Assembly: GCA_913055695.1 (NCBI GenBank)
Contig: CAJXKF010000003.1
Coordinates: 1 to 64,000 of the forward strand
Origin: an uncultured Methylophaga sp.
GTDB lineage: Bacteria > Pseudomonadota > Gammaproteobacteria > Nitrosococcales > Methylophagaceae
DNA: 64,000 bases
Reading direction: 5' to 3'
Below, one piece after another: positions 1-64,000 of this stretch (position 1 is its first letter; every line of letters begins with the position of its first letter). The notes beneath the pieces were generated by a model. The model worked only from the letters and a program-made list of their open reading frames with translations, searched no databases and was not told the origin of the DNA. The translations under genes and the position numbers were made by a program.

Positions 1-212
1 AGAACACCGGTGGAGAAAGACCAGGCCATGTTCAGATTTTTGACATTGTCTTTATTGATTTGTGTCAGTTCTGAATAACGCTGGTTAGCATAGTTACCAG
101 CAGGCATCACCCAGTTGGCTTCATTTTGTTGCATTTGCAGCAATTCGTCAGCTTGTGCCGCGCCAGCGACAGCCAGTGACATCATCGCCAATGATAATGT
201 TTTCAGCTTCAT
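1..212 (-). CDS. xoxF: XoxF-type PQQ-dependent methanol dehydrogenase, N-terminal part only
   Basis: The gene starts at 212 and runs off the left edge, so only about 70 residues are visible. Residues 1-21 form a Sec signal peptide ending in AQA, placing the enzyme in the periplasm. The mature N-terminus carries NWVMPAGNYANQRYS followed by an INKDNVKNL segment and AWSFSTGV, the usual start of the PQQ beta-propeller alcohol dehydrogenases. The GNYANxRYS form is that of XoxF (lanthanide type) rather than MxaF, which usually has a different stretch there. A GAGGAAAA ribosome site precedes the ATG. The enzyme oxidises methanol to formaldehyde or formate and passes electrons to a cytochrome c. The metal-binding aspartates that separate lanthanide from calcium enzymes lie outside the window, so the XoxF call rests on the N-terminus and on context. 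Confidence 0.85.
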   Translation of the reverse strand, partial: MKLKTLSLAMMSLAVAGAAQADELLQMQQNEANWVMPAGNYANQRYSELTQINKDNVKNLNMAWSFSTGV

Positions 213-289
213 AAAGTTTTCCTCTACATTGCTTTTTTTTAGTGTTACGCCACGAAGTGTGATTGAGCCGAACTTCATGCGTAGAGCAA

Positions 290-318
290 ACCATAGTCTT
301 GCTGAAAACGTTAGTCAA
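290..318 (-). promoter_or_regulatory. Predicted sigma-70 promoter of xoxF
   Basis: Read on the minus strand, TTGACT (318-313) and TATGGT (295-290) are separated by exactly 17 bases. Transcription would begin near 283, giving a leader of about 70 bases before the xoxF ATG at 212. It is the best promoter match in the 212-bp gap between gltX and xoxF. No transcript data support it. Confidence 0.55.
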
Positions 319-360
319 GCATCTTCCTGAACTTTTTTGTGATATTTTCCATATTTTTTT

Positions 361-376
361 CGGGAATTTTTTCCCG
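361..376. repeat. Small perfect inverted repeat upstream of the xoxF promoter
   Basis: CGGGAA and TTCCCG are separated by four T residues. The repeat lies about 43 bp upstream of the predicted -35 box of xoxF and about 35 bp beyond the end of gltX. On the minus strand it is followed by an A tract, so it is not a terminator for gltX. It could be an operator; nothing else in the sequence shows a function. Confidence 0.4.
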
Positions 377-399
377 ACGCATTAAGTAGCTGAAAAAAA

Positions 400-437
400 T
401 AGGAAAAATGGATCATGCCCGTTTTCAGGCATGATCT
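400..437 (-). terminator. Rho-independent terminator of gltX
   Basis: On the minus strand a nine-base stem (GATCATGCC, positions 436-428, pairing with 420-412) has a short loop and is followed by a T-rich tail down to about 400. The 5' arm overlaps the gltX stop codon region, so termination is immediately after the gene and separates gltX from xoxF downstream. Confidence 0.8.
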
Positions 438-1828
438 TTGATCCAGTTAATCGCTTTTGTGATTGCCGCTAAAGTGCGCTCACGACCCAATAAAGCCAGG
501 GTGACATCCAGCGGTGGAGAGACCGTATTGCCTGTGATGGCTACACGGATAGGCTGTGCCACTTTACCCATTCCTACGGCATTGGCTTCGGCGCAGGCTT
601 TAATCTCAGCATGCACTGGTTCAGCCAGCCACTCCGCTACATTTTCAAGCCGCGTCTGCATATCTTCCAGTAGTGGCAGGCTGGCTTCATTGAGGTTTTT
701 GTTTGCCGCTTTGTCATCGTATTCCGTGACTTCGCGATAGAAAAAGGCACTATTGTTGGCCATTTCTACCAGCGTCTTAGCGCGCTCCTGCTGGGTTTTG
801 ACAACTTCAACCAGTTCCGGCCCCTCTGCCGGGTCAATTCCCAGCTGTCCCATGTGCCAGCTCAGATGATTGGCAACATGCTCGGGGCTGCTGTTTTTGA
901 TGTATTGCTGATTGAGCCAGAGCAGTTTCTCGGGATTGAAACTGGAGGCCGCTTTGTTGACATCTTCAATATCAAACAGTTGGGTCATTTCATCCATGGA
1001 AAAAACTTCCTGATCGCCATGTGACCAGCCCAGCCGCACCAGATAATTAAGCAATGCTTCCGGCAGGTAACCCTGATCCCGGTAACTCATTACACTGACC
1101 GCACCATGACGCTTGGATAATCTTGCACCATCATCGCCCAGAATCATCGGCACATGAGCAAATACGGGTGGTTCTGCACCCAGTGCCTGATAAAGATTAA
1201 TCTGACGAGGTGAATTATTCAGGTGATCATCGCCACGTATGACATGAGTCAGTTGCATATCCATATCGTCGACAACGACGGTCAGGTTATAGGTCGGCGT
1301 GCCATCCGGACGCGCGATGACGAGATCATCCAGTTCCTGGTTACTGAATTCAACATGACCACGGATCACATCTTTGACAATCACACTGCCTTCGGTCGGA
1401 TTCTTGAACCGGATTACCGGCTCAACACCCGGTTTAGGTTCAGTGCGATGGCGGCAACGACCGTCATAACGCGGTTTTTGCTTGTTGGCACGTTGCTCTT
1501 CGCGCATGGCTTCCAGTTCTTCCTTGGAGCAGTAGCAATAATAGGCATCGCCCTGTTGCATTAATTGCTCAATGACTTCCTTGTAACGGTCAAAGCGTTT
1601 GGTCTGATAGAACGGCCCTTCATCATAGGTGAGCCCCAGCCAGGTCATGCCCTCCAGAATCGCATTGACTGACTCGGCAGTGGAACGCACAAGATCAGTA
1701 TCTTCAATTCGCAGAATAAACTGGCCGCCATGCTTACGGGCATAAAGCCAGGAAAACAGAGCCGTGCGGGCGCCACCGACATGCAGATAACCGGTTGGGC
1801 TGGGTGCAAAACGCGTACGAATGGTCAT
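425..1828 (-). CDS. gltX: Glutamyl-tRNA synthetase
   Basis: Class I aminoacyl-tRNA synthetase charging tRNA-Glu in the cytoplasm. The start at 1828 gives 467 residues, the normal length, with the HIGH-type motif in [12 protein letters not shown] at residues 8-19. A GAGAG ribosome site lies just upstream. An in-frame ATG five codons earlier (1843) is less likely. The KMSKS-type motif is ARLSKRHG near residue 240. A CYC...CRH cluster around residues 98-125 matches the zinc site seen in the E. coli type enzyme. The gene stands alone between the methanol oxidation genes, with its own terminator, and is divergent from the relay metallohydrolase. Confidence 0.97.
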
Positions 1829-1907
1829 GTAACAAACTCTCAACTGGATAGTCTTAGGAAAGGTGGGTTATTGTACCAGCCTCGTCCTATATATATAGAG
1901 TGAGCCT

Positions 1908-2846
1908 ATGTTAAGAACGTATTTCATCTTTATCGCTAGCTGTTTACTGGCTTTGCTGATGCACAGTGCTTCTGCCGAGACCGGTACTTACACGGTGCAA
2001 AAAGTCAGCAATGGAGTGTTTTATCATCAGGGTGTTCATGAAGATGCCACAGCTGACAATATCGGCGCGATTGCCAATGTCGGTTTTATCATCGGAGAAC
2101 GCTGCGTTGCAGTGATCGACAGTGGTGGCAGTTATAAAGAAGGAGAACTGCTATACCAGGCACTGCGTGAGCAAACTGATAAACCGGTTTGTTATGTGAT
2201 CAATACCCACGTACACCCCGATCACATGCTGGGCAATGCCGCCTTCAAGCAGGAAGACCCGGTTTATATCGGCCATGAAAAACTGCCTGCAGCAATGGCG
2301 GCACGTAAAGATTTTTTTGATCGCGCTTTTTCCGACACACTGGGTGATGCCTACCTTGGTACAGAGTTTATTTCCCCTTCCCGTACTGTTGCTGTGGGTG
2401 AGCCTGTGACGCTGAATCTGGGACAGCGGGAACTGGTGCTGACAGCTTATACTACGGCCCATACCGACCATGATCTGACCGTTTATGACAAGAAGACTCA
2501 GACGTTATGGACTGGCGATCTGCTGTTCATCGATCGTATTCCTGCCCTGGATGGCAGTATCAACGGCTGGATCAGCAACCTTGAGAGTTTGAATACAGAA
2601 AAGCTGAGTTATGTTGTACCCGGTCATGGCCCGGCAGGCAGTGAGCAATGGAAACAGGGCCTGAAACAGCAATTAAGCTATCTCAAAACTATTCGTGAAC
2701 AAATTCGTCAGATTATTCTCGATTTTGGCACGATTGATGAAGCCACCAGTACGGTAGGACTTGAAATGAAAGACGACTGGCTGCTGTTTGAAGACTATCA
2801 TCGCCGTAATGTCACTGCGGCTTTCGTTGAGCTGGAATGGGAGTGA
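1908..2846 (+). CDS. Quinoprotein relay system zinc metallohydrolase 1 (periplasmic MBL fold)
   Basis: 312 residues with a signal peptide (cleavage after about residue 23, SASA). The metallo-beta-lactamase metal motif HVHPDH is at residues 101-106 (H101, H103, D105, H106), with a later AHTDHD and a GHG histidine near the C-terminus, so both zinc sites look intact. The fold resembles SoxH and the family known as quinoprotein relay system metallohydrolase 1, found beside PQQ alcohol dehydrogenases. It is followed by the SoxYZ-like carrier on the same strand and lies near xoxF, consistent with a periplasmic accessory role in methanol oxidation. The substrate is not known, and a general thioesterase or glyoxalase-like activity cannot be excluded. 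Confidence 0.85.
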   Translation: MLRTYFIFIASCLLALLMHSASAETGTYTVQKVSNGVFYHQGVHEDATADNIGAIANVGFIIGERCVAVIDSGGSYKEGELLYQALREQTDKPVCYVINTHVHPDHMLGNAAFKQEDPVYIGHEKLPAAMAARKDFFDRAFSDTLGDAYLGTEFISPSRTVAVGEPVTLNLGQRELVLTAYTTAHTDHDLTVYDKKTQTLWTGDLLFIDRIPALDGSINGWISNLESLNTEKLSYVVPGHGPAGSEQWKQGLKQQLSYLKTIREQIRQIILDFGTIDEATSTVGLEMKDDWLLFEDYHRRNVTAAFVELEWE

Positions 2847-3015
2847 CTGAAAACACGGTTGATTAACGGGGATCAAGTTAAATTTTCAATCAAAAACCAC
2901 ACTGAAAATCAGTAACTTACTTTGAACATGAGACGGGAACTTTAGTCACGGTCCCTTTTCAAAACCATACGGTAGATTAACAACAACAATAATTTAGAAT
3001 TTGCAGGAGAGAGAG

Positions 3016-3816
3016 ATGTTTAGCCGATTTATTTCTATTGTTTTAATGAGTTTGTCACTGTTTGCTGTCGCCTTGCCGAGCAGCCAGGCTGCAACAGACA
3101 AAGAGCCTAAATGGTCCGCTCTGAAAACCGCTTACTTCGGTGATCGGGAAATCCGCGATAATGCCGATGACCTGCTGGTGCTTGAAGCGCCCAAACGCGC
3201 AGAGGACGCTGCTATTGTCCCCATCAGTATCAAATCATTGGTTCCTCAGACCGCTGACAACTACATCAAAAACATTCACGTTATTATTGATGAAAATCCG
3301 ATGCCTTACTCGGCAAACTTTGTATTGTCACCGGAATTGGGCACGGTGGACATTTCAACCCGGATGCGCATCGATCAATACACTAATGTTCGCGCTATCG
3401 CTGAAATGAATGATGGTAGCCTGCACATGGTATCGCGTTTTGTAAAAGCTTCAGGCGGTTGCAGTGCGCCAGCCGGTAAAGATGCCGCAGCTGCACTGGC
3501 CCGGATGGGTAAAATGCAGATCCGCATGCGTCAGCCTACCGTGGGAGAGCCGGTCCAGGCTCAGGTTATTGTCAGTCACCCCAATTACAGTGGTCTGCAA
3601 TACGATCAGAAAAACCGTAAATATATTCCGGCGCATTATGTCGATGACATCGATATCAGCTATAACAATAAAACCCTGATCAAAGTGGAAGCGGGTATCT
3701 CACTCAGTGAAGACCCGAGCGTGCGGTTTACCTTCACGCCGAATGAGCCGGGCAAACTGAAAGCTGTTGTTCATGACAGCCAGGAGCAGGAATTCAGCAT
3801 GGAAAAAGACATCTGA
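3016..3816 (+). CDS. Quinoprotein dehydrogenase-associated SoxYZ-like carrier
   Basis: 266 residues. The ATG at 3016 is preceded by GGAGAGAG; a TTG five codons upstream is ignored. A signal peptide ends at about residue 25 (SSQA). The N-terminal half is SoxY-like and ends in GGCSAPAGK, whose cysteine (about C149) would correspond to the swinging-arm cysteine of SoxY. The C-terminal half (about 160-266) is SoxZ-like beta-sandwich sequence. SoxY and SoxZ are separate proteins in sulfur oxidation; this fused form is the family named for its link with quinoprotein dehydrogenases. With the preceding metallohydrolase it is probably part of an electron or sulfur relay serving XoxF. No other sox gene is visible, so thiosulfate oxidation is not implied. 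Confidence 0.85.
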   Translation: MFSRFISIVLMSLSLFAVALPSSQAATDKEPKWSALKTAYFGDREIRDNADDLLVLEAPKRAEDAAIVPISIKSLVPQTADNYIKNIHVIIDENPMPYSANFVLSPELGTVDISTRMRIDQYTNVRAIAEMNDGSLHMVSRFVKASGGCSAPAGKDAAAALARMGKMQIRMRQPTVGEPVQAQVIVSHPNYSGLQYDQKNRKYIPAHYVDDIDISYNNKTLIKVEAGISLSEDPSVRFTFTPNEPGKLKAVVHDSQEQEFSMEKDI

Positions 3817-3835
3817 TTGAGGGGTATCAACTCAT

Positions 3836-3866
3836 AAAAAAAGGCCGCATCTGCGGCCTTTTTTTT
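3836..3866. terminator. Bidirectional Rho-independent terminator
   Basis: AAGGCCGCA (3841-3849) pairs with TGCGGCCTT (3852-3860), flanked by an A tract before and a T tract after. It can stop transcription from the SoxYZ-like gene on the plus strand and from the small secreted protein gene on the minus strand. Confidence 0.9.
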
Positions 3867-3884
3867 GGAAATCAGTATCAGCTT

Positions 3885-4238
3885 TTAGCGGATACGACAT
3901 TCCTCGTATGCTTTGGCATTGGTCTCTTCAAACAGTTGCAGACCACTCTTGATGCCTTTATCGTCGCGGAAAGTCGCGCCGCGGTCCGCAGGCAGGTTTT
4001 TGTACATGTAACCGGCACTGATATCTTCGAATTCTTTCTCGGTAAAGACTTCGGCTATCTTATCCACCACGCAGGAACATTTGTGGGTGCCTTCATAAAC
4101 ATTCATATCGGGATTGGCTGCCATGCAGTCCATCACATAATGAACACGGGTAACCGTTGAAAAATCATTGTCAGCCATCGCCATTGCAGGCAGCATGGCC
4201 AGCCCGGCGGCGAATAGTGTCATACCAACTTTCTTCAT
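3885..4238 (-). CDS. Small secreted four-cysteine protein, function unknown
   Basis: 117 residues with a clear signal peptide (residues 1-22, ending AMA). The mature part of about 95 residues has exactly four cysteines: C38, C54 and C56 (KCSCVVDK), and C114 near the C-terminus. This suggests two disulfides or a metal site; there is no CXXCH haem motif. The AGGAGAG ribosome site is good. The gene converges on the SoxYZ-like gene and shares its terminator, and lies between the methanol oxidation genes and the H4MPT operon. I do not recognise the family. Location suggests, but does not prove, a periplasmic partner of the quinoprotein system. Confidence 0.75.
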   Translation of the reverse strand: MKKVGMTLFAAGLAMLPAMAMADNDFSTVTRVHYVMDCMAANPDMNVYEGTHKCSCVVDKIAEVFTEKEFEDISAGYMYKNLPADRGATFRDDKGIKSGLQLFEETNAKAYEECRIR

Positions 4239-4471
4239 TTATCTCTCCTGAATTAGTGTTATTTGACGACTCATCTGTGACTCGCCGTCTTTATTGTAAG
4301 TTCCGGTTCTTGTCTTACGACAAACTCTGAATACTACATCAAATCAGCAGCATCTTGTGACAGGGATATGATGCAGAAACAAGCGTTTAGTTTCTTAGCC
4401 AGGAAACATCAGGTAAAATCCGACGTTTATATTCAGATTTGGACCGCCTTAAGCGGGCAGGAGAGAACCAG

Positions 4472-5335
4472 ATGAAAAAACTGTTACTGCACCTGGATAC
4501 GGATCCGGTAGCCAGCACTTTTGACCAGGCCGTAGCTTATGATTCAGGTGTCGATAATATCATCGCCCATGGCGGTGCGACCCGTGACAATGTCACTCCC
4601 CATGTTCATGGCATGATCTTCACCCGCGGCGGTAAAAACCTCAAGCACAGTGCGATTTTCATCGGTGGTTCCAATGTGCCGGCCAGTGACTTGGTTGGTG
4701 AAGCGGTCAAGAAAGCTTTCTTTGGTCCGGTCAGAGTCTCAGTGATGCTCGACCCAAATGGTTCCAATACGACTGCTGCCGCGATCGTGCGTAAGGTCCT
4801 TACCGACTTTGATGTCAAAGGCAAAAATGTCGTGATTCTCGGCTCCGGTCCGGTAGGTCAACGCAGTGCCTTGTACCTTCTCAAAGAAGGTGCCGCCAAA
4901 GTCACAATGACATCGCGCAGTCTTGAACGCAGTAAAGTGACCACCGATCAAATGAAGCAGGACTATGGTGTCGAGGTCGTGCCGGGCGAAACCCGCAGTG
5001 ACGAGGCGGTTAAAAAATTGCTGGCTGATGCCCATGTGGCTATTGCGGCGGGTCCTGCCGGCGTCTGTGTTATTCCCGAAAGCGCGTTGGAAGGCAACAC
5101 CAGCCTGGAAGTGATTGCTGACGTTAATGCCGTCCCGCCACTGGGCGTTGCCGGTATCGAGGTGATGGACAACGGTACTGAAAAAGATGGCATTCGTTAT
5201 TACGGCGCGATTGCTATCGGCAATTTCAAGATGAAAGTTCACCGTGGTGCGATAGCCTCTTTGTTTGAAACCAATGATCTGTTTCTGGATGAAACCACTA
5301 TTTACGACATTGCCTGTAAAATCGATAACGCCTAG
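4472..5335 (+). CDS. mtdA: Methylene-tetrahydromethanopterin/methylene-tetrahydrofolate dehydrogenase, MtdA-like
   Basis: 287 residues from the ATG at 4472, which follows AGGAGAG; an upstream in-frame start at 4439 is unlikely. The protein follows MtdA of Methylobacterium: FDTD-like LDTD at residues 8-11, IFTRGGK, AIFIGG, and LDPNGSNTTAAA. The Rossmann loop GSGPVG is followed by SRSLERSK, where a Ser-Arg after strand 2 favours NADP. MtdA-type enzymes oxidise methylene-H4MPT, and often methylene-H4F, in the cytoplasm. It is first in an operon with mptG, mtdB and an ATP-grasp gene; the next start codon overlaps or nearly overlaps its stop. The MtdA versus MtdB assignment is by remembered motifs, not alignment. 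Confidence 0.85.
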   Translation: MKKLLLHLDTDPVASTFDQAVAYDSGVDNIIAHGGATRDNVTPHVHGMIFTRGGKNLKHSAIFIGGSNVPASDLVGEAVKKAFFGPVRVSVMLDPNGSNTTAAAIVRKVLTDFDVKGKNVVILGSGPVGQRSALYLLKEGAAKVTMTSRSLERSKVTTDQMKQDYGVEVVPGETRSDEAVKKLLADAHVAIAAGPAGVCVIPESALEGNTSLEVIADVNAVPPLGVAGIEVMDNGTEKDGIRYYGAIAIGNFKMKVHRGAIASLFETNDLFLDETTIYDIACKIDNA

Positions 5336-5367
5336 TGAAGCCCGATCAAGCTGAGCGCCTGACAGTG

Positions 5368-6357
5368 ATGCAATCTGTTACTGTTCGGGCACCAGCCAGA
5401 CTCCATCTCGGATTCCTCGACCTCAATGCCAGCATCGGCCGCCGCTTCGGTAGCATCGGGCTGGCTATCGGCAGTCATCACACGGCGCTCAGCGTCAGTC
5501 CTGCAGAGTCTCTCTGCATAGAAGATGAGACGCTGCTGGCGGAAACCCGGAGTCGGCTGGAAAAAATCCATCAGCTTTTTTATCAGACTGTAGGACGAGC
5601 GGTCCCGCAGACTCAGCAATCCGTTCTTATCCAGGTGCATGAACTGATTCCGGAACATGCCGGTCTCGGCAGTGGCACCCAACTGGCCCTGACACTGGGC
5701 ACGGCACTGGCCCGTTTGCATGGGCTGAAACTGAGCACTGTCGATTTGGCTAAAGCCCTGGGCCGCGGCAAACGCTCTGGTATCGGTATCAGCACTTTTG
5801 ATCTGGGTGGCTTTGTCATCGATGGCGGGCTGAAACCCGAACAAACTGTGCCGCCTGTGCTGATGCATCAGAGCTATCCTGAACAATGGCGGGTAGTGAT
5901 GGTGATGGACCCTCATCATCAGGGCATTCACGGTCAGCATGAAAAAGCGGCTTTCAGCCGCTTACCTACTTTTCCGCTACAAAATTCGCGCGCTATCTGT
6001 CACCTGACTTTGATGCAGTTATTGCCATCACTGGCAGAACAGGATATTGCTAACTTTGGCAATGCGGTGACTGAAATTCAGACCCTCATCGGCGACCATT
6101 TCGCCAGTGCCCAGGGCGGTCGCTACACCAGCCCGCTGGTCGCCGCCTGCCTGGAGCAGGCTCATAAACTGGGTCATACTGGTATCGCCCAGAGCTCATG
6201 GGGTCCCACCGGCTGTATCTTTGTCAGTTCCCAAACCGCGGCCGAACAGCTCATCCAACAACTTCAGGCGTTTACCGCCGCCGAACCGGCCAGCCAGCCG
6301 GTTTTCATCAGCGCGGCTGCAGACAATCAGGGAGCAATCATTGAAACTGTCATCTAA
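5368..6357 (+). CDS. mptG: Beta-ribofuranosylaminobenzene 5'-phosphate synthase
   Basis: Makes beta-RFA-P from PRPP and p-aminobenzoate, the first committed step of (tetrahydro)methanopterin synthesis. The GHMP-kinase-like start VTVRAPARLHLGFLD and the glycine-rich loop HAGLGSGTQLAL near residue 95 are typical of the family. ATG 5368 gives 329 residues and puts the conserved N-terminus at the start; a GTG at 5335 that overlaps the mtdA stop by one base would add 11 residues and is a real alternative for translational coupling. It sits between the two methylene-H4MPT dehydrogenase genes, which ties cofactor supply to its use. Confidence 0.9.
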   Translation: MQSVTVRAPARLHLGFLDLNASIGRRFGSIGLAIGSHHTALSVSPAESLCIEDETLLAETRSRLEKIHQLFYQTVGRAVPQTQQSVLIQVHELIPEHAGLGSGTQLALTLGTALARLHGLKLSTVDLAKALGRGKRSGIGISTFDLGGFVIDGGLKPEQTVPPVLMHQSYPEQWRVVMVMDPHHQGIHGQHEKAAFSRLPTFPLQNSRAICHLTLMQLLPSLAEQDIANFGNAVTEIQTLIGDHFASAQGGRYTSPLVAACLEQAHKLGHTGIAQSSWGPTGCIFVSSQTAAEQLIQQLQAFTAAEPASQPVFISAAADNQGAIIETVI

Positions 6358-6415
6358 GACTGGCTATGATCAGCTCCAGTTACCGCTTTCAGTCATTAGT
6401 CTTTAAGGAACTCTC

Positions 6416-7321
6416 ATGTCCAAACGTTCAATCATTCATATGATCAACCCGATGAAGCATAACAGTCCATTTGATATCAATATGGCACTGGATGCGGGTT
6501 ATGATGTCCTGATGCCCTATACCCACGTCGAACTCGATGAAGTCGCGGATCTGACTCAGGACGCTATCTTCTCGCGCGGTCCGTCCGGTGTGAAAAAGAC
6601 CGGCATGTTTATTGGCGGCCGCGATATCGGTGTCGCGATGGATATGCTGGATGCTGCCAAAAAAGCCATGGTGCCGCCATTCGAAATTTCAGTCATGGCC
6701 GATCCCAGCGGTGCATTCACCACAGCAGCAGCACTGGTTGCCTGTGTCGAACGGGAACTGAAAAGCAAATTTGACCAGACTTACGAAAACACCCAGGCCG
6801 TTGTTTTCGGCGGCACCGGCCCGGTCGGTATTGCCACTGCGGTCATTGCTGCACTGCAGGGTGCCAAAACGACTATCGTTGATCACTTCTCACTGGACAC
6901 AGCGCTGGAGTTTGCCGAAGAGGCGAAACGCCGCTACGGTGTTGAACTGCGCGGTACCACTGCCGCCTCGGATGCCGACAAAGCCCGACTGCTGGCTAAT
7001 GCCGATGTGGTTTTCTGTACTGCCAAAGCCGGTATTCAGGTACTGAATGCCTCGGTACTGGAAGATGCCAAAAAACTGAAGGTCGCTGGTGATGTTAACG
7101 CCGTTTCTCCGCTGGGTATTGAGGGCATCAAGCTGATGGATTTCGGTGCTCCGCTGGAACTGGCTAAAAATGCACCGGATGCTGTCGGTATCGGTGCCCT
7201 CGCTGTCGGTGACGTCAAATACAAGCTGCAGCAGGCCTTACTGCGTGAAACCCTGGAAAGCGAGAAACCGGTTTACCTCGATTTCCGTAATGCCTTTGAA
7301 GGCGCCCGCAAGCTGGTCTGA
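6416..7321 (+). CDS. mtdB: NAD(P)-dependent methylene-H4MPT dehydrogenase MtdB
   Basis: 301 residues, with AAGGAA ahead of the ATG. The N-terminus (SIIHMINPMKHNSPFDINMA) closely follows the MtdB pattern of Methylobacterium, as do IFSRGPSG, GMFIGG and ADPSGAFTTAAA. The nucleotide loop is GGTGPVG followed by VDHFS; the acidic residue at the end of strand 2 is compatible with NAD use. It oxidises methylene-H4MPT to methenyl-H4MPT in the formaldehyde oxidation pathway. It is third in the operon, and the next gene begins directly at or 12 bases after its stop. It is a distant paralogue of the first gene of the operon rather than a recent copy. Confidence 0.93.
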   Translation: MSKRSIIHMINPMKHNSPFDINMALDAGYDVLMPYTHVELDEVADLTQDAIFSRGPSGVKKTGMFIGGRDIGVAMDMLDAAKKAMVPPFEISVMADPSGAFTTAAALVACVERELKSKFDQTYENTQAVVFGGTGPVGIATAVIAALQGAKTTIVDHFSLDTALEFAEEAKRRYGVELRGTTAASDADKARLLANADVVFCTAKAGIQVLNASVLEDAKKLKVAGDVNAVSPLGIEGIKLMDFGAPLELAKNAPDAVGIGALAVGDVKYKLQQALLRETLESEKPVYLDFRNAFEGARKLV

Positions 7322-7333
7322 TTGGCCGTACTG

Positions 7334-8428
7334 ATGCAAAGACCACCCATCCTGGTCTTTGCCCAGAGCGGACGTTTTATTGCAGAGTCAGCGGCCCGTG
7401 CCGGTTATCCGGTCCGGGTCGCTGACTGTTTTGCTGACAGCGATACCCGGGCTGTCGCCGAGAACTTCATCCAGCTGCCAAGTTTTGATGCCTTGTCTGA
7501 GAGCGAGCTGTTACAGTCTTTAGTCTCTCTCTCTAGAGACGAAGCCTGCTTACTGATTTGCGGCACCGGCATTGAGCGTTTCTACTCTGTTCTTTCTCAG
7601 TTGCCTGCGCATATCGAATTCATCGGCAACTCGCCACAGACTCTCGCGTTAGTTCGCGATCCTCAGCACTTTTTCAGCCTGCTGGATCAGTTACAGCTTC
7701 CCTATCCACCAACCAGTCTGACCCTGGCACCGGTTCCAAATCCGCTGCGAAAGCGTCTGGATAGTGCCGGCGGTACGGAGGTTAGTGCTGACAATAAGCC
7801 CTTAGCGCCGGGCGAGTTTTATCAACAGAAAATTGACGGTGAAGCGCGTTCAGTCTGTTTTATTGCCAACGGCGTGGATTTCACCATTCTGGGCTGGAAC
7901 CGGCAGGTCAATCTGCCCGGGCAGTTTCTTTTGCAGCAAATCTGGCAATACGCAGCCGTGCCGGCTGAACATGCCGCGGATCTGACTTTACTGCTCGGCA
8001 GGCTGGTCAAAGCTACTGGCCTCAGAGGTTTTAACAGCCTTGATTATATTGTCACCGCTGATGACGAGATTTTTATTCTTGAAATTAATCCCCGGATCAG
8101 CGCTTCTTTGGAGTTACTAGCAGCAGCGCCGTGCTTGCAATGGCAGATCGACAGCAGCCGTGGAATGGCTCTGCGCGATATGCCTCGGCATGCTGAAAAA
8201 ACACCTATCAGACTACTGCATTATTGCTTTGCCGAAAGCGACCTTGAAGTTGCTGATACCCCCCTCTGGCCGATGCCATGTCACGATCTTCCTTTGCCCG
8301 GCACACAAATCAGAAAAGACCAGGTAATCTGCACTGTGATTCTCGCTGCAGAGTCCGAGCAGACCTGCAATGAACAGCTGACAGACTGTCAGCAAAAGCT
8401 GATGAAAAATTGTCTTATCCAAGCTTGA
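7334..8428 (+). CDS. ATP-grasp family protein of the H4MPT gene cluster
   Basis: 364 residues from ATG 7334; a TTG at 7322, immediately after the mtdB stop, would add four. The N-terminus (ILVFAQSGRFIAESAARAGY) looks like the pre-ATP-grasp alpha/beta domain. The ATP-binding part includes a YQQKIDGEARSV segment and FILEINPRISAS near residues 255-266, the acidic and asparagine metal ligands of the fold. H4MPT clusters of methylotrophic bacteria often carry such predicted ligases of unknown reaction. Addition of a side chain to the pterin cofactor is a reasonable inference, not a known function. It is the last C1 gene of the operon, 55 bp before htpX. Confidence 0.75.
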   Translation: MQRPPILVFAQSGRFIAESAARAGYPVRVADCFADSDTRAVAENFIQLPSFDALSESELLQSLVSLSRDEACLLICGTGIERFYSVLSQLPAHIEFIGNSPQTLALVRDPQHFFSLLDQLQLPYPPTSLTLAPVPNPLRKRLDSAGGTEVSADNKPLAPGEFYQQKIDGEARSVCFIANGVDFTILGWNRQVNLPGQFLLQQIWQYAAVPAEHAADLTLLLGRLVKATGLRGFNSLDYIVTADDEIFILEINPRISASLELLAAAPCLQWQIDSSRGMALRDMPRHAEKTPIRLLHYCFAESDLEVADTPLWPMPCHDLPLPGTQIRKDQVICTVILAAESEQTCNEQLTDCQQKLMKNCLIQA

Positions 8429-8483
8429 AATTGTGACCGGCTTTACCCATATTTAGCTCTGTTTAATCATTTAGGATTCAGCA

Positions 8484-9362
8484 ATGAAACGAATTATGCT
8501 TTTTGTAGGTACCAACCTTGCCGTCTTGTTGGTACTGAGTATGACCATGCGTCTGCTGGGCATCGAAAGCCTGCTCGATGAGCAGGGTGTCGGCCTCGAC
8601 ATGAATTCGCTGCTGATTTATGCCGCGGTCATCGGTTTCAGCGGTTCCTTCATTTCATTACTGATTTCCAAATGGACTGCTAAACATCTGACCGGTGCCC
8701 AGGTCATCGAGCAACCCGGCAATGACACTGAACGCTGGCTGTTGAGCACGGTCAGCCGGTTGGCCAAGCAGGCCAACATCGGTATGCCGGAAGTGGCTGT
8801 GTATCAGTCACCGCAGCCCAACGCCTTTGCCACCGGTGCCAATAAGAATAAAGCACTGGTCGCAGTCAGTACCGGGCTGATGCAATCAATGACCCAGGAT
8901 GAAGTAGAAGCGGTGCTGGCACACGAAGTCAGTCATATTGCCAATGGCGATATGATCACGATGGCCTTGATCCAGGGGGTGGTGAATACCTTTGTCATCG
9001 TGCTGTCACGGGTGATCGGGCATGTCGTCGACAGAACCGTTTTCAAAACCGAAAGCGGCCATGGTCCGGCGTTCTGGATCACCTCGATCATCGCCGAACT
9101 GGTACTGGCATTCCTCGCCAGCATTATCGTGATGTGGTTCAGCCGTCAGCGCGAATACCGCGCTGATGCCGGTGCCGCCAGCCTGGTCGGCGCGCCTAAA
9201 ATGATCGCCGCCCTGCAGCGTCTGGCCGGCACTGCGGATGAGCCATTACCGGATCAATTGCACGCCTTCGGTATTTCCGGTGGTCGTGCCGGTTTCACAG
9301 CCTTATTTATGACTCACCCGCCGCTGGAAGATCGCATCAACGCATTGCGCGGAGTACGCTGA
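8484..9362 (+). CDS. htpX: Membrane zinc metalloprotease HtpX
   Basis: 292 residues, the usual HtpX length. Two N-terminal membrane segments (about 5-22 and 43-62) precede the HEVSH motif (H147, E148, H151), and two more hydrophobic segments follow (about 160-180 and 190-215). The third metal ligand region (REYRADAGAA) is present. HtpX degrades misfolded inner-membrane proteins with its active site on the cytoplasmic side. It follows the C1 operon by 55 bp but is functionally unrelated and may have its own promoter. A terminator follows. Confidence 0.95.
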   Translation: MKRIMLFVGTNLAVLLVLSMTMRLLGIESLLDEQGVGLDMNSLLIYAAVIGFSGSFISLLISKWTAKHLTGAQVIEQPGNDTERWLLSTVSRLAKQANIGMPEVAVYQSPQPNAFATGANKNKALVAVSTGLMQSMTQDEVEAVLAHEVSHIANGDMITMALIQGVVNTFVIVLSRVIGHVVDRTVFKTESGHGPAFWITSIIAELVLAFLASIIVMWFSRQREYRADAGAASLVGAPKMIAALQRLAGTADEPLPDQLHAFGISGGRAGFTALFMTHPPLEDRINALRGVR

Positions 9363-9365
9363 AAA

Positions 9366-9396
9366 CAAAAAAGCCGGGATTATCCCGGCCTTTTTA
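9366..9396. terminator. Bidirectional Rho-independent terminator
   Basis: GCCGGGA (9373-9379) pairs with TCCCGGC (9383-9389), with an A tract before and a T tract after. It separates the convergent htpX and fimX-like genes. Confidence 0.85.
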
Positions 9397-9414
9397 TTGT
9401 TAATGCCCTGTTTT

Positions 9415-11505
9415 TTACAGATCATCGTCTTCAAAATCATAATCCAGTTTTTCTGAAGGCTCGTGGATATAGTAGCCCTGCGCATAATCCACGCCCAGCC
9501 GCCACAGTAGCGCGAGACTATTGGCATCAGACACAAACTCTGCGATACAACGCTTACCAGCCTGTTTGGTCATTTCGATAATTGCTTTCACAGCAGCCTG
9601 GTTTTCACTGTCATGCGCCATATTTTCTACAAAGGCGCCATTAATTTTGACGTAATCCACATCCAGCGTATTCAGACTGTTGGAGAAATCGACACCGGAG
9701 CCGAAGTGCTCCAGTCCGAACTCACAGCCATTGTGTTTGAGTTTAGCGATGACAGCACGGGCCTGCTCCAGATTATCCAGCGCAATGGTTTCGCTGACCT
9801 CGAAAATCACCGCATTGCCGCTGAGCTTATGGGCTTCCAGTGTCGCCACCAGCCAGTCAACAAATTCGGGGGCATGCAGGCTTTGCTCTGAAAGCTTGAT
9901 AAAAAAGCGGGTGTGCGGAAACTGATGACGATGTTCACTGAGGGTTTCAATGGCCGTACGAATCACCCACTTATCAATTTCTGCCATCATTTTCAGGTTA
10001 TGGGCATGTTCGATGAATTCATCGGCCTTGGTCATGCGGCCTTCAATCAATTCCAGTCTGAGCAGGACCTCATAAAACTCCCGCTCATCGCCATGCAGAC
10101 TGACAATGGGCTGGAAATGGAGCAGGAATTTGTTTTCCTGCAGGGCTTTTGTCAGCCGCTTATGCCACTGCTCGACAGTCTGGGCCCCGGATTGTTCTGA
10201 TTCCAACTGGGCCTGGTGACGGGCGATTTGGTTGCCGCCGGCCTTTTGCGCCTTAGTGCAGGCTTTATCGGCATTTTCCAGCACCTTTTCTACCGATGCC
10301 TGATTTTCACTGATTCGCGATATACCGATACTGCAGTGCAGATCGATGGTTTTGCCATTGGCATGGGATACGTAGTCATCAATCGCCTTGAGATAGACGT
10401 TGGCCCGCTCATCAACCACGTTGTCATCATGACTGGGAATGATGATGGTAAAGACTTGATCGCCATAACGCCCCAAAGTTTCGCCTTCATTGAGGTTTTT
10501 CCGCAGTAAATCGGCGACGCTTTTGATGATAACGTCGCTGGTGCCCAGCCCGACCTGCTCCTTGATCGCCTGGAAGTCATCCAGCACCAGGTACAGCATC
10601 TCGGCATCGCCATTGCCTTCGGCAGCCTGGAATACGGTTTTTTCCAGCTCATCAACAAAGCGTTTCCGGTTATAAAGCCCGGTCAGCAAATCATGATCGC
10701 GCAGCAGCTTCAGCTGTGAATCATCGACACTGAAGCTGGCATCATCACGAATCACAACCTGGGTGCAATCCTCGCCTTCCACCCTGGCGTGACTGAATTC
10801 AATCTTGGCATTAAAGCCGGTACCATCGGCACGCACACAATGGGAAACGACAGTGACCGGAGCCGACTCACTTTGCTCGGCGAAGTCACGGAATACGGCT
10901 TTGAACTTGTGATGATCGTCAGCGCTGATAAGGTCCAGCATCGGCAGACCGTCGACATCTTCCGGCTCTTCATAACCGAACAGGTTCAGATAGGCCTGAT
11001 TTACATAAATATGCATGCCCTCATGCATATAGGCTACGGCATCACGCGAGCTTTCCAGCAGCGCCCGGGAGCGCTTCTCGCTCTCTCTCAGCGCGCGCTC
11101 ATTGCGTCGCCCAAGCCGGCGGATATAGAGATTTTTAAGTTCCCGGTTGGCGGCAAACTGCAAGCGGCGGTTATCACCGAATACGACAATATCCTGCGCA
11201 CCACAGTCGTAGAACTGTTCTTCACTGTCCTTATCGTTGACGATGATGATGCAGGGCAGATCCTTGCCCAGACGATGCTGCAACGACACGACATCCACGG
11301 GTGACAGACTGGGTACGCCTTCGCGACACACCAGCAAATCCCAGGTCTGAGTCGCCAGTAACTGTTCCAGTTCGGCCGGACGGTCTTCTCGGGCGGCACG
11401 GACAGCGTGGCCTGCACTTCGCAGCGTGTTGATCACCGCCTCTGCGTCCGTCAGCGAATTATCCACGATCAGTAAGCGTAAAATGCCTTCTGCTCTAGCC
11501 ACCAT
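9415..11505 (-). CDS. fimX: FimX-like c-di-GMP receptor: REC-PAS-GGDEF-EAL with degenerate catalytic motifs
   Basis: 696 residues, close to P. aeruginosa FimX. Order: receiver-like domain (about 9-125), PAS (about 145-255), GGDEF domain (about 275-430), EAL domain (about 445-690). The GGDEF signature reads GRYGDQVF, so cyclase activity is unlikely. The EAL signature reads YEVLLRLE, with EVL in place of EAL, as in FimX, whose EAL domain binds c-di-GMP without hydrolysing it. FimX controls type IV pilus assembly and twitching. No pilus gene is nearby. The gene lies 9 bp downstream of plsC on the same strand. A weak phosphodiesterase remains possible because EVL does not by itself abolish activity in every family member. 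Confidence 0.8.
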   Translation of the reverse strand: MVARAEGILRLLIVDNSLTDAEAVINTLRSAGHAVRAAREDRPAELEQLLATQTWDLLVCREGVPSLSPVDVVSLQHRLGKDLPCIIIVNDKDSEEQFYDCGAQDIVVFGDNRRLQFAANRELKNLYIRRLGRRNERALRESEKRSRALLESSRDAVAYMHEGMHIYVNQAYLNLFGYEEPEDVDGLPMLDLISADDHHKFKAVFRDFAEQSESAPVTVVSHCVRADGTGFNAKIEFSHARVEGEDCTQVVIRDDASFSVDDSQLKLLRDHDLLTGLYNRKRFVDELEKTVFQAAEGNGDAEMLYLVLDDFQAIKEQVGLGTSDVIIKSVADLLRKNLNEGETLGRYGDQVFTIIIPSHDDNVVDERANVYLKAIDDYVSHANGKTIDLHCSIGISRISENQASVEKVLENADKACTKAQKAGGNQIARHQAQLESEQSGAQTVEQWHKRLTKALQENKFLLHFQPIVSLHGDEREFYEVLLRLELIEGRMTKADEFIEHAHNLKMMAEIDKWVIRTAIETLSEHRHQFPHTRFFIKLSEQSLHAPEFVDWLVATLEAHKLSGNAVIFEVSETIALDNLEQARAVIAKLKHNGCEFGLEHFGSGVDFSNSLNTLDVDYVKINGAFVENMAHDSENQAAVKAIIEMTKQAGKRCIAEFVSDANSLALLWRLGVDYAQGYYIHEPSEKLDYDFEDDDL

Positions 11506-11514
11506 CTCGACTCT

Positions 11515-12252
11515 CTATTGTTTTTTGTCTTGCTGGAGCGGTTTTTTACCTTCCAGCTTGGTCATCTGCTGCTGCATCCATTCAAACAGCTGCTGATTGA
11601 GCGCCCCGGCATCAATATCTGTGGTCTCAATCTTGTTACCAATCACCATTTTGATGGTGCCCGGTTTCTTCAAAAAGCCACGCTTGGGCCAAAAATGTCC
11701 GGCATCATGCGCAACCGGTATGACCGGATAGCCGGTATCGACTGCCAGCCTGGCACCACCGATACCAAATTTGCCCATGTGGCCCGGCGCCACCCGGGTG
11801 CCTTCCGGAAATACCACCACCCAGGCACCGGAAGACAGACGATCAAGGCCTTGTTCGATGACCTGGCTGAGCGCTTTTCGACCCGCTTTGCGATCAATCG
11901 CAATCGGGCTTAATGATGCCAGTCCCCAGCCAAAAAACGGAATCCATAACAGTTCACGTTTGAGCACCCACACCTGCGGCGGAAACACCGCCTGCAATGC
12001 CAGTGTTTCCCACGCCGACTGATGCTTACAGATAATAACAGCGGGTTCTTCACCAATGTGCTCTTTACCTTCCACTTCGAGATGCAGATCACATATTTTC
12101 GCCAGCAGCCAGATATTCAGCTTGGCCCATTGACTGACCACAGCGTAACGCCACTTGAACGGTAAAGGCCAGACTATGACGCCGAGGCACGAGAACAACA
12201 CGGCAGTGACCGCATAGATAACAAAGAAAACCAGCGAGCGGAACAGAATCAT
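11515..12252 (-). CDS. plsC: 1-acyl-sn-glycerol-3-phosphate acyltransferase
   Basis: 245 residues. An N-terminal membrane segment (about 5-30) is followed by the acyltransferase block KHQSAWE (H77 to E82, the HX4E form common in this gammaproteobacterial subgroup instead of HX4D) and FPEGTR near residue 150. It acylates lysophosphatidic acid to phosphatidic acid in phospholipid synthesis at the inner membrane. Its start overlaps the gmhB stop by four bases (ATGA), so the two are translationally coupled. Confidence 0.92.
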   Translation of the reverse strand: MILFRSLVFFVIYAVTAVLFSCLGVIVWPLPFKWRYAVVSQWAKLNIWLLAKICDLHLEVEGKEHIGEEPAVIICKHQSAWETLALQAVFPPQVWVLKRELLWIPFFGWGLASLSPIAIDRKAGRKALSQVIEQGLDRLSSGAWVVVFPEGTRVAPGHMGKFGIGGARLAVDTGYPVIPVAHDAGHFWPKRGFLKKPGTIKMVIGNKIETTDIDAGALNQQLFEWMQQQMTKLEGKKPLQQDKKQ

Positions 12253-12791
12253 TGCAGCTGCGGCTCCAGCAGGGCACTCGCCACAGAGGCCAGATCGTCA
12301 TAGACTTCAACCCCTTCGGGAAGGCCTTCGGCTAGTGTACGCTGACCTTTGCCGGTTTTGACCAGAATCGGTCTGGCATTGGATGCCATCGCCGCCTGAA
12401 TATCCCGCATTGAATCACCGACAGCCGGCACATTATCCAGATTCACCCGCAAGCGATGCGCCAGATCAGTGAATGAACCGTTGTGCGGCTTGCGGCAGCT
12501 GCAGCCATCCTCAGGGCCGTGCGGACAGTAGAGAATGGCTTCAATCTTGCCGCCGACCTGAGCCAGCATCCGTCGCATTTTACTGTGGATCCGGTTCAGC
12601 GTTTCCACATCCAGCAGGCCACGGGCAATACCGGATTGATTGGTAATCACCACAATCCGGTAACCGGCATAATTCAGTCGCGCGATCGCTTCCAGACTGC
12701 CCTCGATGGGCTCCCACTCAGCCGGTGTTTTTATAAAATCATCCGAGTCATGATTTATCACACCGTCCCGATCCAGAATTATCAGCGACAT
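12249..12791 (-). CDS. gmhB: D-glycero-D-manno-heptose-1,7-bisphosphate 7-phosphatase
   Basis: 180 residues from the ATG at 12791, which directly precedes the HAD motif (SLIILDRDGVIN; nucleophile D near residue 8). Longer open sequence upstream lies inside glyS and is not coding. A zinc loop with CPHGPEDGCSCRKPH (about 90-105) is diagnostic of GmhB and related histidinol phosphatases. It dephosphorylates heptose bisphosphate for LPS inner-core synthesis. It lies 4 bp after glyS and overlaps plsC, an order (glyQ-glyS-gmhB-plsC) common in gammaproteobacteria. Confidence 0.93.
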   Translation of the reverse strand: MSLIILDRDGVINHDSDDFIKTPAEWEPIEGSLEAIARLNYAGYRIVVITNQSGIARGLLDVETLNRIHSKMRRMLAQVGGKIEAILYCPHGPEDGCSCRKPHNGSFTDLAHRLRVNLDNVPAVGDSMRDIQAAMASNARPILVKTGKGQRTLAEGLPEGVEVYDDLASVASALLEPQLQ

Positions 12792-12795
12792 AATC

Positions 12796-14874
12796 TTACT
12801 CCTGCAGGCAGGAAATATCGGCCACGCCCAGGAACAGAGCCCGGGTCTGATTGAGTAATGCCAGACGGTTTTGTCTGACGGCTTCATCATCCGCCATAAC
12901 CATGACATCGTCAAAGAAGCTGTCGACGGTCTCACGCATGCCGGCCAGATAGTTCAGCACACCGGTGTAATCGGCTTTGGCCGTTAACGGCGCAAGCTCG
13001 CGCTGGGCCTCGCCAACCTGTGCTGCCAGTGCTTTCTCTGCGGCTTCCTGCAGCAGACTGTCTTTCACCTCTGCCTCGATAGTTTCAGCGTCGTTTTTAC
13101 GCAGTATATTGCCGATACGCTTGTTGGCAGCAGCCAAAGATTCTGCCTGTTCCAGTTTACGGAAAGCGGCTACAGCTTTCAGACGTTGCATAAAGTCCAG
13201 CGGCCGGGTGGGTTTCACAGTCAATACCGCTTCAAACTCATCAGCCTTGAAGCCCTGCTCCAGTGCATAGCCACGCAGACGGTCATAAAAATATTGCATA
13301 ACCTGATCGCTGACATCTTTTTCGGACAATCTGCCATCGAAATTCGCCGTCGCTTTGTCCAGCAGCTGCGTCAGATCCAGATCCAAGGCTTTTTCGATAA
13401 TGATCCGTAATACGCCCAGCGCCGCACGGCGTAGCGCAAACGGATCCTTGACACCGGAAGGCGGCTGACCGATACCAAACAGGCCAGTCAATGTATCCAG
13501 TTTTTCCGCCAGACTGACGGCCTGACCGGTGCGGGTGGCCGGCAGGTTATCACCGGCAAAACGCGGTTGATACTGTTCATCCAGCGCTTCGGCGACTTCA
13601 TTATCTTCACCATCAAGGCGCGCATAATAGCGGCCCATAATGCCCTGCAATTCCGGAAATTCACCGACCATTTCAGTGACCAGATCGCACTTGGCGAGTT
13701 GGGCGGCACGTTCAGCCAGATTAGGCTGACCTTCAATCTGGCCGGCAATCTCCGCAGCCAGCGCTGCGACCCGCTGAGATTTATCGTAAACCGTGCCCAG
13801 CTTGTTCTGGAACACGATGGTTTTGAGCTGTTCCTGATGCTCCGCCAGGGCGCGCTTGCGGTCGGTATCCCAGAAGAAGGCAGCATCACTGAGACGGGGC
13901 AGGATCACCCGCTCATTACCGGCAATGACCTGCGCCGGGTCCTGGCTGGCGATATTGCTGACGGTGATGAAATGCGGCAGCAGCTTGCCGTCTTTGGCCT
14001 CAATCGCAAAGTATTTCTGATGGCCTTCCATCGATGAAATCAGGGCTTCCGGGGGCAACTCCAGAAAACGCTGATCAAAATTACCAGCCAGTGCCACCGG
14101 CCATTCCACCAGCCCGGTCACTTCATCCAGCAGATCCGGATTAATAATCGCACTGCCTTTGAGCTTGTCTGCCAGTTCTTTGACCTGACCTTCAATGGCT
14201 TCTTTGCGGTTCTCAAAGTCAACCATGACATGGCCTTCACTTTCCAGTTGCGGCGCGTAGGTCATCGGCGAGCTGATGCGGATCGGCTGCGGAGAATGGA
14301 AACGATGCCCGCGGCTGAAACGGTCGGCGCTGACGCCCAGTAAATCCATTGGCACAATGTCATCGCCCAGCAGCACTATCAACCAGTGCACCGGACGCAC
14401 AAATTCGCCTGGCAGATCGCCCCAGCGCATGCGTTTGGGAATGGGCAGATCATTCAGCGCCTGCTGGATAATCTCCGGCAGCAGTTCCGCGGCAGTGGCA
14501 CCAGCCTGTTCCTGTTTAAATACCAGCCAGGCACCTTTGTCGGTTTTCATGGTGTCGAGATCATCGACTTCGACACCGCAGGAACCGGCAAACCCCAACA
14601 AGGCTTTGGTGGGATTGCCGTCCTCGTCAAAAGCGGCCGTCACCGCAGGGCCGCGACGCTCAACCACGCGGTCGGGTTGCTTGGTCTGCAGTTTGCTGAT
14701 AACCAGCGCCAGACGGCGCGGTGTCGCATAAGGACGGATTTCGTCAAATGTCAGTTCGGCATTTTTCAGGCCCTGTTCCACGCCCTGATGAAAAGCCCGG
14801 CTGAGTTTGGCGAGGGCTTTCGGTGGCAGCTCTTCTGTACCGAGTTCAATCAGCAGATCGTCAAATTCCTTCAT
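12796..14874 (-). CDS. glyS: Glycyl-tRNA synthetase beta subunit
   Basis: 692 residues, the normal length. It begins with the characteristic [15 protein letters not shown] stretch and contains the SMEGHQKYF and [11 protein letters not shown] segments of the HD-like beta subunit. It forms the alpha2beta2 enzyme with GlyQ and contributes tRNA binding. The start overlaps the glyQ stop by four bases (ATGA), giving coupled 1:1 expression. Confidence 0.97.
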
Positions 14875-15809
14875 GCCTGCGCCTCCGCCTCTGCTGCCTG
14901 CACCATCGGGAAGCCTAATGCTTCGCGGCGGTCGTAATAGGCTTGTGCCACGGCCCGGGCGAGGGTTCTGACCCTCAGGATGAAGCGTTGTCTTTCAGTC
15001 ACGGAAATCGCTTTACGCGCATCCAGCATATTAAAGGTGTGGGAGGCTTTCAGCACCAGCTCATAGGCAGGCAGCGGCAGGCCGGCTTCTATCATTCGTT
15101 GACTCTCGCGTTCGCAGGTATCAAAACTATTGAACAGGCTTTCCACATCGGCCTGTTCGAAGTTATAGGCGGACATCTCGACTTCGTTCTGATGGAAGAC
15201 ATCACCGTAAGTCACGGTGCCCATCGGACCGTCAGCCCAGACCAGGTCATAAACGCTGCTGACGCCCTGCAGATACATGGCGATCCGCTCAAGTCCGTAA
15301 GTAATTTCGCCCGTCACCGGACTGCACTCAAGGCCGCCCACCTGCTGGAAATAGGTGAACTGAGTGACTTCCATGCCATTGAGCCAGACTTCCCAGCCCA
15401 GTCCCCAGGCACCGAGAGTCGGTGATTCCCAGTTATCCTCAACAAAGCGGATATCATGAATGGACGTATCGATACCCAGCATTTCCAGTGAGCCCAGATA
15501 CAGCTCCTGAATATTGAGCGGAGACGGTTTCAGCACCACCTGGAACTGGTAGTAATGCTGCAGACGATTGGGATTTTCACCATAACGGCCATCGGTCGGA
15601 CGACGTGAGGGTTGCACATAGGCCGCGCTCCATGGCTCCGGGCCGATGGCGCGCAGGAAAGTCGCCGGATGGAAGGTACCGGCACCGACTTCCATATCGT
15701 AAGGTTGCAACAACACACACCCCTGTTCAGCCCAGTACTGTTGCAGTCTCAGGATGAGCTCCTGAAAGGTTCTCGGCGTCTCCGCCTTCATCACCGCTTT
15801 ATTCGTCAT
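14871..15809 (-). CDS. glyQ: Glycyl-tRNA synthetase alpha subunit
   Basis: 312 residues from ATG 15809; ATG 15791 would give 306. Conserved GlyQ sequence begins at [13 protein letters not shown] and continues with [17 protein letters not shown] and ATP-site motifs. The farther upstream start at 15890 is rejected because a perfect TATAAT box lies at 15847-15852 on this strand, inside that extension. The subunit carries the class II catalytic site for glycine activation. Confidence 0.96.
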
Positions 15810-15846
15810 TAGCTCGATATCATTATTCAAAGTCAAAACCCCTGCG

Positions 15847-15875
15847 ATTATAGCGAATCCCATGCCCGCTTGTAG
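15847..15875 (-). promoter_or_regulatory. Predicted promoter of glyQ-glyS-gmhB-plsC
   Basis: On the minus strand a perfect TATAAT (15852-15847) is preceded at 17 bases by a weak -35 box (CTACAA, 15875-15870). Transcription would start near 15840, about 30 bases before the glyQ ATG at 15809. Confidence 0.5.
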
Positions 15876-15991
15876 AGACGCATCATGCAATCATTCTGCG
15901 CTAAACGCTTTATGGCTATGCAAAATCTGCGGTCAAATCAGGCTTTCAGGTACAATGGGCTGTCTTTTTCACAGCGTACACAGAGTGGGAT

Positions 15992-16939
15992 ATGCAACGC
16001 ACCATCGGTATCGTTATGGATCCGGTCTCCCGGATAAATATCAAGAAAGATAGCAGCTTTGCGATGTTACTGGCCGCCCAGGGCCGGGGCTGGCAGGTCC
16101 TGTACATGGAACAGCAGGATCTGTTTCTGCGTGATGGTCAGGTTTTTGCCGAGATGCGACCGCTGAAAGTGTTTGAGGATCCGGTCAAGTGGTTTGAACT
16201 GGGCGACAAAAAGACCCGTCCCATTACCGATCTGGACGCGATCCTGATGCGTAAGGATCCGCCTTTTGATATGGAATATGTCTACAGCACCTATCTGCTG
16301 GAACAGGCCCAGGCGGCCGGCGTATTGATTGTCAATGATCCGCAAAGCCTGCGTGACGCCAATGAAAAACTGTTCACCGCCTGGTTCCCGCAATGTTGCC
16401 CGCCGACCCTGGTCACCCGCCACAAGCATCTGATCCGTGAATTCCAGCACGAACATGGCGATATGATTCTGAAACCACTGGACGGTATGGGCGGCGCTTC
16501 GATATTCCGGATTAACCGGGATGATCCCAATTTTTCGGTCATCGTGGAAACCCTGAGTGATCATGGCCGCAAATCAGTCATGGCCCAGAAGTATCTGCCC
16601 GAAATTAAAGACGGTGATAAACGCATTCTGCTGATTGACGGGGAACCGGTACCCTATGCGCTGGCACGGATTCCGGCCCAGGGCGAAACCCGGGGTAATC
16701 TTGCTGCCGGCGGCCGCGCTGAAGGTCGGCCACTGACCGAGCGGGATCGCTGGATTTGCCAGCAAGTGGGTGGCAAGTTACGCGAAAAAGGACTGATTTT
16801 TGTTGGCCTGGATGTCATCGGTGATTACCTGACTGAAATTAATGTGACCAGCCCGACCTGTATCCGTGAACTTGACCGTGAATTCGGGCTCAATATCGGT
16901 GCTGATTTAATGACTGCGATTGAACAAAGGCTGCCATGA
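15992..16939 (+). CDS. gshB: Glutathione synthetase
   Basis: 315 residues. The N-terminal DPVSRINIKKDSSFAML and the ATP-grasp segments (MILKPLDGMGG near residue 155, EINVTSPTCIREL near 285) are those of prokaryotic GshB. It joins gamma-glutamylcysteine and glycine in the cytoplasm. Glutathione is also relevant to formaldehyde handling, but no dedicated glutathione formaldehyde gene is seen here. A TGGGAT-like ribosome site precedes the ATG, and a likely -10 box (TACAAT) is at 15951-15956. The stop overlaps the apbE start by four bases. Confidence 0.97.
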   Translation: MQRTIGIVMDPVSRINIKKDSSFAMLLAAQGRGWQVLYMEQQDLFLRDGQVFAEMRPLKVFEDPVKWFELGDKKTRPITDLDAILMRKDPPFDMEYVYSTYLLEQAQAAGVLIVNDPQSLRDANEKLFTAWFPQCCPPTLVTRHKHLIREFQHEHGDMILKPLDGMGGASIFRINRDDPNFSVIVETLSDHGRKSVMAQKYLPEIKDGDKRILLIDGEPVPYALARIPAQGETRGNLAAGGRAEGRPLTERDRWICQQVGGKLREKGLIFVGLDVIGDYLTEINVTSPTCIRELDREFGLNIGADLMTAIEQRLP

Positions 16940-17976
16940 AACGATTCCTGATCCTGTTTTTACTGATTTCTGGGCTGCTTGTCAGCGCTTGCGGCGACAG
17001 CGAGCGCGCCCGCCAGGCCAAATTCTATGCCTTTGGCACCGAAATTGATGTCAGTCTCTATGGCGTCGATGCCGAGACGGCTGACAAAACCGTTGAGCTA
17101 TTGGAACAGGCTTTCAATAACGTCAATGATACCTGGCATGCCTGGCAACCCAGTACACTGACGCGTATTAACGAAGCGATAGCCGCCGGTGAATCAATCG
17201 AGATCAAACCCGAAGTCGCGGCGGTGATCGAGGAAGCCGCCCGCTACGCCCACGACAGCCAGCATCTGTTCAATCCGGCTGCAGGCAAACTGTTTGAGCT
17301 GTGGGGTTATCATCAGGACAACTGGTTTGAATCCAGGCCACCACCCGCCCAGGACAAGATCGATGAATGGCTGACCGCTGCGCCAACTATGGAAGATATC
17401 CATATCGAGAATAATGTGCTGAGCAGTGACAATCTCATGGTCAAACTGGGTTTTGGCGGCTTTGCCAAAGGCACCGCCGTCGACGCGGCCATTGCTGCAC
17501 TCAAAGCACAGGGGATTGAGAACGCGATTATCAATATCGGCGGGGATCTGCGTGCCATCGGCAGCCATGGCGACCGGCCCTGGCGGATAGGCATCCGCCA
17601 TCCCCGTAAAGAGGGCGGCATGCTGGCCTCGGTCGAGATTCAGGGCGATGAAAGTGTGTTTACTTCCGGCGATTACGAACGTTATTTCACTTATGAAGGT
17701 CAACGCTATCCGCATATTCTTGACCCCCGCAGCGGTCAGCCGGCCCGCGATAATATCTCGGTCACGGTGATCCACAAACAGGCTGCCCGTGCTGATGCCG
17801 CCGCGACAGCCCTGGTTGTGGCAGGTAAAGACTGGCCGCAAATTGCCGCTTCACTGGGTATTGATCATGTTATGCTGATGCGAGCTGACGGACAGATCGA
17901 AATGACAGCGGCCATGGCCGAGCAAGTCAGGTTGAGTGATCCGGAGCAGACGCCGTTGATTCGTCAGGTACCCTAG
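16936..17976 (+). CDS. apbE: FAD:protein FMN transferase (ApbE lipoprotein)
   Basis: 346 residues with a lipoprotein signal (LLVSAC, Cys about residue 19). The ApbE fold is shown by FYAFGTEIDV, GGFAKGTAVDAA, NIGGDLRAIG and the TSGDYERYF and HILDPRSGQPA segments near the metal and flavin site. It transfers FMN to threonine residues of proteins such as Nqr or Rnf subunits in the periplasm or membrane. It overlaps gshB (ATGA) and is 6 bp before tonB, so the three form one operon. Its target proteins are not in the window. Confidence 0.94.
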   Translation: MKRFLILFLLISGLLVSACGDSERARQAKFYAFGTEIDVSLYGVDAETADKTVELLEQAFNNVNDTWHAWQPSTLTRINEAIAAGESIEIKPEVAAVIEEAARYAHDSQHLFNPAAGKLFELWGYHQDNWFESRPPPAQDKIDEWLTAAPTMEDIHIENNVLSSDNLMVKLGFGGFAKGTAVDAAIAALKAQGIENAIINIGGDLRAIGSHGDRPWRIGIRHPRKEGGMLASVEIQGDESVFTSGDYERYFTYEGQRYPHILDPRSGQPARDNISVTVIHKQAARADAAATALVVAGKDWPQIAASLGIDHVMLMRADGQIEMTAAMAEQVRLSDPEQTPLIRQVP

Positions 17977-17982
17977 TGACCC

Positions 17983-19008
17983 ATGGCAAGAACCACTGCC
18001 TCTGACAGACTGGTCTTTACTCTGCTGATCTCGATTATCATTCATTTGATTATCGTGCTCGGCATCAGTTTTGACGTCTTTTCCGAACCGACTAATGCGC
18101 CAGTCAATAATCTGGAAATCACCCTGGTCAAACAGCAGGACCGTATCAAGCCGGAAGAGGCGGACTTTCTGGCCCAGGCTGACAATGAAGGTGGTGGTGA
18201 GACTGATACGCCAAGCCCTGAACCGACGCCGGAGTTACCGGTTCCGGTAGTCGAAGAAGCGCCGAGCTCAGAGCCCATCCCCCCTATTGCGATGACTGAA
18301 GTCGAGCCAGAGCCTATACCGCCTGTCGATCCCGAACCTGAACCTATCCCCGAACCACCGGCGCCGGAACCTGAGCCCGCTCCTCCCGAGCCTGAACCCA
18401 AACCGACCCCGCCCGCTCCAGCAGAACCTCAGCCTGAAAAGCCGGTGAAAAAACTGACTCAGGACAAAGCCGAACGCAAGGTTGAGAAAGTGGAGAAACC
18501 GGAGACTGATGTGGAGCCACAGGCTGAAGCAGCACCGGAGCCGCCGCCACGGCCTTCAGCCCGGGAATTAATGCTGCAGGCGAGAAATGAAATTCACGAC
18601 TTGCAGAACAAGCTGAACGAAACCACCCGGGCCCTCAGCGATCGCCCCAAGAAAAGGCGTATTTCAGCCTCTACCAAGGAGTTTGCAGCCGCAGCTTATA
18701 TGAAGGCCTGGGAAATGAAAGTCGAGAATATCGGCAATATGAACTATCCGCAGGAAGCCCGGCGTCAGGGCCTGAATGGCAGCCTGATGCTGTCGGTGGA
18801 TATTAATCCGGACGGCAGTGTGCCTGCCGGTGGCATCGTGATTTCTCGATCATCCGGTCACGAGGTTCTGGACGAAGCGGCGGTTCGGATTGTCCGTCTG
18901 GGGGCACCTTATGCTGCGATACCTGAGAATGTGCTGAAGGATAATGACATGCTCACCATTATCCGTACCTGGAAGTTTGAAACCGGGCAGGGTCTGTCCA
19001 CCCGGTGA
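17983..19008 (+). CDS. tonB: TonB energy transducer
   Basis: 341 residues. One N-terminal membrane segment (about 10-28) is followed by a long Pro/Glu-rich periplasmic spacer (about 65-195) that contains many E-P repeats, a charged helix, and the TonB C-terminal domain (about 240-335; YPQEARRQGLNGSLMLSVDI and the final WKFETG). It couples the proton gradient to outer-membrane transport through ExbB/ExbD. A gshB-tonB neighbourhood is common in gammaproteobacteria. A TonB-dependent lanthanide receptor serving XoxF is conceivable but no receptor is nearby. Confidence 0.9.
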   Translation: MARTTASDRLVFTLLISIIIHLIIVLGISFDVFSEPTNAPVNNLEITLVKQQDRIKPEEADFLAQADNEGGGETDTPSPEPTPELPVPVVEEAPSSEPIPPIAMTEVEPEPIPPVDPEPEPIPEPPAPEPEPAPPEPEPKPTPPAPAEPQPEKPVKKLTQDKAERKVEKVEKPETDVEPQAEAAPEPPPRPSARELMLQARNEIHDLQNKLNETTRALSDRPKKRRISASTKEFAAAAYMKAWEMKVENIGNMNYPQEARRQGLNGSLMLSVDINPDGSVPAGGIVISRSSGHEVLDEAAVRIVRLGAPYAAIPENVLKDNDMLTIIRTWKFETGQGLSTR

Positions 19009-19044
19009 GATCTGGCCGGCGACCGAAGTCACCGGCGTCAACTC

Positions 19045-19479
19045 CTATTGAAACAGATAATCGCGGATTTCTGCTTCGCTCTTGTGAATCAGATTTTTAT
19101 TGATCGTTTGACTGATATGCTTCTGCGTCACACTGCCCAGGCTCTGTTTGAGCTTACCCAAAAAGCCCGGGGAAGAGATGATCACCAGATCGTTGTAATC
19201 ACCGACGCGACGCGCATTTTCCAGCCTTTCACCCACATCATGGGCGAAATGCATGACTTCGGTCTGCTTGGGCTCGGTCCTTGGCTCCATCGCATGACGA
19301 CCACCCTGACCATGACTGTCAAAAGTCCGGCCGGCATCGTCAGTGACCAGTTCTTCATCCTTGAGACGGCTGGCCGTATTAACCATATCATCCACTTCTT
19401 TAAGCGGGCTGGTCCGGCTTTCCACCGAAAAGATTCTGGCGCGGCTGCTCTCGGCAACGACGACCCATTTTTTCTTCAT
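19045..19479 (-). CDS. Host attachment family protein (AtsE-like, eRF1-like fold)
   Basis: 144 residues from ATG 19479, preceded by GAGAGGAG. The upstream in-frame extension to 19548 lacks a ribosome site. The N-terminus WVVVAESSRARIFSV and the C-terminal DLVIISSPGFLGKLKQSL with the SQTINKNLIHKS segment match the family annotated as required for attachment to host cells. That name comes from a plant-associated bacterium; the true molecular role is unclear and the fold resembles the archaeal eRF1 domain used in ribosome binding. It converges on tonB. Confidence 0.8.
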   Translation of the reverse strand: MKKKWVVVAESSRARIFSVESRTSPLKEVDDMVNTASRLKDEELVTDDAGRTFDSHGQGGRHAMEPRTEPKQTEVMHFAHDVGERLENARRVGDYNDLVIISSPGFLGKLKQSLGSVTQKHISQTINKNLIHKSEAEIRDYLFQ

Positions 19480-19630
19480 AGTCGATACTCCTCTCGCTTG
19501 GGTCAGACAAGCAACGCAAAGCAACAAGCGGTTAACTGCTCTGCGCATTGTTGAATCGATAGAAGCTTCAGTTCGACTATAACAAACTATTCAGGGGTTT
19601 GTCTGCGCCTGACAAAACAAAATAAAATCT

Positions 19631-20254
19631 TTATTTTTCAATGCTTTGATACAGTGAATAACCTTGTGCCGCTTTGCTGATATCACTGTATTGTAGTGGC
19701 AACGCGGCCTTCAGCTGGTCGGCCAGTTGCTGCACTTTTTTTATCTCGCCCTGCTTCAGTTCCAGCTCGATTTCATGAATGGGCGTTTGCTTATTTCCTG
19801 CGCGCACCTCACCCCGGTCATACGCCATTTCCACTTGGGTGCCGTCATCCAATTGCAGCGGCATCACCAGCCTTTCAAACTCGGTGGTAAATAGCGGCTT
19901 GATGGCATCCCAGATCGCGGCATTCGCTACCAGTGGTGACAGTTCGGTCTGTTTCAGCAGCCTCTTATCAAATTCAGGCCCCTCGAGCGGATGCTCCCAT
20001 TCCTTCCTTTGATGCAGACCGTTTTCAGCCTTGCCGGTACATTTCACGGTCTGTAGCCACTGCTCACCAATCTGACGCAGGCGCAGTCCGGCGCCGAATT
20101 TTTTCAGCTCGAGGTCAGGGGTATCAAAGTAGGTGCTGAGCAAATGAATTTGCTGGCCCGGTTGTTCCAGCATCGCCATCAGCCAGTCCAGCTTGTTTAG
20201 ATCCAGCGCTTGCTCCTGAGTGACCTGCAGTTTGATTTCCTGTTCTAGACTCAT
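19631..20254 (-). CDS. CYTH domain protein, probable inorganic triphosphatase
   Basis: 207 residues. The ExExK signature is EQEIK at residues 4-8, followed by the beta-strand pattern of the triphosphate tunnel ([41 protein letters not shown]). Such enzymes cleave inorganic triphosphate or act on thiamine triphosphate. The E. coli YgiF homologue has an added CHAD domain, which is absent here. The ATG overlaps the stop of uvrA (ATGA), so it is translated in the uvrA operon. Confidence 0.88.
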
Positions 20255-23097
20255 GATTGCAACAGCGGTTTCAGATAATGGCCGGTATAGGAGGATTCAT
20301 GCTCGGCAACCTCTTCCGGTGTGCCGGTCGCCACCACCATACCGCCGCCGGAGCCCCCTTCCGGCCCCATATCAATAATCCAGTCAGCGGTTTTAATCAC
20401 ATCCAGATTATGCTCGATAACGACGATGGTATTACCACGATCCCGCAAGCTATGCAGGACTTTCAGCAGTTGCTCGATATCGTAGAAATGCAGACCCGTT
20501 GTCGGTTCATCCAGCACATACAAAGTCTTGCCGGTATCGCGCTTGGACAGTTCCTTGGCCAGTTTCACCCGCTGGGCTTCACCGCCGGACAGCGTGGTCG
20601 CATTCTGCCCCAGCTTGATGTAGGTCAGTCCCACATCAATCAGCGTTTGCAGCTTCTTGGCGACCACCGGGATATTTTCGAAAAAGACATTGGCTTCCTC
20701 GATGGTCATATCCAGCACTTCGGTAATGGTTTTGCCCTTGTAACGGATATCCAGCGTTTCGCGGTTATAGCGGGCACCTTTACAGACATCGCAGGGCACA
20801 TAAATATCAGGGAGGAAGTGCATCTCGACCTTGATAAGACCATCCCCCTGGCAGGCTTCACAACGGCCGCCTTTGACATTGAAACTGAAGCGGCCCGGTC
20901 CATAACCGCGGGAGCGGGCTTCCGGCGTGCCGGCAAACAGTTCACGAATCGGTGTAAACAGACCGGTATAAGTTGCTGGGTTGGAGCGCGGCGTTCTGCC
21001 AATCGGGCTCTGGTTGATGGCGACGACTTTATCCAGTTGATCCAGTCCCAGAATATCCTGGTGCGGCGCCGGTTCATCGGAAGAGCCATTGAGGGTTCTG
21101 GCCGTGAGCTTCAATAAGGTTTCATTGATCAGCGTTGATTTACCGGAACCCGACACGCCGGTCACGCAGGTCATCAGCCCCACCGGAATATCAATATCGA
21201 CATTCTGCAGATTGTTACCACAGGCACCGCGCAGACCAATCACCTTGCCGGCATGAAATTTTTCACGCTGGGCTGGCACTTCGATTTTACGCTTACCGGA
21301 CAGGAACTGACCGGTGAGTGATTCTTCACACTCCATGATCTGCTGCGGTGACCCCTGACAGACGATATCACCGCCATGGACACCGGCTCCCGGGCCGATA
21401 TCGAGCACAAAATCGGCGGTGCGGATGGCATCTTCATCATGCTCGACCACGATCACAGTATTGCCCAGATCCCGCAGCCGGGTCAGCGTCGCCAGTAATC
21501 GATCATTATCACGCTGATGCAGACCAATAGACGGTTCATCGAGGATATACATGACGCCGACCAGGCCGGCACCAATCTGACTGGCGAGACGGATCCGCTG
21601 GGCCTCACCGCCGGACAGGGTTTCGGCACTGCGGGCCAGATTCAGATAATCCAGGCCAACATTGACCAGAAAACTCAGGCGGGCGGAAATTTCAGTAATA
21701 ATCTTGGCCGCAATTTCGCCCCGGTTGCCCGGCAAGCTGAGTGTGTCGAAGAAACTACTGGCTTCGCCTATGGGCATTTGGGTCACTTCAGGCAGCGTGG
21801 TCTCATTGACATAAACATGCCGTGAAGCCTGGGTCAGGCGGGTGCCGTTACAATCCGGGCAGGCTCGCACAGAATGGAAACGCGCCAGTTCTTCCCGCAC
21901 GCTATTGGATTCAGTCTCATGATAGCGCCGCTGCATATTGGGGATGATGCCTTCAAACGGATGCTTACGTGCCACCTGTTTGCCGCGGTCCCCCATGTAC
22001 TTGAATTCAATGGCGGTGTTGCCACTGCCGTAGAGTAGCACCTGGCGGACTTCTTCGGATAAGTCATCAAAAGGGGTCTCCAGGTCAAACTGATAGTGCT
22101 TCGCCAGCGACTGCAGCATCTGATAATAATACGCATTGCGCCGATCCCAGCCGCGAATCGCACCGGCGGTCAGGCTCATTTCCGGATGAGCGACCACACG
22201 GGCCGGATCGACGAATTGTTTGACCCCCAGCCCGTCGCAGGTGCCACAGGCTCCGGCCGGATTATTGAAAGAGAACATGCGCGGTTCCAGCTCGGAAATC
22301 GAGTAGCCGCACTGTGGACAGGCGAAGCGCGCTGAGAACAGCGTCTCATCGCTCTCATCATCCATATCGACGACCTTGGCCACCCCATCGGCCATCTTCA
22401 GGGCGGTCTCAAACGACTCGGCCAGCCGCTGCTGCAGATCATCACGCACTTTAAACCGGTCGACGACCGCCTCAATCGTGTGTTTTTTACGCAGCTCCAG
22501 TTCCGGTGGATTATCCAGTTCGATGACCTGCCCGTTGACGCGGGCACGGACAAAACCCTGAATCCGCAATTCTTCCAGCACATCGCGGTGCTCGCCTTTA
22601 CGATCCTGAATCACCGGCGCCAGCAGCATCAGTTTTTTGCCTTCCGGCATTTCCAGCACCATATCCACCATCTGACTGACGGTCTGGGCGGCCAGGGGTT
22701 GATGATGGGTCGGACAGCGAGGTTCACCGGCGCGGGCAAACAGCAGCCGCAGATAATCGTAGATTTCGGTAATAGTGCCGACAGTGGAACGCGGGTTGTG
22801 GGAGGTGGATTTCTGTTCGATGGAAATCGCCGGTGACAAACCTTCGATGTGGTCAACATCAGGTTTTTCCATCATTGACAGGAACTGACGCGCATAAGCG
22901 GACAGGGATTCGACATATCGACGCTGTCCTTCTGCGTATAATGTGTCGAACGCAAGCGAGGATTTTCCCGACCCGGAAAGGCCGGTAATGACAATCAGCG
23001 CATCTCTGGGCAAATCCAGATCAATGTTCTTCAGGTTGTGGGTTCGGGCCCCACGGATGCTGATTTGCTTCATCCCGGGAACGCTTATATTTTTCAT
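20251..23097 (-). CDS. uvrA: Excinuclease ABC subunit A
   Basis: 948 residues from 23097, or 940 (the E. coli length) from an ATG at 23073. Two ABC ATPase units are seen: Walker [11 protein letters not shown] near residue 40 and [10 protein letters not shown] near 650, with LSGGEAQR signatures for each. Zinc modules have CPQCG...CGTCDG and CEACQ...CDVCKG. UvrA recognises bulky DNA lesions with UvrB. The gene is divergent from the MFS gene with only 50 bp between them, and I see no convincing LexA box there. Confidence 0.98.
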
Positions 23098-23147
23098 CAG
23101 GTTTCCGTAGTAAAATCAAACGGATCAATATACTCTGTCCAACTATC

Positions 23148-24533
23148 ATGACGCAAAAACAAACTGATTCGACCGCAATGACTGCGTTGGAAAAACGCAG
23201 CATTTCAGGCCTTTCCCTCATTTTTGCCCTCAGAATGCTGGGCCTGTTCATGATCCTGCCGGTGTTTTCGATTTCCGCTCACCAATACAGCGGCAGCACA
23301 CCGATGATGATCGGTCTCGCCATCGGTGCCTATGGGCTGACCCAGGCCCTGCTGCAAATTCCTTTCGGTATGCTCTCGGATCGCTTCGGCCGCAAAAAAA
23401 TCATCAGCCTCGGGCTGATTTTATTTGCCATCGGCAGTGTCGTTGCCGCCATGGCCAGCAGTATTGAAATGGTCATTGTCGGCCGGCTCTTGCAGGGCAG
23501 CGGTGCTATTGCCGCTGCTGTGATGGCCCTGACCGCTGATCTGACCCGCGATGAGCAACGTACCAAGGCGATGGCCAGCATCGGCATCAGTATCGGTTTA
23601 TCTTTCTCGATTGCGCTGGCGACCGGGGCGGCGCTTGAGCACTGGCTGGGCCTGTCAGGCATTTTCTGGGCGACGGCCCTGATGGCACTGCTGGGTCTGG
23701 CGGTACTGTATTTGTGGGTGCCTTCGCCTCATCGTCGTATTAGTCATCGCGATATCGAGCCGGTTCCAAAGCAGTTTAAAAACGTGCTGTCCAACCCGCA
23801 GATCATGCGTCTGGTGTTCAGCATCATGGTGTTGCACCTGCTTTTGACCACCAGCTTTTTTGCGCTGCCGCTGGCATTGCAGAACGGGGCTGGTCTCGAA
23901 AAAAGTCAGCATGCGCTGGCCTATCTACCGGTTCTGCTGCTGGCGTTTGTCACCATGGTGCCGTTTATCATCATTGCCGAAAAAAAGCGCAAGATGAAAA
24001 CCGTTTTTCTGGGGGCGATAGCCGTATTAGGCCTCGCTCAGCTGGGCTGGGCCATACTGCCAAGTTCCTTAACCGCCATCCTGCTGTTTCTGTGGCTGTT
24101 TTTTACCGGCTTCAATATTCTGGAAGCCAGCCTGCCGTCAATGATGTCCAAGCTGAGTCCACTGGAAAATAAAGGCACGGCAATGGGGATTTATTCCAGT
24201 GCCCAGTTTCTCGGGGCCTTTATCGGTGGCGCGATGGGCGGCATGCTCTACGCGAAATTCGGCCTGGACGGGATTTTCTATGCCAGCAGCGCCCTGATTT
24301 TCATCTGGCTGCTTCTGGTATTACCGATGCAGGCACCACGACACTACAGCAATCGCATTATTCATATGAATGAGAGCGCGCTGGCTGACATCGATCTTTT
24401 TATCAACGAGCTCAACGCTATTAAAGGCGTCAAAGAGACCATTGTGGTGCCCGAAGAGCAGGTGGCCTACGTCAAATTTTCACCGGATGAAATTAATCTG
24501 TCGGAACTGGAGTCTTTCGCTTTTCAGCGTTAG
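23148..24533 (+). CDS. yajR: MFS transporter with C-terminal YAM domain, YajR-like
   Basis: 461 residues with 12 predicted membrane segments. The cytoplasmic loop motif GMLSDRFGRKK (motif A) lies near residues 75-85. After the last helix (about residue 395) a soluble tail of about 65 residues has the beta-alpha-beta pattern of the YAM domain (VKETIVVPEEQVAYVKF). Together these match YajR, a proton-coupled drug-efflux-type transporter of unknown substrate. The uvrA-MFS-ssb arrangement is common in gammaproteobacteria. The ssb gene follows at 42 bp. Confidence 0.88.
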   Translation: MTQKQTDSTAMTALEKRSISGLSLIFALRMLGLFMILPVFSISAHQYSGSTPMMIGLAIGAYGLTQALLQIPFGMLSDRFGRKKIISLGLILFAIGSVVAAMASSIEMVIVGRLLQGSGAIAAAVMALTADLTRDEQRTKAMASIGISIGLSFSIALATGAALEHWLGLSGIFWATALMALLGLAVLYLWVPSPHRRISHRDIEPVPKQFKNVLSNPQIMRLVFSIMVLHLLLTTSFFALPLALQNGAGLEKSQHALAYLPVLLLAFVTMVPFIIIAEKKRKMKTVFLGAIAVLGLAQLGWAILPSSLTAILLFLWLFFTGFNILEASLPSMMSKLSPLENKGTAMGIYSSAQFLGAFIGGAMGGMLYAKFGLDGIFYASSALIFIWLLLVLPMQAPRHYSNRIIHMNESALADIDLFINELNAIKGVKETIVVPEEQVAYVKFSPDEINLSELESFAFQR

Positions 24534-24575
24534 CATCGTAGAATAAAACATTACATTTCAACCAAGGATTTTGCC

Positions 24576-25058
24576 ATGTCAGTAAACAAGGTCATTCTCG
24601 TCGGCCGCCTGGGTACAGAGCCCGAAAGCCGCGCATTCCCTAACGGTGGCTCGATCTGCAACCTGCGTATTGCCACTTCGGAAACCTGGAAGGATCGCCA
24701 GACCGGTGAGCGCCAGGAACGCACAGAATGGCACCGGGTAGTGCTTCGTAACAAACTGGGTGAAATTGCCCAGCAATATCTGCACAAAGGCTCTCAGGTT
24801 TATATCGAAGGCCGTATTCAAACCCGTAAATGGCAGGATCAAAGCGGTCAGGACCGTTACACCACAGAAATCGTCGGTAACGAAATGACTATGCTCGACA
24901 GTAAAGGCAGCAGTGGTGGTAGCGGTAGCGACACCTCGTTCGACCAACGTCCTCAGCAGCAATCCGGCGGCTATAACGCGCCGCAGCCGGCTTCCAGTTC
25001 TGCCGGCCCGGATTACGGCGGTGATGCCGATTACTATGATGACGATATTCCGTTTTAG
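24576..25058 (+). CDS. ssb: Single-stranded DNA-binding protein
   Basis: 160 residues. The N-terminal OB fold ([35 protein letters not shown]) occupies about residues 1-110, followed by a Gly/Ser/Gln-rich linker and the acidic tip DYYDDDIPF that binds partner repair proteins. The AAGGA site is well placed. It coats single-stranded DNA in replication, recombination and repair. A strong terminator follows. Confidence 0.98.
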
Positions 25059-25079
25059 GACTTATCTGCGACATCTAAA

Positions 25080-25105
25080 GAAAAGCCCCGTTCAGGGGCT
25101 TTTTT
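25080..25105. terminator. Bidirectional Rho-independent terminator
   Basis: AAAGCCCC pairs with GGGGCTTT across a five-base loop, followed by a T run. It lies between the convergent ssb and deacetylase genes, which end at 25058 and 25111. Confidence 0.85.
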
Positions 25106-25110
25106 ATGGC

Positions 25111-26031
25111 TCAGCCCAGCAGCGCCTTGAGATGCGCCACCACACTGCGGCCCAGCGCTGACAGCGCATAACCACCTTCCAGTACCGAGACAATGCGGCC
25201 ACCGGCGTCGCGATCAGCCACGGTCTTTATCTGCTCGCTGAGCCAGGCATAGTCATCCTCCACCAGGCACAGCTCCGACATATCATCTTCACGATGGCCG
25301 TCGAAACCGGCAGAAATCAGAATCAGTTCCGGCTTGAAAGCCTCCAGTGCCGGTAGCCAGTGCTTTTCGACACCGGTTCGAAGTTCAGCCCCACCGGCAC
25401 CCGCCGCAAGCGGAACATTAATGATGTGACCCTGATATTTGGGCTCACCACTGCCCGGATAAAACGGATGCTGAAAGCTGGAACAGATCAGGACCTGCTG
25501 ACTCTCTGCGAAAATCTGTTCAGTACCATTACCAAAATGCGCGTCAAAGTCGATAATCGCGACTCTGTTGAGGTCATAAACCTCAAGGGCGTGGGCGGCA
25601 CCGACCGCGACATTATTGAACAGACAGAATCCCATCGCCTTATCCCGTTCGGCATGATGACCGGGTGGCCGTACCGCACAGAAAGCCAGTTGGTGATGCC
25701 CCTCCATGATCAAATCCACAGCCTCTACCACGGCCCCGGCTGCCCTTCCCGCTGCGGTCAGTGTGTCCGGCATCATGATCGTGTCAGCATCCAGCCATAC
25801 CTGCTCCTGGCTATCGAGCTTACGGTAAAGCTCATCGAGATAAAACGCGTCATGGACCCGCTCAAGTTGCTCACGTGTCACCAGTGGAGCCTGGTAATGA
25901 TGTAATATCATTTCCAGTCCGCTGGCGAGCAACTGATCATGGATCGCAGAAAGTCGCTCTGCCGTTTCCGGGTGATAGGATACGGTCTGATGCAACATGC
26001 AGTCGGGATGTGAAATCAGTGCCAGGGTCAT
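25111..26031 (-). CDS. Histone deacetylase family protein
   Basis: 306 residues of the arginase/deacetylase fold. RPPGHHAERDKAMGFCLFNN near residue 135 holds the catalytic histidine pair; DFDAHFGNGTE and the later SAGFDGHREDD supply zinc-binding aspartates and histidine. Bacterial members remove acetyl groups from polyamines, acetoin-pathway proteins or lysines. It is divergent, by 54 bp, from a gene with a GNAT acetyltransferase domain, so the pair could act in opposite directions on protein acetylation; that is an inference from position. Confidence 0.9.
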   Translation of the reverse strand: MTLALISHPDCMLHQTVSYHPETAERLSAIHDQLLASGLEMILHHYQAPLVTREQLERVHDAFYLDELYRKLDSQEQVWLDADTIMMPDTLTAAGRAAGAVVEAVDLIMEGHHQLAFCAVRPPGHHAERDKAMGFCLFNNVAVGAAHALEVYDLNRVAIIDFDAHFGNGTEQIFAESQQVLICSSFQHPFYPGSGEPKYQGHIINVPLAAGAGGAELRTGVEKHWLPALEAFKPELILISAGFDGHREDDMSELCLVEDDYAWLSEQIKTVADRDAGGRIVSVLEGGYALSALGRSVVAHLKALLG

Positions 26032-26085
26032 TATTGCCAGTCATGCCGAAAGGGTTATAAGCCGATAGCTTATCAGGAAGGAGTC

Positions 26086-28770
26086 ATGAATACGCATTAT
26101 CTGGATCGCCTGTTTTCTCCCCGCGGTATTGCCGTATTCGGTGCCAGCGAAGAGCAAAACTCGGTAGGCCGGCGCGTATTCGATAATCTGCTCAGCGGCG
26201 ACTTTCGCGGCCCCGTCTATGCCATCAACCCCAAACATAAAAAAGTATTGAGCCAGCCCTGTTTCGCCAGCATTGCCGAGACGCCCAAGGCTATCGATCT
26301 GGCTGTGATTGCCACCCCGGCCGAGACCGTACCCGATATTATCCGGCAGTGCGGTGAGCATGGCGTCAGCGCTGCGATTATTATTTCCGCCGGCTTCAGT
26401 GAAGGTCAGGGTCAGGGCATCGCACTGGAAAAAACCGTGGTGCAGCTAGCCGATCGCTATCAGATGCAGTTACTGGGACCCAACTGTCTTGGCTTGATTC
26501 GACCGTCCATCGGCATGAATGCGACTTTCAGCAAAAATACCGCCCTGCCGGGACAGCTGGCACTGATTTCGCAGTCGGGCGCACTCTGCACCGCTATTCT
26601 GGACTGGGCCTGTGCCAATGATGTCGGCTTTTCCACCATCGTCTCACTGGGGAATGCAGCCGATATCGATTTCGGCGATCTGCTGGATTATCTTGCCCAG
26701 GATCCGAAAACCCAGAGCATTCTCCTGTATGTCGAAGGTATCCGTGATGCCCGCCGGTTTATGAGCGGCCTCAGAATTGCGTCGAGAATGAAGCCGGTGG
26801 TAGTGATTAAGGCCGGTCGTCATCTGGCCGCTTCACAGGCAGCGGTGACGCACACCGGGGCGATGATTGGCGGTGATGATGTTTTTAATGCAGCCCTGAA
26901 ACGCGCCGGTGTGGTGCGGGCTGACAGCATTCAGCAGTTATTTGCCGCCGCAGAAATACTGTCCACACAAAGCCGCGTCAATGGTCGCCGGCTGGCGATT
27001 GTCACCAATGGCGGCGGCCTGGGTGTGATGGCGACTGATCGTGCCGTGGATCTGAATATCGAGCTGGCTGAATTATCTGCAGCCACCATCGAGGCGCTGA
27101 ATCAGTCGCTGCCACCGCACTGGTCACAGCGAAACCCGGTCGATATTCTGGGAGACGCATCTCCCGAGCGCTATCAACAGGCGGTCAAAAGCTGTCTTGC
27201 TGATGACAATGTGGATGGTGTGCTGGTGATGCTCTCCCCCCAGGCAATGACCGACCCGGATGCCTGCGCTGAAGCGGTCATTGAGGCGCAGCAGGGTCAG
27301 TCCAAACCGGTTCTGGCCTGCTGGATGGGCCAGGATTTAATCGCCGAAGCCGACAAGCGGTTTGCCCGCCATCATCTGCCCTGTTTCAGCAACCCGGAAT
27401 CATCGGTGGAAGCCTTTGCCTGCCTGTCCCGCTTCCACGATAACCAGCAGTTACTGATGCAGGTGCCGGGGCCGCTGGCCTCACACAGCGCTCCTGATGT
27501 GGAGGGCGCAAGACTGATTATCGACAGCGTGTTGTCTGAGGGAAGGCATATTCTGAGCACCACCGAATCTCGGGCTTTATTGAAAGCCTTTAATATTCCG
27601 GTCAGCTTCAGCATTGACTGTGACAGTGCCAATGCAGCGCTGGTCGCCGCCGAAACCCTGGGCTATCCAGTGGTCATGAAAATCAGTTCACCGTCGATTG
27701 TGCATAAAACCGAAGTTGGCGGTGTCCGCCTTAACATCAGCAACGCGCCGGCGGTGCGTACCACCTACAACGAGTTGCTGGAACAGGTGCATGTCAATCA
27801 GGGCAATCCCTACGCCACCCATGTCACTGTCGAACCGATGTATGTGACGCCGTCGGGACGGGAACTGCTGGTCGGTGCCAGCCGTGACCCGGTATTCGGC
27901 ACGGCGATAGTCTTCGGTGCCGGCGGAATTAAGGTCGAAGTGCTGCAGGATCGGGCCATTGCCCTGCCGCCTTTGAATCACTTTCTGGCCGAAAGGCTGA
28001 TTGCCGAAACCAGGATATCGGGTCTGTTGGGTGAATTCCGCGGGCTACCACCAATCAACCGCGAATCGCTGATACAGGTCCTGTTACGGGTCTCGGAAAT
28101 GGTCTGCGAACTGCCTGAATTACTATCACTGGATATCAACCCGCTGATTGCCGATGAAAAAGGTGTAATGGCACTCGATGCCCGCATTGAAGTCGGCCAC
28201 CAGCCGGCTGGCATCAACCGCTATGATCACCTGGCGATTCATCCCTACCCCAATCAGCTGATTACGCTGGATCAGCTACCCGACGGCAGTAATATCACCA
28301 TCCGGCCCATTCGCCCGGAAGATGCCATGATTGAGCAGGATTTTTTCCGCAAGCTGTCCGCAGAATCGCGTTATTTCCGTTTTATGCAGCGGCTGAATGA
28401 GCTGACTCAGGATATGCTGATTCGCTTCACCCAGCTTGATTACAGCCGGGAGCTGGCACTGATTGCCGTCACCGATATTGATGATGAAGAAACCGAGGTC
28501 GGCGTGGCCCGTTACACCATGAACCCGGATGGCCAGAGCTGCGAATTTGCGCTGGTGGTGGCTGATGAATGGCAGCATCGCGGCATCGGCTCCAGACTGA
28601 TGAAAGCCCTGATTGCCAGCGCCCGCCAGCAAGGCTTCAGTCGGATGAATGGCGAAATTCTGTCGACCAATATCAATATGCAGCGCCTGGCCGAGGAGTT
28701 GGGCTTCAAACTCCGTAACGATCCTGATGATCCCGGTGTCAAACTCGCCAGTAAAAGCCTCGTCAACTGA
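26086..28770 (+). CDS. ADP-forming acyl-CoA synthetase fused to GNAT acetyltransferase (PatZ/Pka-like)
   Basis: 894 residues, near the length of E. coli PatZ (YfiQ). Order: CoA-binding Rossmann domain (about 8-130), succinyl-CoA-ligase-like domain (about 150-460) with the phospho-histidine motif VTHTGA near residue 254, ATP-grasp domain (about 490-710), and GNAT domain (about 735-890; acetyl-CoA loop near WQHRGIGSRLM). In enteric PatZ the synthetase part is inactive and the protein acetylates lysines of acetyl-CoA synthetase and other enzymes. Here the histidine is kept, so real acid-CoA ligase activity is also possible. AAGGAG precedes the ATG. Confidence 0.9.
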   Translation: MNTHYLDRLFSPRGIAVFGASEEQNSVGRRVFDNLLSGDFRGPVYAINPKHKKVLSQPCFASIAETPKAIDLAVIATPAETVPDIIRQCGEHGVSAAIIISAGFSEGQGQGIALEKTVVQLADRYQMQLLGPNCLGLIRPSIGMNATFSKNTALPGQLALISQSGALCTAILDWACANDVGFSTIVSLGNAADIDFGDLLDYLAQDPKTQSILLYVEGIRDARRFMSGLRIASRMKPVVVIKAGRHLAASQAAVTHTGAMIGGDDVFNAALKRAGVVRADSIQQLFAAAEILSTQSRVNGRRLAIVTNGGGLGVMATDRAVDLNIELAELSAATIEALNQSLPPHWSQRNPVDILGDASPERYQQAVKSCLADDNVDGVLVMLSPQAMTDPDACAEAVIEAQQGQSKPVLACWMGQDLIAEADKRFARHHLPCFSNPESSVEAFACLSRFHDNQQLLMQVPGPLASHSAPDVEGARLIIDSVLSEGRHILSTTESRALLKAFNIPVSFSIDCDSANAALVAAETLGYPVVMKISSPSIVHKTEVGGVRLNISNAPAVRTTYNELLEQVHVNQGNPYATHVTVEPMYVTPSGRELLVGASRDPVFGTAIVFGAGGIKVEVLQDRAIALPPLNHFLAERLIAETRISGLLGEFRGLPPINRESLIQVLLRVSEMVCELPELLSLDINPLIADEKGVMALDARIEVGHQPAGINRYDHLAIHPYPNQLITLDQLPDGSNITIRPIRPEDAMIEQDFFRKLSAESRYFRFMQRLNELTQDMLIRFTQLDYSRELALIAVTDIDDEETEVGVARYTMNPDGQSCEFALVVADEWQHRGIGSRLMKALIASARQQGFSRMNGEILSTNINMQRLAEELGFKLRNDPDDPGVKLASKSLVN

Positions 28771-28866
28771 GCCAGCTCACAAAATCGCGTTATTTTGCTG
28801 TCTGGGGATTGATTCGCCATAGCAACAGTGGGAGCATCAAACTATGACAACAATAAAGGTCAATGC

Positions 28867-30234
28867 ATGAACAAAGTTGCCCGGACCACCATCCGACCGG
28901 TTCGCAGTCTCAACCTGCTGTCACAGGATGAAATCTACAAACTGAGTAACCCGCGTGCCGATCTGCACCGTCTGTTTCGTGACTGTGCCCTCGCCATTCT
29001 CAACACTGACAGTGAACAGGATGATGCCGAGGAAATCTTCAAAACCTTCGCTGACTTTAATATTCAGCTGAAACCGCAACCACGCGGCGTGATGCTGGAA
29101 ATTCTCAATGCGCCGGCCCAGTCTTTTGTTGACGGCAAGATCATCCGCGGTATCCAGGAACATCTGTCATCGGTACTGCGTGACATCGTTTATACCGATT
29201 TCAAAATCCTGGCTGAAGAAGCTGATGATCCCGCCAAGATAACGGATAAGGTGTTCCGTATTCTGCGGAATGCCGGCGTAGTGCGGCCGGGCGTCTCACC
29301 TAACCTCGTGGTGTGCTGGGGCGGTCACTCGATTCCACGGCAAGAATATGATTATGCCAAGCATGTCGGCTACGAATTAGGCCTGCGTGGTCTTGATATT
29401 ATTACCGGCTGCGGTATCGGAGCAATGAAAGGCCCGATGAAAGGCGCCGCGGTGGGCCACGCCAAGCAGCAGATCAAAAACGGCCGTTATATCGGCATTA
29501 GTGAACCGGGCATTATCGCTTCCGAATCGCCCAATGCGATCGTCAATGAACTGGTCATCATGCCCGACATCGAAAAACGGCTGGAAGCCTTTGTGCGTCT
29601 GGGACATGCCATTGTCGTTTTCCCGGGCGGGGTAGGTACCGTCGAGGAAATCATGTATCTGCTCAGCATTCTGCTGCATCCGGAAAACCGCCAGGGCATT
29701 CCGCTGGTGTTTGCCGGACCGGAATGCTGCCGGGACTACTTCAATACCCTGGACCGCTTTCTGCGCCAGTGTCTGGGGGATGATGTCGCCAGTCTCTACA
29801 AAATCATTATTGGCGACCCGGGACAGGTCGGCACCGAAATCCGGGAAGCGGTGGAACAGGTCCATCGTGACCGTTATGCCAGTCAGGATGCCTATTATTT
29901 CAACTGGCAGCTCAACATCGACCCGATTCTGCAGTTCCCGTTCATACCCACCCATGAAAATATGGCGGCGCTCAAACTCGACCCGTCACTGCCCAAACAT
30001 GAACTGGCCAGTCAGATCCGCTCGGCCTTTTCCGGGATTGTGGCGGGCAATGTCAAAGCCTTCGGTATTCGCGAAGTCGCCAAGCACGGTCCATACATCA
30101 TCGACGGTGATCCGGCGATCATGCAGGCGATAGATGAGATCCTGCAGATCTTTGTCCATGAAAAACGGATGAAACTGGGCCAGGACAAAAAGGCCTACCG
30201 CCCCTGCTATCAGTTGGCAAAAAAGGCGAGTTAG
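28867..30234 (+). CDS. ppnN: Pyrimidine/purine nucleotide 5'-monophosphate nucleosidase, LOG family
   Basis: 455 residues from ATG 28867, matching the 454 of E. coli PpnN (YgdH); the upstream start at 28828 is unnecessary. A ribosome site AAAGGT is present. The LOG motif PGGVGTVEE near residue 251 and the nucleotide loop GCGIGAMKGPMKGA near 180 are intact. N-terminal and C-terminal extensions that regulate the enzyme through (p)ppGpp in E. coli are present by length. It cleaves nucleoside monophosphates to base and ribose 5-phosphate. Confidence 0.93.
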   Translation: MNKVARTTIRPVRSLNLLSQDEIYKLSNPRADLHRLFRDCALAILNTDSEQDDAEEIFKTFADFNIQLKPQPRGVMLEILNAPAQSFVDGKIIRGIQEHLSSVLRDIVYTDFKILAEEADDPAKITDKVFRILRNAGVVRPGVSPNLVVCWGGHSIPRQEYDYAKHVGYELGLRGLDIITGCGIGAMKGPMKGAAVGHAKQQIKNGRYIGISEPGIIASESPNAIVNELVIMPDIEKRLEAFVRLGHAIVVFPGGVGTVEEIMYLLSILLHPENRQGIPLVFAGPECCRDYFNTLDRFLRQCLGDDVASLYKIIIGDPGQVGTEIREAVEQVHRDRYASQDAYYFNWQLNIDPILQFPFIPTHENMAALKLDPSLPKHELASQIRSAFSGIVAGNVKAFGIREVAKHGPYIIDGDPAIMQAIDEILQIFVHEKRMKLGQDKKAYRPCYQLAKKAS

Positions 30235-30375
30235 GGCTTGTTGCTCTTTGGTTTCCGCCTCTGTTGTGACTGAAAAGCATCATACGAGGCGTAAAACATG
30301 AAATGTAGCCACCCCAAATGAGTGTTTTGCAACCAAGATTGACGCTTTTTTCAGCCTCAATTCGACAGGCTGCGG

Positions 30376-30972
30376 CTAAGGCGCGAGGATCTCCAGCGAA
30401 GTCACATAAACCAGTTCACAGGCTCTGGCACCGGTATCCTCGCGTGTCAGCGAGCTCTGCCAGCGCCAGCCGTCGTAGCTTTCAGCCTTGATCAACTGGC
30501 CTTCCAGGCTGATGAGCTGGCCCGGTTTGACCATCTCCAGCATTACCGCTACCTGGTCATCGGCCGGCACCAGATGCATATTGGCGCTCTGGGTTTCAAT
30601 TGCCCGCCGAGGAATCGGGAAATCCTCAACCCGCCAGTGATACCAGCGACCGGACTGACTGATATCGATTTGCGAAAGCACCGCTTCGTCAGACATCTGT
30701 TGCCAGCCGAGCGCCAGATCGGTGGGTGCCAGATCGCTTTCCCTGTCCAGAAAATAATCTTCCCGCGACAGGACCTTGGCCTCCAGTGAAAACTGAGCCA
30801 GTGGCGTAATCAGATATTCATTAAACTCAAAGGTTTCACCCTGCTTGATTGGCATTTGCGCCGGTGTGGTCTGCACTTTGATGCCCGGCCCGAGGCTGAC
30901 GGTTTCCGCTGCCCGGCATTGCCATACAAACAGGCCAATCATCAACAGGAAAAGCAGATTTCTGAGACTCAT
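30376..30972 (-). CDS. Conserved secreted protein coupled to ampG, function unknown
   Basis: 198 residues with a signal peptide (residues 1-21, ending CRAA) and no membrane segment after it. The rest is beta-rich with Trp-rich stretches (WYHWRV, YDGWRWQ) and one late cysteine. I do not recognise a domain. Its start overlaps the ampG stop by four bases (ATGA), so it is made with the muropeptide permease and may act in the cell wall or periplasm; this is inference from linkage only. No lipobox is clear, though one cysteine lies within the signal region. Confidence 0.7.
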   Translation of the reverse strand: MSLRNLLFLLMIGLFVWQCRAAETVSLGPGIKVQTTPAQMPIKQGETFEFNEYLITPLAQFSLEAKVLSREDYFLDRESDLAPTDLALGWQQMSDEAVLSQIDISQSGRWYHWRVEDFPIPRRAIETQSANMHLVPADDQVAVMLEMVKPGQLISLEGQLIKAESYDGWRWQSSLTREDTGARACELVYVTSLEILAP

Positions 30973-32510
30973 GACTGCGCCAGGTTAAAATGTTTGTTAG
31001 CCAATATAATCAGCAACAACACCGGCAGTCCCATCAGGGCAGTGGATAAAAAGAAGCCCTGATAGCCAATCGCATCCACCATCGTGCCCGAATAGCCTCC
31101 CAGCATTTTCGGCAGCAGGGTCATCAGCGACGAGAAAATAGCGTATTGCACGGCAGTAAAGGAAATATTGGTCAGACTCGACAGAAAAGCCACAAAGGCC
31201 GCGCTGGCAAGTCCCCCTGACAGATTATCTGCAGAAATCACGACATACAACATCCAGACATCATTGCCCATGCCGGCCAGCAGCATAAACAGCAGATTGG
31301 TCGCTGCCGAGAGCAGCGCGCCCAGCATTAGAATCCGCATTACGCCGTAACGTACCGCCAGCAGCCCCCCAAGAAAACCTCCCAGTAAGGTCATAAACAG
31401 ACCAAAGGTTTTGACCACAGTGGCAATTTGCGGCTTGCTAAAGCCCATATCCTGATAAAACACATTGGCGATAACGCCGAGCACAATATCGGAAATCCGG
31501 TACAGTCCCACCAGCGCCAGCAGCAACCAGGCCAAAGACCAGCCATAACGCCGGAAAAAATCCTGGATGGGTTCAATATAACTGCGTTTCAGCAAAGCCT
31601 TGTTGACCCAGTCAAAACGCAGACAGAACAGCGCCAGAATCACAGCCACCCCCAAAGCCAGCGCCAGTCGCAACATTTCCACCAGCACACCGGCCAGATT
31701 AGCATTGACCACCCAGCCTGCTACGACTAACTTTGCCTGCAAAGCCAGTTCTGAGCTTGAGGCAAAAAAGGCGATAAAACCACTGACCGCAACCACAAAG
31801 GTGAAAAACAGTCCGGCATAATCGCTGGCAGCCTGGGTGCGTATAGTCTGATTCACAACCGGCTCATCAATGACCAGCGTGGTGATAATGCCAATCAGCA
31901 TAAAGCTGCTCATTAGCAGATAAGTCAGCTGCCAGGCGCCGAAGTCATAATCGCCGAGACTGGAGCCGAAATAACTGGCCAGAAACAAAGCGCCGGCGCC
32001 GGCGATCAGCATACCGATACGGTAACCGGCGATATAGCTCGCTGACATCAGCGCCTGCAGTTCCTTGCCGGCAGACTCGATCCGATAGGCATCAATCACG
32101 ATATCCTGGGTTGCGGCGGAAAAACCGAGCAATACCGCCGCCAATGCCATTAATGTCAGTCCCTGGCTGGCAGGATCCACCAGCGCCATTAAAGCTATGG
32201 CCAGCATCACCATCAATTGTGATAACAACAGCCAGGCGCGCCGCCGCCCCAGTCTGCGGGTCAGAACTGGTAAAGGAATGACATCAATCAACGGTGCCCA
32301 GACAAACTTGAATGAATAACCCAGCGCCGCCCAGCTGAAATAAGTCACCGCGGCGCGCTCCACACCCGCTTCGCGTAACCACAGGCTTAGAGAAGAAAAT
32401 ATCAGCAACAGCGGCAGCCCGGCCACAACACCGTAAAACAGCATTGTCACCACCCGCGGATGGGTGAAAGCTTTGAGACTTTCCTGCCAGGATTGTAGTT
32501 GTGCTATCAA
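30969..32510 (-). CDS. ampG: AmpG muropeptide permease (MFS)
   Basis: 513 residues with 12 to 14 hydrophobic segments. The N-terminal GVVAGLPLLLIFSSLSLWLREAGV and ALGYSFKFVWAPLID stretches are characteristic of AmpG, which imports N-acetylglucosamine-anhydromuramyl peptides for wall recycling. The length is slightly above the E. coli protein (491), as in many AmpG proteins with extra C-terminal helices. It is divergent from dinB. Confidence 0.92.
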   Translation of the reverse strand: MIAQLQSWQESLKAFTHPRVVTMLFYGVVAGLPLLLIFSSLSLWLREAGVERAAVTYFSWAALGYSFKFVWAPLIDVIPLPVLTRRLGRRRAWLLLSQLMVMLAIALMALVDPASQGLTLMALAAVLLGFSAATQDIVIDAYRIESAGKELQALMSASYIAGYRIGMLIAGAGALFLASYFGSSLGDYDFGAWQLTYLLMSSFMLIGIITTLVIDEPVVNQTIRTQAASDYAGLFFTFVVAVSGFIAFFASSSELALQAKLVVAGWVVNANLAGVLVEMLRLALALGVAVILALFCLRFDWVNKALLKRSYIEPIQDFFRRYGWSLAWLLLALVGLYRISDIVLGVIANVFYQDMGFSKPQIATVVKTFGLFMTLLGGFLGGLLAVRYGVMRILMLGALLSAATNLLFMLLAGMGNDVWMLYVVISADNLSGGLASAAFVAFLSSLTNISFTAVQYAIFSSLMTLLPKMLGGYSGTMVDAIGYQGFFLSTALMGLPVLLLIILANKHFNLAQS

Positions 32511-32649
32511 GCTGTGCTCACTGATAAGGTTGAGTCAGCTAAAGTACCATCGACTGTTTCCGCATACCAGCGATGTCAGCGCAATCTCATACTGTGTTGG
32601 CAGCCGCATTCATGAGAAAATAGCGAGAAGTTTGCTCAGCTCATTTATC

Positions 32650-33741
32650 ATGGCCCGACAACGCAAAATTATTCACGTCGATATGGATGCTTTCTTCGCA
32701 TCGGTCGAACAACGTGATCATCCAGAATACCGGGATAAGCCCCTTATCGTCGGTGGACAGCCTGACAGCCGTGGTGTGGTGGCAGCCTGCAGCTATGAAG
32801 CCAGACAATATGGCATTCATTCCGCCATGCCCTGCGCCAGGGCCTACCGTTTATGTCCTCACGCCATTTTTGTCCGGCCCCGGTTTGAAGCCTATCGTGA
32901 GGTGTCCGGTCAAATCCGTGACATCTTCTGGCGCTATGCCAGTGAGGTTGAGCCACTGTCGCTGGATGAAGCTTACCTGGATGTGAGCTATACCGCTGAC
33001 TATAACGGTTCGGCAACCTTGATAGCCAAGGCGATAAAACGCGACATCCTGGCGGAAACCGGGCTTACCGCGTCAGCCGGGGTCTCCTACAATAAGTTTC
33101 TGGCCAAAATCGCTTCTGATATGGACAAACCTGACGGGCTTTATGTGATTCGTCCTGAACGAGGCGAAAAATTTGTTGAAACCCTGCCAGTCGGCAAGTT
33201 TCACGGTATCGGACCTGCTACCGAAACCAAGATGAAACAACTGGGCATTGAAACCGGTCTGGATCTGCGTCAGAAAACCCTGGCAGAACTGAGCGAACGC
33301 TTCGGCAAGGCCGGGCAGTATTACTTCAATATTGCCCGTGCTATTGATGAACGTCCGGTTCGCAGCCAGCGGATTCGCAAGTCTTTGGGCAAGGAAACCA
33401 CCTTTGCTGAAGATATTGTTTCGGAAACGGAATTAACTGCCAAATTGCTCGAACTTGCAGATATTGTGCTGGAAAATCTAAAAAAACATCAATTAAAGGC
33501 ACGCACTGTCACCGTTAAAGTCAAATATGCCGATTTCCAGCAGGTCACCCGCGCCGTGACCTTGGATCATGCTGTTACACTGGAGGATCTAAAAACAGTG
33601 ATCCCTGTTTTGCTCAAAAAAACTGAGGCCGGGGTCAAAGCTGCCAGATTGGTGGGGCTCAGTCTCAGCAGCTTTGATGAACAAAGCCATCAAGCGCCCC
33701 AGGTTCCGCAGTTGGCGCTTGATTTAACTGGTGACTTTTAG
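32650..33741 (+). CDS. dinB: DNA polymerase IV
   Basis: 363 residues from ATG 32650; the long in-frame extension upstream overlaps ampG and is rejected. The Y-family catalytic motifs are IHVDMDAFFASVE at about residues 7-19 and SLDEAYLD near 104. The little-finger domain follows (ETTFAEDI onward). It carries out translesion synthesis. The ribosome site is weak, and I found no standard LexA box in the 139 bp before it, so SOS control is not shown by the sequence. Confidence 0.95.
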   Translation: MARQRKIIHVDMDAFFASVEQRDHPEYRDKPLIVGGQPDSRGVVAACSYEARQYGIHSAMPCARAYRLCPHAIFVRPRFEAYREVSGQIRDIFWRYASEVEPLSLDEAYLDVSYTADYNGSATLIAKAIKRDILAETGLTASAGVSYNKFLAKIASDMDKPDGLYVIRPERGEKFVETLPVGKFHGIGPATETKMKQLGIETGLDLRQKTLAELSERFGKAGQYYFNIARAIDERPVRSQRIRKSLGKETTFAEDIVSETELTAKLLELADIVLENLKKHQLKARTVTVKVKYADFQQVTRAVTLDHAVTLEDLKTVIPVLLKKTEAGVKAARLVGLSLSSFDEQSHQAPQVPQLALDLTGDF

Positions 33742-33781
33742 TCCTGACGAGCGGCTCATCAGACTTTTTATAAGGAGAATC

Positions 33782-34090
33782 ATGGGCGAGTTATTGATTC
33801 TGGCCATACTTCTGGCCTTTTATTTCCTGCCGACACTGATAGCTTCACAGCGAGGTCATCATTCCACCGGGGCGATTTTCCTGCTCAACTTTTTACTGGG
33901 CTGGACTTTTATGGGTTGGGTCGCCGCCTTAATCTGGTCTTTTACCAATCCCAGCGCCGTCGTTGTTGACGAGCGGGCTTCTCAAAGCGCCGCAGACGAA
34001 ATTGCAAAGCTCGCCAGTCTCAGAGATAAGGGCGTGTTAACGGAAAAAGAGTTCAGCGACAAAAAACGACAAATTCTGGATAAGGTCTGA
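33782..34090 (+). CDS. Small membrane protein: superinfection-immunity-like domain with SHOCT tail
   Basis: 102 residues from ATG 33782, with a strong AAGGAGA site. Two membrane segments (about 5-20 and 30-52) with the [19 protein letters not shown] pattern are seen in the family named after the phage T4 superinfection immunity protein. The C-terminal 30 residues ([20 protein letters not shown]) form a SHOCT motif, a short oligomerisation helix pair. In bacteria such proteins are common outside phage and their role is unknown. It lies 40 bp after dinB and 82 bp before recQ, on the same strand. No phage genes surround it. Confidence 0.82.
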
Positions 34091-34172
34091 GCTTCTGGCT
34101 GACAGTGGCAGCCTGCATGCCAAGCCTTTTGCAATTTGTCATAATGACCTTTTGCCAGATTATTTCATAGCT

Positions 34173-36299
34173 ATGGATACTGTCGGACAAACTGCACAGG
34201 ATGTGCTGCAAAATGTATTTGGCTACCAGGCATTTCGTCATAATCAGGGCGATATCGTCGCGCAGGTGATTGCCGGTGGCGACGCGCTGGTGTTAATGCC
34301 CACCGGTGGAGGCAAGTCGCTCTGTTATCAGATCCCGGCCCTGGTGCGCCCGGGCACGGCAATTGTCGTCTCTCCCTTAATTGCCTTGATGCAGGATCAG
34401 GTGGTCGCACTCAGAGAGCTGGGGGTCAAAGCCGCCTATCTGAATTCCAGTCTGTCTGCTCAGGATGCGCGCGCTGTTGAGGCTGATCTGGAATCAGGCA
34501 CAATTGACTTGCTCTATGTGGCACCGGAGCGACTGCTCAGCGGGCGGATGCTGAACCTGCTGGATCGTACTGAAATTGCTCTGTTTGCCATCGATGAAGC
34601 CCATTGCGTGTCGCAGTGGGGCCACGATTTCCGTCCTGAATACCAGCAACTGCGGATGCTGCATGAGCGTTTTCCCTTGGTGCCACGCATTGCGCTGACC
34701 GCCACGGCCGATAAACGTACCCGTCATGAAATCATCGATCAGCTCAATCTGCACAATGCCGAGGTCTATCTCAACAGCTTTGACAGGCAGAATATCTTTT
34801 ATTCGATTGCAGAAGCACGTAATGCCAAACAGCAGCTGTGGCAATTTATCAGCACGCAGCATGCCGAAGATGCCGGTATTGTCTATTGCCTGTCACGGAA
34901 AAAGGTCGAGGCCATTGCCGAATGGCTGCAGGAACAGGGGCGGGTGGCTTTGCCCTATCACGCCGGTTTATCCGCCGAATTACGGGCGCATACCCAGCAT
35001 CGATTTCTGCGTGAAGAAGGCATCATTATTGTCGCCACGATTGCATTCGGCATGGGGATCGACAAGCCTGATGTGCGTTTTGTCGCCCACCTCAACCTGC
35101 CCAAAAATATCGAAGCCTACTATCAGGAAACCGGCCGTGCCGGCCGCGATGGTTTGCCGGCCAATGCCTGGATGGCCTATGGCCTGCAGGATGTGATTAC
35201 TCTGCGCCAGTTTATGCAGGACTCGGATGCGCCTGATATCATCAAACGGGTTGAGCATCATAAACTGGAGGCGATGCTGGGTCTGTGTGAACTCATCACC
35301 TGCCGTCGCCATGCTTTGCTTGCCTACTTCGACGAAAAAGCGCCGCAACAATGCGGTCATTGCGATAACTGCCAGAATCCGCCCGAGCATTTTGATGCGA
35401 CTGAAGTGGCACAGAAAGCTCTGTCCTGCGTGTTCCGCAGTGGTCAGCGCTTTGGCGTCAATTATCTTATCGATATTCTGCTGGGCAATGACGATGAGCG
35501 CATCAAACACAACCAGCATGACCAGCTCAGTACCTTCGGTATCGGCAGCGAACTCAACGCGACGCAGTGGCGCGGTATCTTCCGACAATTGATTGCCACC
35601 GGCTATCTGGATATTGATATCAATGCCTATGGTGCACTGAAACTCACTGAGAAGTGCCGCTCGGTATTGCGCGGTGAAGAGACGCTATTGCTGCGCAAGC
35701 AACAGGAAAGGCAGAAAGCAGACAAAACAGGCAAAAAACAGACGGCGGTACGGCCGCAGGATGAAGCACTCTGGGAAGCGCTGCGTCAGTGCCGCGCCGG
35801 TATCGCCAAATCGCATGGACTGCCGCCCTATGTCATTTTTCATGACGCCACCCTGCTGGACATGTGTCAGCACCGTCCACAGGATATGGCAGCAATGCGC
35901 CGAATCAGCGGGGTGGGTGAGCAGAAACTGTCGCAATACGGTCAACAGTTTCTCGATATTATCCGTCAGCATCCGCTACCGGAACTGCTTAATAACGGCA
36001 TGAGTGATACTGTCAATCAGACGCTGATGCTATATGAACAAGGACTGAAACCGGATGATATTGCCCGCAAGCGGGATTTGAAAGCGAGCACGGTTTTCAG
36101 TCATCTGGCCGAGGGAATCAGCGCGGGTCTGCTTGATGTTAAACAGGTGCTTCAACTGCAGGACAAACAACTCAGTGAGATTAGCCTGACCATCGAGTCA
36201 CTGGGCGAAGAGGCCAAGAGTCTGAAATCTATTCATCAGGCGCTCGATGAAGCTTATGATTATGGCGTCATCCGCTGTGTGCAGGCTTCATTACAGTAA
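34173..36299 (+). CDS. recQ: ATP-dependent DNA helicase RecQ
   Basis: 708 residues from ATG 34173; a TTG at 34152 is possible. Walker [12 protein letters not shown] is near residue 45, [17 protein letters not shown] near 141, and the RecQ zinc motif (C...CGHCDNC) near 395. A winged-helix region and an HRDC domain (about 535-610) follow. A C-terminal stretch of about 100 residues beyond the HRDC domain ([21 protein letters not shown]) looks like a helix-turn-helix of the kind added in some RecQ proteins. It unwinds DNA in recombination and fork repair. Confidence 0.96.
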
Positions 36300-36566
36300 T
36301 CCTGCACTGAAACTGGATGGCTGTACTGCGTTCGCAATGAATAAGATAAAAGCAAATCTGCGGCTGATCCACAGAAATATATGTCCGCAATAAGCCCCGC
36401 TTGGCGTATTTGCCTAAGCGAGGCCAGACTCAGCGGCGATCCCGTTCCAAATCTGAGAACCATGACTGACTTTCAGTCTTGAACACATCATGTTCAGAGA
36501 AAACCGCACAGAAGCCACTAAGACAATGTTTATTGATCCCAGCGGCCTCAATGCGGCAGCCTGATA

Positions 36567-37349
36567 TCATTTCTCCGGAAACGCGTAATCGTAATCAATC
36601 GTCAGTGGTGCATGATCGGAAAAGCGCTCATCGCGGTAGATATCGGTCGCCTTAACGGTTCCTTTCATCGACGGTGAAAGAATATGATAGTCAATCCGCC
36701 ACCCCACATTGTTATCCCAGGCCCGACCACGGTTCGACCACCAGGTGTATTCATGCTCTTTCTGCGGCAGTTCGCGGAACGCATCAATAAAGCCCATTTC
36801 ATCAAACAGTTTATCCAGCCAGGCGCGCTCTTCAGGTAAAAAGCCGGAGTTCTTCTGATTGGCCTTCCAGTTACGAATATCCTCGTTTTTATGCGCGATA
36901 TTCCAATCACCGGTAATCACATAGTCACGGCCGGAGTCTTTCATTTCCTGCATTTTTTGTTCAAAAAAATCCATGCAGCGGTATTTAACCTGCTGGCGTT
37001 CTTCTTTGGACGAACCGGATGGGAGGTAAAGAGAAATCACACTTAACTTGCCGAAACGGGCTTCGATATAGCGACCTTCGGCATCAAATTCCGGATTATC
37101 CATGCCGACTATGACCTCATCCGGTTCCTGTCTGCAGTAGAGGGCAACCCCGCTGTAGCCTTTGCGCTCGGCGTCGTGGTAATAACAGTGATAACCTTCC
37201 GGCAGGAAGACTTTATCTTCAAGCTGATGTATCTGCGCTTTGGTTTCCTGAATACAGACCACATCGGCGTTCTGCTTCAACAACCAGTCAAAGAAACCTT
37301 TACGTGCTGCAGCCCTGATTCCATTCACGTTAACGGTTATAATGCGCAT
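36567..37349 (-). CDS. xthA: Exodeoxyribonuclease III family nuclease
   Basis: 260 residues from ATG 37349, preceded by GAGGT. The endonuclease/exonuclease/phosphatase fold is shown by ITVNVNGIRAA, CIQETKAQ, the GDWN block (VITGDWNIAH) and the final SDHAPL. It is an AP endonuclease and 3' exonuclease of base excision repair. The NVNGIRAA and WRIDY forms resemble the ExoA/Xth subgroup. It faces away from rpsT, with about 110 bp between. Confidence 0.94.
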   Translation of the reverse strand: MRIITVNVNGIRAAARKGFFDWLLKQNADVVCIQETKAQIHQLEDKVFLPEGYHCYYHDAERKGYSGVALYCRQEPDEVIVGMDNPEFDAEGRYIEARFGKLSVISLYLPSGSSKEERQQVKYRCMDFFEQKMQEMKDSGRDYVITGDWNIAHKNEDIRNWKANQKNSGFLPEERAWLDKLFDEMGFIDAFRELPQKEHEYTWWSNRGRAWDNNVGWRIDYHILSPSMKGTVKATDIYRDERFSDHAPLTIDYDYAFPEK

Positions 37350-37383
37350 AGATACCTCATGAGAAAATTTTCTCATCATACCA

Positions 37384-37412
37384 TTTACAAAGCAGATGAA
37401 AATCAGGATAAT
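37384..37412 (+). promoter_or_regulatory. Predicted sigma-70 promoter of rpsT
   Basis: TTTACA (37384-37389) and GATAAT (37407-37412) are spaced by exactly 17 bases. Transcription would start near 37419, leaving a leader of about 40 bases before the TTG start at 37460. Confidence 0.65.
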
Positions 37413-37459
37413 GGCGTGTTCATCTAATACTGATAGCTGAATTTTTTAGGAGAAGCACT

Positions 37460-37720
37460 TTGGCAAACTCGGCACAAGCAAGAAAACGCGCGCGTCAAGC
37501 GGAAGTACACCGTCAGCGCAACGCCAGCCAACGTTCAGCGATGCGTACCAGCATCAAAGCACTGAGAAAAGCAATTGCAGCTGGTGATAAAGAAAAAGCT
37601 GTTGCTGCTTTCCAAGCTGCTGTACCTCAACTGGACCGTATGGCACGTAAAGGCATTATTCACAAGAATACTGCAGCTCGCGGTAAGAGCCGCCTGAACA
37701 ACGCTGTTCGCGCAATGTAA
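37460..37720 (+). CDS. rpsT: 30S ribosomal protein S20
   Basis: 86 residues, basic, with the S20 start [14 protein letters not shown] and the [16 protein letters not shown] end. The initiation codon is TTG, preceded by AGGAGA at a good distance. E. coli rpsT also starts with UUG, and S20 represses its own translation there, so the rare start may serve the same control. The gene is monocistronic, with its own promoter and terminator. Confidence 0.97.
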
Positions 37721-37743
37721 TTTAAGCTGCAAAGCTTAAAGAA

Positions 37744-37770
37744 AAAACCGGCCGAGGCCGGTTTTTTTAT
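37744..37770. terminator. Rho-independent terminator, rpsT/proB
   Basis: ACCGGCC (37747-37753) pairs with GGCCGGT (37756-37762), with an A tract before and a T tract after. It serves rpsT on the plus strand and can serve proB on the minus strand. Confidence 0.88.
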
Positions 37771-37780
37771 GCCTGTTATT

Positions 37781-38911
37781 TTAACTGGTGACCACCAGAT
37801 TATCGCGGTGGATGAGCTCAGGCTCATCGACATAGCCGAGCAATTGTTCGATTTCTGCACTGGCGTGTCCTTTGATAATGCGGGCTTCTTCCGCACTGTA
37901 ATTACTGAGTCCACGGGCAATCTCGCGACCATTAAGATCGCGGCATATCACCAGCTCTCCGCGGGTGAATTCGCCTTCCACATGCTTCACCCCCACCGGT
38001 AACACGCTGCGGCCTTTTTCGCGGATCACGGTGACAGCGCCATCATCGAGCACAATCTGCCCCTTGGGAATTAAATGTCCCACCAGCCACTGCTGGCGCG
38101 CTTTAATCGGCTTGTTATCCGGCCACAGCAGCGTTCCGACACCATTACCTGCCGCAAGATGCCGCAGATTGTCCGAATTTTTACCTGACAGAATCACCGT
38201 ATAAGCGCCGGAACGCGCGGCACGTCGGGCGGCGAGTAATTTGGTGGTCATACCACCCCGACCCAGCTCACCTTTACTGTCACCGGCCATCTGATCCAGC
38301 GCCGGATTACTGGCAGCGGAGGCGGCGATCATGCGCGCATCCGGATTGCTTCTGGGGTCGGAGTCAAACAGACCGTCCTGATCGGTCAGAATCACCAGCA
38401 CATCAGCTTCCACGAGGTTGGCCGTCATCGCAGCGAGGGTGTCATTGTCACCGAAACGAATTTCTTCGGTGGCAATGGTATCGTTTTCATTCACTACCGG
38501 CAGAATACCCAGCTCCAACAGCGTGTGCAGGGCACTGCGGGCGTTGAGATGGCGGCCGCGGTCAGACAAATCGGAATGGGTGAGCAGGATCTGCGCAGTC
38601 TGAATACCGTGCTTGCTGCACTCTGTGGCGTAAGCGTTAACGAGGCCCATCTGGCCGACGCTGGCGGCCGCCTGTAGTTTATGAATTTCATGGGGACGAC
38701 GCTGCCAGCCCAGCCGTTGCATACCGGCCGCAACCGAGCCTGACGTCACCAGCACGACTTCCTTGCCCTGACGGCGCAATTCAGCAATTTCGCCGCTGAG
38801 CCAGCGAATACGTTCAATATCCAGCCCCTCACCCAGGCGGGTCAGCAATGCACTGCCGATTTTGATGACCCAGCGTTTGGTTTGAATAAGCTGCTGGTGA
38901 GGTTCGGTCAC
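37781..38911 (-). CDS. proB: Glutamate 5-kinase
   Basis: 376 residues: amino acid kinase domain (about 10-260) with [22 protein letters not shown] and the [17 protein letters not shown] block, then a PUA domain (about 280-370). It phosphorylates glutamate as the first step of proline synthesis and is usually feedback-inhibited by proline. It lies 6 bp after obgE on the same strand; the order rplU-rpmA-obgE-proB is common in gammaproteobacteria. In a halophilic methylotroph proline supply could also matter for osmotic balance, but nothing here shows it. Confidence 0.96.
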
Positions 38912-38917
38912 GGGCTC

Positions 38918-39988
<1,071 letters not shown>

Positions 39989-40008
39989 CTATCTGACAAA
40001 CGCCAGAA

Positions 40009-40033
40009 ACAAAAAACCCCGCATCAGCGGGGC
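40009..40033 (-). terminator. Rho-independent terminator after rpmA
   Basis: On the minus strand CCCCGC and GCGGGG pair across a four-base loop (40017-40032) and are followed by a run of T. It lies between rpmA and obgE and should reduce ribosomal protein transcripts entering obgE-proB. Confidence 0.8.
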
Positions 40034-40070
40034 TTTAGGCTGTTTGCCCCAAACGGGCTAACACATGTTT

Positions 40071-40328
40071 TTAGTCAGCAACGACACTGACGAAAGTGCG
40101 TTTTTGTGGACCTTTGGTCTCGAACAGCACTTTACCATCAGCGGTTGCAAACAGGGTGTGGTCTTTACCGACACTGACGTTACGACCAGCATGATAACGG
40201 GTACCACGTTGACGAACGATGATGTTGCCGCCGACAACCATTTCACCACCGTAGCGTTTTACGCCAAGGCGTTTACTTTCGGAATCGCGGCCGTTACGTG
40301 TACTACCACCAGCTTTCTTGTGAGCCAT
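40071..40328 (-). CDS. rpmA: 50S ribosomal protein L27
   Basis: 85 residues, with the typical [15 protein letters not shown] start and [10 protein letters not shown] motif. The N-terminal tail reaches the peptidyl transferase centre. It follows rplU by 22 bp. Confidence 0.98.
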
Positions 40329-40350
40329 GATTAAACCTCTCTAAACAATC

Positions 40351-40662
40351 TTAGGCTGAAATGCCTGTGATTTCGATTTCAGTGTATGCCTGACGATGCC
40401 CCATCTGTTTCTGATGGTGCTTACGGCGTTTGAATTTGATGATTTTGACTTTGTCGCCACGACCGTTGGCAGCAACTTTAGCAGTCACTTTGGCGCCGTC
40501 CAGGTAAGGCGCACCGACTTTGACGTCTTCACCTTCGCCCACCAGCAGTACTTTATCCAGCTCAACCGTATCACCGGCTTCAGCATTCAGTTTTTCAACG
40601 CGGAGCTTTTCGCCCTCTTTTACCCGGTATTGTTTACCGCCTGTCGCGACAATAGCGTACAT
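40351..40662 (-). CDS. rplU: 50S ribosomal protein L21
   Basis: 103 residues from ATG 40662, preceded by [20 protein letters not shown] and the [16 protein letters not shown] segment are diagnostic. An upstream start at 40716 has no family support and overlaps the predicted -10 box. It binds 23S rRNA with L20. Confidence 0.98.
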
Positions 40663-40715
40663 CGCTGTCTCCAAAAATAATGTGTTAATGCAGGTTGCCC
40701 AACAAAAGACCGGCA

Positions 40716-40744
40716 ATTGTAGCGCCTTTCTAATAGGAGATCAA
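40716..40744 (-). promoter_or_regulatory. Predicted promoter of rplU-rpmA
   Basis: On the minus strand TTGATC (744-739 of this kilobase block) and TACAAT (721-716) are 17 bases apart. Transcription would start near 40709, about 47 bases before the rplU ATG. The divergent ispB gene lies on the other side. Confidence 0.55.
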
Positions 40745-40873
40745 ATCTCAATATCAGGGTATGCTGATCTTCGTGATTCGCGGTGAAATCCGCATGGTCT
40801 TAATATTTGCGCGCATGCCTCGTGCATGAGAAAGTACGCGTTTTCAGACATATTATAGGCAGATTTTTGCACT

Positions 40874-41842
40874 GTGGATATTCAATCCATTTATTCTCTG
40901 ATAAAGGACGATCTGGCATCAGTTGACAAGCTGATTCAAAACCGCCTGCAGTCAGACGTGGCGCTGATTAATCAGCTCGGCTTTTATATCATCAACAGCG
41001 GCGGCAAACGTCTGCGCCCGGCTATTGCCATTCTCAGTGCGCGGGCCTGCGGCTATCAGGGTGATAAGCATATCAATCTGGCCACCATTATCGAGTTTAT
41101 CCACACCGCGACACTGCTGCATGACGATGTCGTCGACAATTCCGATATGCGCCGGGGTCAGGAAACGGCCAATAATCTATGGGGTAACGAAGCCAGCGTG
41201 CTGGTAGGCGACTTCCTCTATACCCGCTCTTTCGAAATGATGGTGGAAATGGATTCGATGCGGCTGATGCAGATCCTGTCCCGTACCACCAATATCATCG
41301 CCGAAGGTGAAGTGCTGCAACTCCTTAACTGTCATGATGCAGATACCACTGAAGCACGCTACCTGGAAGTGATTCACCATAAAACCGCCAAGCTATTTGA
41401 AGCCGCAGGACAGCTGGGCGCCGTGATCTGTCATGCCTCTGAAGAAATTGAGCGGGCGATGGCGCTTTACGCCATGCATCTGGGTAGTGCTTTTCAGCTG
41501 GTCGACGATCTGCTCGACTACAGCCAGTCCAGCGAAACCATCGGTAAGAATATCGGTGACGATCTGGCTGAGGGCAAACCCACCCTGCCGCTGATTTATG
41601 CCATGCGCCAGGGTAATCAGGAACAGGCTGCCATCATTCGGCAGGCTATCGAGAATGGTGAACGCGACCGGATTGAAGATATCGTCCGCATCATCAATGA
41701 AACCGGCGCTATCGATTACACAGCCCGAGCCGCCAGCAATGAAGTTGCTCACGCCAAGACGGCGCTGGATATTTTACCTGACAGCGATTATAAACAGGCA
41801 CTGCTGGGACTGGCTGAGTTCTCCATCAATCGCGACTACTGA
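40874..41842 (+). CDS. ispB: Octaprenyl diphosphate synthase
   Basis: 322 residues from a GTG start, matching the length of E. coli IspB. The first aspartate-rich motif is LLHDDVVDNSDMRRG near residue 82 and the second is LVDDLLDY near 209. It extends farnesyl diphosphate to the ubiquinone side chain. Divergence from rplU is the usual gammaproteobacterial arrangement. Chain length cannot be fixed from the sequence by eye. Confidence 0.95.
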   Translation: MDIQSIYSLIKDDLASVDKLIQNRLQSDVALINQLGFYIINSGGKRLRPAIAILSARACGYQGDKHINLATIIEFIHTATLLHDDVVDNSDMRRGQETANNLWGNEASVLVGDFLYTRSFEMMVEMDSMRLMQILSRTTNIIAEGEVLQLLNCHDADTTEARYLEVIHHKTAKLFEAAGQLGAVICHASEEIERAMALYAMHLGSAFQLVDDLLDYSQSSETIGKNIGDDLAEGKPTLPLIYAMRQGNQEQAAIIRQAIENGERDRIEDIVRIINETGAIDYTARAASNEVAHAKTALDILPDSDYKQALLGLAEFSINRDY

Positions 41843-41936
41843 TTCAAGCCGCTGGCGTTTCTGCCGATTAACTGGATAAGATAGTCACTGTGTTGCTGCC
41901 GGGGTGAGCCTGTGATCAAACCAATTTTTGTCTGTC

Positions 41937-43022
41937 ATGATAGCTAAGCAAGAAATCCTCAACGCCAACATCCTGCTGGTTGACGATCAGCTGGTGAATA
42001 TCAAACTGCTGGAAAAGATGCTGCGGCAGGCCGGTTTTGCCTCGATTTTCTCCACCACCCGGCCGCAGGAAGTCAAAACTCTCTACTTCGCCAATGAGAT
42101 TGATCTCATCCTGCTCGATATCCGCATGCCTGAGATGGACGGCTTTGAAGTGATGTCACAGCTCCAGGCCGAGATCGAGAATGATTATTTGCCGGTACTG
42201 GTGGTCACTGCCGAGCTGACCAGCCAGACCCGTGACCGTGCTTTGAGCAGTGGTGCCAAGGATTTTATTACCAAGCCTTTCAACCAGTCTGAAGTGCTGC
42301 AGCGAATCCGTAATATGCTTGAAGTCCGGCTTTTGCATAAAGAAATCCGTTTGCAGAACGAAACGCTGGAACAACAGGTCCGGCAACGCACCCAGCAACT
42401 GGAGCAGAGCCGGCTCGAGATCATCAAGCGTCTGGGACGCGCTGCCGAATACAAAGACAATGAAACCGGCAACCATATTCTGCGCATGAGTCACTTTGCC
42501 CATATGCTGGCTAAAGCTGCCGGACTCAGCCAGGAGCAGTCAGATAATATTCTGCTCGCCGCGCCGATGCATGACATCGGTAAAATAGGCATTCCCGACC
42601 ACATACTGCTAAAACCCGGCAAACTCAACCCCGACGAATGGGAAATCATGAAAACGCATGTCAATATCGGCGCTGACCTGCTAGACGGCACCGATATCCC
42701 ACTGCTGGTCACGGCGCGCAATATTGCGCTCAGCCATCACGAAAAATGGGATGGCAGCGGCTATCCGCAAGGCCTCAAAGGCGAGGCAATCCCGATTGAA
42801 GGCAGGATCTGCGCCATCTGTGATGTATTTGATGCATTGACTTCGGAACGGCCCTATAAAAAGGCCTGGCCGCTTGAGGAAGCAGTGGCTTTTCTGCGTC
42901 AGCAGAAAGGCAAGCATTTCGATCCGGAGCTGGTTGATTTGTTTGAGTCCATTCTTGACGACATACTGACCTACCGCGCAGCCCACCTGGATAACTTCAG
43001 CGATCAGGCCCGGTCAGCCTAA
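41937..43022 (+). CDS. Response regulator with HD-GYP phosphodiesterase domain
   Basis: 361 residues from ATG 41937; a TTG three codons earlier is possible, and no clear ribosome site separates them. The receiver domain (about 10-130) has DD at 16-17 and phospho-acceptor D61 in LLDIRMPEMDG. A coiled linker (about 135-165) leads to the HD-GYP domain with MHDIGKIGIPD and HHEKWDGSGYPQGL, so catalytic residues are intact and c-di-GMP hydrolysis is predicted. No histidine kinase is adjacent. It sits between ispB and the ferredoxin-like gene. Confidence 0.93.
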   Translation: MIAKQEILNANILLVDDQLVNIKLLEKMLRQAGFASIFSTTRPQEVKTLYFANEIDLILLDIRMPEMDGFEVMSQLQAEIENDYLPVLVVTAELTSQTRDRALSSGAKDFITKPFNQSEVLQRIRNMLEVRLLHKEIRLQNETLEQQVRQRTQQLEQSRLEIIKRLGRAAEYKDNETGNHILRMSHFAHMLAKAAGLSQEQSDNILLAAPMHDIGKIGIPDHILLKPGKLNPDEWEIMKTHVNIGADLLDGTDIPLLVTARNIALSHHEKWDGSGYPQGLKGEAIPIEGRICAICDVFDALTSERPYKKAWPLEEAVAFLRQQKGKHFDPELVDLFESILDDILTYRAAHLDNFSDQARSA

Positions 43023-43064
43023 AAGGCTTTGTCCAAAGCCACAGGTCAGCTATCCTTAACGCCT

Positions 43065-43367
43065 ATGGCGCAAATATATCAATACCATCTGTTTTTCTGT
43101 ACCCATAACCGCGACGACGGCTCAGCCAATTGCGGCGAGCATGGCGCGCAATCCTTGCGCGACTATGCCAAAAAACGGGTTAAGGAACTCAAAATCAAAA
43201 AGGTGCGGGTCAATAATGCCGGTTGTCTCAACCGCTGCAAGCTGGGTCCGATGCTGGTCATCTATCCCGAAGGCACCTGGTATCACTACGAGACCCGTGA
43301 AGATATTGACGAAATCATTGACTCCCACCTGCTGCAAGGAAAAATCGTGGAGCGTCTGCAGCGATGA
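43065..43367 (+). CDS. Thioredoxin-like [2Fe-2S] ferredoxin domain protein
   Basis: 100 residues from ATG 43065. Four cysteines in the pattern FCTHNR (C12), NCGEHG (C23), GCLNRC (C-x3-C near residues 54-58) fit the thioredoxin-like [2Fe-2S] ferredoxin family, as in the NuoE-type and Shethna-type proteins. Its stop overlaps the hpnD start by four bases (ATGA). A redox role is likely; the partner is unknown. Its coupling with hpnD-hpnE suggests a link with the squalene pathway, perhaps with the flavoprotein HpnE. Confidence 0.82.
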   Translation: MAQIYQYHLFFCTHNRDDGSANCGEHGAQSLRDYAKKRVKELKIKKVRVNNAGCLNRCKLGPMLVIYPEGTWYHYETREDIDEIIDSHLLQGKIVERLQR

Positions 43368-44212
43368 CGCCAGATGAATACTGCCGCGATAAGGCAGCTA
43401 AAAGCGGTTCCAGCTTCTATTACAGCTTTATGTTTCTGCCGCCGCAGAAACGGCAGGCGATCATCGCTTTATATGCCTTCTGCCGCGAGGTTGACGATGC
43501 GGTTGATGAGATTGCGGATCCGGACGTCGCCGCTCAGACCCTAGCCTGGTGGCGTCAGGAAATTGAGCAGACTTTCCACGGCAAACCCAGCCATCCGGTG
43601 GGCAAAGCGCTGCAGACCGCGCTGGAAAATTTCGAACTGCATCCGGAATATTTTCATGAAATCATCGATGGCATGGAAATGGACCTGCAGCAGCAGTCCT
43701 ATCCTGCTTTCAAGCATCTGGCTTTGTATTGTCATCGGGTAGCCAGTGTGGTGGGATTGCTCGCTGCCGAGATCTTCGGTTACCAGAACCGCAACACACT
43801 CAAATACGCAGAAAAGCTCGGCCTGGCATTTCAGTTGACCAATATCATCCGTGACGTGCGTGAAGATGCCGAGCGTGGCCGCATTTATCTGCCGGATGAA
43901 GACCTGCAGCGTTTTAATGTCAGCCACGATGATATTATCAGTTTGCGACAAACACCGGCACTCACCGCACTGCTACAGTTCGAAGCCCAGCGTGCGCGGG
44001 AATTGTACCAGGAAGCAAAAAACCTGCTGCCGGCCGAAGATCGTTTCAATCAGCGCACCGGTCTGATTATGTCAGCGATTTATGAAGCCACACTGGATGA
44101 GCTTGAACGCGAAGGTTTTCAGGTGATGCAACACCGGCTATCGCTGACACCATTGCGGAAACTCTGGCTGGCATGGAAAACTGCGCGCCGGGAAAGAAAA
44201 CGCGGCCGATGA
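43364..44212 (+). CDS. hpnD: Presqualene diphosphate synthase HpnD
   Basis: 282 residues of the squalene/phytoene synthase family. The start (CRDKAAKSGSSFYYSFMFLPP) is the HpnD type. The aspartate motifs are FCREVDDAVDE near residue 43 and NIIRDVREDAERGRIYLP near 165. It condenses two farnesyl diphosphates to presqualene diphosphate. It overlaps both neighbours (ATGA at each end). HpnC, which makes hydroxysqualene in the next step, is not in the window. Confidence 0.9.
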   Translation: MTPDEYCRDKAAKSGSSFYYSFMFLPPQKRQAIIALYAFCREVDDAVDEIADPDVAAQTLAWWRQEIEQTFHGKPSHPVGKALQTALENFELHPEYFHEIIDGMEMDLQQQSYPAFKHLALYCHRVASVVGLLAAEIFGYQNRNTLKYAEKLGLAFQLTNIIRDVREDAERGRIYLPDEDLQRFNVSHDDIISLRQTPALTALLQFEAQRARELYQEAKNLLPAEDRFNQRTGLIMSAIYEATLDELEREGFQVMQHRLSLTPLRKLWLAWKTARRERKRGR

Positions 44213-45495
44213 CCACACTGATTGTTGGCGGTGGCTGGAGCGGCCTCGCTGCCGCGGCTCGCTTATCCCAGCAGGGTCACAAGGTGCATTTGTTTGAGTC
44301 TGCCAGACAGCTGGGGGGGCGCGCCCGCAGCGTTGACTGGCAAGGTCTTGAGATCGACAACGGCCAGCACCTGATGATTGGTGCTTACCGGCATACCCTT
44401 TCGCTGCTAAGCGATATCGGTGCTGAGAATGGTGCCCTGTTTCAGCGTCTGCCACTGGATATCGAAATTCATGACCCCGACTATCCTCCACTGCGGATTG
44501 CTGCCGGTCAACGATTACCGTGGCCATTATCACTGGCCTGGCGACTGTGGCGAGACAACGGGACCGAATGTCTGGCTCAAATCAGCCGGTTGAACTGGCT
44601 GGCGACAAGATTTAAACCGGCTCAGGATATCACTGTAGAGACCTGGCTGCGTCAGGCGAATCAATCCCCCCGTCTGATTCGACAGTTATGGGAGCCCTTG
44701 TGCCTCGCCACTCTCAACACACCGATAGCAACCGCTTCAGCTAAGATTTTTGCCACGGTACTGAGCACGACTTTCCAGGCCCGTTCAGATACCGATCTGC
44801 TGATCCCCAGATTACCCCTGGGGAAGACACTGCCAACATTTGCAGAGCAATACATTCAGCGACTGGGTGGCCGGGTCCATCTGCAAAGCCGGGTTGAAGA
44901 CATTGTGATAGAAGCCGGCAGGGTCAGGGGGCTTGTCACGCAGAACAGCGAACGGTTTGATGCTGACAATATTATTATGGCAACACCGCTTGCGACTGCC
45001 CGCACATTGCTGGGCGAATATCTCGAGCTGCCCGACTGCGCCAGTTACCCGATTGCCACCGTTTATCTGCAATACCCGTCTTCATATCGACTGCCTGCTC
45101 CGATCATCGGCATGAGCGGTGTCTTGACCCAGTGGCTGTTTGACCGGCAGGAACTGCGTCCCGGCCTGCTGGCCGCCGTTATCAGCGGCCCCGGTGAACA
45201 TGAAAAAATGACTAAGACAGCGCTACTGGAGCAGGTAACCAGAGAAATCCATCAACAATGGCCTGGAATTCCCGTCATGGCTGAGGATGGTCTGGTTATA
45301 CGTGAAAAACGGGCCACCTTTGCCTGCAACGTTGACATTCAGCGTCAAAGGCCCAACAATCGCACTGAGATCACGGGTCTGTGGCTGGCTGGTGACTTTG
45401 TTGCCAATCCCTACCCGGCAACACTGGAAGGTGCGGTCCTTAACGGTGAGCAAACTGCGATACAGTTAATGGATAAACTCAACGCCAGTCGCTAA
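44209..45495 (+). CDS. hpnE: Hydroxysqualene dehydroxylase HpnE
   Basis: 428 residues from ATG 44209. The FAD-binding N-terminus is LIVGGGWSGLAAAARL with VHLFESARQLGGRARS, and the C-terminal flavin motif is LWLAGDFVANPYPATLEGAV. The family reduces hydroxysqualene to squalene using FAD. Its start overlaps the hpnD stop. Phytoene-desaturase-like relatives exist, but the neighbour hpnD makes HpnE the best call. Confidence 0.9.
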   Translation: MTTLIVGGGWSGLAAAARLSQQGHKVHLFESARQLGGRARSVDWQGLEIDNGQHLMIGAYRHTLSLLSDIGAENGALFQRLPLDIEIHDPDYPPLRIAAGQRLPWPLSLAWRLWRDNGTECLAQISRLNWLATRFKPAQDITVETWLRQANQSPRLIRQLWEPLCLATLNTPIATASAKIFATVLSTTFQARSDTDLLIPRLPLGKTLPTFAEQYIQRLGGRVHLQSRVEDIVIEAGRVRGLVTQNSERFDADNIIMATPLATARTLLGEYLELPDCASYPIATVYLQYPSSYRLPAPIIGMSGVLTQWLFDRQELRPGLLAAVISGPGEHEKMTKTALLEQVTREIHQQWPGIPVMAEDGLVIREKRATFACNVDIQRQRPNNRTEITGLWLAGDFVANPYPATLEGAVLNGEQTAIQLMDKLNASR

Positions 45496-45549
45496 CATTG
45501 TGATCCATTGCTATAATTCGATTTTGCACAATAACAAATAGGGAATGCC

Positions 45550-45915
45550 ATGTTGAATCATATTCGTTTGATGTTTATCGCTCTGTTTATGGGTCTGTTT
45601 CTGATTGCCTGTGGTGATGACAGCGCTCAGCAGGATGCGGCTGAGGAAACAGCAGCCCCTTCTGAAATGACTTCAGAAGAAACAGCAACAGATACTAACA
45701 CTGAAGAAGCTGCGGCAGCTGAAGAAAGCAATTCTATTGAAGGCATGACAGAAGAAGAAGCGATTGCCAAATGGGGTGAGCCTGATGTGACTCAGACCCG
45801 TACCATCGATAAACTGACTATCATTCACCATGAATGGCATGGCGAAGATGGTATCACTGCTGTTCAGTTCCATAATGGTGTCGCTGCACACAGCCAGTTC
45901 ATCCCGGCTGAATAA
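45550..45915 (+). CDS. Acidic small lipoprotein, function unknown
   Basis: 121 residues with a lipobox (LFLIAC; Cys about residue 21). Residues 25-65 are a low-complexity run of Glu, Ala and Thr. The last 50 residues (EEEAIAKWGEPDVTQTR, then a beta-rich stretch) resemble the small fold of BamE/SmpA-type domains, but this is a weak impression. It follows hpnE by 54 bp. The Glu-rich spacer probably extends the domain from the membrane anchor. Confidence 0.7.
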   Translation: MLNHIRLMFIALFMGLFLIACGDDSAQQDAAEETAAPSEMTSEETATDTNTEEAAAAEESNSIEGMTEEEAIAKWGEPDVTQTRTIDKLTIIHHEWHGEDGITAVQFHNGVAAHSQFIPAE

Positions 45916-45920
45916 GCTGC

Positions 45921-46634
45921 ATGTCAACTCATGCTGAGGCTGACAAGCTCAGAGATCGCGTTATTCTGATTACCGGTGCCGCTCGCGGCATCGGTGCCTC
46001 AGTAGCTCAGGCCTGCGCCGCACAGGGTGCAACGGTCGTATTACTGGATAAACTCGTGCCGGGGCTTGAATCAGTTTATGATGACATCATCGAGTCCGGT
46101 GCGCCGGCACCAGCCATCTACCCGCTGGATTTGAAAGGCGCCTCAGTGCCTGACTACCAGCAATTGGCAGATACGATCCAATCCCAGTTTGGCAGGCTTG
46201 ACGCACTGATTCATTGTGCTGCTGCACTCGGACAACTGGCACCGGTAGAACATCAGGACAGCAAAACCTGGCTGGAAACCCTGCATATCAATCTGACTGC
46301 GGCCTACCTGCTTACCCGTGCCTGCCTGCCTCTGCTGAAAAATCAATCCGGCAGCAAGCTGATTTTTACCACCGATGCACACAAGCATAACGCTTACTGG
46401 GGTGCGTATGGCATCAGCAAAGCTGCAATTGAAGCACTGGCGGCACAAATTGCTGATGAGTCGGAAGCCCAGGGAAAACTCAGCGTGCATACCATTGATC
46501 CCGGTCCGGTTCAAACAGAACTGTTCGCAAGAGCATTTCCTGCTACTGATCCGGCCAAATTACCCACGCCGGACCAGCTAGCCCCCCGGTATATTGCCCT
46601 GTTATGTGAAACCGATCACAGACAAGCCAGCTGA
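45921..46634 (+). CDS. yciK: Short-chain dehydrogenase, YciK-like
   Basis: 237 residues. The nucleotide loop TGAARGIG is near residue 20 and the catalytic YGISK near residue 160, with the serine replaced by Thr-Thr in the FTTDAHKH stretch. Such replacement and the sequence around VEHQDSKTWLETLHINLTAAYLLTRACLPLL are like YciK, an SDR of unknown substrate. It starts 5 bp after the lipoprotein gene, so the two are cotranscribed. Confidence 0.82.
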   Translation: MSTHAEADKLRDRVILITGAARGIGASVAQACAAQGATVVLLDKLVPGLESVYDDIIESGAPAPAIYPLDLKGASVPDYQQLADTIQSQFGRLDALIHCAAALGQLAPVEHQDSKTWLETLHINLTAAYLLTRACLPLLKNQSGSKLIFTTDAHKHNAYWGAYGISKAAIEALAAQIADESEAQGKLSVHTIDPGPVQTELFARAFPATDPAKLPTPDQLAPRYIALLCETDHRQAS

Positions 46635-46724
46635 AGCTTGATCACAGCGATCTGTCAAAACGCTGACACGCCATTTTAAATCATTGTTTTTATTGTTGTT
46701 TTACAGGATGGCACGGATATCGCT

Positions 46725-46759
46725 TATAACACTTACCTTCTGTAAGGATAAGTGTTATG
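46725..46759 (+). promoter_or_regulatory. Inverted repeat that covers the SD and start codon of the diguanylate cyclase gene
   Basis: Bases 46726-46739 pair with 46744-46758 in a 14-bp stem with one bulged A (46748) and a four-base loop CTGT (46740-46743). A T-G pair (46725/46759) can be added. The 3' arm contains AAGGA (the ribosome site, 46744-46748) and the A and T of the ATG at 46757, so an RNA folded this way would hide both. Alternatively, TATAAC at 46725-46730 is a possible -10 box, in which case the repeat is a DNA operator over the promoter and the left arm is not in the transcript. Confidence 0.75.
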
Positions 46760-47683
46760 GAACAGCAATTACCGAACAATAACAGCAAGCTGAGCCTGGT
46801 CAACGGTGGACTGACAGCCCCCCAGCCCGTGGCCAGCAATAGCTCAGTGCCGGCTGAAGAAATCGTTAACCGCCTGCCCGCTGTGTTGCAGACCACGCTG
46901 ATACTGGAAGACTTATTGCCGCTGTTCGAACAACAACTGCGTCAGGTCATGCAATTCGACAGTTTCCACTACCAGCATATGACACTTAACTGCCAGATCG
47001 ACAGCGACACTCAGCGTCATCACCGCTGTCATTACAAACTGGATATGAATGGCCAGTATCTGGGCGACTTGACCCTCACACGCCGTCATAAATTTACTGA
47101 AAAACAGATCGCATTGATTGAGGATCTGTTGTGTCAGCTCGTCTACCCACTGCGTAACTGTCTGTTGTACAAGCAGGCTTTGAACTCTGCCCTGCTTGAC
47201 GATCTGACCGGTTTGGGTAACCGCGCCGCTTATGAAAAGAGTCTGCAGCGTGAGATTGAGCTGGCACAGCGTCAGCAATCCGAGCTGTCTTTAATTATTC
47301 TGGATATCGATAACTTCAAAGCCATCAATGATGCCTATGGTCACAGCAGTGGTGACCGGGCACTGAAAGCGCTGGCCGAAACCATCAGCCAGACCATGCG
47401 CCGCAGTGATATGGCCTTCCGTTTCGGTGGCGAAGAGTTTGTACTGCTGCTCAGCAACACCGATGCCGAAGCGGCGGCTATTGTTGCAGAACGTCTCCGG
47501 ATCGCCGTCTCAGAAACCCTATGTCATGATGGCAAACGCGGTTTCGGTTTTACTGTCAGTCTCGGTATTGCTCAACTTGATGCGGAAGAACACGGATATC
47601 ATCTGTTCGAACGGGCCGATATGGCACTTTATCAGGCTAAGCAGACTGGCCGGAATACGGCAGTCTGCGCGCCTCAGTCATAG
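46757..47683 (+). CDS. Diguanylate cyclase (GGDEF domain), intact active site and I-site
   Basis: 308 residues. The N-terminal part (about 30-140) looks like a small GAF-type sensor domain without membrane segments. The GGDEF domain (about 145-305) has DDLTGLGNRAAYE, DIDNFKAINDAYGHSSGD and the active-site GGEEF at 224-228. An RRSD (215-218) lies five residues before it, the RxxD inhibitory site for product feedback. It should make c-di-GMP in the cytoplasm. Its start codon and ribosome site lie in a strong inverted repeat. It converges on rluB. Confidence 0.93.
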   Translation: MEQQLPNNNSKLSLVNGGLTAPQPVASNSSVPAEEIVNRLPAVLQTTLILEDLLPLFEQQLRQVMQFDSFHYQHMTLNCQIDSDTQRHHRCHYKLDMNGQYLGDLTLTRRHKFTEKQIALIEDLLCQLVYPLRNCLLYKQALNSALLDDLTGLGNRAAYEKSLQREIELAQRQQSELSLIILDIDNFKAINDAYGHSSGDRALKALAETISQTMRRSDMAFRFGGEEFVLLLSNTDAEAAAIVAERLRIAVSETLCHDGKRGFGFTVSLGIAQLDAEEHGYHLFERADMALYQAKQTGRNTAVCAPQS

Positions 47684-47694
47684 CAAAAACGAGC

Positions 47695-48588
47695 TCAGCG
47701 GCCGCGGATACGAGGCCGCCGTTGCGGCTTGTCTTCACTGTTTGACTTGCCTTTGTAAGGCGAGGCGGCGGGTTTAGTCGCTGCTGCAGGACGCCGCTTA
47801 TCCGCCTTCTGAGCGCGCTTGACGCCAGCTGCCGGTTTTTTGGCTGATGCCGGTTTCATTCCAGCCTGCTCGTACAGATAATCCAGATCACCGCCTTCCA
47901 GCTTGGTCCAGTGACCGATGCGCAGATTATGCGGCATGATAATCGGTCCGTAGCGTACCCGCATCAAACGACTGACTTGCACGCCCTGGCTTTCCCACAG
48001 ACGGCGTACTTCACGATTACGGCCTTCCTGAATCACCACGTGGAACCATTTATTGGCACCTTCACCGCCGGCTTCCTGAATATCGTTGAATTTAGCTTCA
48101 CCATCATCCAGCATGACGCCGTCACGCAGCGTTTGCATCATTTCCGGTGTGACCTCGCCCAGAACCCGCACGGCGTACTCCCGGTCCATTTCATTGGCAG
48201 GGTGCATCAGGCGGTTAGCAAGCTCACCGTCGGTGGTCAGAATGATGAGACCACTGGTATTTAAATCCAGCCGACCAACACTGACCCAACGGCCCTGTTC
48301 CGGCTTGGGCAGCGACTGGAAAATAGTCCGGCGCCCTTCCGGATCACGGCGGGTACAGACTTCTCCGATGGGCTTGTTATACAGGATCACCTGCTGCGGC
48401 TGTTGCCACAGTCGTTTGGGCGACAACGGCTTGTTATCCAGCCGCAGGCGATCGCCTTCACTGATTTGATCACCGAGGCTGGCGGTTTCACCATTACGGC
48501 TGACCCGGCCTTCTTTGATCCAGGTCTCTATCTGCCGACGTGAGCCGTAACCGGCCCGGGCCAGGACTTTTTGAATACGTTCTGCCAT
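47695..48588 (-). CDS. rluB: 23S rRNA pseudouridine 2605 synthase
   Basis: 297 residues: an S4 RNA-binding domain (about 1-60; MAERIQKVLARAGYGSRR), then the RsuA/RluB catalytic domain with GRLDLNTSGLIILTTDG, where the aspartate is catalytic (near residue 108). A Lys/Arg/Pro/Ala-rich basic tail follows from about 245, as in RluB. The gene follows trpS by 6 bp and converges on the diguanylate cyclase gene. Confidence 0.92.
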   Translation of the reverse strand: MAERIQKVLARAGYGSRRQIETWIKEGRVSRNGETASLGDQISEGDRLRLDNKPLSPKRLWQQPQQVILYNKPIGEVCTRRDPEGRRTIFQSLPKPEQGRWVSVGRLDLNTSGLIILTTDGELANRLMHPANEMDREYAVRVLGEVTPEMMQTLRDGVMLDDGEAKFNDIQEAGGEGANKWFHVVIQEGRNREVRRLWESQGVQVSRLMRVRYGPIIMPHNLRIGHWTKLEGGDLDYLYEQAGMKPASAKKPAAGVKRAQKADKRRPAAATKPAASPYKGKSNSEDKPQRRPRIRGR

Positions 48589-48594
48589 ATCACT

Positions 48595-49812
48595 CTACTT
48601 GTAGTTAAGTCCCATCGCGGTTCTCACCTCTGCCAGGGTTTCCTGTGCCACTTCCCGTGCCGCGGCGGTGCCGTCGTCAATAATACGGCGTACATCTTCC
48701 GGATGCTGACTGAAATCATTGGCACGTTCACGAATCGGCCGCAGTTCTGCACTGATGGCATCAATTAATGGTGCCTTACAGTCAAGACAGCCGATACCGG
48801 CACTTCGACAACCTTCCTGCACCCACTGTTTCTGATCATCACTGGCATAAACTTCATGCAGCTGCCAGACCGGACAACGATCCGGATCACCCGGGTCACT
48901 GCGACGAACACGATTGGTATCGGTCGGCATGCGTTTGATTTTCTCTGCCAGCGAATCTTCCGGCTCACGCAGGGAAATGGTATTGCCGTAGGACTTGGAC
49001 ATTTTCTGGCCATCGAGCCCCGGCATTTTTGAAGCCGGTGTCAACAAAGCCTTGGGCTCAGGCAGAATGACCTTGCCGGCGCCTTCCAGAAAACCGAACA
49101 GGCGCTCCATATCGCCTAAAGCGAGGTTCTGCTGGTTTTTCAGCAGTTCACGGGCGGTGGCCAGCGCTTCTGCGTCACCTTTTTCCTGATAGGACTTACG
49201 CAGATTGTTATACAACTTGGCGTTTTTCTTGCCCATTTTCTTGATCGCGGCTTCGGCTTTTTCCTCGAAGTCTTTCTCACGGCCATAGAGATGATTGAAA
49301 CGGCGAGCGACCTCGCGGGTCAGTTCCACATGGGCAACCTGGTCTTCCCCCACCGGCACCTGACCGGCACGGTAAATCAGAATATCGGCACTCTGGAGCA
49401 GTGGATACCCCAGAAACCCGTAAGTCGATAGATCTTTTTCCTTCAGCTTTTCCTGCTGATCCTTATAAGTCGGTACCCGCTCGAGCCAGGACAAAGGTGT
49501 CATCATCGACAACAGCAGATGCAGTTCGGCATGTTCGGGCACTTTCGACTGCAGGAACATGGAAGCGGCAGAGGGCTCAATACCGGCTGCCAGCCAGTCG
49601 ATCACCATTTCCCAGACACTGTCTTCGATAATACCGCTGTCTTCGTAGTGAGTGGTCAATGCATGCCAGTCGGCGACAAAAAAGAAGCAATCGAATTCAT
49701 GCTGCAGTTTGACCCAGTTTTTCAGTACACCATGATAATGCCCCAGGTGCAGTTGCCCGGTCGGGCGCATCCCTGAAACAATTCGTCGTGACTGTAAAGC
49801 TACCGTATCCAA
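48595..49812 (-). CDS. trpS: Tryptophanyl-tRNA synthetase, TTG start
   Basis: 405 residues. The start codon is TTG at 49812, with GGGAGA seven bases upstream; the only nearby ATG (the Met of GMRPTG) would cut off the conserved RIVSGMRPTG core, so TTG is favoured. HIGH-type LHLGHYHG is at about residues 22-28, and KMSKS is at GQKMSKSYGN near 265. A zinc-like pair (CRSAGIGCLDCK) near 335 is typical of the longer TrpS subgroup. It lies between the site-2 protease and rluB genes. Confidence 0.94.
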   Translation of the reverse strand: MDTVALQSRRIVSGMRPTGQLHLGHYHGVLKNWVKLQHEFDCFFFVADWHALTTHYEDSGIIEDSVWEMVIDWLAAGIEPSAASMFLQSKVPEHAELHLLLSMMTPLSWLERVPTYKDQQEKLKEKDLSTYGFLGYPLLQSADILIYRAGQVPVGEDQVAHVELTREVARRFNHLYGREKDFEEKAEAAIKKMGKKNAKLYNNLRKSYQEKGDAEALATARELLKNQQNLALGDMERLFGFLEGAGKVILPEPKALLTPASKMPGLDGQKMSKSYGNTISLREPEDSLAEKIKRMPTDTNRVRRSDPGDPDRCPVWQLHEVYASDDQKQWVQEGCRSAGIGCLDCKAPLIDAISAELRPIRERANDFSQHPEDVRRIIDDGTAAAREVAQETLAEVRTAMGLNYK

Positions 49813-49842
49813 AGTGATCTCCCGATATTGGTAATCTAGTAT

Positions 49843-51796
<1,954 letters not shown>

Positions 51797-52096
51797 TTAA
51801 ATTCCAGATTGTGCGGGCCAGCTGATGACCAGTTCCGGCTTCACCAAATCTCCCAGTTTTTCAATCGTTTGCTTAACACGTTCGGGCTCATCAAAAAATT
51901 CAATGATGATCGGCAGCTCGGAGGATAGCGCCAACAGCGAAGCCTTGTGCAGCCGGTGATCGCTCCCCAGCCCAGCCACGCCTTTAAACACGGTGAAGCC
52001 ACGGACACGGATATCCACCAGCCGCGTGATGATTTTATTAACATCATCCCGGCCTTCGACCAGATAGATGCGTACCATCGTCACAGCCTGACTCAT
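51797..52096 (-). CDS. DUF190 family protein
   Basis: 99 residues from ATG 52096, which overlaps the crcB stop (ATGA). The VRIYLVEGRDD start and the RVRGFTVFKGVAGLGS motif define the DUF190 family, small ferredoxin-like proteins related to PII signalling proteins. It is often encoded with CrcB fluoride channels. A regulatory role for the channel is plausible but not established. Confidence 0.88.
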   Translation of the reverse strand: MSQAVTMVRIYLVEGRDDVNKIITRLVDIRVRGFTVFKGVAGLGSDHRLHKASLLALSSELPIIIEFFDEPERVKQTIEKLGDLVKPELVISWPAQSGI

Positions 52097-52467
52097 AACT
52101 GTCTTCCTATTCCCAAGCCGATCCAGGTTGCCAGAAGGCAAGCGCTGACACTCACAAAAACATTCACCAGCGCCTTCACCCAGTCACCACTTTCCATTAA
52201 TGCCAGCGTTTCGAACGAGAAAGAGGAGAAGGTGGTAAAAGCTCCCAGAACACCAAATAAAATGCCCGACCTCAGTTCTACAGAACTGATTTGCCGCTCA
52301 ACCAGCATAATGAATAAAAAGCCCATCAGCAGCGAACCGAGCACGTTAACAGTTAATGTGCCGTAGGGAAAGTCTTTGCCCATCAAGCGGTGAACACTGG
52401 TGGAAAGCATAAAGCGCAGCACCGATCCCACTGCCCCGCCTATCGCTATCGCCATTAGCTGCTGCAC
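52093..52467 (-). CDS. crcB: Fluoride ion channel CrcB/Fluc
   Basis: 124 residues from GTG 52467 (an ATG at 52455 is also in frame). Four membrane segments are seen. The family signature GGAVGSVLRFM near the N-terminus and GVLGAFTTFSSFSFE near residue 75, with its Thr/Ser-Phe pore residues, are intact. It exports fluoride as a dual-topology dimer. It is coupled to DUF190 and stands upstream of serS, as in many gammaproteobacteria. I found no convincing fluoride riboswitch before it. Confidence 0.93.
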   Translation of the reverse strand: MQQLMAIAIGGAVGSVLRFMLSTSVHRLMGKDFPYGTLTVNVLGSLLMGFLFIMLVERQISSVELRSGILFGVLGAFTTFSSFSFETLALMESGDWVKALVNVFVSVSACLLATWIGLGIGRQL

Positions 52468-52584
52468 GCGACCATCCCCGTAGCTAAAAGCGATAGTTTA
52501 CCGCATTCGGGCGTTTTGCTCGCAACTGATTGGTTTGAGGCGGAAAAGGCGATACAGGGCCGCCATCTCTGTGGCTGTTACTAA

Positions 52585-53655
52585 TCAGGATAAAACCGGT
52601 TTCAGTTCACCGCTCTGGTATCGTTCCACCATTTTGCTCAACGGGATCGGTTTGATCTTGCTGGCATGACCGGCACTGCCAAAGGCCTCATAACGGGCCT
52701 GACAGATCTCCTGCATGGCAGCGGTAGACGCCTTGAGAAACTTACGCGGGTCAAACACCGGCTTATTCTTTTCGTCGGTCATAAACTGACGAATCGCCCC
52801 TGTAGAAGCCATGCGCAGGTCGGTATCGATATTGACCTTACGTACACCGGACTTGATGCCCTCGACGATTTCCTCTACCGGTACGCCATAGGTCTGGCCG
52901 ATATCACCGCCATGGGTATTGATGATCTTGAGCCATTCCTGCGGTACCGAACTGGAGCCGTGCATGACAAAGTGCGTGTTGGGCAGTTTTTTTCTGAGCT
53001 CTTTGATGCGGTCGATAGCCAGAATCTCGCCGGTCGGCGGCCGGGTAAATTTGTAAGCGCCGTGACTGGTGCCAATGGCGACGGCCAGTGCATCCACCTC
53101 AGTACGCTTCACAAAATCCACCGCTTCATCCGGGTCGGTCAACAGTTTACTGTGATCCAGCTTGCTATCAGCACCGTGCCCATCCTCTTCCCCCATCATG
53201 CCTGATTCCAGCGAACCCAGGCAGCCCAATTCACCTTCCACCGAAACACCGCAGGCATGAGCCATATCGACCACTTCACGCGTGACCCTGACGTTGTATT
53301 CATATTCCGCAGGGGTTTTCATATCTTCCTGCAATGAGCCATCCATCATCACCGAACTGAATCCCGACTGTATCGAACGGGCACAGACACTGGGGGAAGC
53401 ACCGTGATCCTGATGCAACACAATCGGAATATCGGGATAAGCCTCAAGCGCAGCCAGTATCAAATGTCTGAGAAACGGTTCACCGGCGTAACTTCTGGCG
53501 CCTGCACTGGCCTGCATGATGACAGGACTGTCGGCCGCGACCGCAGCTTCCATGATCGAGTGTACCTGCTCCATATTATTAACATTGAAAGAAGGCACAC
53601 CGAACTCATGCTCAGCCGCATAATCGAGTAATTGACGCAATGATATGAGAGCCAT
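52585..53655 (-). CDS. fba: Class II fructose-bisphosphate aldolase
   Basis: 356 residues of the CbbA-type class IIB group. VLHQDHGAS near residue 83 and the glycine-rich [15 protein letters not shown] region, with [10 protein letters not shown] near 230, supply zinc and substrate contacts. It cleaves or forms fructose 1,6-bisphosphate. In RuMP-cycle methylotrophs it serves both glycolysis and regeneration of the C1 acceptor. The order tkt-gap-pgk-pyk-fba on one strand is shared with several methylotrophic gammaproteobacteria and with cbb gene clusters. GAGGAGAGG precedes the ATG. Confidence 0.95.
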
Positions 53656-53779
53656 AATTCCTCTCCTCTAGGGCTAGTGCTCAAGCAGGCTGTATACACC
53701 GTATATTTTACGCCCTGTTTGATGCTTTTTCAGTTACAACAGCGGCGCTGATAAAGAATAAACAAGCCCTGGCACTGTG

Positions 53780-55246
53780 TTATTCGCAGCTTTGACCACT
53801 GATCCGGGGTTCTACCATGTCACCGACACGCACCAGCTTGAGCGCATTGGTGCTGCCCTGAACCTCCAGATCACCTTTTGTAATCATAACTATATCACCA
53901 TCTGTGACGACGCCGCGACGCTCAAGCTCATCCACAATTTCACGATTCAGCGCCGCGTGGTCATGATGCTGGCGCGGAAATTTGATCGGATAGACACCGC
54001 GGTACAATGTGACCCGCCTCGCTGTCTTTTCATGCGGCGTCAGGGCAAAAATCGGAATGCCGGAACTGATCCGTGACATCCACAGTACGGTCGAACCGGA
54101 CTCGGTCAGGGCGGCGATGGTTTTGACATCGAGATGATTGGCCAGATACATCGCCCCCATTGCGATCGCTTCGTCCATCTGCTCGAATTTGGAATCTATC
54201 CGGTGACGGGAGACGCGGATTTCCCGCTCCTGTTCCGCCTGCAGACAAATCCGGTGCATCGCCGCAATGGTTTTAATCGGATTTTTACCGACTGCGGTTT
54301 CGCCTGAGAGCATCACCGCATCGGTCCCATCCAGTACCGCGTTGGCCACATCAAACACTTCGGCCCGGGTCGGGATCGGGTTTAATATCATCGACTCCAT
54401 CATCTGGGTCGCCGTGATTGTTATCCGATTCATTCGCCGCGCCATGCTGATGATGCGTTTCTGTATCGGCGGCAGAGCAGCATCGCCCATTTCCACGCCC
54501 AGATCGCCACGTGCCACCATAATCGCATCGGCAGCCTCAATGATTTCCTCAATGGCATCAATGGCTTCAGCGCGCTCGATTTTGGCGACAATGGCAGCAT
54601 GACCGCCGGCTTCATGCAGTAAGCGCCGGGCTTCATGGATATCTTCAGCAGAGCGCGGAAAAGAAACGGCCAGATAGTCGGCTTCCATTCTGGACGCAGT
54701 GATAATGTCCTGCCGATCCTTGTCAGTCAGAGCCGCAGCGGATAAACCGCCGCCCTGCCGGTTGATACCCTTGTTGTTGGACAAAGGACCACCGGTCATA
54801 ACCCGGGTCATGATACGGCGCCCATTGACGCCCTCGACACGCAACACAATCCGGCCGTCGTCCAGCAGCAGGATATCGTCTGCCCTGACATCATCGGGTA
54901 GCGCCTTGTAATCAATGCCGACCTGATGCTCATCCCCATCCTGGCTGCCGAGTTCTGCATCCAGCACAAAGCTGCCACCTTCTTTCAGTTCAACCGGACT
55001 TTGTTGAAACCGGGAGATACGGATTTTAGGCCCCTGCAGATCGGCAAGAATGCCGACCGGCTTCTGGCAGATGCGGGCGCGCTCACGCACCCGCTCGGCC
55101 AGATTGATGTGATCAGCCGGATCGCCATGAGAGAAGTTGAGCCTGACCACGTTCATACCCGCTTCTAACATGGCATCCAGGGTTTCAGGCCGCTGCGTGG
55201 CCGGCCCCAGAGTCGCAACAATTTTTGTTCGTCTAATGGCCGTCAC
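53780..55246 (-). CDS. pyk: Pyruvate kinase
   Basis: 488 residues from a GTG start with AGGAG upstream; the overlapping ATG is out of frame. RRTKIVATLGPATQRPE, the ILADLQGPKIRISRF block, MVARGDLGVE and the TQMMESM signature are intact. It makes pyruvate and ATP from phosphoenolpyruvate. It starts 15 bp after pgk. Confidence 0.96.
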   Translation of the reverse strand: MTAIRRTKIVATLGPATQRPETLDAMLEAGMNVVRLNFSHGDPADHINLAERVRERARICQKPVGILADLQGPKIRISRFQQSPVELKEGGSFVLDAELGSQDGDEHQVGIDYKALPDDVRADDILLLDDGRIVLRVEGVNGRRIMTRVMTGGPLSNNKGINRQGGGLSAAALTDKDRQDIITASRMEADYLAVSFPRSAEDIHEARRLLHEAGGHAAIVAKIERAEAIDAIEEIIEAADAIMVARGDLGVEMGDAALPPIQKRIISMARRMNRITITATQMMESMILNPIPTRAEVFDVANAVLDGTDAVMLSGETAVGKNPIKTIAAMHRICLQAEQEREIRVSRHRIDSKFEQMDEAIAMGAMYLANHLDVKTIAALTESGSTVLWMSRISSGIPIFALTPHEKTARRVTLYRGVYPIKFPRQHHDHAALNREIVDELERRGVVTDGDIVMITKGDLEVQGSTNALKLVRVGDMVEPRISGQSCE

Positions 55247-55261
55247 ATCAACTCCTGTCAG

Positions 55262-56452
55262 TTAACTGGCTTCGGCGGCGCGTTGCTCCAGAATTTCAAC
55301 GGCGGGCAGGGTTTTACCTTCCAGAAACTCGAGGAAAGCACCACCACCGGTGGAAATATAAGAAATATCATCACAGATTTTGTATTTGGCTACCGCTGCC
55401 AGGGTGTCGCCGCCGCCGGCGATGGAGAAGGCGTCCGATTCGGCTATCGCCATTGCGATTTCTTTGGTGCCTTCACCGAACTGATTGAATTCAAAAACGC
55501 CAACCGGTCCATTCCAGACAATAGTACCGGCGTTTTTGAGGATGTCCGCCAGCTTCTCTGCTGTTTTGGGACCGATATCAAAGATCATATCATCATCCTC
55601 GACCTCTTCCACCTTCTTGGTTTCAGCCTCGGCGTTTTCGGCAAACTTTTTACCGCAGACCACATCGGTTGGTACCGGAATATCACCACCGCGTGACTGA
55701 GCCTCACTGCGCAGTTTGCGGCAGGTATCGAGGAACTCTTCTTCATACAGCGAGTTACCGACATTAAAGCCTTCCGCAGCGATAAAAGTATTGGCAATAC
55801 CGCCGCCTACGATCAACTGGTCCACCTTGGTAGACAGGCTCTCCAGTACACTGAGTTTGGTCGATACCTTGGAGCCGCCAACGATGGCCACCATAGGCCG
55901 CGCCGGGTTATCCAGCGCTTTACCTAAAGCTTCCAGTTCGGCCGCCAGTAATGGACCTGCGCAGGCAATGGGTGCATATTTCGCTACCCCGTGGGTCGAG
56001 GCCTGTGCGCGGTGGGCCGTGCCGAAAGCATCCATTACAAACACATCACACATCTTTGCCATTCTTTGTGACAAAGCATCGTCGTTTTTCTTTTCACCTA
56101 TATTAAAACGGACATTTTCACAGATCACGACTTCGCCCGGTTCAACCGGAATAAAATCCGGTTCCAGCCAGTTCTGTTCAAGCCTGACCGGTTGATCCAG
56201 CAGGGCTGAAAGGTAATTGGCCACCGGCGCCATCGAATACTGATGCACGTATTCACCTTCAGTGGGACGGCCCAGATGCGACATAATCATCACGCGGGCG
56301 CCTTTTTCCAGTGCCATTTTAATGGTGGGCAAAGAGGCATGTATGCGGGTGCCGTCAGCAACCACCCCTTTTTTTAACGGAACATTGAGATCCTGGCGGA
56401 TCAAGACGCGTTTGCCAGCCAGGTCCAAATCAGCCATCTTGATTACGGACAT
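55262..56452 (-). CDS. pgk: Phosphoglycerate kinase
   Basis: 396 residues from ATG 56452, which has GAGAGGGAAA upstream; a farther ATG at 56518 lies in the gap terminator and is rejected. [13 protein letters not shown] and the nucleotide loop [15 protein letters not shown] and GGGDTLAAV are diagnostic. It interconverts 1,3-bisphosphoglycerate and 3-phosphoglycerate. The interior [10 protein letters not shown] stretch is acidic but normal. Confidence 0.96.
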
Positions 56453-56518
56453 GAAATTTCCCTCTCGAAATTTTTCGTTTTTTCCCAGTATAGTGGTCTT
56501 CGCCACTGTTTTGGGCAT

Positions 56519-56549
56519 AAAAAAGGCCTCCCGCTACGCAGGAAGCCTT
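56519..56549 (-). terminator. Rho-independent terminator between gap and pgk
   Basis: On the minus strand AAGGCTTCC pairs with GGGAGGCCTT (one G-T pair), followed by a T run. It lies just after gap (ends 56575) and before pgk (starts 56452), so part of the transcription from gap would stop here. Confidence 0.72.
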
Positions 56550-56574
56550 CATGGTTTAATCCAACTGTATGGAC

Positions 56575-57591
<1,017 letters not shown>

Positions 57592-57656
57592 TTAATTTGT
57601 CTAAAAACTAAAAACTTGTGGACAAGGATTTACTTTTTAGACTTTAAAGTCTCAGG

Positions 57657-57697
57657 CGAAAAAAAACCAGCGGGCCAAAGCCCGCTGGTCATTTTTT
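57657..57697 (-). terminator. Rho-independent terminator of tkt
   Basis: A perfect 10-bp stem (57666-57675 with 57680-57689) and a CAAA/TTTG loop are followed on the minus strand by eight T residues. It ends the tkt transcript before gap. Confidence 0.92.
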
Positions 57698-57715
57698 ATG
57701 CTGCTAAATAAGCCC

Positions 57716-59704
57716 TTACAGGGTTTCTTTAACAGTTTTAACCACATTGTCGACAGTGAAGCCGAAGTACTTGAACAGATCGCCACCCGGTGCAGATTCA
57801 CCGAAGGTATCGATACCGACAGTACCGCCTTCCAGACCGACATATTTGCGCCAGAAATCAGTGACACCGGCTTCAACAGAAACGCGTTTGACACCTGGTG
57901 TCAGGACGCTGTCTTTGTAGGCTTGATCCTGACGATCGAAGACGTTGGTTGAAGGCATAGACACAACACGTGCTTTGATGCCGTCGGCTTTAAGAGCTTC
58001 CTGAGCCTGCAGGGCCAGATCCAGTTCAGAACCGGTACCGATCAGAATCACATCAGCGTTACCGCCATCTGCTTCAGAGATGACATAGCCACCTTTACGA
58101 ATCGCTTCGAAATGCGCTTTGTCATGAGTACGGCCAGGGACGCCCTGACGGCTCAGAACCAGGCTGGTAGGACCATCCATACGCTCAATCGCAGCAACCC
58201 AGGCTACAGCGACTTCAGTTGAATCACCTGGACGCCATACATCCATATTCGGGATGTAACGCAGACCTGCTGAGTTTTCGACAGGTTGGTGAGTCGGACC
58301 GTCTTCGCCCTGACCGATAGAGTCGTGGGTCAGAACAGCGATAGTGCGTTGTTTCATCAATGCCGCCATACGCAGTGCGTTTTTGGCATAGTCAGAGAAC
58401 ATGTGGAAAGTACCACCGTAAGGCAGCAGACCACCGTGCAGTGCCATACCGTTCATGATGGCGAACATACCGAACTCACGCACACCGTAAGAGATGTAGT
58501 TACCAGGCTCTTTACCAGAAACGTGCTTAAAGCTTGAGCAGCTGGTCAGGTTAGAACCGGTCAGGTCAGCACTGCCGCCCAGGAATTCAGGCAGGGTTGG
58601 TGCCAGTGCCGCGATCACGTTTTGTGATGCTTTACGGGTTGCAACGCTTTCCGCTTTGTCGTTCATGTCAGCGATCATATTGTCGGTGACTTTTTTCCAG
58701 TCAGCTGGCAGTTCACCGGCCATACGACGTTTGAATTCAGCAGCCAGTTCAGGATATTCCTTCTCGTAGGCGGCGAATTTTTCGTTCCAGGCAGCTTCTG
58801 CTTCAGCACCTTTGGCTTTCGCATCCCAACCTTCGTAAACGTCTTCAGGAATCACAAATGGCTCGTATTCCCAACCCAGTTCTTTACGGGTCAGTGCCAC
58901 TTCTTCTTCACCCAGTGCAGCACCGTGGCAGTCGTGGCTGGAGCATTTATTAGGTGAACCGTAACCGATAATGGTTTTGCAGCAGATCAGTGAAGGTTTG
59001 TCAGTGACTTTCTTGGCTTCTGCAATCGCTTTATTGATGGCGTCAGCATCGTGACCGTCAACAGATTGCACGTGCCAGCCGTAAGCTTCAAAACGCTTAA
59101 CGGTGTCATCGGTGTACCAGCCGTCGATGTGACCGTCGATAGAGATGTTGTTGTCATCCCAGAATGCGATCAGGTTACCCAGACCCCAGGTACCGGCCAG
59201 CGCGCAAGCTTCGTGAGAAACGCCTTCCATCAGACAGCCGTCGCCCATGAAAACATAGGTGTGGTGGTTGACAATGTCGTGACCCGGCTTGTTGAACTGA
59301 TCAGCCATCAGTTTTTCAGCCATCGCGAAACCAACACCGTTGGTGATGCCCTGACCCAGAGGACCCGTAGTGGTTTCTACGCCTGGTGCATAACCATATT
59401 CAGGGTGACCCGCACACTGAGAATGCAGCTGACGGAAAGTTTTGATTGAATCCATTGGCAGGTCGTAACCGGTCAGGTGCAGCAATGAATAAATCAACAT
59501 AGAGCCGTGGCCGTTAGACAGTACAAAGCGATCACGGTCAGCCCATTTCGGGTTGTTAGGATTGTGCTTCAGGTGGTCATTCCACAGGACTTCGGCGATA
59601 TCCGCCATACCCATAGGCGCACCCGGGTGACCAGAATTCGCCTTTTGTACTGCATCCATACTCAGGGCACGGATTGCATTAGCTAAATGTCTACGTGTAG
59701 CCAT
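57716..59704 (-). CDS. tkt: Transketolase
   Basis: 662 residues with AGGAGA before the [19 protein letters not shown], the thiamine diphosphate motif [13 protein letters not shown] with a downstream WDDNN, and the central [16 protein letters not shown] segment with [15 protein letters not shown] show an intact enzyme. It moves two-carbon units between sugar phosphates and, in RuMP methylotrophs, helps regenerate ribulose 5-phosphate. It begins 26 bp after the thioredoxin-like gene. Confidence 0.97.
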
Positions 59705-59730
59705 TTTCTACATTCTCCTATTAAAAAAAA

Positions 59731-60285
59731 TTAAGCCGCCCGCCATTTGATCGAGCAGCCCATACTCGGTATCTGATTTTCCGGGCCATGGCCTGTTTCA
59801 GCCACCTGTTTCATTGCTTCAAACAGGTCCCGCCTGACGTCAGGATCGGCAGCCTGTTTACGGCTGGCATCGAGACGACCGCGGTATTGCAACTCAAGGT
59901 CTTTGTTATAGCCAAAAAAATCAGGCGTGCAGACAGCCCCGTAAGCCTGGGCGACCTGCTGCGATTCATCATATAAATAAGGAAAGGAAAACCCTTGCTG
60001 CTTCGCAACCTTTTTCATGCTATCGAACGAGTCTTCCGGATACTCTTCAACATCATTTGCCATGATGGCAACTGAGTTGATGCCGAACTGCTTCAGTTCA
60101 TCGGTATCGCGCACAAGTCTGTCAATCACGGCCTGCACATAGGGGCAGTGATTGCAGATGAACATAATCAGAAGACCGTTTTCACCGCGACAGTCATCCA
60201 GCGTCCAGATTTTGCCATCGGTGCCCGGCAGCGAAAAATCAATGGCTGGCTGACCGAAGTCACAAACTGGTGTTTCTAAAGCCAT
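59731..60285 (-). CDS. Thioredoxin-fold peroxiredoxin/AhpC-TSA family protein
   Basis: 184 residues, no signal peptide, so cytoplasmic. The thioredoxin-like N-terminus (PAIDFSLPGTDGKIWTLDD) leads to FICNHCPYV near residue 45, a CNHC motif at the place of the usual CPxC active site. AYGAVCTPDFFGYN is typical of the family. A redox or peroxidase role is likely; the substrate is unknown. It is upstream of tkt on the same strand. Confidence 0.88.
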   Translation of the reverse strand: MALETPVCDFGQPAIDFSLPGTDGKIWTLDDCRGENGLLIMFICNHCPYVQAVIDRLVRDTDELKQFGINSVAIMANDVEEYPEDSFDSMKKVAKQQGFSFPYLYDESQQVAQAYGAVCTPDFFGYNKDLELQYRGRLDASRKQAADPDVRRDLFEAMKQVAETGHGPENQIPSMGCSIKWRAA

Positions 60286-60661
60286 AAACGCTCACTTGTG
60301 TTGCATTTTCTCGCAGTTTCAGGTGAAAAAATTTACGCATGAAACCCGTTCGGAGTTCTGCATATTACCAGACAATTTCGAGAATGCGAAATCAGGCTTT
60401 CCCCTATGCATAACCAGCGCAGGTTCTTGTATCCGGTCAAAAAACCCGTGCCGGAACCGTCCGTTGATAACAGGGAATAAGCCCGGTTAAAGATACTCTG
60501 CATCAGCAAAAAATAATCAGCTCAAGCATAATAAGCATCTTATGCGGATTGACTGCATTTGCTCGTCAATCACGATAGGCTGGAAACTGATTAACAGAAA
60601 TCGTTGCCAGAGTGCTCTAGTCTAGAGACTGCTGCCCCTGACCCGGACTTCCGAAACAACT
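60286..60661. other. 376-bp intergenic region with two inverted repeats upstream of mrcB
   Basis: No gene is supported here; a 64-codon open frame at 60296-60490 has no ribosome site or recognisable sequence. It holds the promoters of two divergent genes. ATTGAC and GTCAAT at 60548-60553 and 60565-60570 form an inverted repeat that includes a TTGACT -35 box (60549-60554), with GATAGG or CGATAG about 18 bases on. A second, AGT(G)CTCTAG/CTAGAGACT, lies at 60611-60630. No tRNA or small-RNA fold was recognised. Confidence 0.5.
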
Positions 60662-63025
60662 ATGGCCCGAAAAAAAACCACCAAAACTGCTAGCCGTAAA
60701 GCGGTAAAAAGCCGCAACCGCAGTACAGCACGTAAAAATAACCGCGGTTTTATCAATAAAGCCACGCTGTTTAAGATCCTGTTCACCCTGCTGGTCCTGG
60801 TGGGCTTGCTACTGCTGTTTCTTGATGTACAGATCCGCCATCAGTTTGAGGGCAAACGCTGGGCCGTGCCGGCCAAGGTCTATGCCCGTCCGCTCGAACT
60901 TTATGCCGGCTCCCAGCTATCTATAGAAGATCTGAAAATCGAGCTGCGTGGGCTCGGTTACCAGTTTGTCAGCAAAGCAGCGCAGCCCGGACAGGCGGCG
61001 TTTTCATCATCACGAGTCATCATCTCGACCCGCGGCTTTCATTTTACTGATGGTCATGAACCTGCGCGCCGGCTGGTGCTCGACTTTAACAATCAGGGAC
61101 TGTCTGGTATCAGTGACTATCAGGGCAATGATCTTGCGCTGGTGCGACTGGAGCCGATACTGATAGGCGGTATCTATCCGCTCAACAATGAAGACCGGGA
61201 CCTGATTCAGTTGCAGGAGGCCCCACCGGGTCTGATCGATGCATTGATAGCGATTGAGGATCGGGATTTTTACGATCATCACGGCATCTCACCCAAGGGC
61301 ATTGCCCGCGCCATGGTGGCCAACATCAAGGCAGGCGCTTTTGTTCAGGGCGGCAGTACGCTGACCCAGCAGCTGATTAAAAACTTCTATCTGACCTCTG
61401 ACAGGACGCTGATTCGTAAGCTGTTGGAAATGCCGATGGCGATGCTGCTGGAGCTGCATTACAGCAAGGATGAAATCCTGGAAGCCTATCTGAATGAAGT
61501 CTACCTGGGGCAGGATGGCGCCCGTGCCATTCATGGTTTCGGTCTAGGCGCCCATTACTTTTTTGCCCAGCCGATTGAGGAACTGAAACTGCATCAGGTC
61601 GCTTTGCTGGCAGGTATGGTCAAAGGACCTTCTTATTATGATCCGCGCCGGCATCCTGAGCGTGCCAAACAGCGTCGTAATCTGGTGCTGCGGGTACTCA
61701 GGGATCAGGGCGAGATCACCCAGGAGCAATACCAGCAAGCCAGCAGTGCTGATCTGGATGTGGTGAAAAAAGGCACACTGCTGAAAGAGGCCTATCCGGC
61801 CTTTCTGGATCTGGTCAAACGTCAGTTGAGACGCCACTATCGTGACGAAGATCTGAGCTCGGAAGGGCTGCATGTATTCACCAGTCTGGACCCGATTGTG
61901 CAGAAAGAAGCCGAACAGGCACTCACCCAGACCATCAGTCAACTGGAACAGGACTACCAGAAAGTCAATAAACTGCAGGGCAGCATGGTGGTCACCGATC
62001 CGCAGACCGGCGAAGTGCTATCGGTTATCGGTGACCGCAATACCCGCTACAAAGGCTTTAACCGCGCACTCGACCTACAACGGCCTATCGGCTCACTGGT
62101 CAAACCGGCGGTCTATCTGGCTGCCCTGGAGCAGGGTTATACCCTCAGTACCCGGCTGGATGATTCGCCATATTCCCTGTCACAGCCCAACGGCCAGACC
62201 TGGAAGCCGCAAAACTTTGATAAACAGTCTCACAGCGAAGTCACGCTGATAGAAGGCTTGACGCATTCCTATAATATTTCCACCGCAAGACTGGGTATGG
62301 AAGTCGGTCTTGATAATGTCATCGACACCATGGTCAGACTCGGTGTCAGACGCGACCTGGATCCCTATCCATCTCTGTTGCTGGGCGCACAGGGCCTGTC
62401 TCCGCTGGAAGTCGCGACGATGTATCAGACTATCGCTGCCAATGGGTTCCAGATGCCTGCCAGATCGATCCGCACTGTCACCGACAGCGAAGGCAATGCC
62501 TTGTCCAGTTATCCTTTCCAGCTCAAACAGACCGTTGAGGCAGAAGATATTTATCTGTTGCAGACCGCCATGCAGGAAGTGACCCGCAGCGGTACCGCCG
62601 CCAGCATTTACCGCACGCTGCCGGCCAGCATCAACGTCGCCGGCAAGACCGGTACATCCGATGATCAGCGCGACAGCTGGTTTGCCGGTTTCAGCAATAA
62701 CCGCCTCGCTGTAGTCTGGCTGGGTCAGGACGATAATTCACCACTTCCGTTTACCGGCTCGGGTGGCGCGCTGCGTGCCTGGACCCGGTTTATGGCCAGC
62801 CAGCCGCTGGAAAGCTTCCATGCGCCGACACCGGAAACCATTGAATGGTTGTGGGTGAACGAGGACAATGGCTATCTGTCCGCTGCCCAATGTGAAGATG
62901 CCCGGCAGTTGCCGTTTATTCGCGGCACAGCGCCACAACAGAAGGCGGCATGTTATCTCAAACCGGGCCAGCAGGACGATCCCGTCAGCCGCTCGATAGA
63001 CTGGATCAAGGACTGGTTTCGTTAA
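60662..63025 (+). CDS. mrcB: Bifunctional penicillin-binding protein 1B
   Basis: 787 residues. A basic cytoplasmic tail (1-35), one membrane segment (about 37-57), a UB2H-like region, the GT51 domain with EDRDFYDHHG (E198) and GGSTLTQQLIKNFYL, then the transpeptidase domain with SLVK (S near 477), SYN (near 535) and KTG (near 661). It polymerises and crosslinks peptidoglycan. Weak ribosome site. The next gene, 3 bp on, encodes a lipoprotein that probably activates it. Confidence 0.95.
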   Translation: MARKKTTKTASRKAVKSRNRSTARKNNRGFINKATLFKILFTLLVLVGLLLLFLDVQIRHQFEGKRWAVPAKVYARPLELYAGSQLSIEDLKIELRGLGYQFVSKAAQPGQAAFSSSRVIISTRGFHFTDGHEPARRLVLDFNNQGLSGISDYQGNDLALVRLEPILIGGIYPLNNEDRDLIQLQEAPPGLIDALIAIEDRDFYDHHGISPKGIARAMVANIKAGAFVQGGSTLTQQLIKNFYLTSDRTLIRKLLEMPMAMLLELHYSKDEILEAYLNEVYLGQDGARAIHGFGLGAHYFFAQPIEELKLHQVALLAGMVKGPSYYDPRRHPERAKQRRNLVLRVLRDQGEITQEQYQQASSADLDVVKKGTLLKEAYPAFLDLVKRQLRRHYRDEDLSSEGLHVFTSLDPIVQKEAEQALTQTISQLEQDYQKVNKLQGSMVVTDPQTGEVLSVIGDRNTRYKGFNRALDLQRPIGSLVKPAVYLAALEQGYTLSTRLDDSPYSLSQPNGQTWKPQNFDKQSHSEVTLIEGLTHSYNISTARLGMEVGLDNVIDTMVRLGVRRDLDPYPSLLLGAQGLSPLEVATMYQTIAANGFQMPARSIRTVTDSEGNALSSYPFQLKQTVEAEDIYLLQTAMQEVTRSGTAASIYRTLPASINVAGKTGTSDDQRDSWFAGFSNNRLAVVWLGQDDNSPLPFTGSGGALRAWTRFMASQPLESFHAPTPETIEWLWVNEDNGYLSAAQCEDARQLPFIRGTAPQQKAACYLKPGQQDDPVSRSIDWIKDWFR

Positions 63026-63034
63026 GGAATGATA

Positions 63035-63604
63035 ATGCGATTATTCAATTTACGTCTTCTACTGCCCGGCCTTCTGGCTGCACTGCTGTCAGCCTGTAGC
63101 ATTGCGCCCTCGCAAGCACCCAGAGCACCGGTAGAAGATAGGGGCACTGAGGCCGAAGCCAGGCCTTCACCCAGACAGACAGCACCGCAAGCCCCGTCAG
63201 AACCGGCTGTTGCGACGCCGCTGCCTGATTCGGGTCCGGCAGCAACACCGGGCCCGTCCCCGGCTCCAGCACCACAGCCACAACAAAGTCCCGCGGTGGT
63301 AGCCCTGCTCAGTGATGCCGAGCAGTCACGTAATGCAGGTGATTACCGCGCCGCGCAAGGCAGTCTGCAACGGGCCCAGCGTATCGCTCCCAGAGACGCC
63401 GAAGTCTATTACTCGCTGGCGGTAACGCATATGGAACTGGAGGATTTTGATCTTGCAGAGCAGGTAGCGCTGAAAGGCGTCTCCGTCGCGCAGAATAATG
63501 CTTATCAGCTGCGACGTCTGTGGCAGCTGATTGCCAAAATTCGATTACGCGCCGGCGACCCTGAAGGCTCGCGCCAGGCAGAACAGAAAGCTGCCGGTTA
63601 CTGA
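63035..63604 (+). CDS. lpoP: TPR lipoprotein, LpoP-like activator of PBP1B
   Basis: 189 residues from ATG 63035, with AAGGA at a proper distance; an ATG two codons earlier touches the ribosome site. The lipobox LLSAC (Cys about residue 21) anchors it to the outer membrane. A Pro/Ala-rich linker (about 25-85) spans the periplasm to a tetratricopeptide segment (about 90-185). P. aeruginosa LpoP is a lipoprotein of this design encoded beside PBP1B, replacing the enteric LpoB. Position 3 bp after mrcB supports the call. Confidence 0.83.
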   Translation: MRLFNLRLLLPGLLAALLSACSIAPSQAPRAPVEDRGTEAEARPSPRQTAPQAPSEPAVATPLPDSGPAATPGPSPAPAPQPQQSPAVVALLSDAEQSRNAGDYRAAQGSLQRAQRIAPRDAEVYYSLAVTHMELEDFDLAEQVALKGVSVAQNNAYQLRRLWQLIAKIRLRAGDPEGSRQAEQKAAGY

Positions 63605-63620
63605 ATCATTTGCTATTCAC

Positions 63621-63650
63621 ATAAAAAAGGCCGGTTTCCCGGCCTTTTTT
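63621..63650. terminator. Bidirectional Rho-independent terminator
   Basis: GGCCGG (63629-63634) pairs with CCGGCC (63639-63644) with a four-base loop, flanked by A and T runs. It separates the convergent lpoP-like and dapB genes. Confidence 0.88.
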
Positions 63651-63669
63651 TGATCCTGCTTACAGGCAA

Positions 63670-64000
<331 letters not shown>

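Follow-up and report, generated by a model that had tools for sequence, protein, structure and literature searches.

The window, a 64,000 nt stretch of DNA from an uncultured Methylophaga sp., encodes a diguanylate cyclase of 308 amino acids that matches the Pfam GGDEF domain (6e-47) and carries both of the motifs that a first-pass annotation had described, GGEEF and RxxD (here RRSD). An orthologue from the same genus (L003) is 71% identical; a link to PA3177 of P. aeruginosa is conceivable, and the study consulted on that gene is silent about its promoter. The gene is preceded on the same strand by a short-chain dehydrogenase-type (SDR) gene, for which the YciK family is the best NCBIfam match, under its cut-off, and which ends ~75 nt before a σ54 promoter. 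The start region of the cyclase is spanned by an inverted repeat, and the coordinates of all features are summarized in Table 1. A response regulator carrying an HD-GYP-type HD domain (Pfam HD_5; 41928-43022) is encoded 4 kb upstream of the cyclase, and its product is possibly an opposing c-di-GMP phosphodiesterase. In three small genomes of the same family (G024, G076 and G077; 1.1-1.5 Mb) the cyclase copy is absent and GGDEF candidates are almost nil, which suggests a loss of c-di-GMP signalling.

Table 1. Features at the cyclase locus (positions are those of the window).
Feature	Position	Strand	Basis
SDR (YciK-like) gene, codirectional, likely source of read-through	45921..46634	+	Pfam adh_short, 1.5e-35
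Candidate FleQ/FlrA-type activator site, GTCAAAACGCTGAC	46654..46667	.	GTCAN6TGAC conserved in the family
σ54 promoter TGGCACGgataTCGC, TGGCACG-N4-TCGC, -24/-12 elements	46709..46723	+	Motif conserved in orthologues
Hairpin left arm, ATAACACTTACCTT	46726-46739	+	46726-46734 upstream of predicted +1; arm-swap test
Predicted +1	46735, +/- 1-2 nt	+	σ54 geometry, with C46723 as -12
Hairpin loop, CTGT	46740-46743	+	
Hairpin right arm: AAGG (46744-46747), bulged A46748, TAAGTGTTAT (46749-46758)	46744-46758	+	
Diguanylate cyclase gene (GGEEF, RxxD)	46757..47683	+	ORF, Pfam match

The promoter has the GG and GC dinucleotides of the -24 and -12 elements at a fixed spacing, and these are conserved in orthologues. 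TGGCA-N8-GC precedes the start codon in nearly all Methylophagaceae orthologues and in most orthologues class-wide. Across dozens of gammaproteobacterial families this promoter lies near the start codon of this cyclase family, which is unusual conservation for a GGDEF gene. The genome encodes one rpoN. Transcription from σ54 promoters depends on rpoN and starts ~12 nt past the -12 element, and the predicted start given in Table 1 follows from this geometry. The first-pass annotation had noted TATAAC as a possible -10 box; the sequence is present at 46725-46730, but it lies directly 3' of the σ54 -12 element. A σ70 scan of 46500-47800 found no promoter on the plus strand, and a σ70 start at TATAAC was rejected on this ground. 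A genome-wide search for σ54-like patterns gave 29 matches, versus 24 for the reversed pattern, so that most are chance matches; plausible ones lie ahead of a pilA-like (pilin-like) and a flgK-like (FlgK-like) gene (L170 and L185).

Upstream of the -24 element, 34 of the 42 Methylophagaceae loci have the GTCAN6TGAC pattern (allowing at most one mismatch) at a distance of 51-56 nt, whereas 1.4 would be expected; at loci with a divergent neighbour it is mostly located 76-109 nt upstream of -24. The pattern resembles the FleQ consensus, published as GTCaNTAAAtTGAC (PMC6120874). One FleQ-domain protein is encoded in the genome, and a FleQ-type activator probably drives the σ54 promoter of the cyclase. 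The locus resembles FleQ/FlrA-controlled σ54 promoters in its -24/-12 elements, in the GTCAN6TGAC site upstream and in that the genome encodes rpoN as well as a protein with a FleQ domain; it differs in that FleQ binding is only predicted at the window site and in the added RNA lock described below, which is undescribed for such promoters in the literature examined. The two favoured distances of the site from -24, ~55 nt in Methylophagaceae and ~88 nt at many divergent-neighbour loci, differ by roughly three helical turns.

The inverted repeat (46726-46758) folds into a hairpin of 14 pairs with a single bulged A and a 4 nt loop, and two further G-U pairs are possible outside the 14 bp stem. 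The Shine-Dalgarno sequence AAGGA (SD; 46744-46748) and the AT of the ATG (46757-46759) lie within the right arm. This is the fold over AAGGA and ATG given in the first-pass annotation, with the AT of the start codon paired. The same annotation had called such masking rare by chance. The fold is better than those of all 200 dinucleotide shuffles (z -3.8; z -4.9 for the leader alone), but its energy ranks only fifth among the 77 SD-plus-start sites of the window, and equally good folding is found in ~0.6% of AT-rich 39 nt windows. Since the hairpin is not unique by energy, the case for a function rests on comparison with relatives and not on rarity. A hairpin formed by chance and without function, which would be in keeping with the other hairpins of such energy in the window, is disfavoured and highly unlikely: the relatives have coevolving arms at the same place (see below), and the near relative L002 retains the stem, in which a single A has become G so that a G-U pair remains, amid upstream intergenic sequence that has changed far more than the stem.

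With +1 at ~46735, positions 46726-46734 would be untranscribed and the gene's own mRNA would therefore lack most of the left arm, keeping only a CCTT/AAGG remnant of 4 bp. The first-pass annotation had reasoned that a start at or after about 46736 would leave the left arm untranscribed and so speak against its reading, and the predicted start nearly coincides with this limit. The computed cost of opening the region -14 to +5 around the start codon is 17.5 kcal/mol in read-through RNA versus 5.1 kcal/mol in the σ54 RNA of the window; the corresponding family means are 12.7 and 5.1 kcal/mol, with 7.8 kcal/mol when the left part is taken from another orthologue. Among 43 Methylophagaceae leaders, sequences running from -11 to the start codon fold below their shuffles (mean z -1.35), whereas the same leaders taken from +1 have no excess structure (mean z +0.44).

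These results bear on the proposal of the first-pass annotation that the stem is an RNA thermometer, a riboswitch or the target of an sRNA or a protein in the normal mRNA of the gene. An SD and a start codon under a stable stem would suit such a switch, and a trigger could bridge the low difference in opening cost. However, the conserved σ54 promoter has its predicted start within the left arm, on which ground the switch was rejected, and the leader from +1 is as unstructured as shuffled sequence. An Rfam search of the window gave no match, and the same gene and promoter occur without the stem where the upstream neighbour is divergent (see below). Most of the left arm lies beyond the normal mRNA as predicted. 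Control by temperature, a ligand, an RNA or a protein is unsupported, and we regard it as very improbable.

Coevolution of the arms was assessed on single stretches around the orthologues. The arm pairs vary widely among relatives (CTAGT/ACTAG, TTTAATCC/GGATTAAA, TTTACTCTAA/TTAGAGTAAA and TGGGT/ACCCA), and RNAalifold on 19 MAFFT-aligned leaders returned zero pairs and no consensus structure, because the stems shift register. For this reason an arm-swap test was used, in which each left arm is paired computationally either with its own right arm or with those of other orthologues, and the duplex energies are compared. For 21 Methylophagaceae leaders that are less than 60% alike, the energies were -7.4 kcal/mol (own) and -4.2 kcal/mol (swapped), with a z of -6.9 and none of 5000 permutations reaching the observed value. 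The arm comparison that the first-pass annotation had recommended is therefore in favour of pairing, and its claim that the ribosome site is masked is supported by the coevolving arms of the relatives. Sliding windows limit the pairing to -27 to +4 for the left arm and to about -22 to +1 of the start codon for the right arm. In many relatives the -24 element is paired too, its GGCAC or GGCAT lying opposite a GTGC or ATGC next to the SD; this outer stem has a z of -3.8. In L005, L015, L021 and L022 the left arm comprises most of the promoter. The outer stem is missing from the window sequence, whose inner stem is longer. The inner stems of some family members (L006, L008, L012 and L027) are weak.

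The first-pass annotation had offered as an alternative that the repeat is a repressor operator at the transcription start; we considered a DNA operator bound by a dimeric repressor or activator. The palindrome does span +1, and CTAGT..ACTAG is common to many relatives. Relatives differ freely, however, both in the sequence of the arms and in the distance between them, which would be incompatible with a fixed protein site, and an operator was rejected because neither is conserved. It would also leave unexplained why the -24 element pairs with the SD region and the dependence on neighbour orientation described next, and we consider it very improbable.

Loci outside Methylophagaceae that have the same promoter and gene, and in which the neighbour upstream is either codirectional or divergent, served as a control. 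In the codirectional set (34 loci from 20 families) the arm-swap z was -5.6 overall, with a median of -3.5 when one locus per family was taken, versus 0.1 and -0.4 in the divergent set (50 loci from 35 families); these statistics are to be read with the distance limit for 'codirectional' fixed after a first look and with crude gene calls. Family means of the shuffle z were -0.63 for codirectional and 0.15 for divergent loci (p 0.007), for sequences that share ancestry and species that are not independent. Leader GC content and length are alike in the two sets. When the left part is extended to -27, a weak signal is seen in the divergent group too (z -2.8); the contrast between orientations is strong but not absolute. 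A further alternative is that complementarity around +1 aids not translation but the σ54 promoter itself, in the melting of the DNA or by forming a hairpin within the opened strand. It agrees with the match of the left arm to the polymerase-melted region in Methylophagaceae, but the divergent-neighbour loci have the same promoter without the hairpin, and no hairpin across +1 was seen by eye at the σ54-like promoters of the pilA- and flgK-like genes. We consider a role of this kind highly improbable.

In all Methylophagaceae loci with enough sequence the same SDR gene lies upstream in the same direction, with 35-97 nt between its end and the -24 element. No terminator-like site was found in the window gap between this gene and the promoter, and such sites occur in the gap in only two of 41 Methylophagaceae loci. 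Given a +1 inside the left arm, the complete hairpin would be present only in RNA that reads through from the SDR gene. We conclude that the inverted repeat is likely to be a silencer of read-through that overlaps the σ54 promoter. Computed support comes from the hairpin, the promoter motif and its conservation, the coevolving arms, the dependence on orientation and the predicted difference in accessibility. RNA entering from the SDR gene would carry both arms and fold, closing the SD and the start codon of the cyclase; we infer that such read-through occurs and that it is blocked from translation in this way. RNA from the σ54 promoter, beginning at about 46735 within the left arm, would retain the 4 bp remnant and be translatable. 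The cyclase would then be made on demand of σ54 and its activator, and not whenever the SDR gene is transcribed.

Comparable arrangements are known. In the fold-back inhibition of IS10 transposase, the start region is covered by a fold of the read-through RNA and the element's own promoter starts within the repeat, as proposed here; the differences are that IS10 is a mobile element and that its arms are terminal repeats. For the phage T4 genes e (lysozyme), soc and I-TevI, the ribosome site is reported to be concealed by a hairpin in long transcripts from upstream, and a promoter at the left arm gives rise to a shorter, hairpin-free mRNA that is translated (PMC3014915, PMC2988022). The window element shares with these the hairpin in read-through RNA and an own promoter at the left arm. 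Its layout is that of gene e, with the left arm (46726-46739) mostly before the predicted +1, the right arm over the SD and start codon, and the SDR gene as a codirectional upstream unit able to run through. The T4 systems differ in having phage late promoters and being experimentally proven, whereas the present case is chromosomal and computed only, and in that the promoter here is a σ54 promoter whose own -24/-12 sequence is often the left arm. For Bacillus subtilis sigG, a chromosomal case, a large hairpin that is unable to form in the gene's own transcript was proposed to block translation of read-through from spoIIGA-sigE (PMC5942855). It is likewise confined to read-through RNA, but involves a σF/σG promoter and a sporulation gene of another phylum, and the sequence is unrelated. 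A literature search, limited in reach, found neither a σ54 case nor a dependence on neighbour orientation, and a general search on read-through masking was likewise without result. The new points here are that a σ54 promoter acts as the antisense arm and that the hairpin is tied to gene orientation; read-through masking itself is known.

We put forward tentatively, as a possibility on which we would not yet rely, that the σ54 promoter, including its -24 and -12 elements, is doubly selected, the DNA serving the polymerase and the RNA pairing with the ribosome site of the gene it controls, and that the lock comes and goes as the neighbour changes orientation, as a general insulation of tightly controlled genes from read-through. 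If the read-through silencer holds, a device known mainly from T4 and one sporulation gene would also serve a widespread c-di-GMP gene, and would apparently have re-evolved several times. The presence of an RNA lock would be predictable from gene orientation, so that a simple comparison could test other internal promoters for insulation from read-through. It would also mean that accidental expression of this cyclase is selected against.
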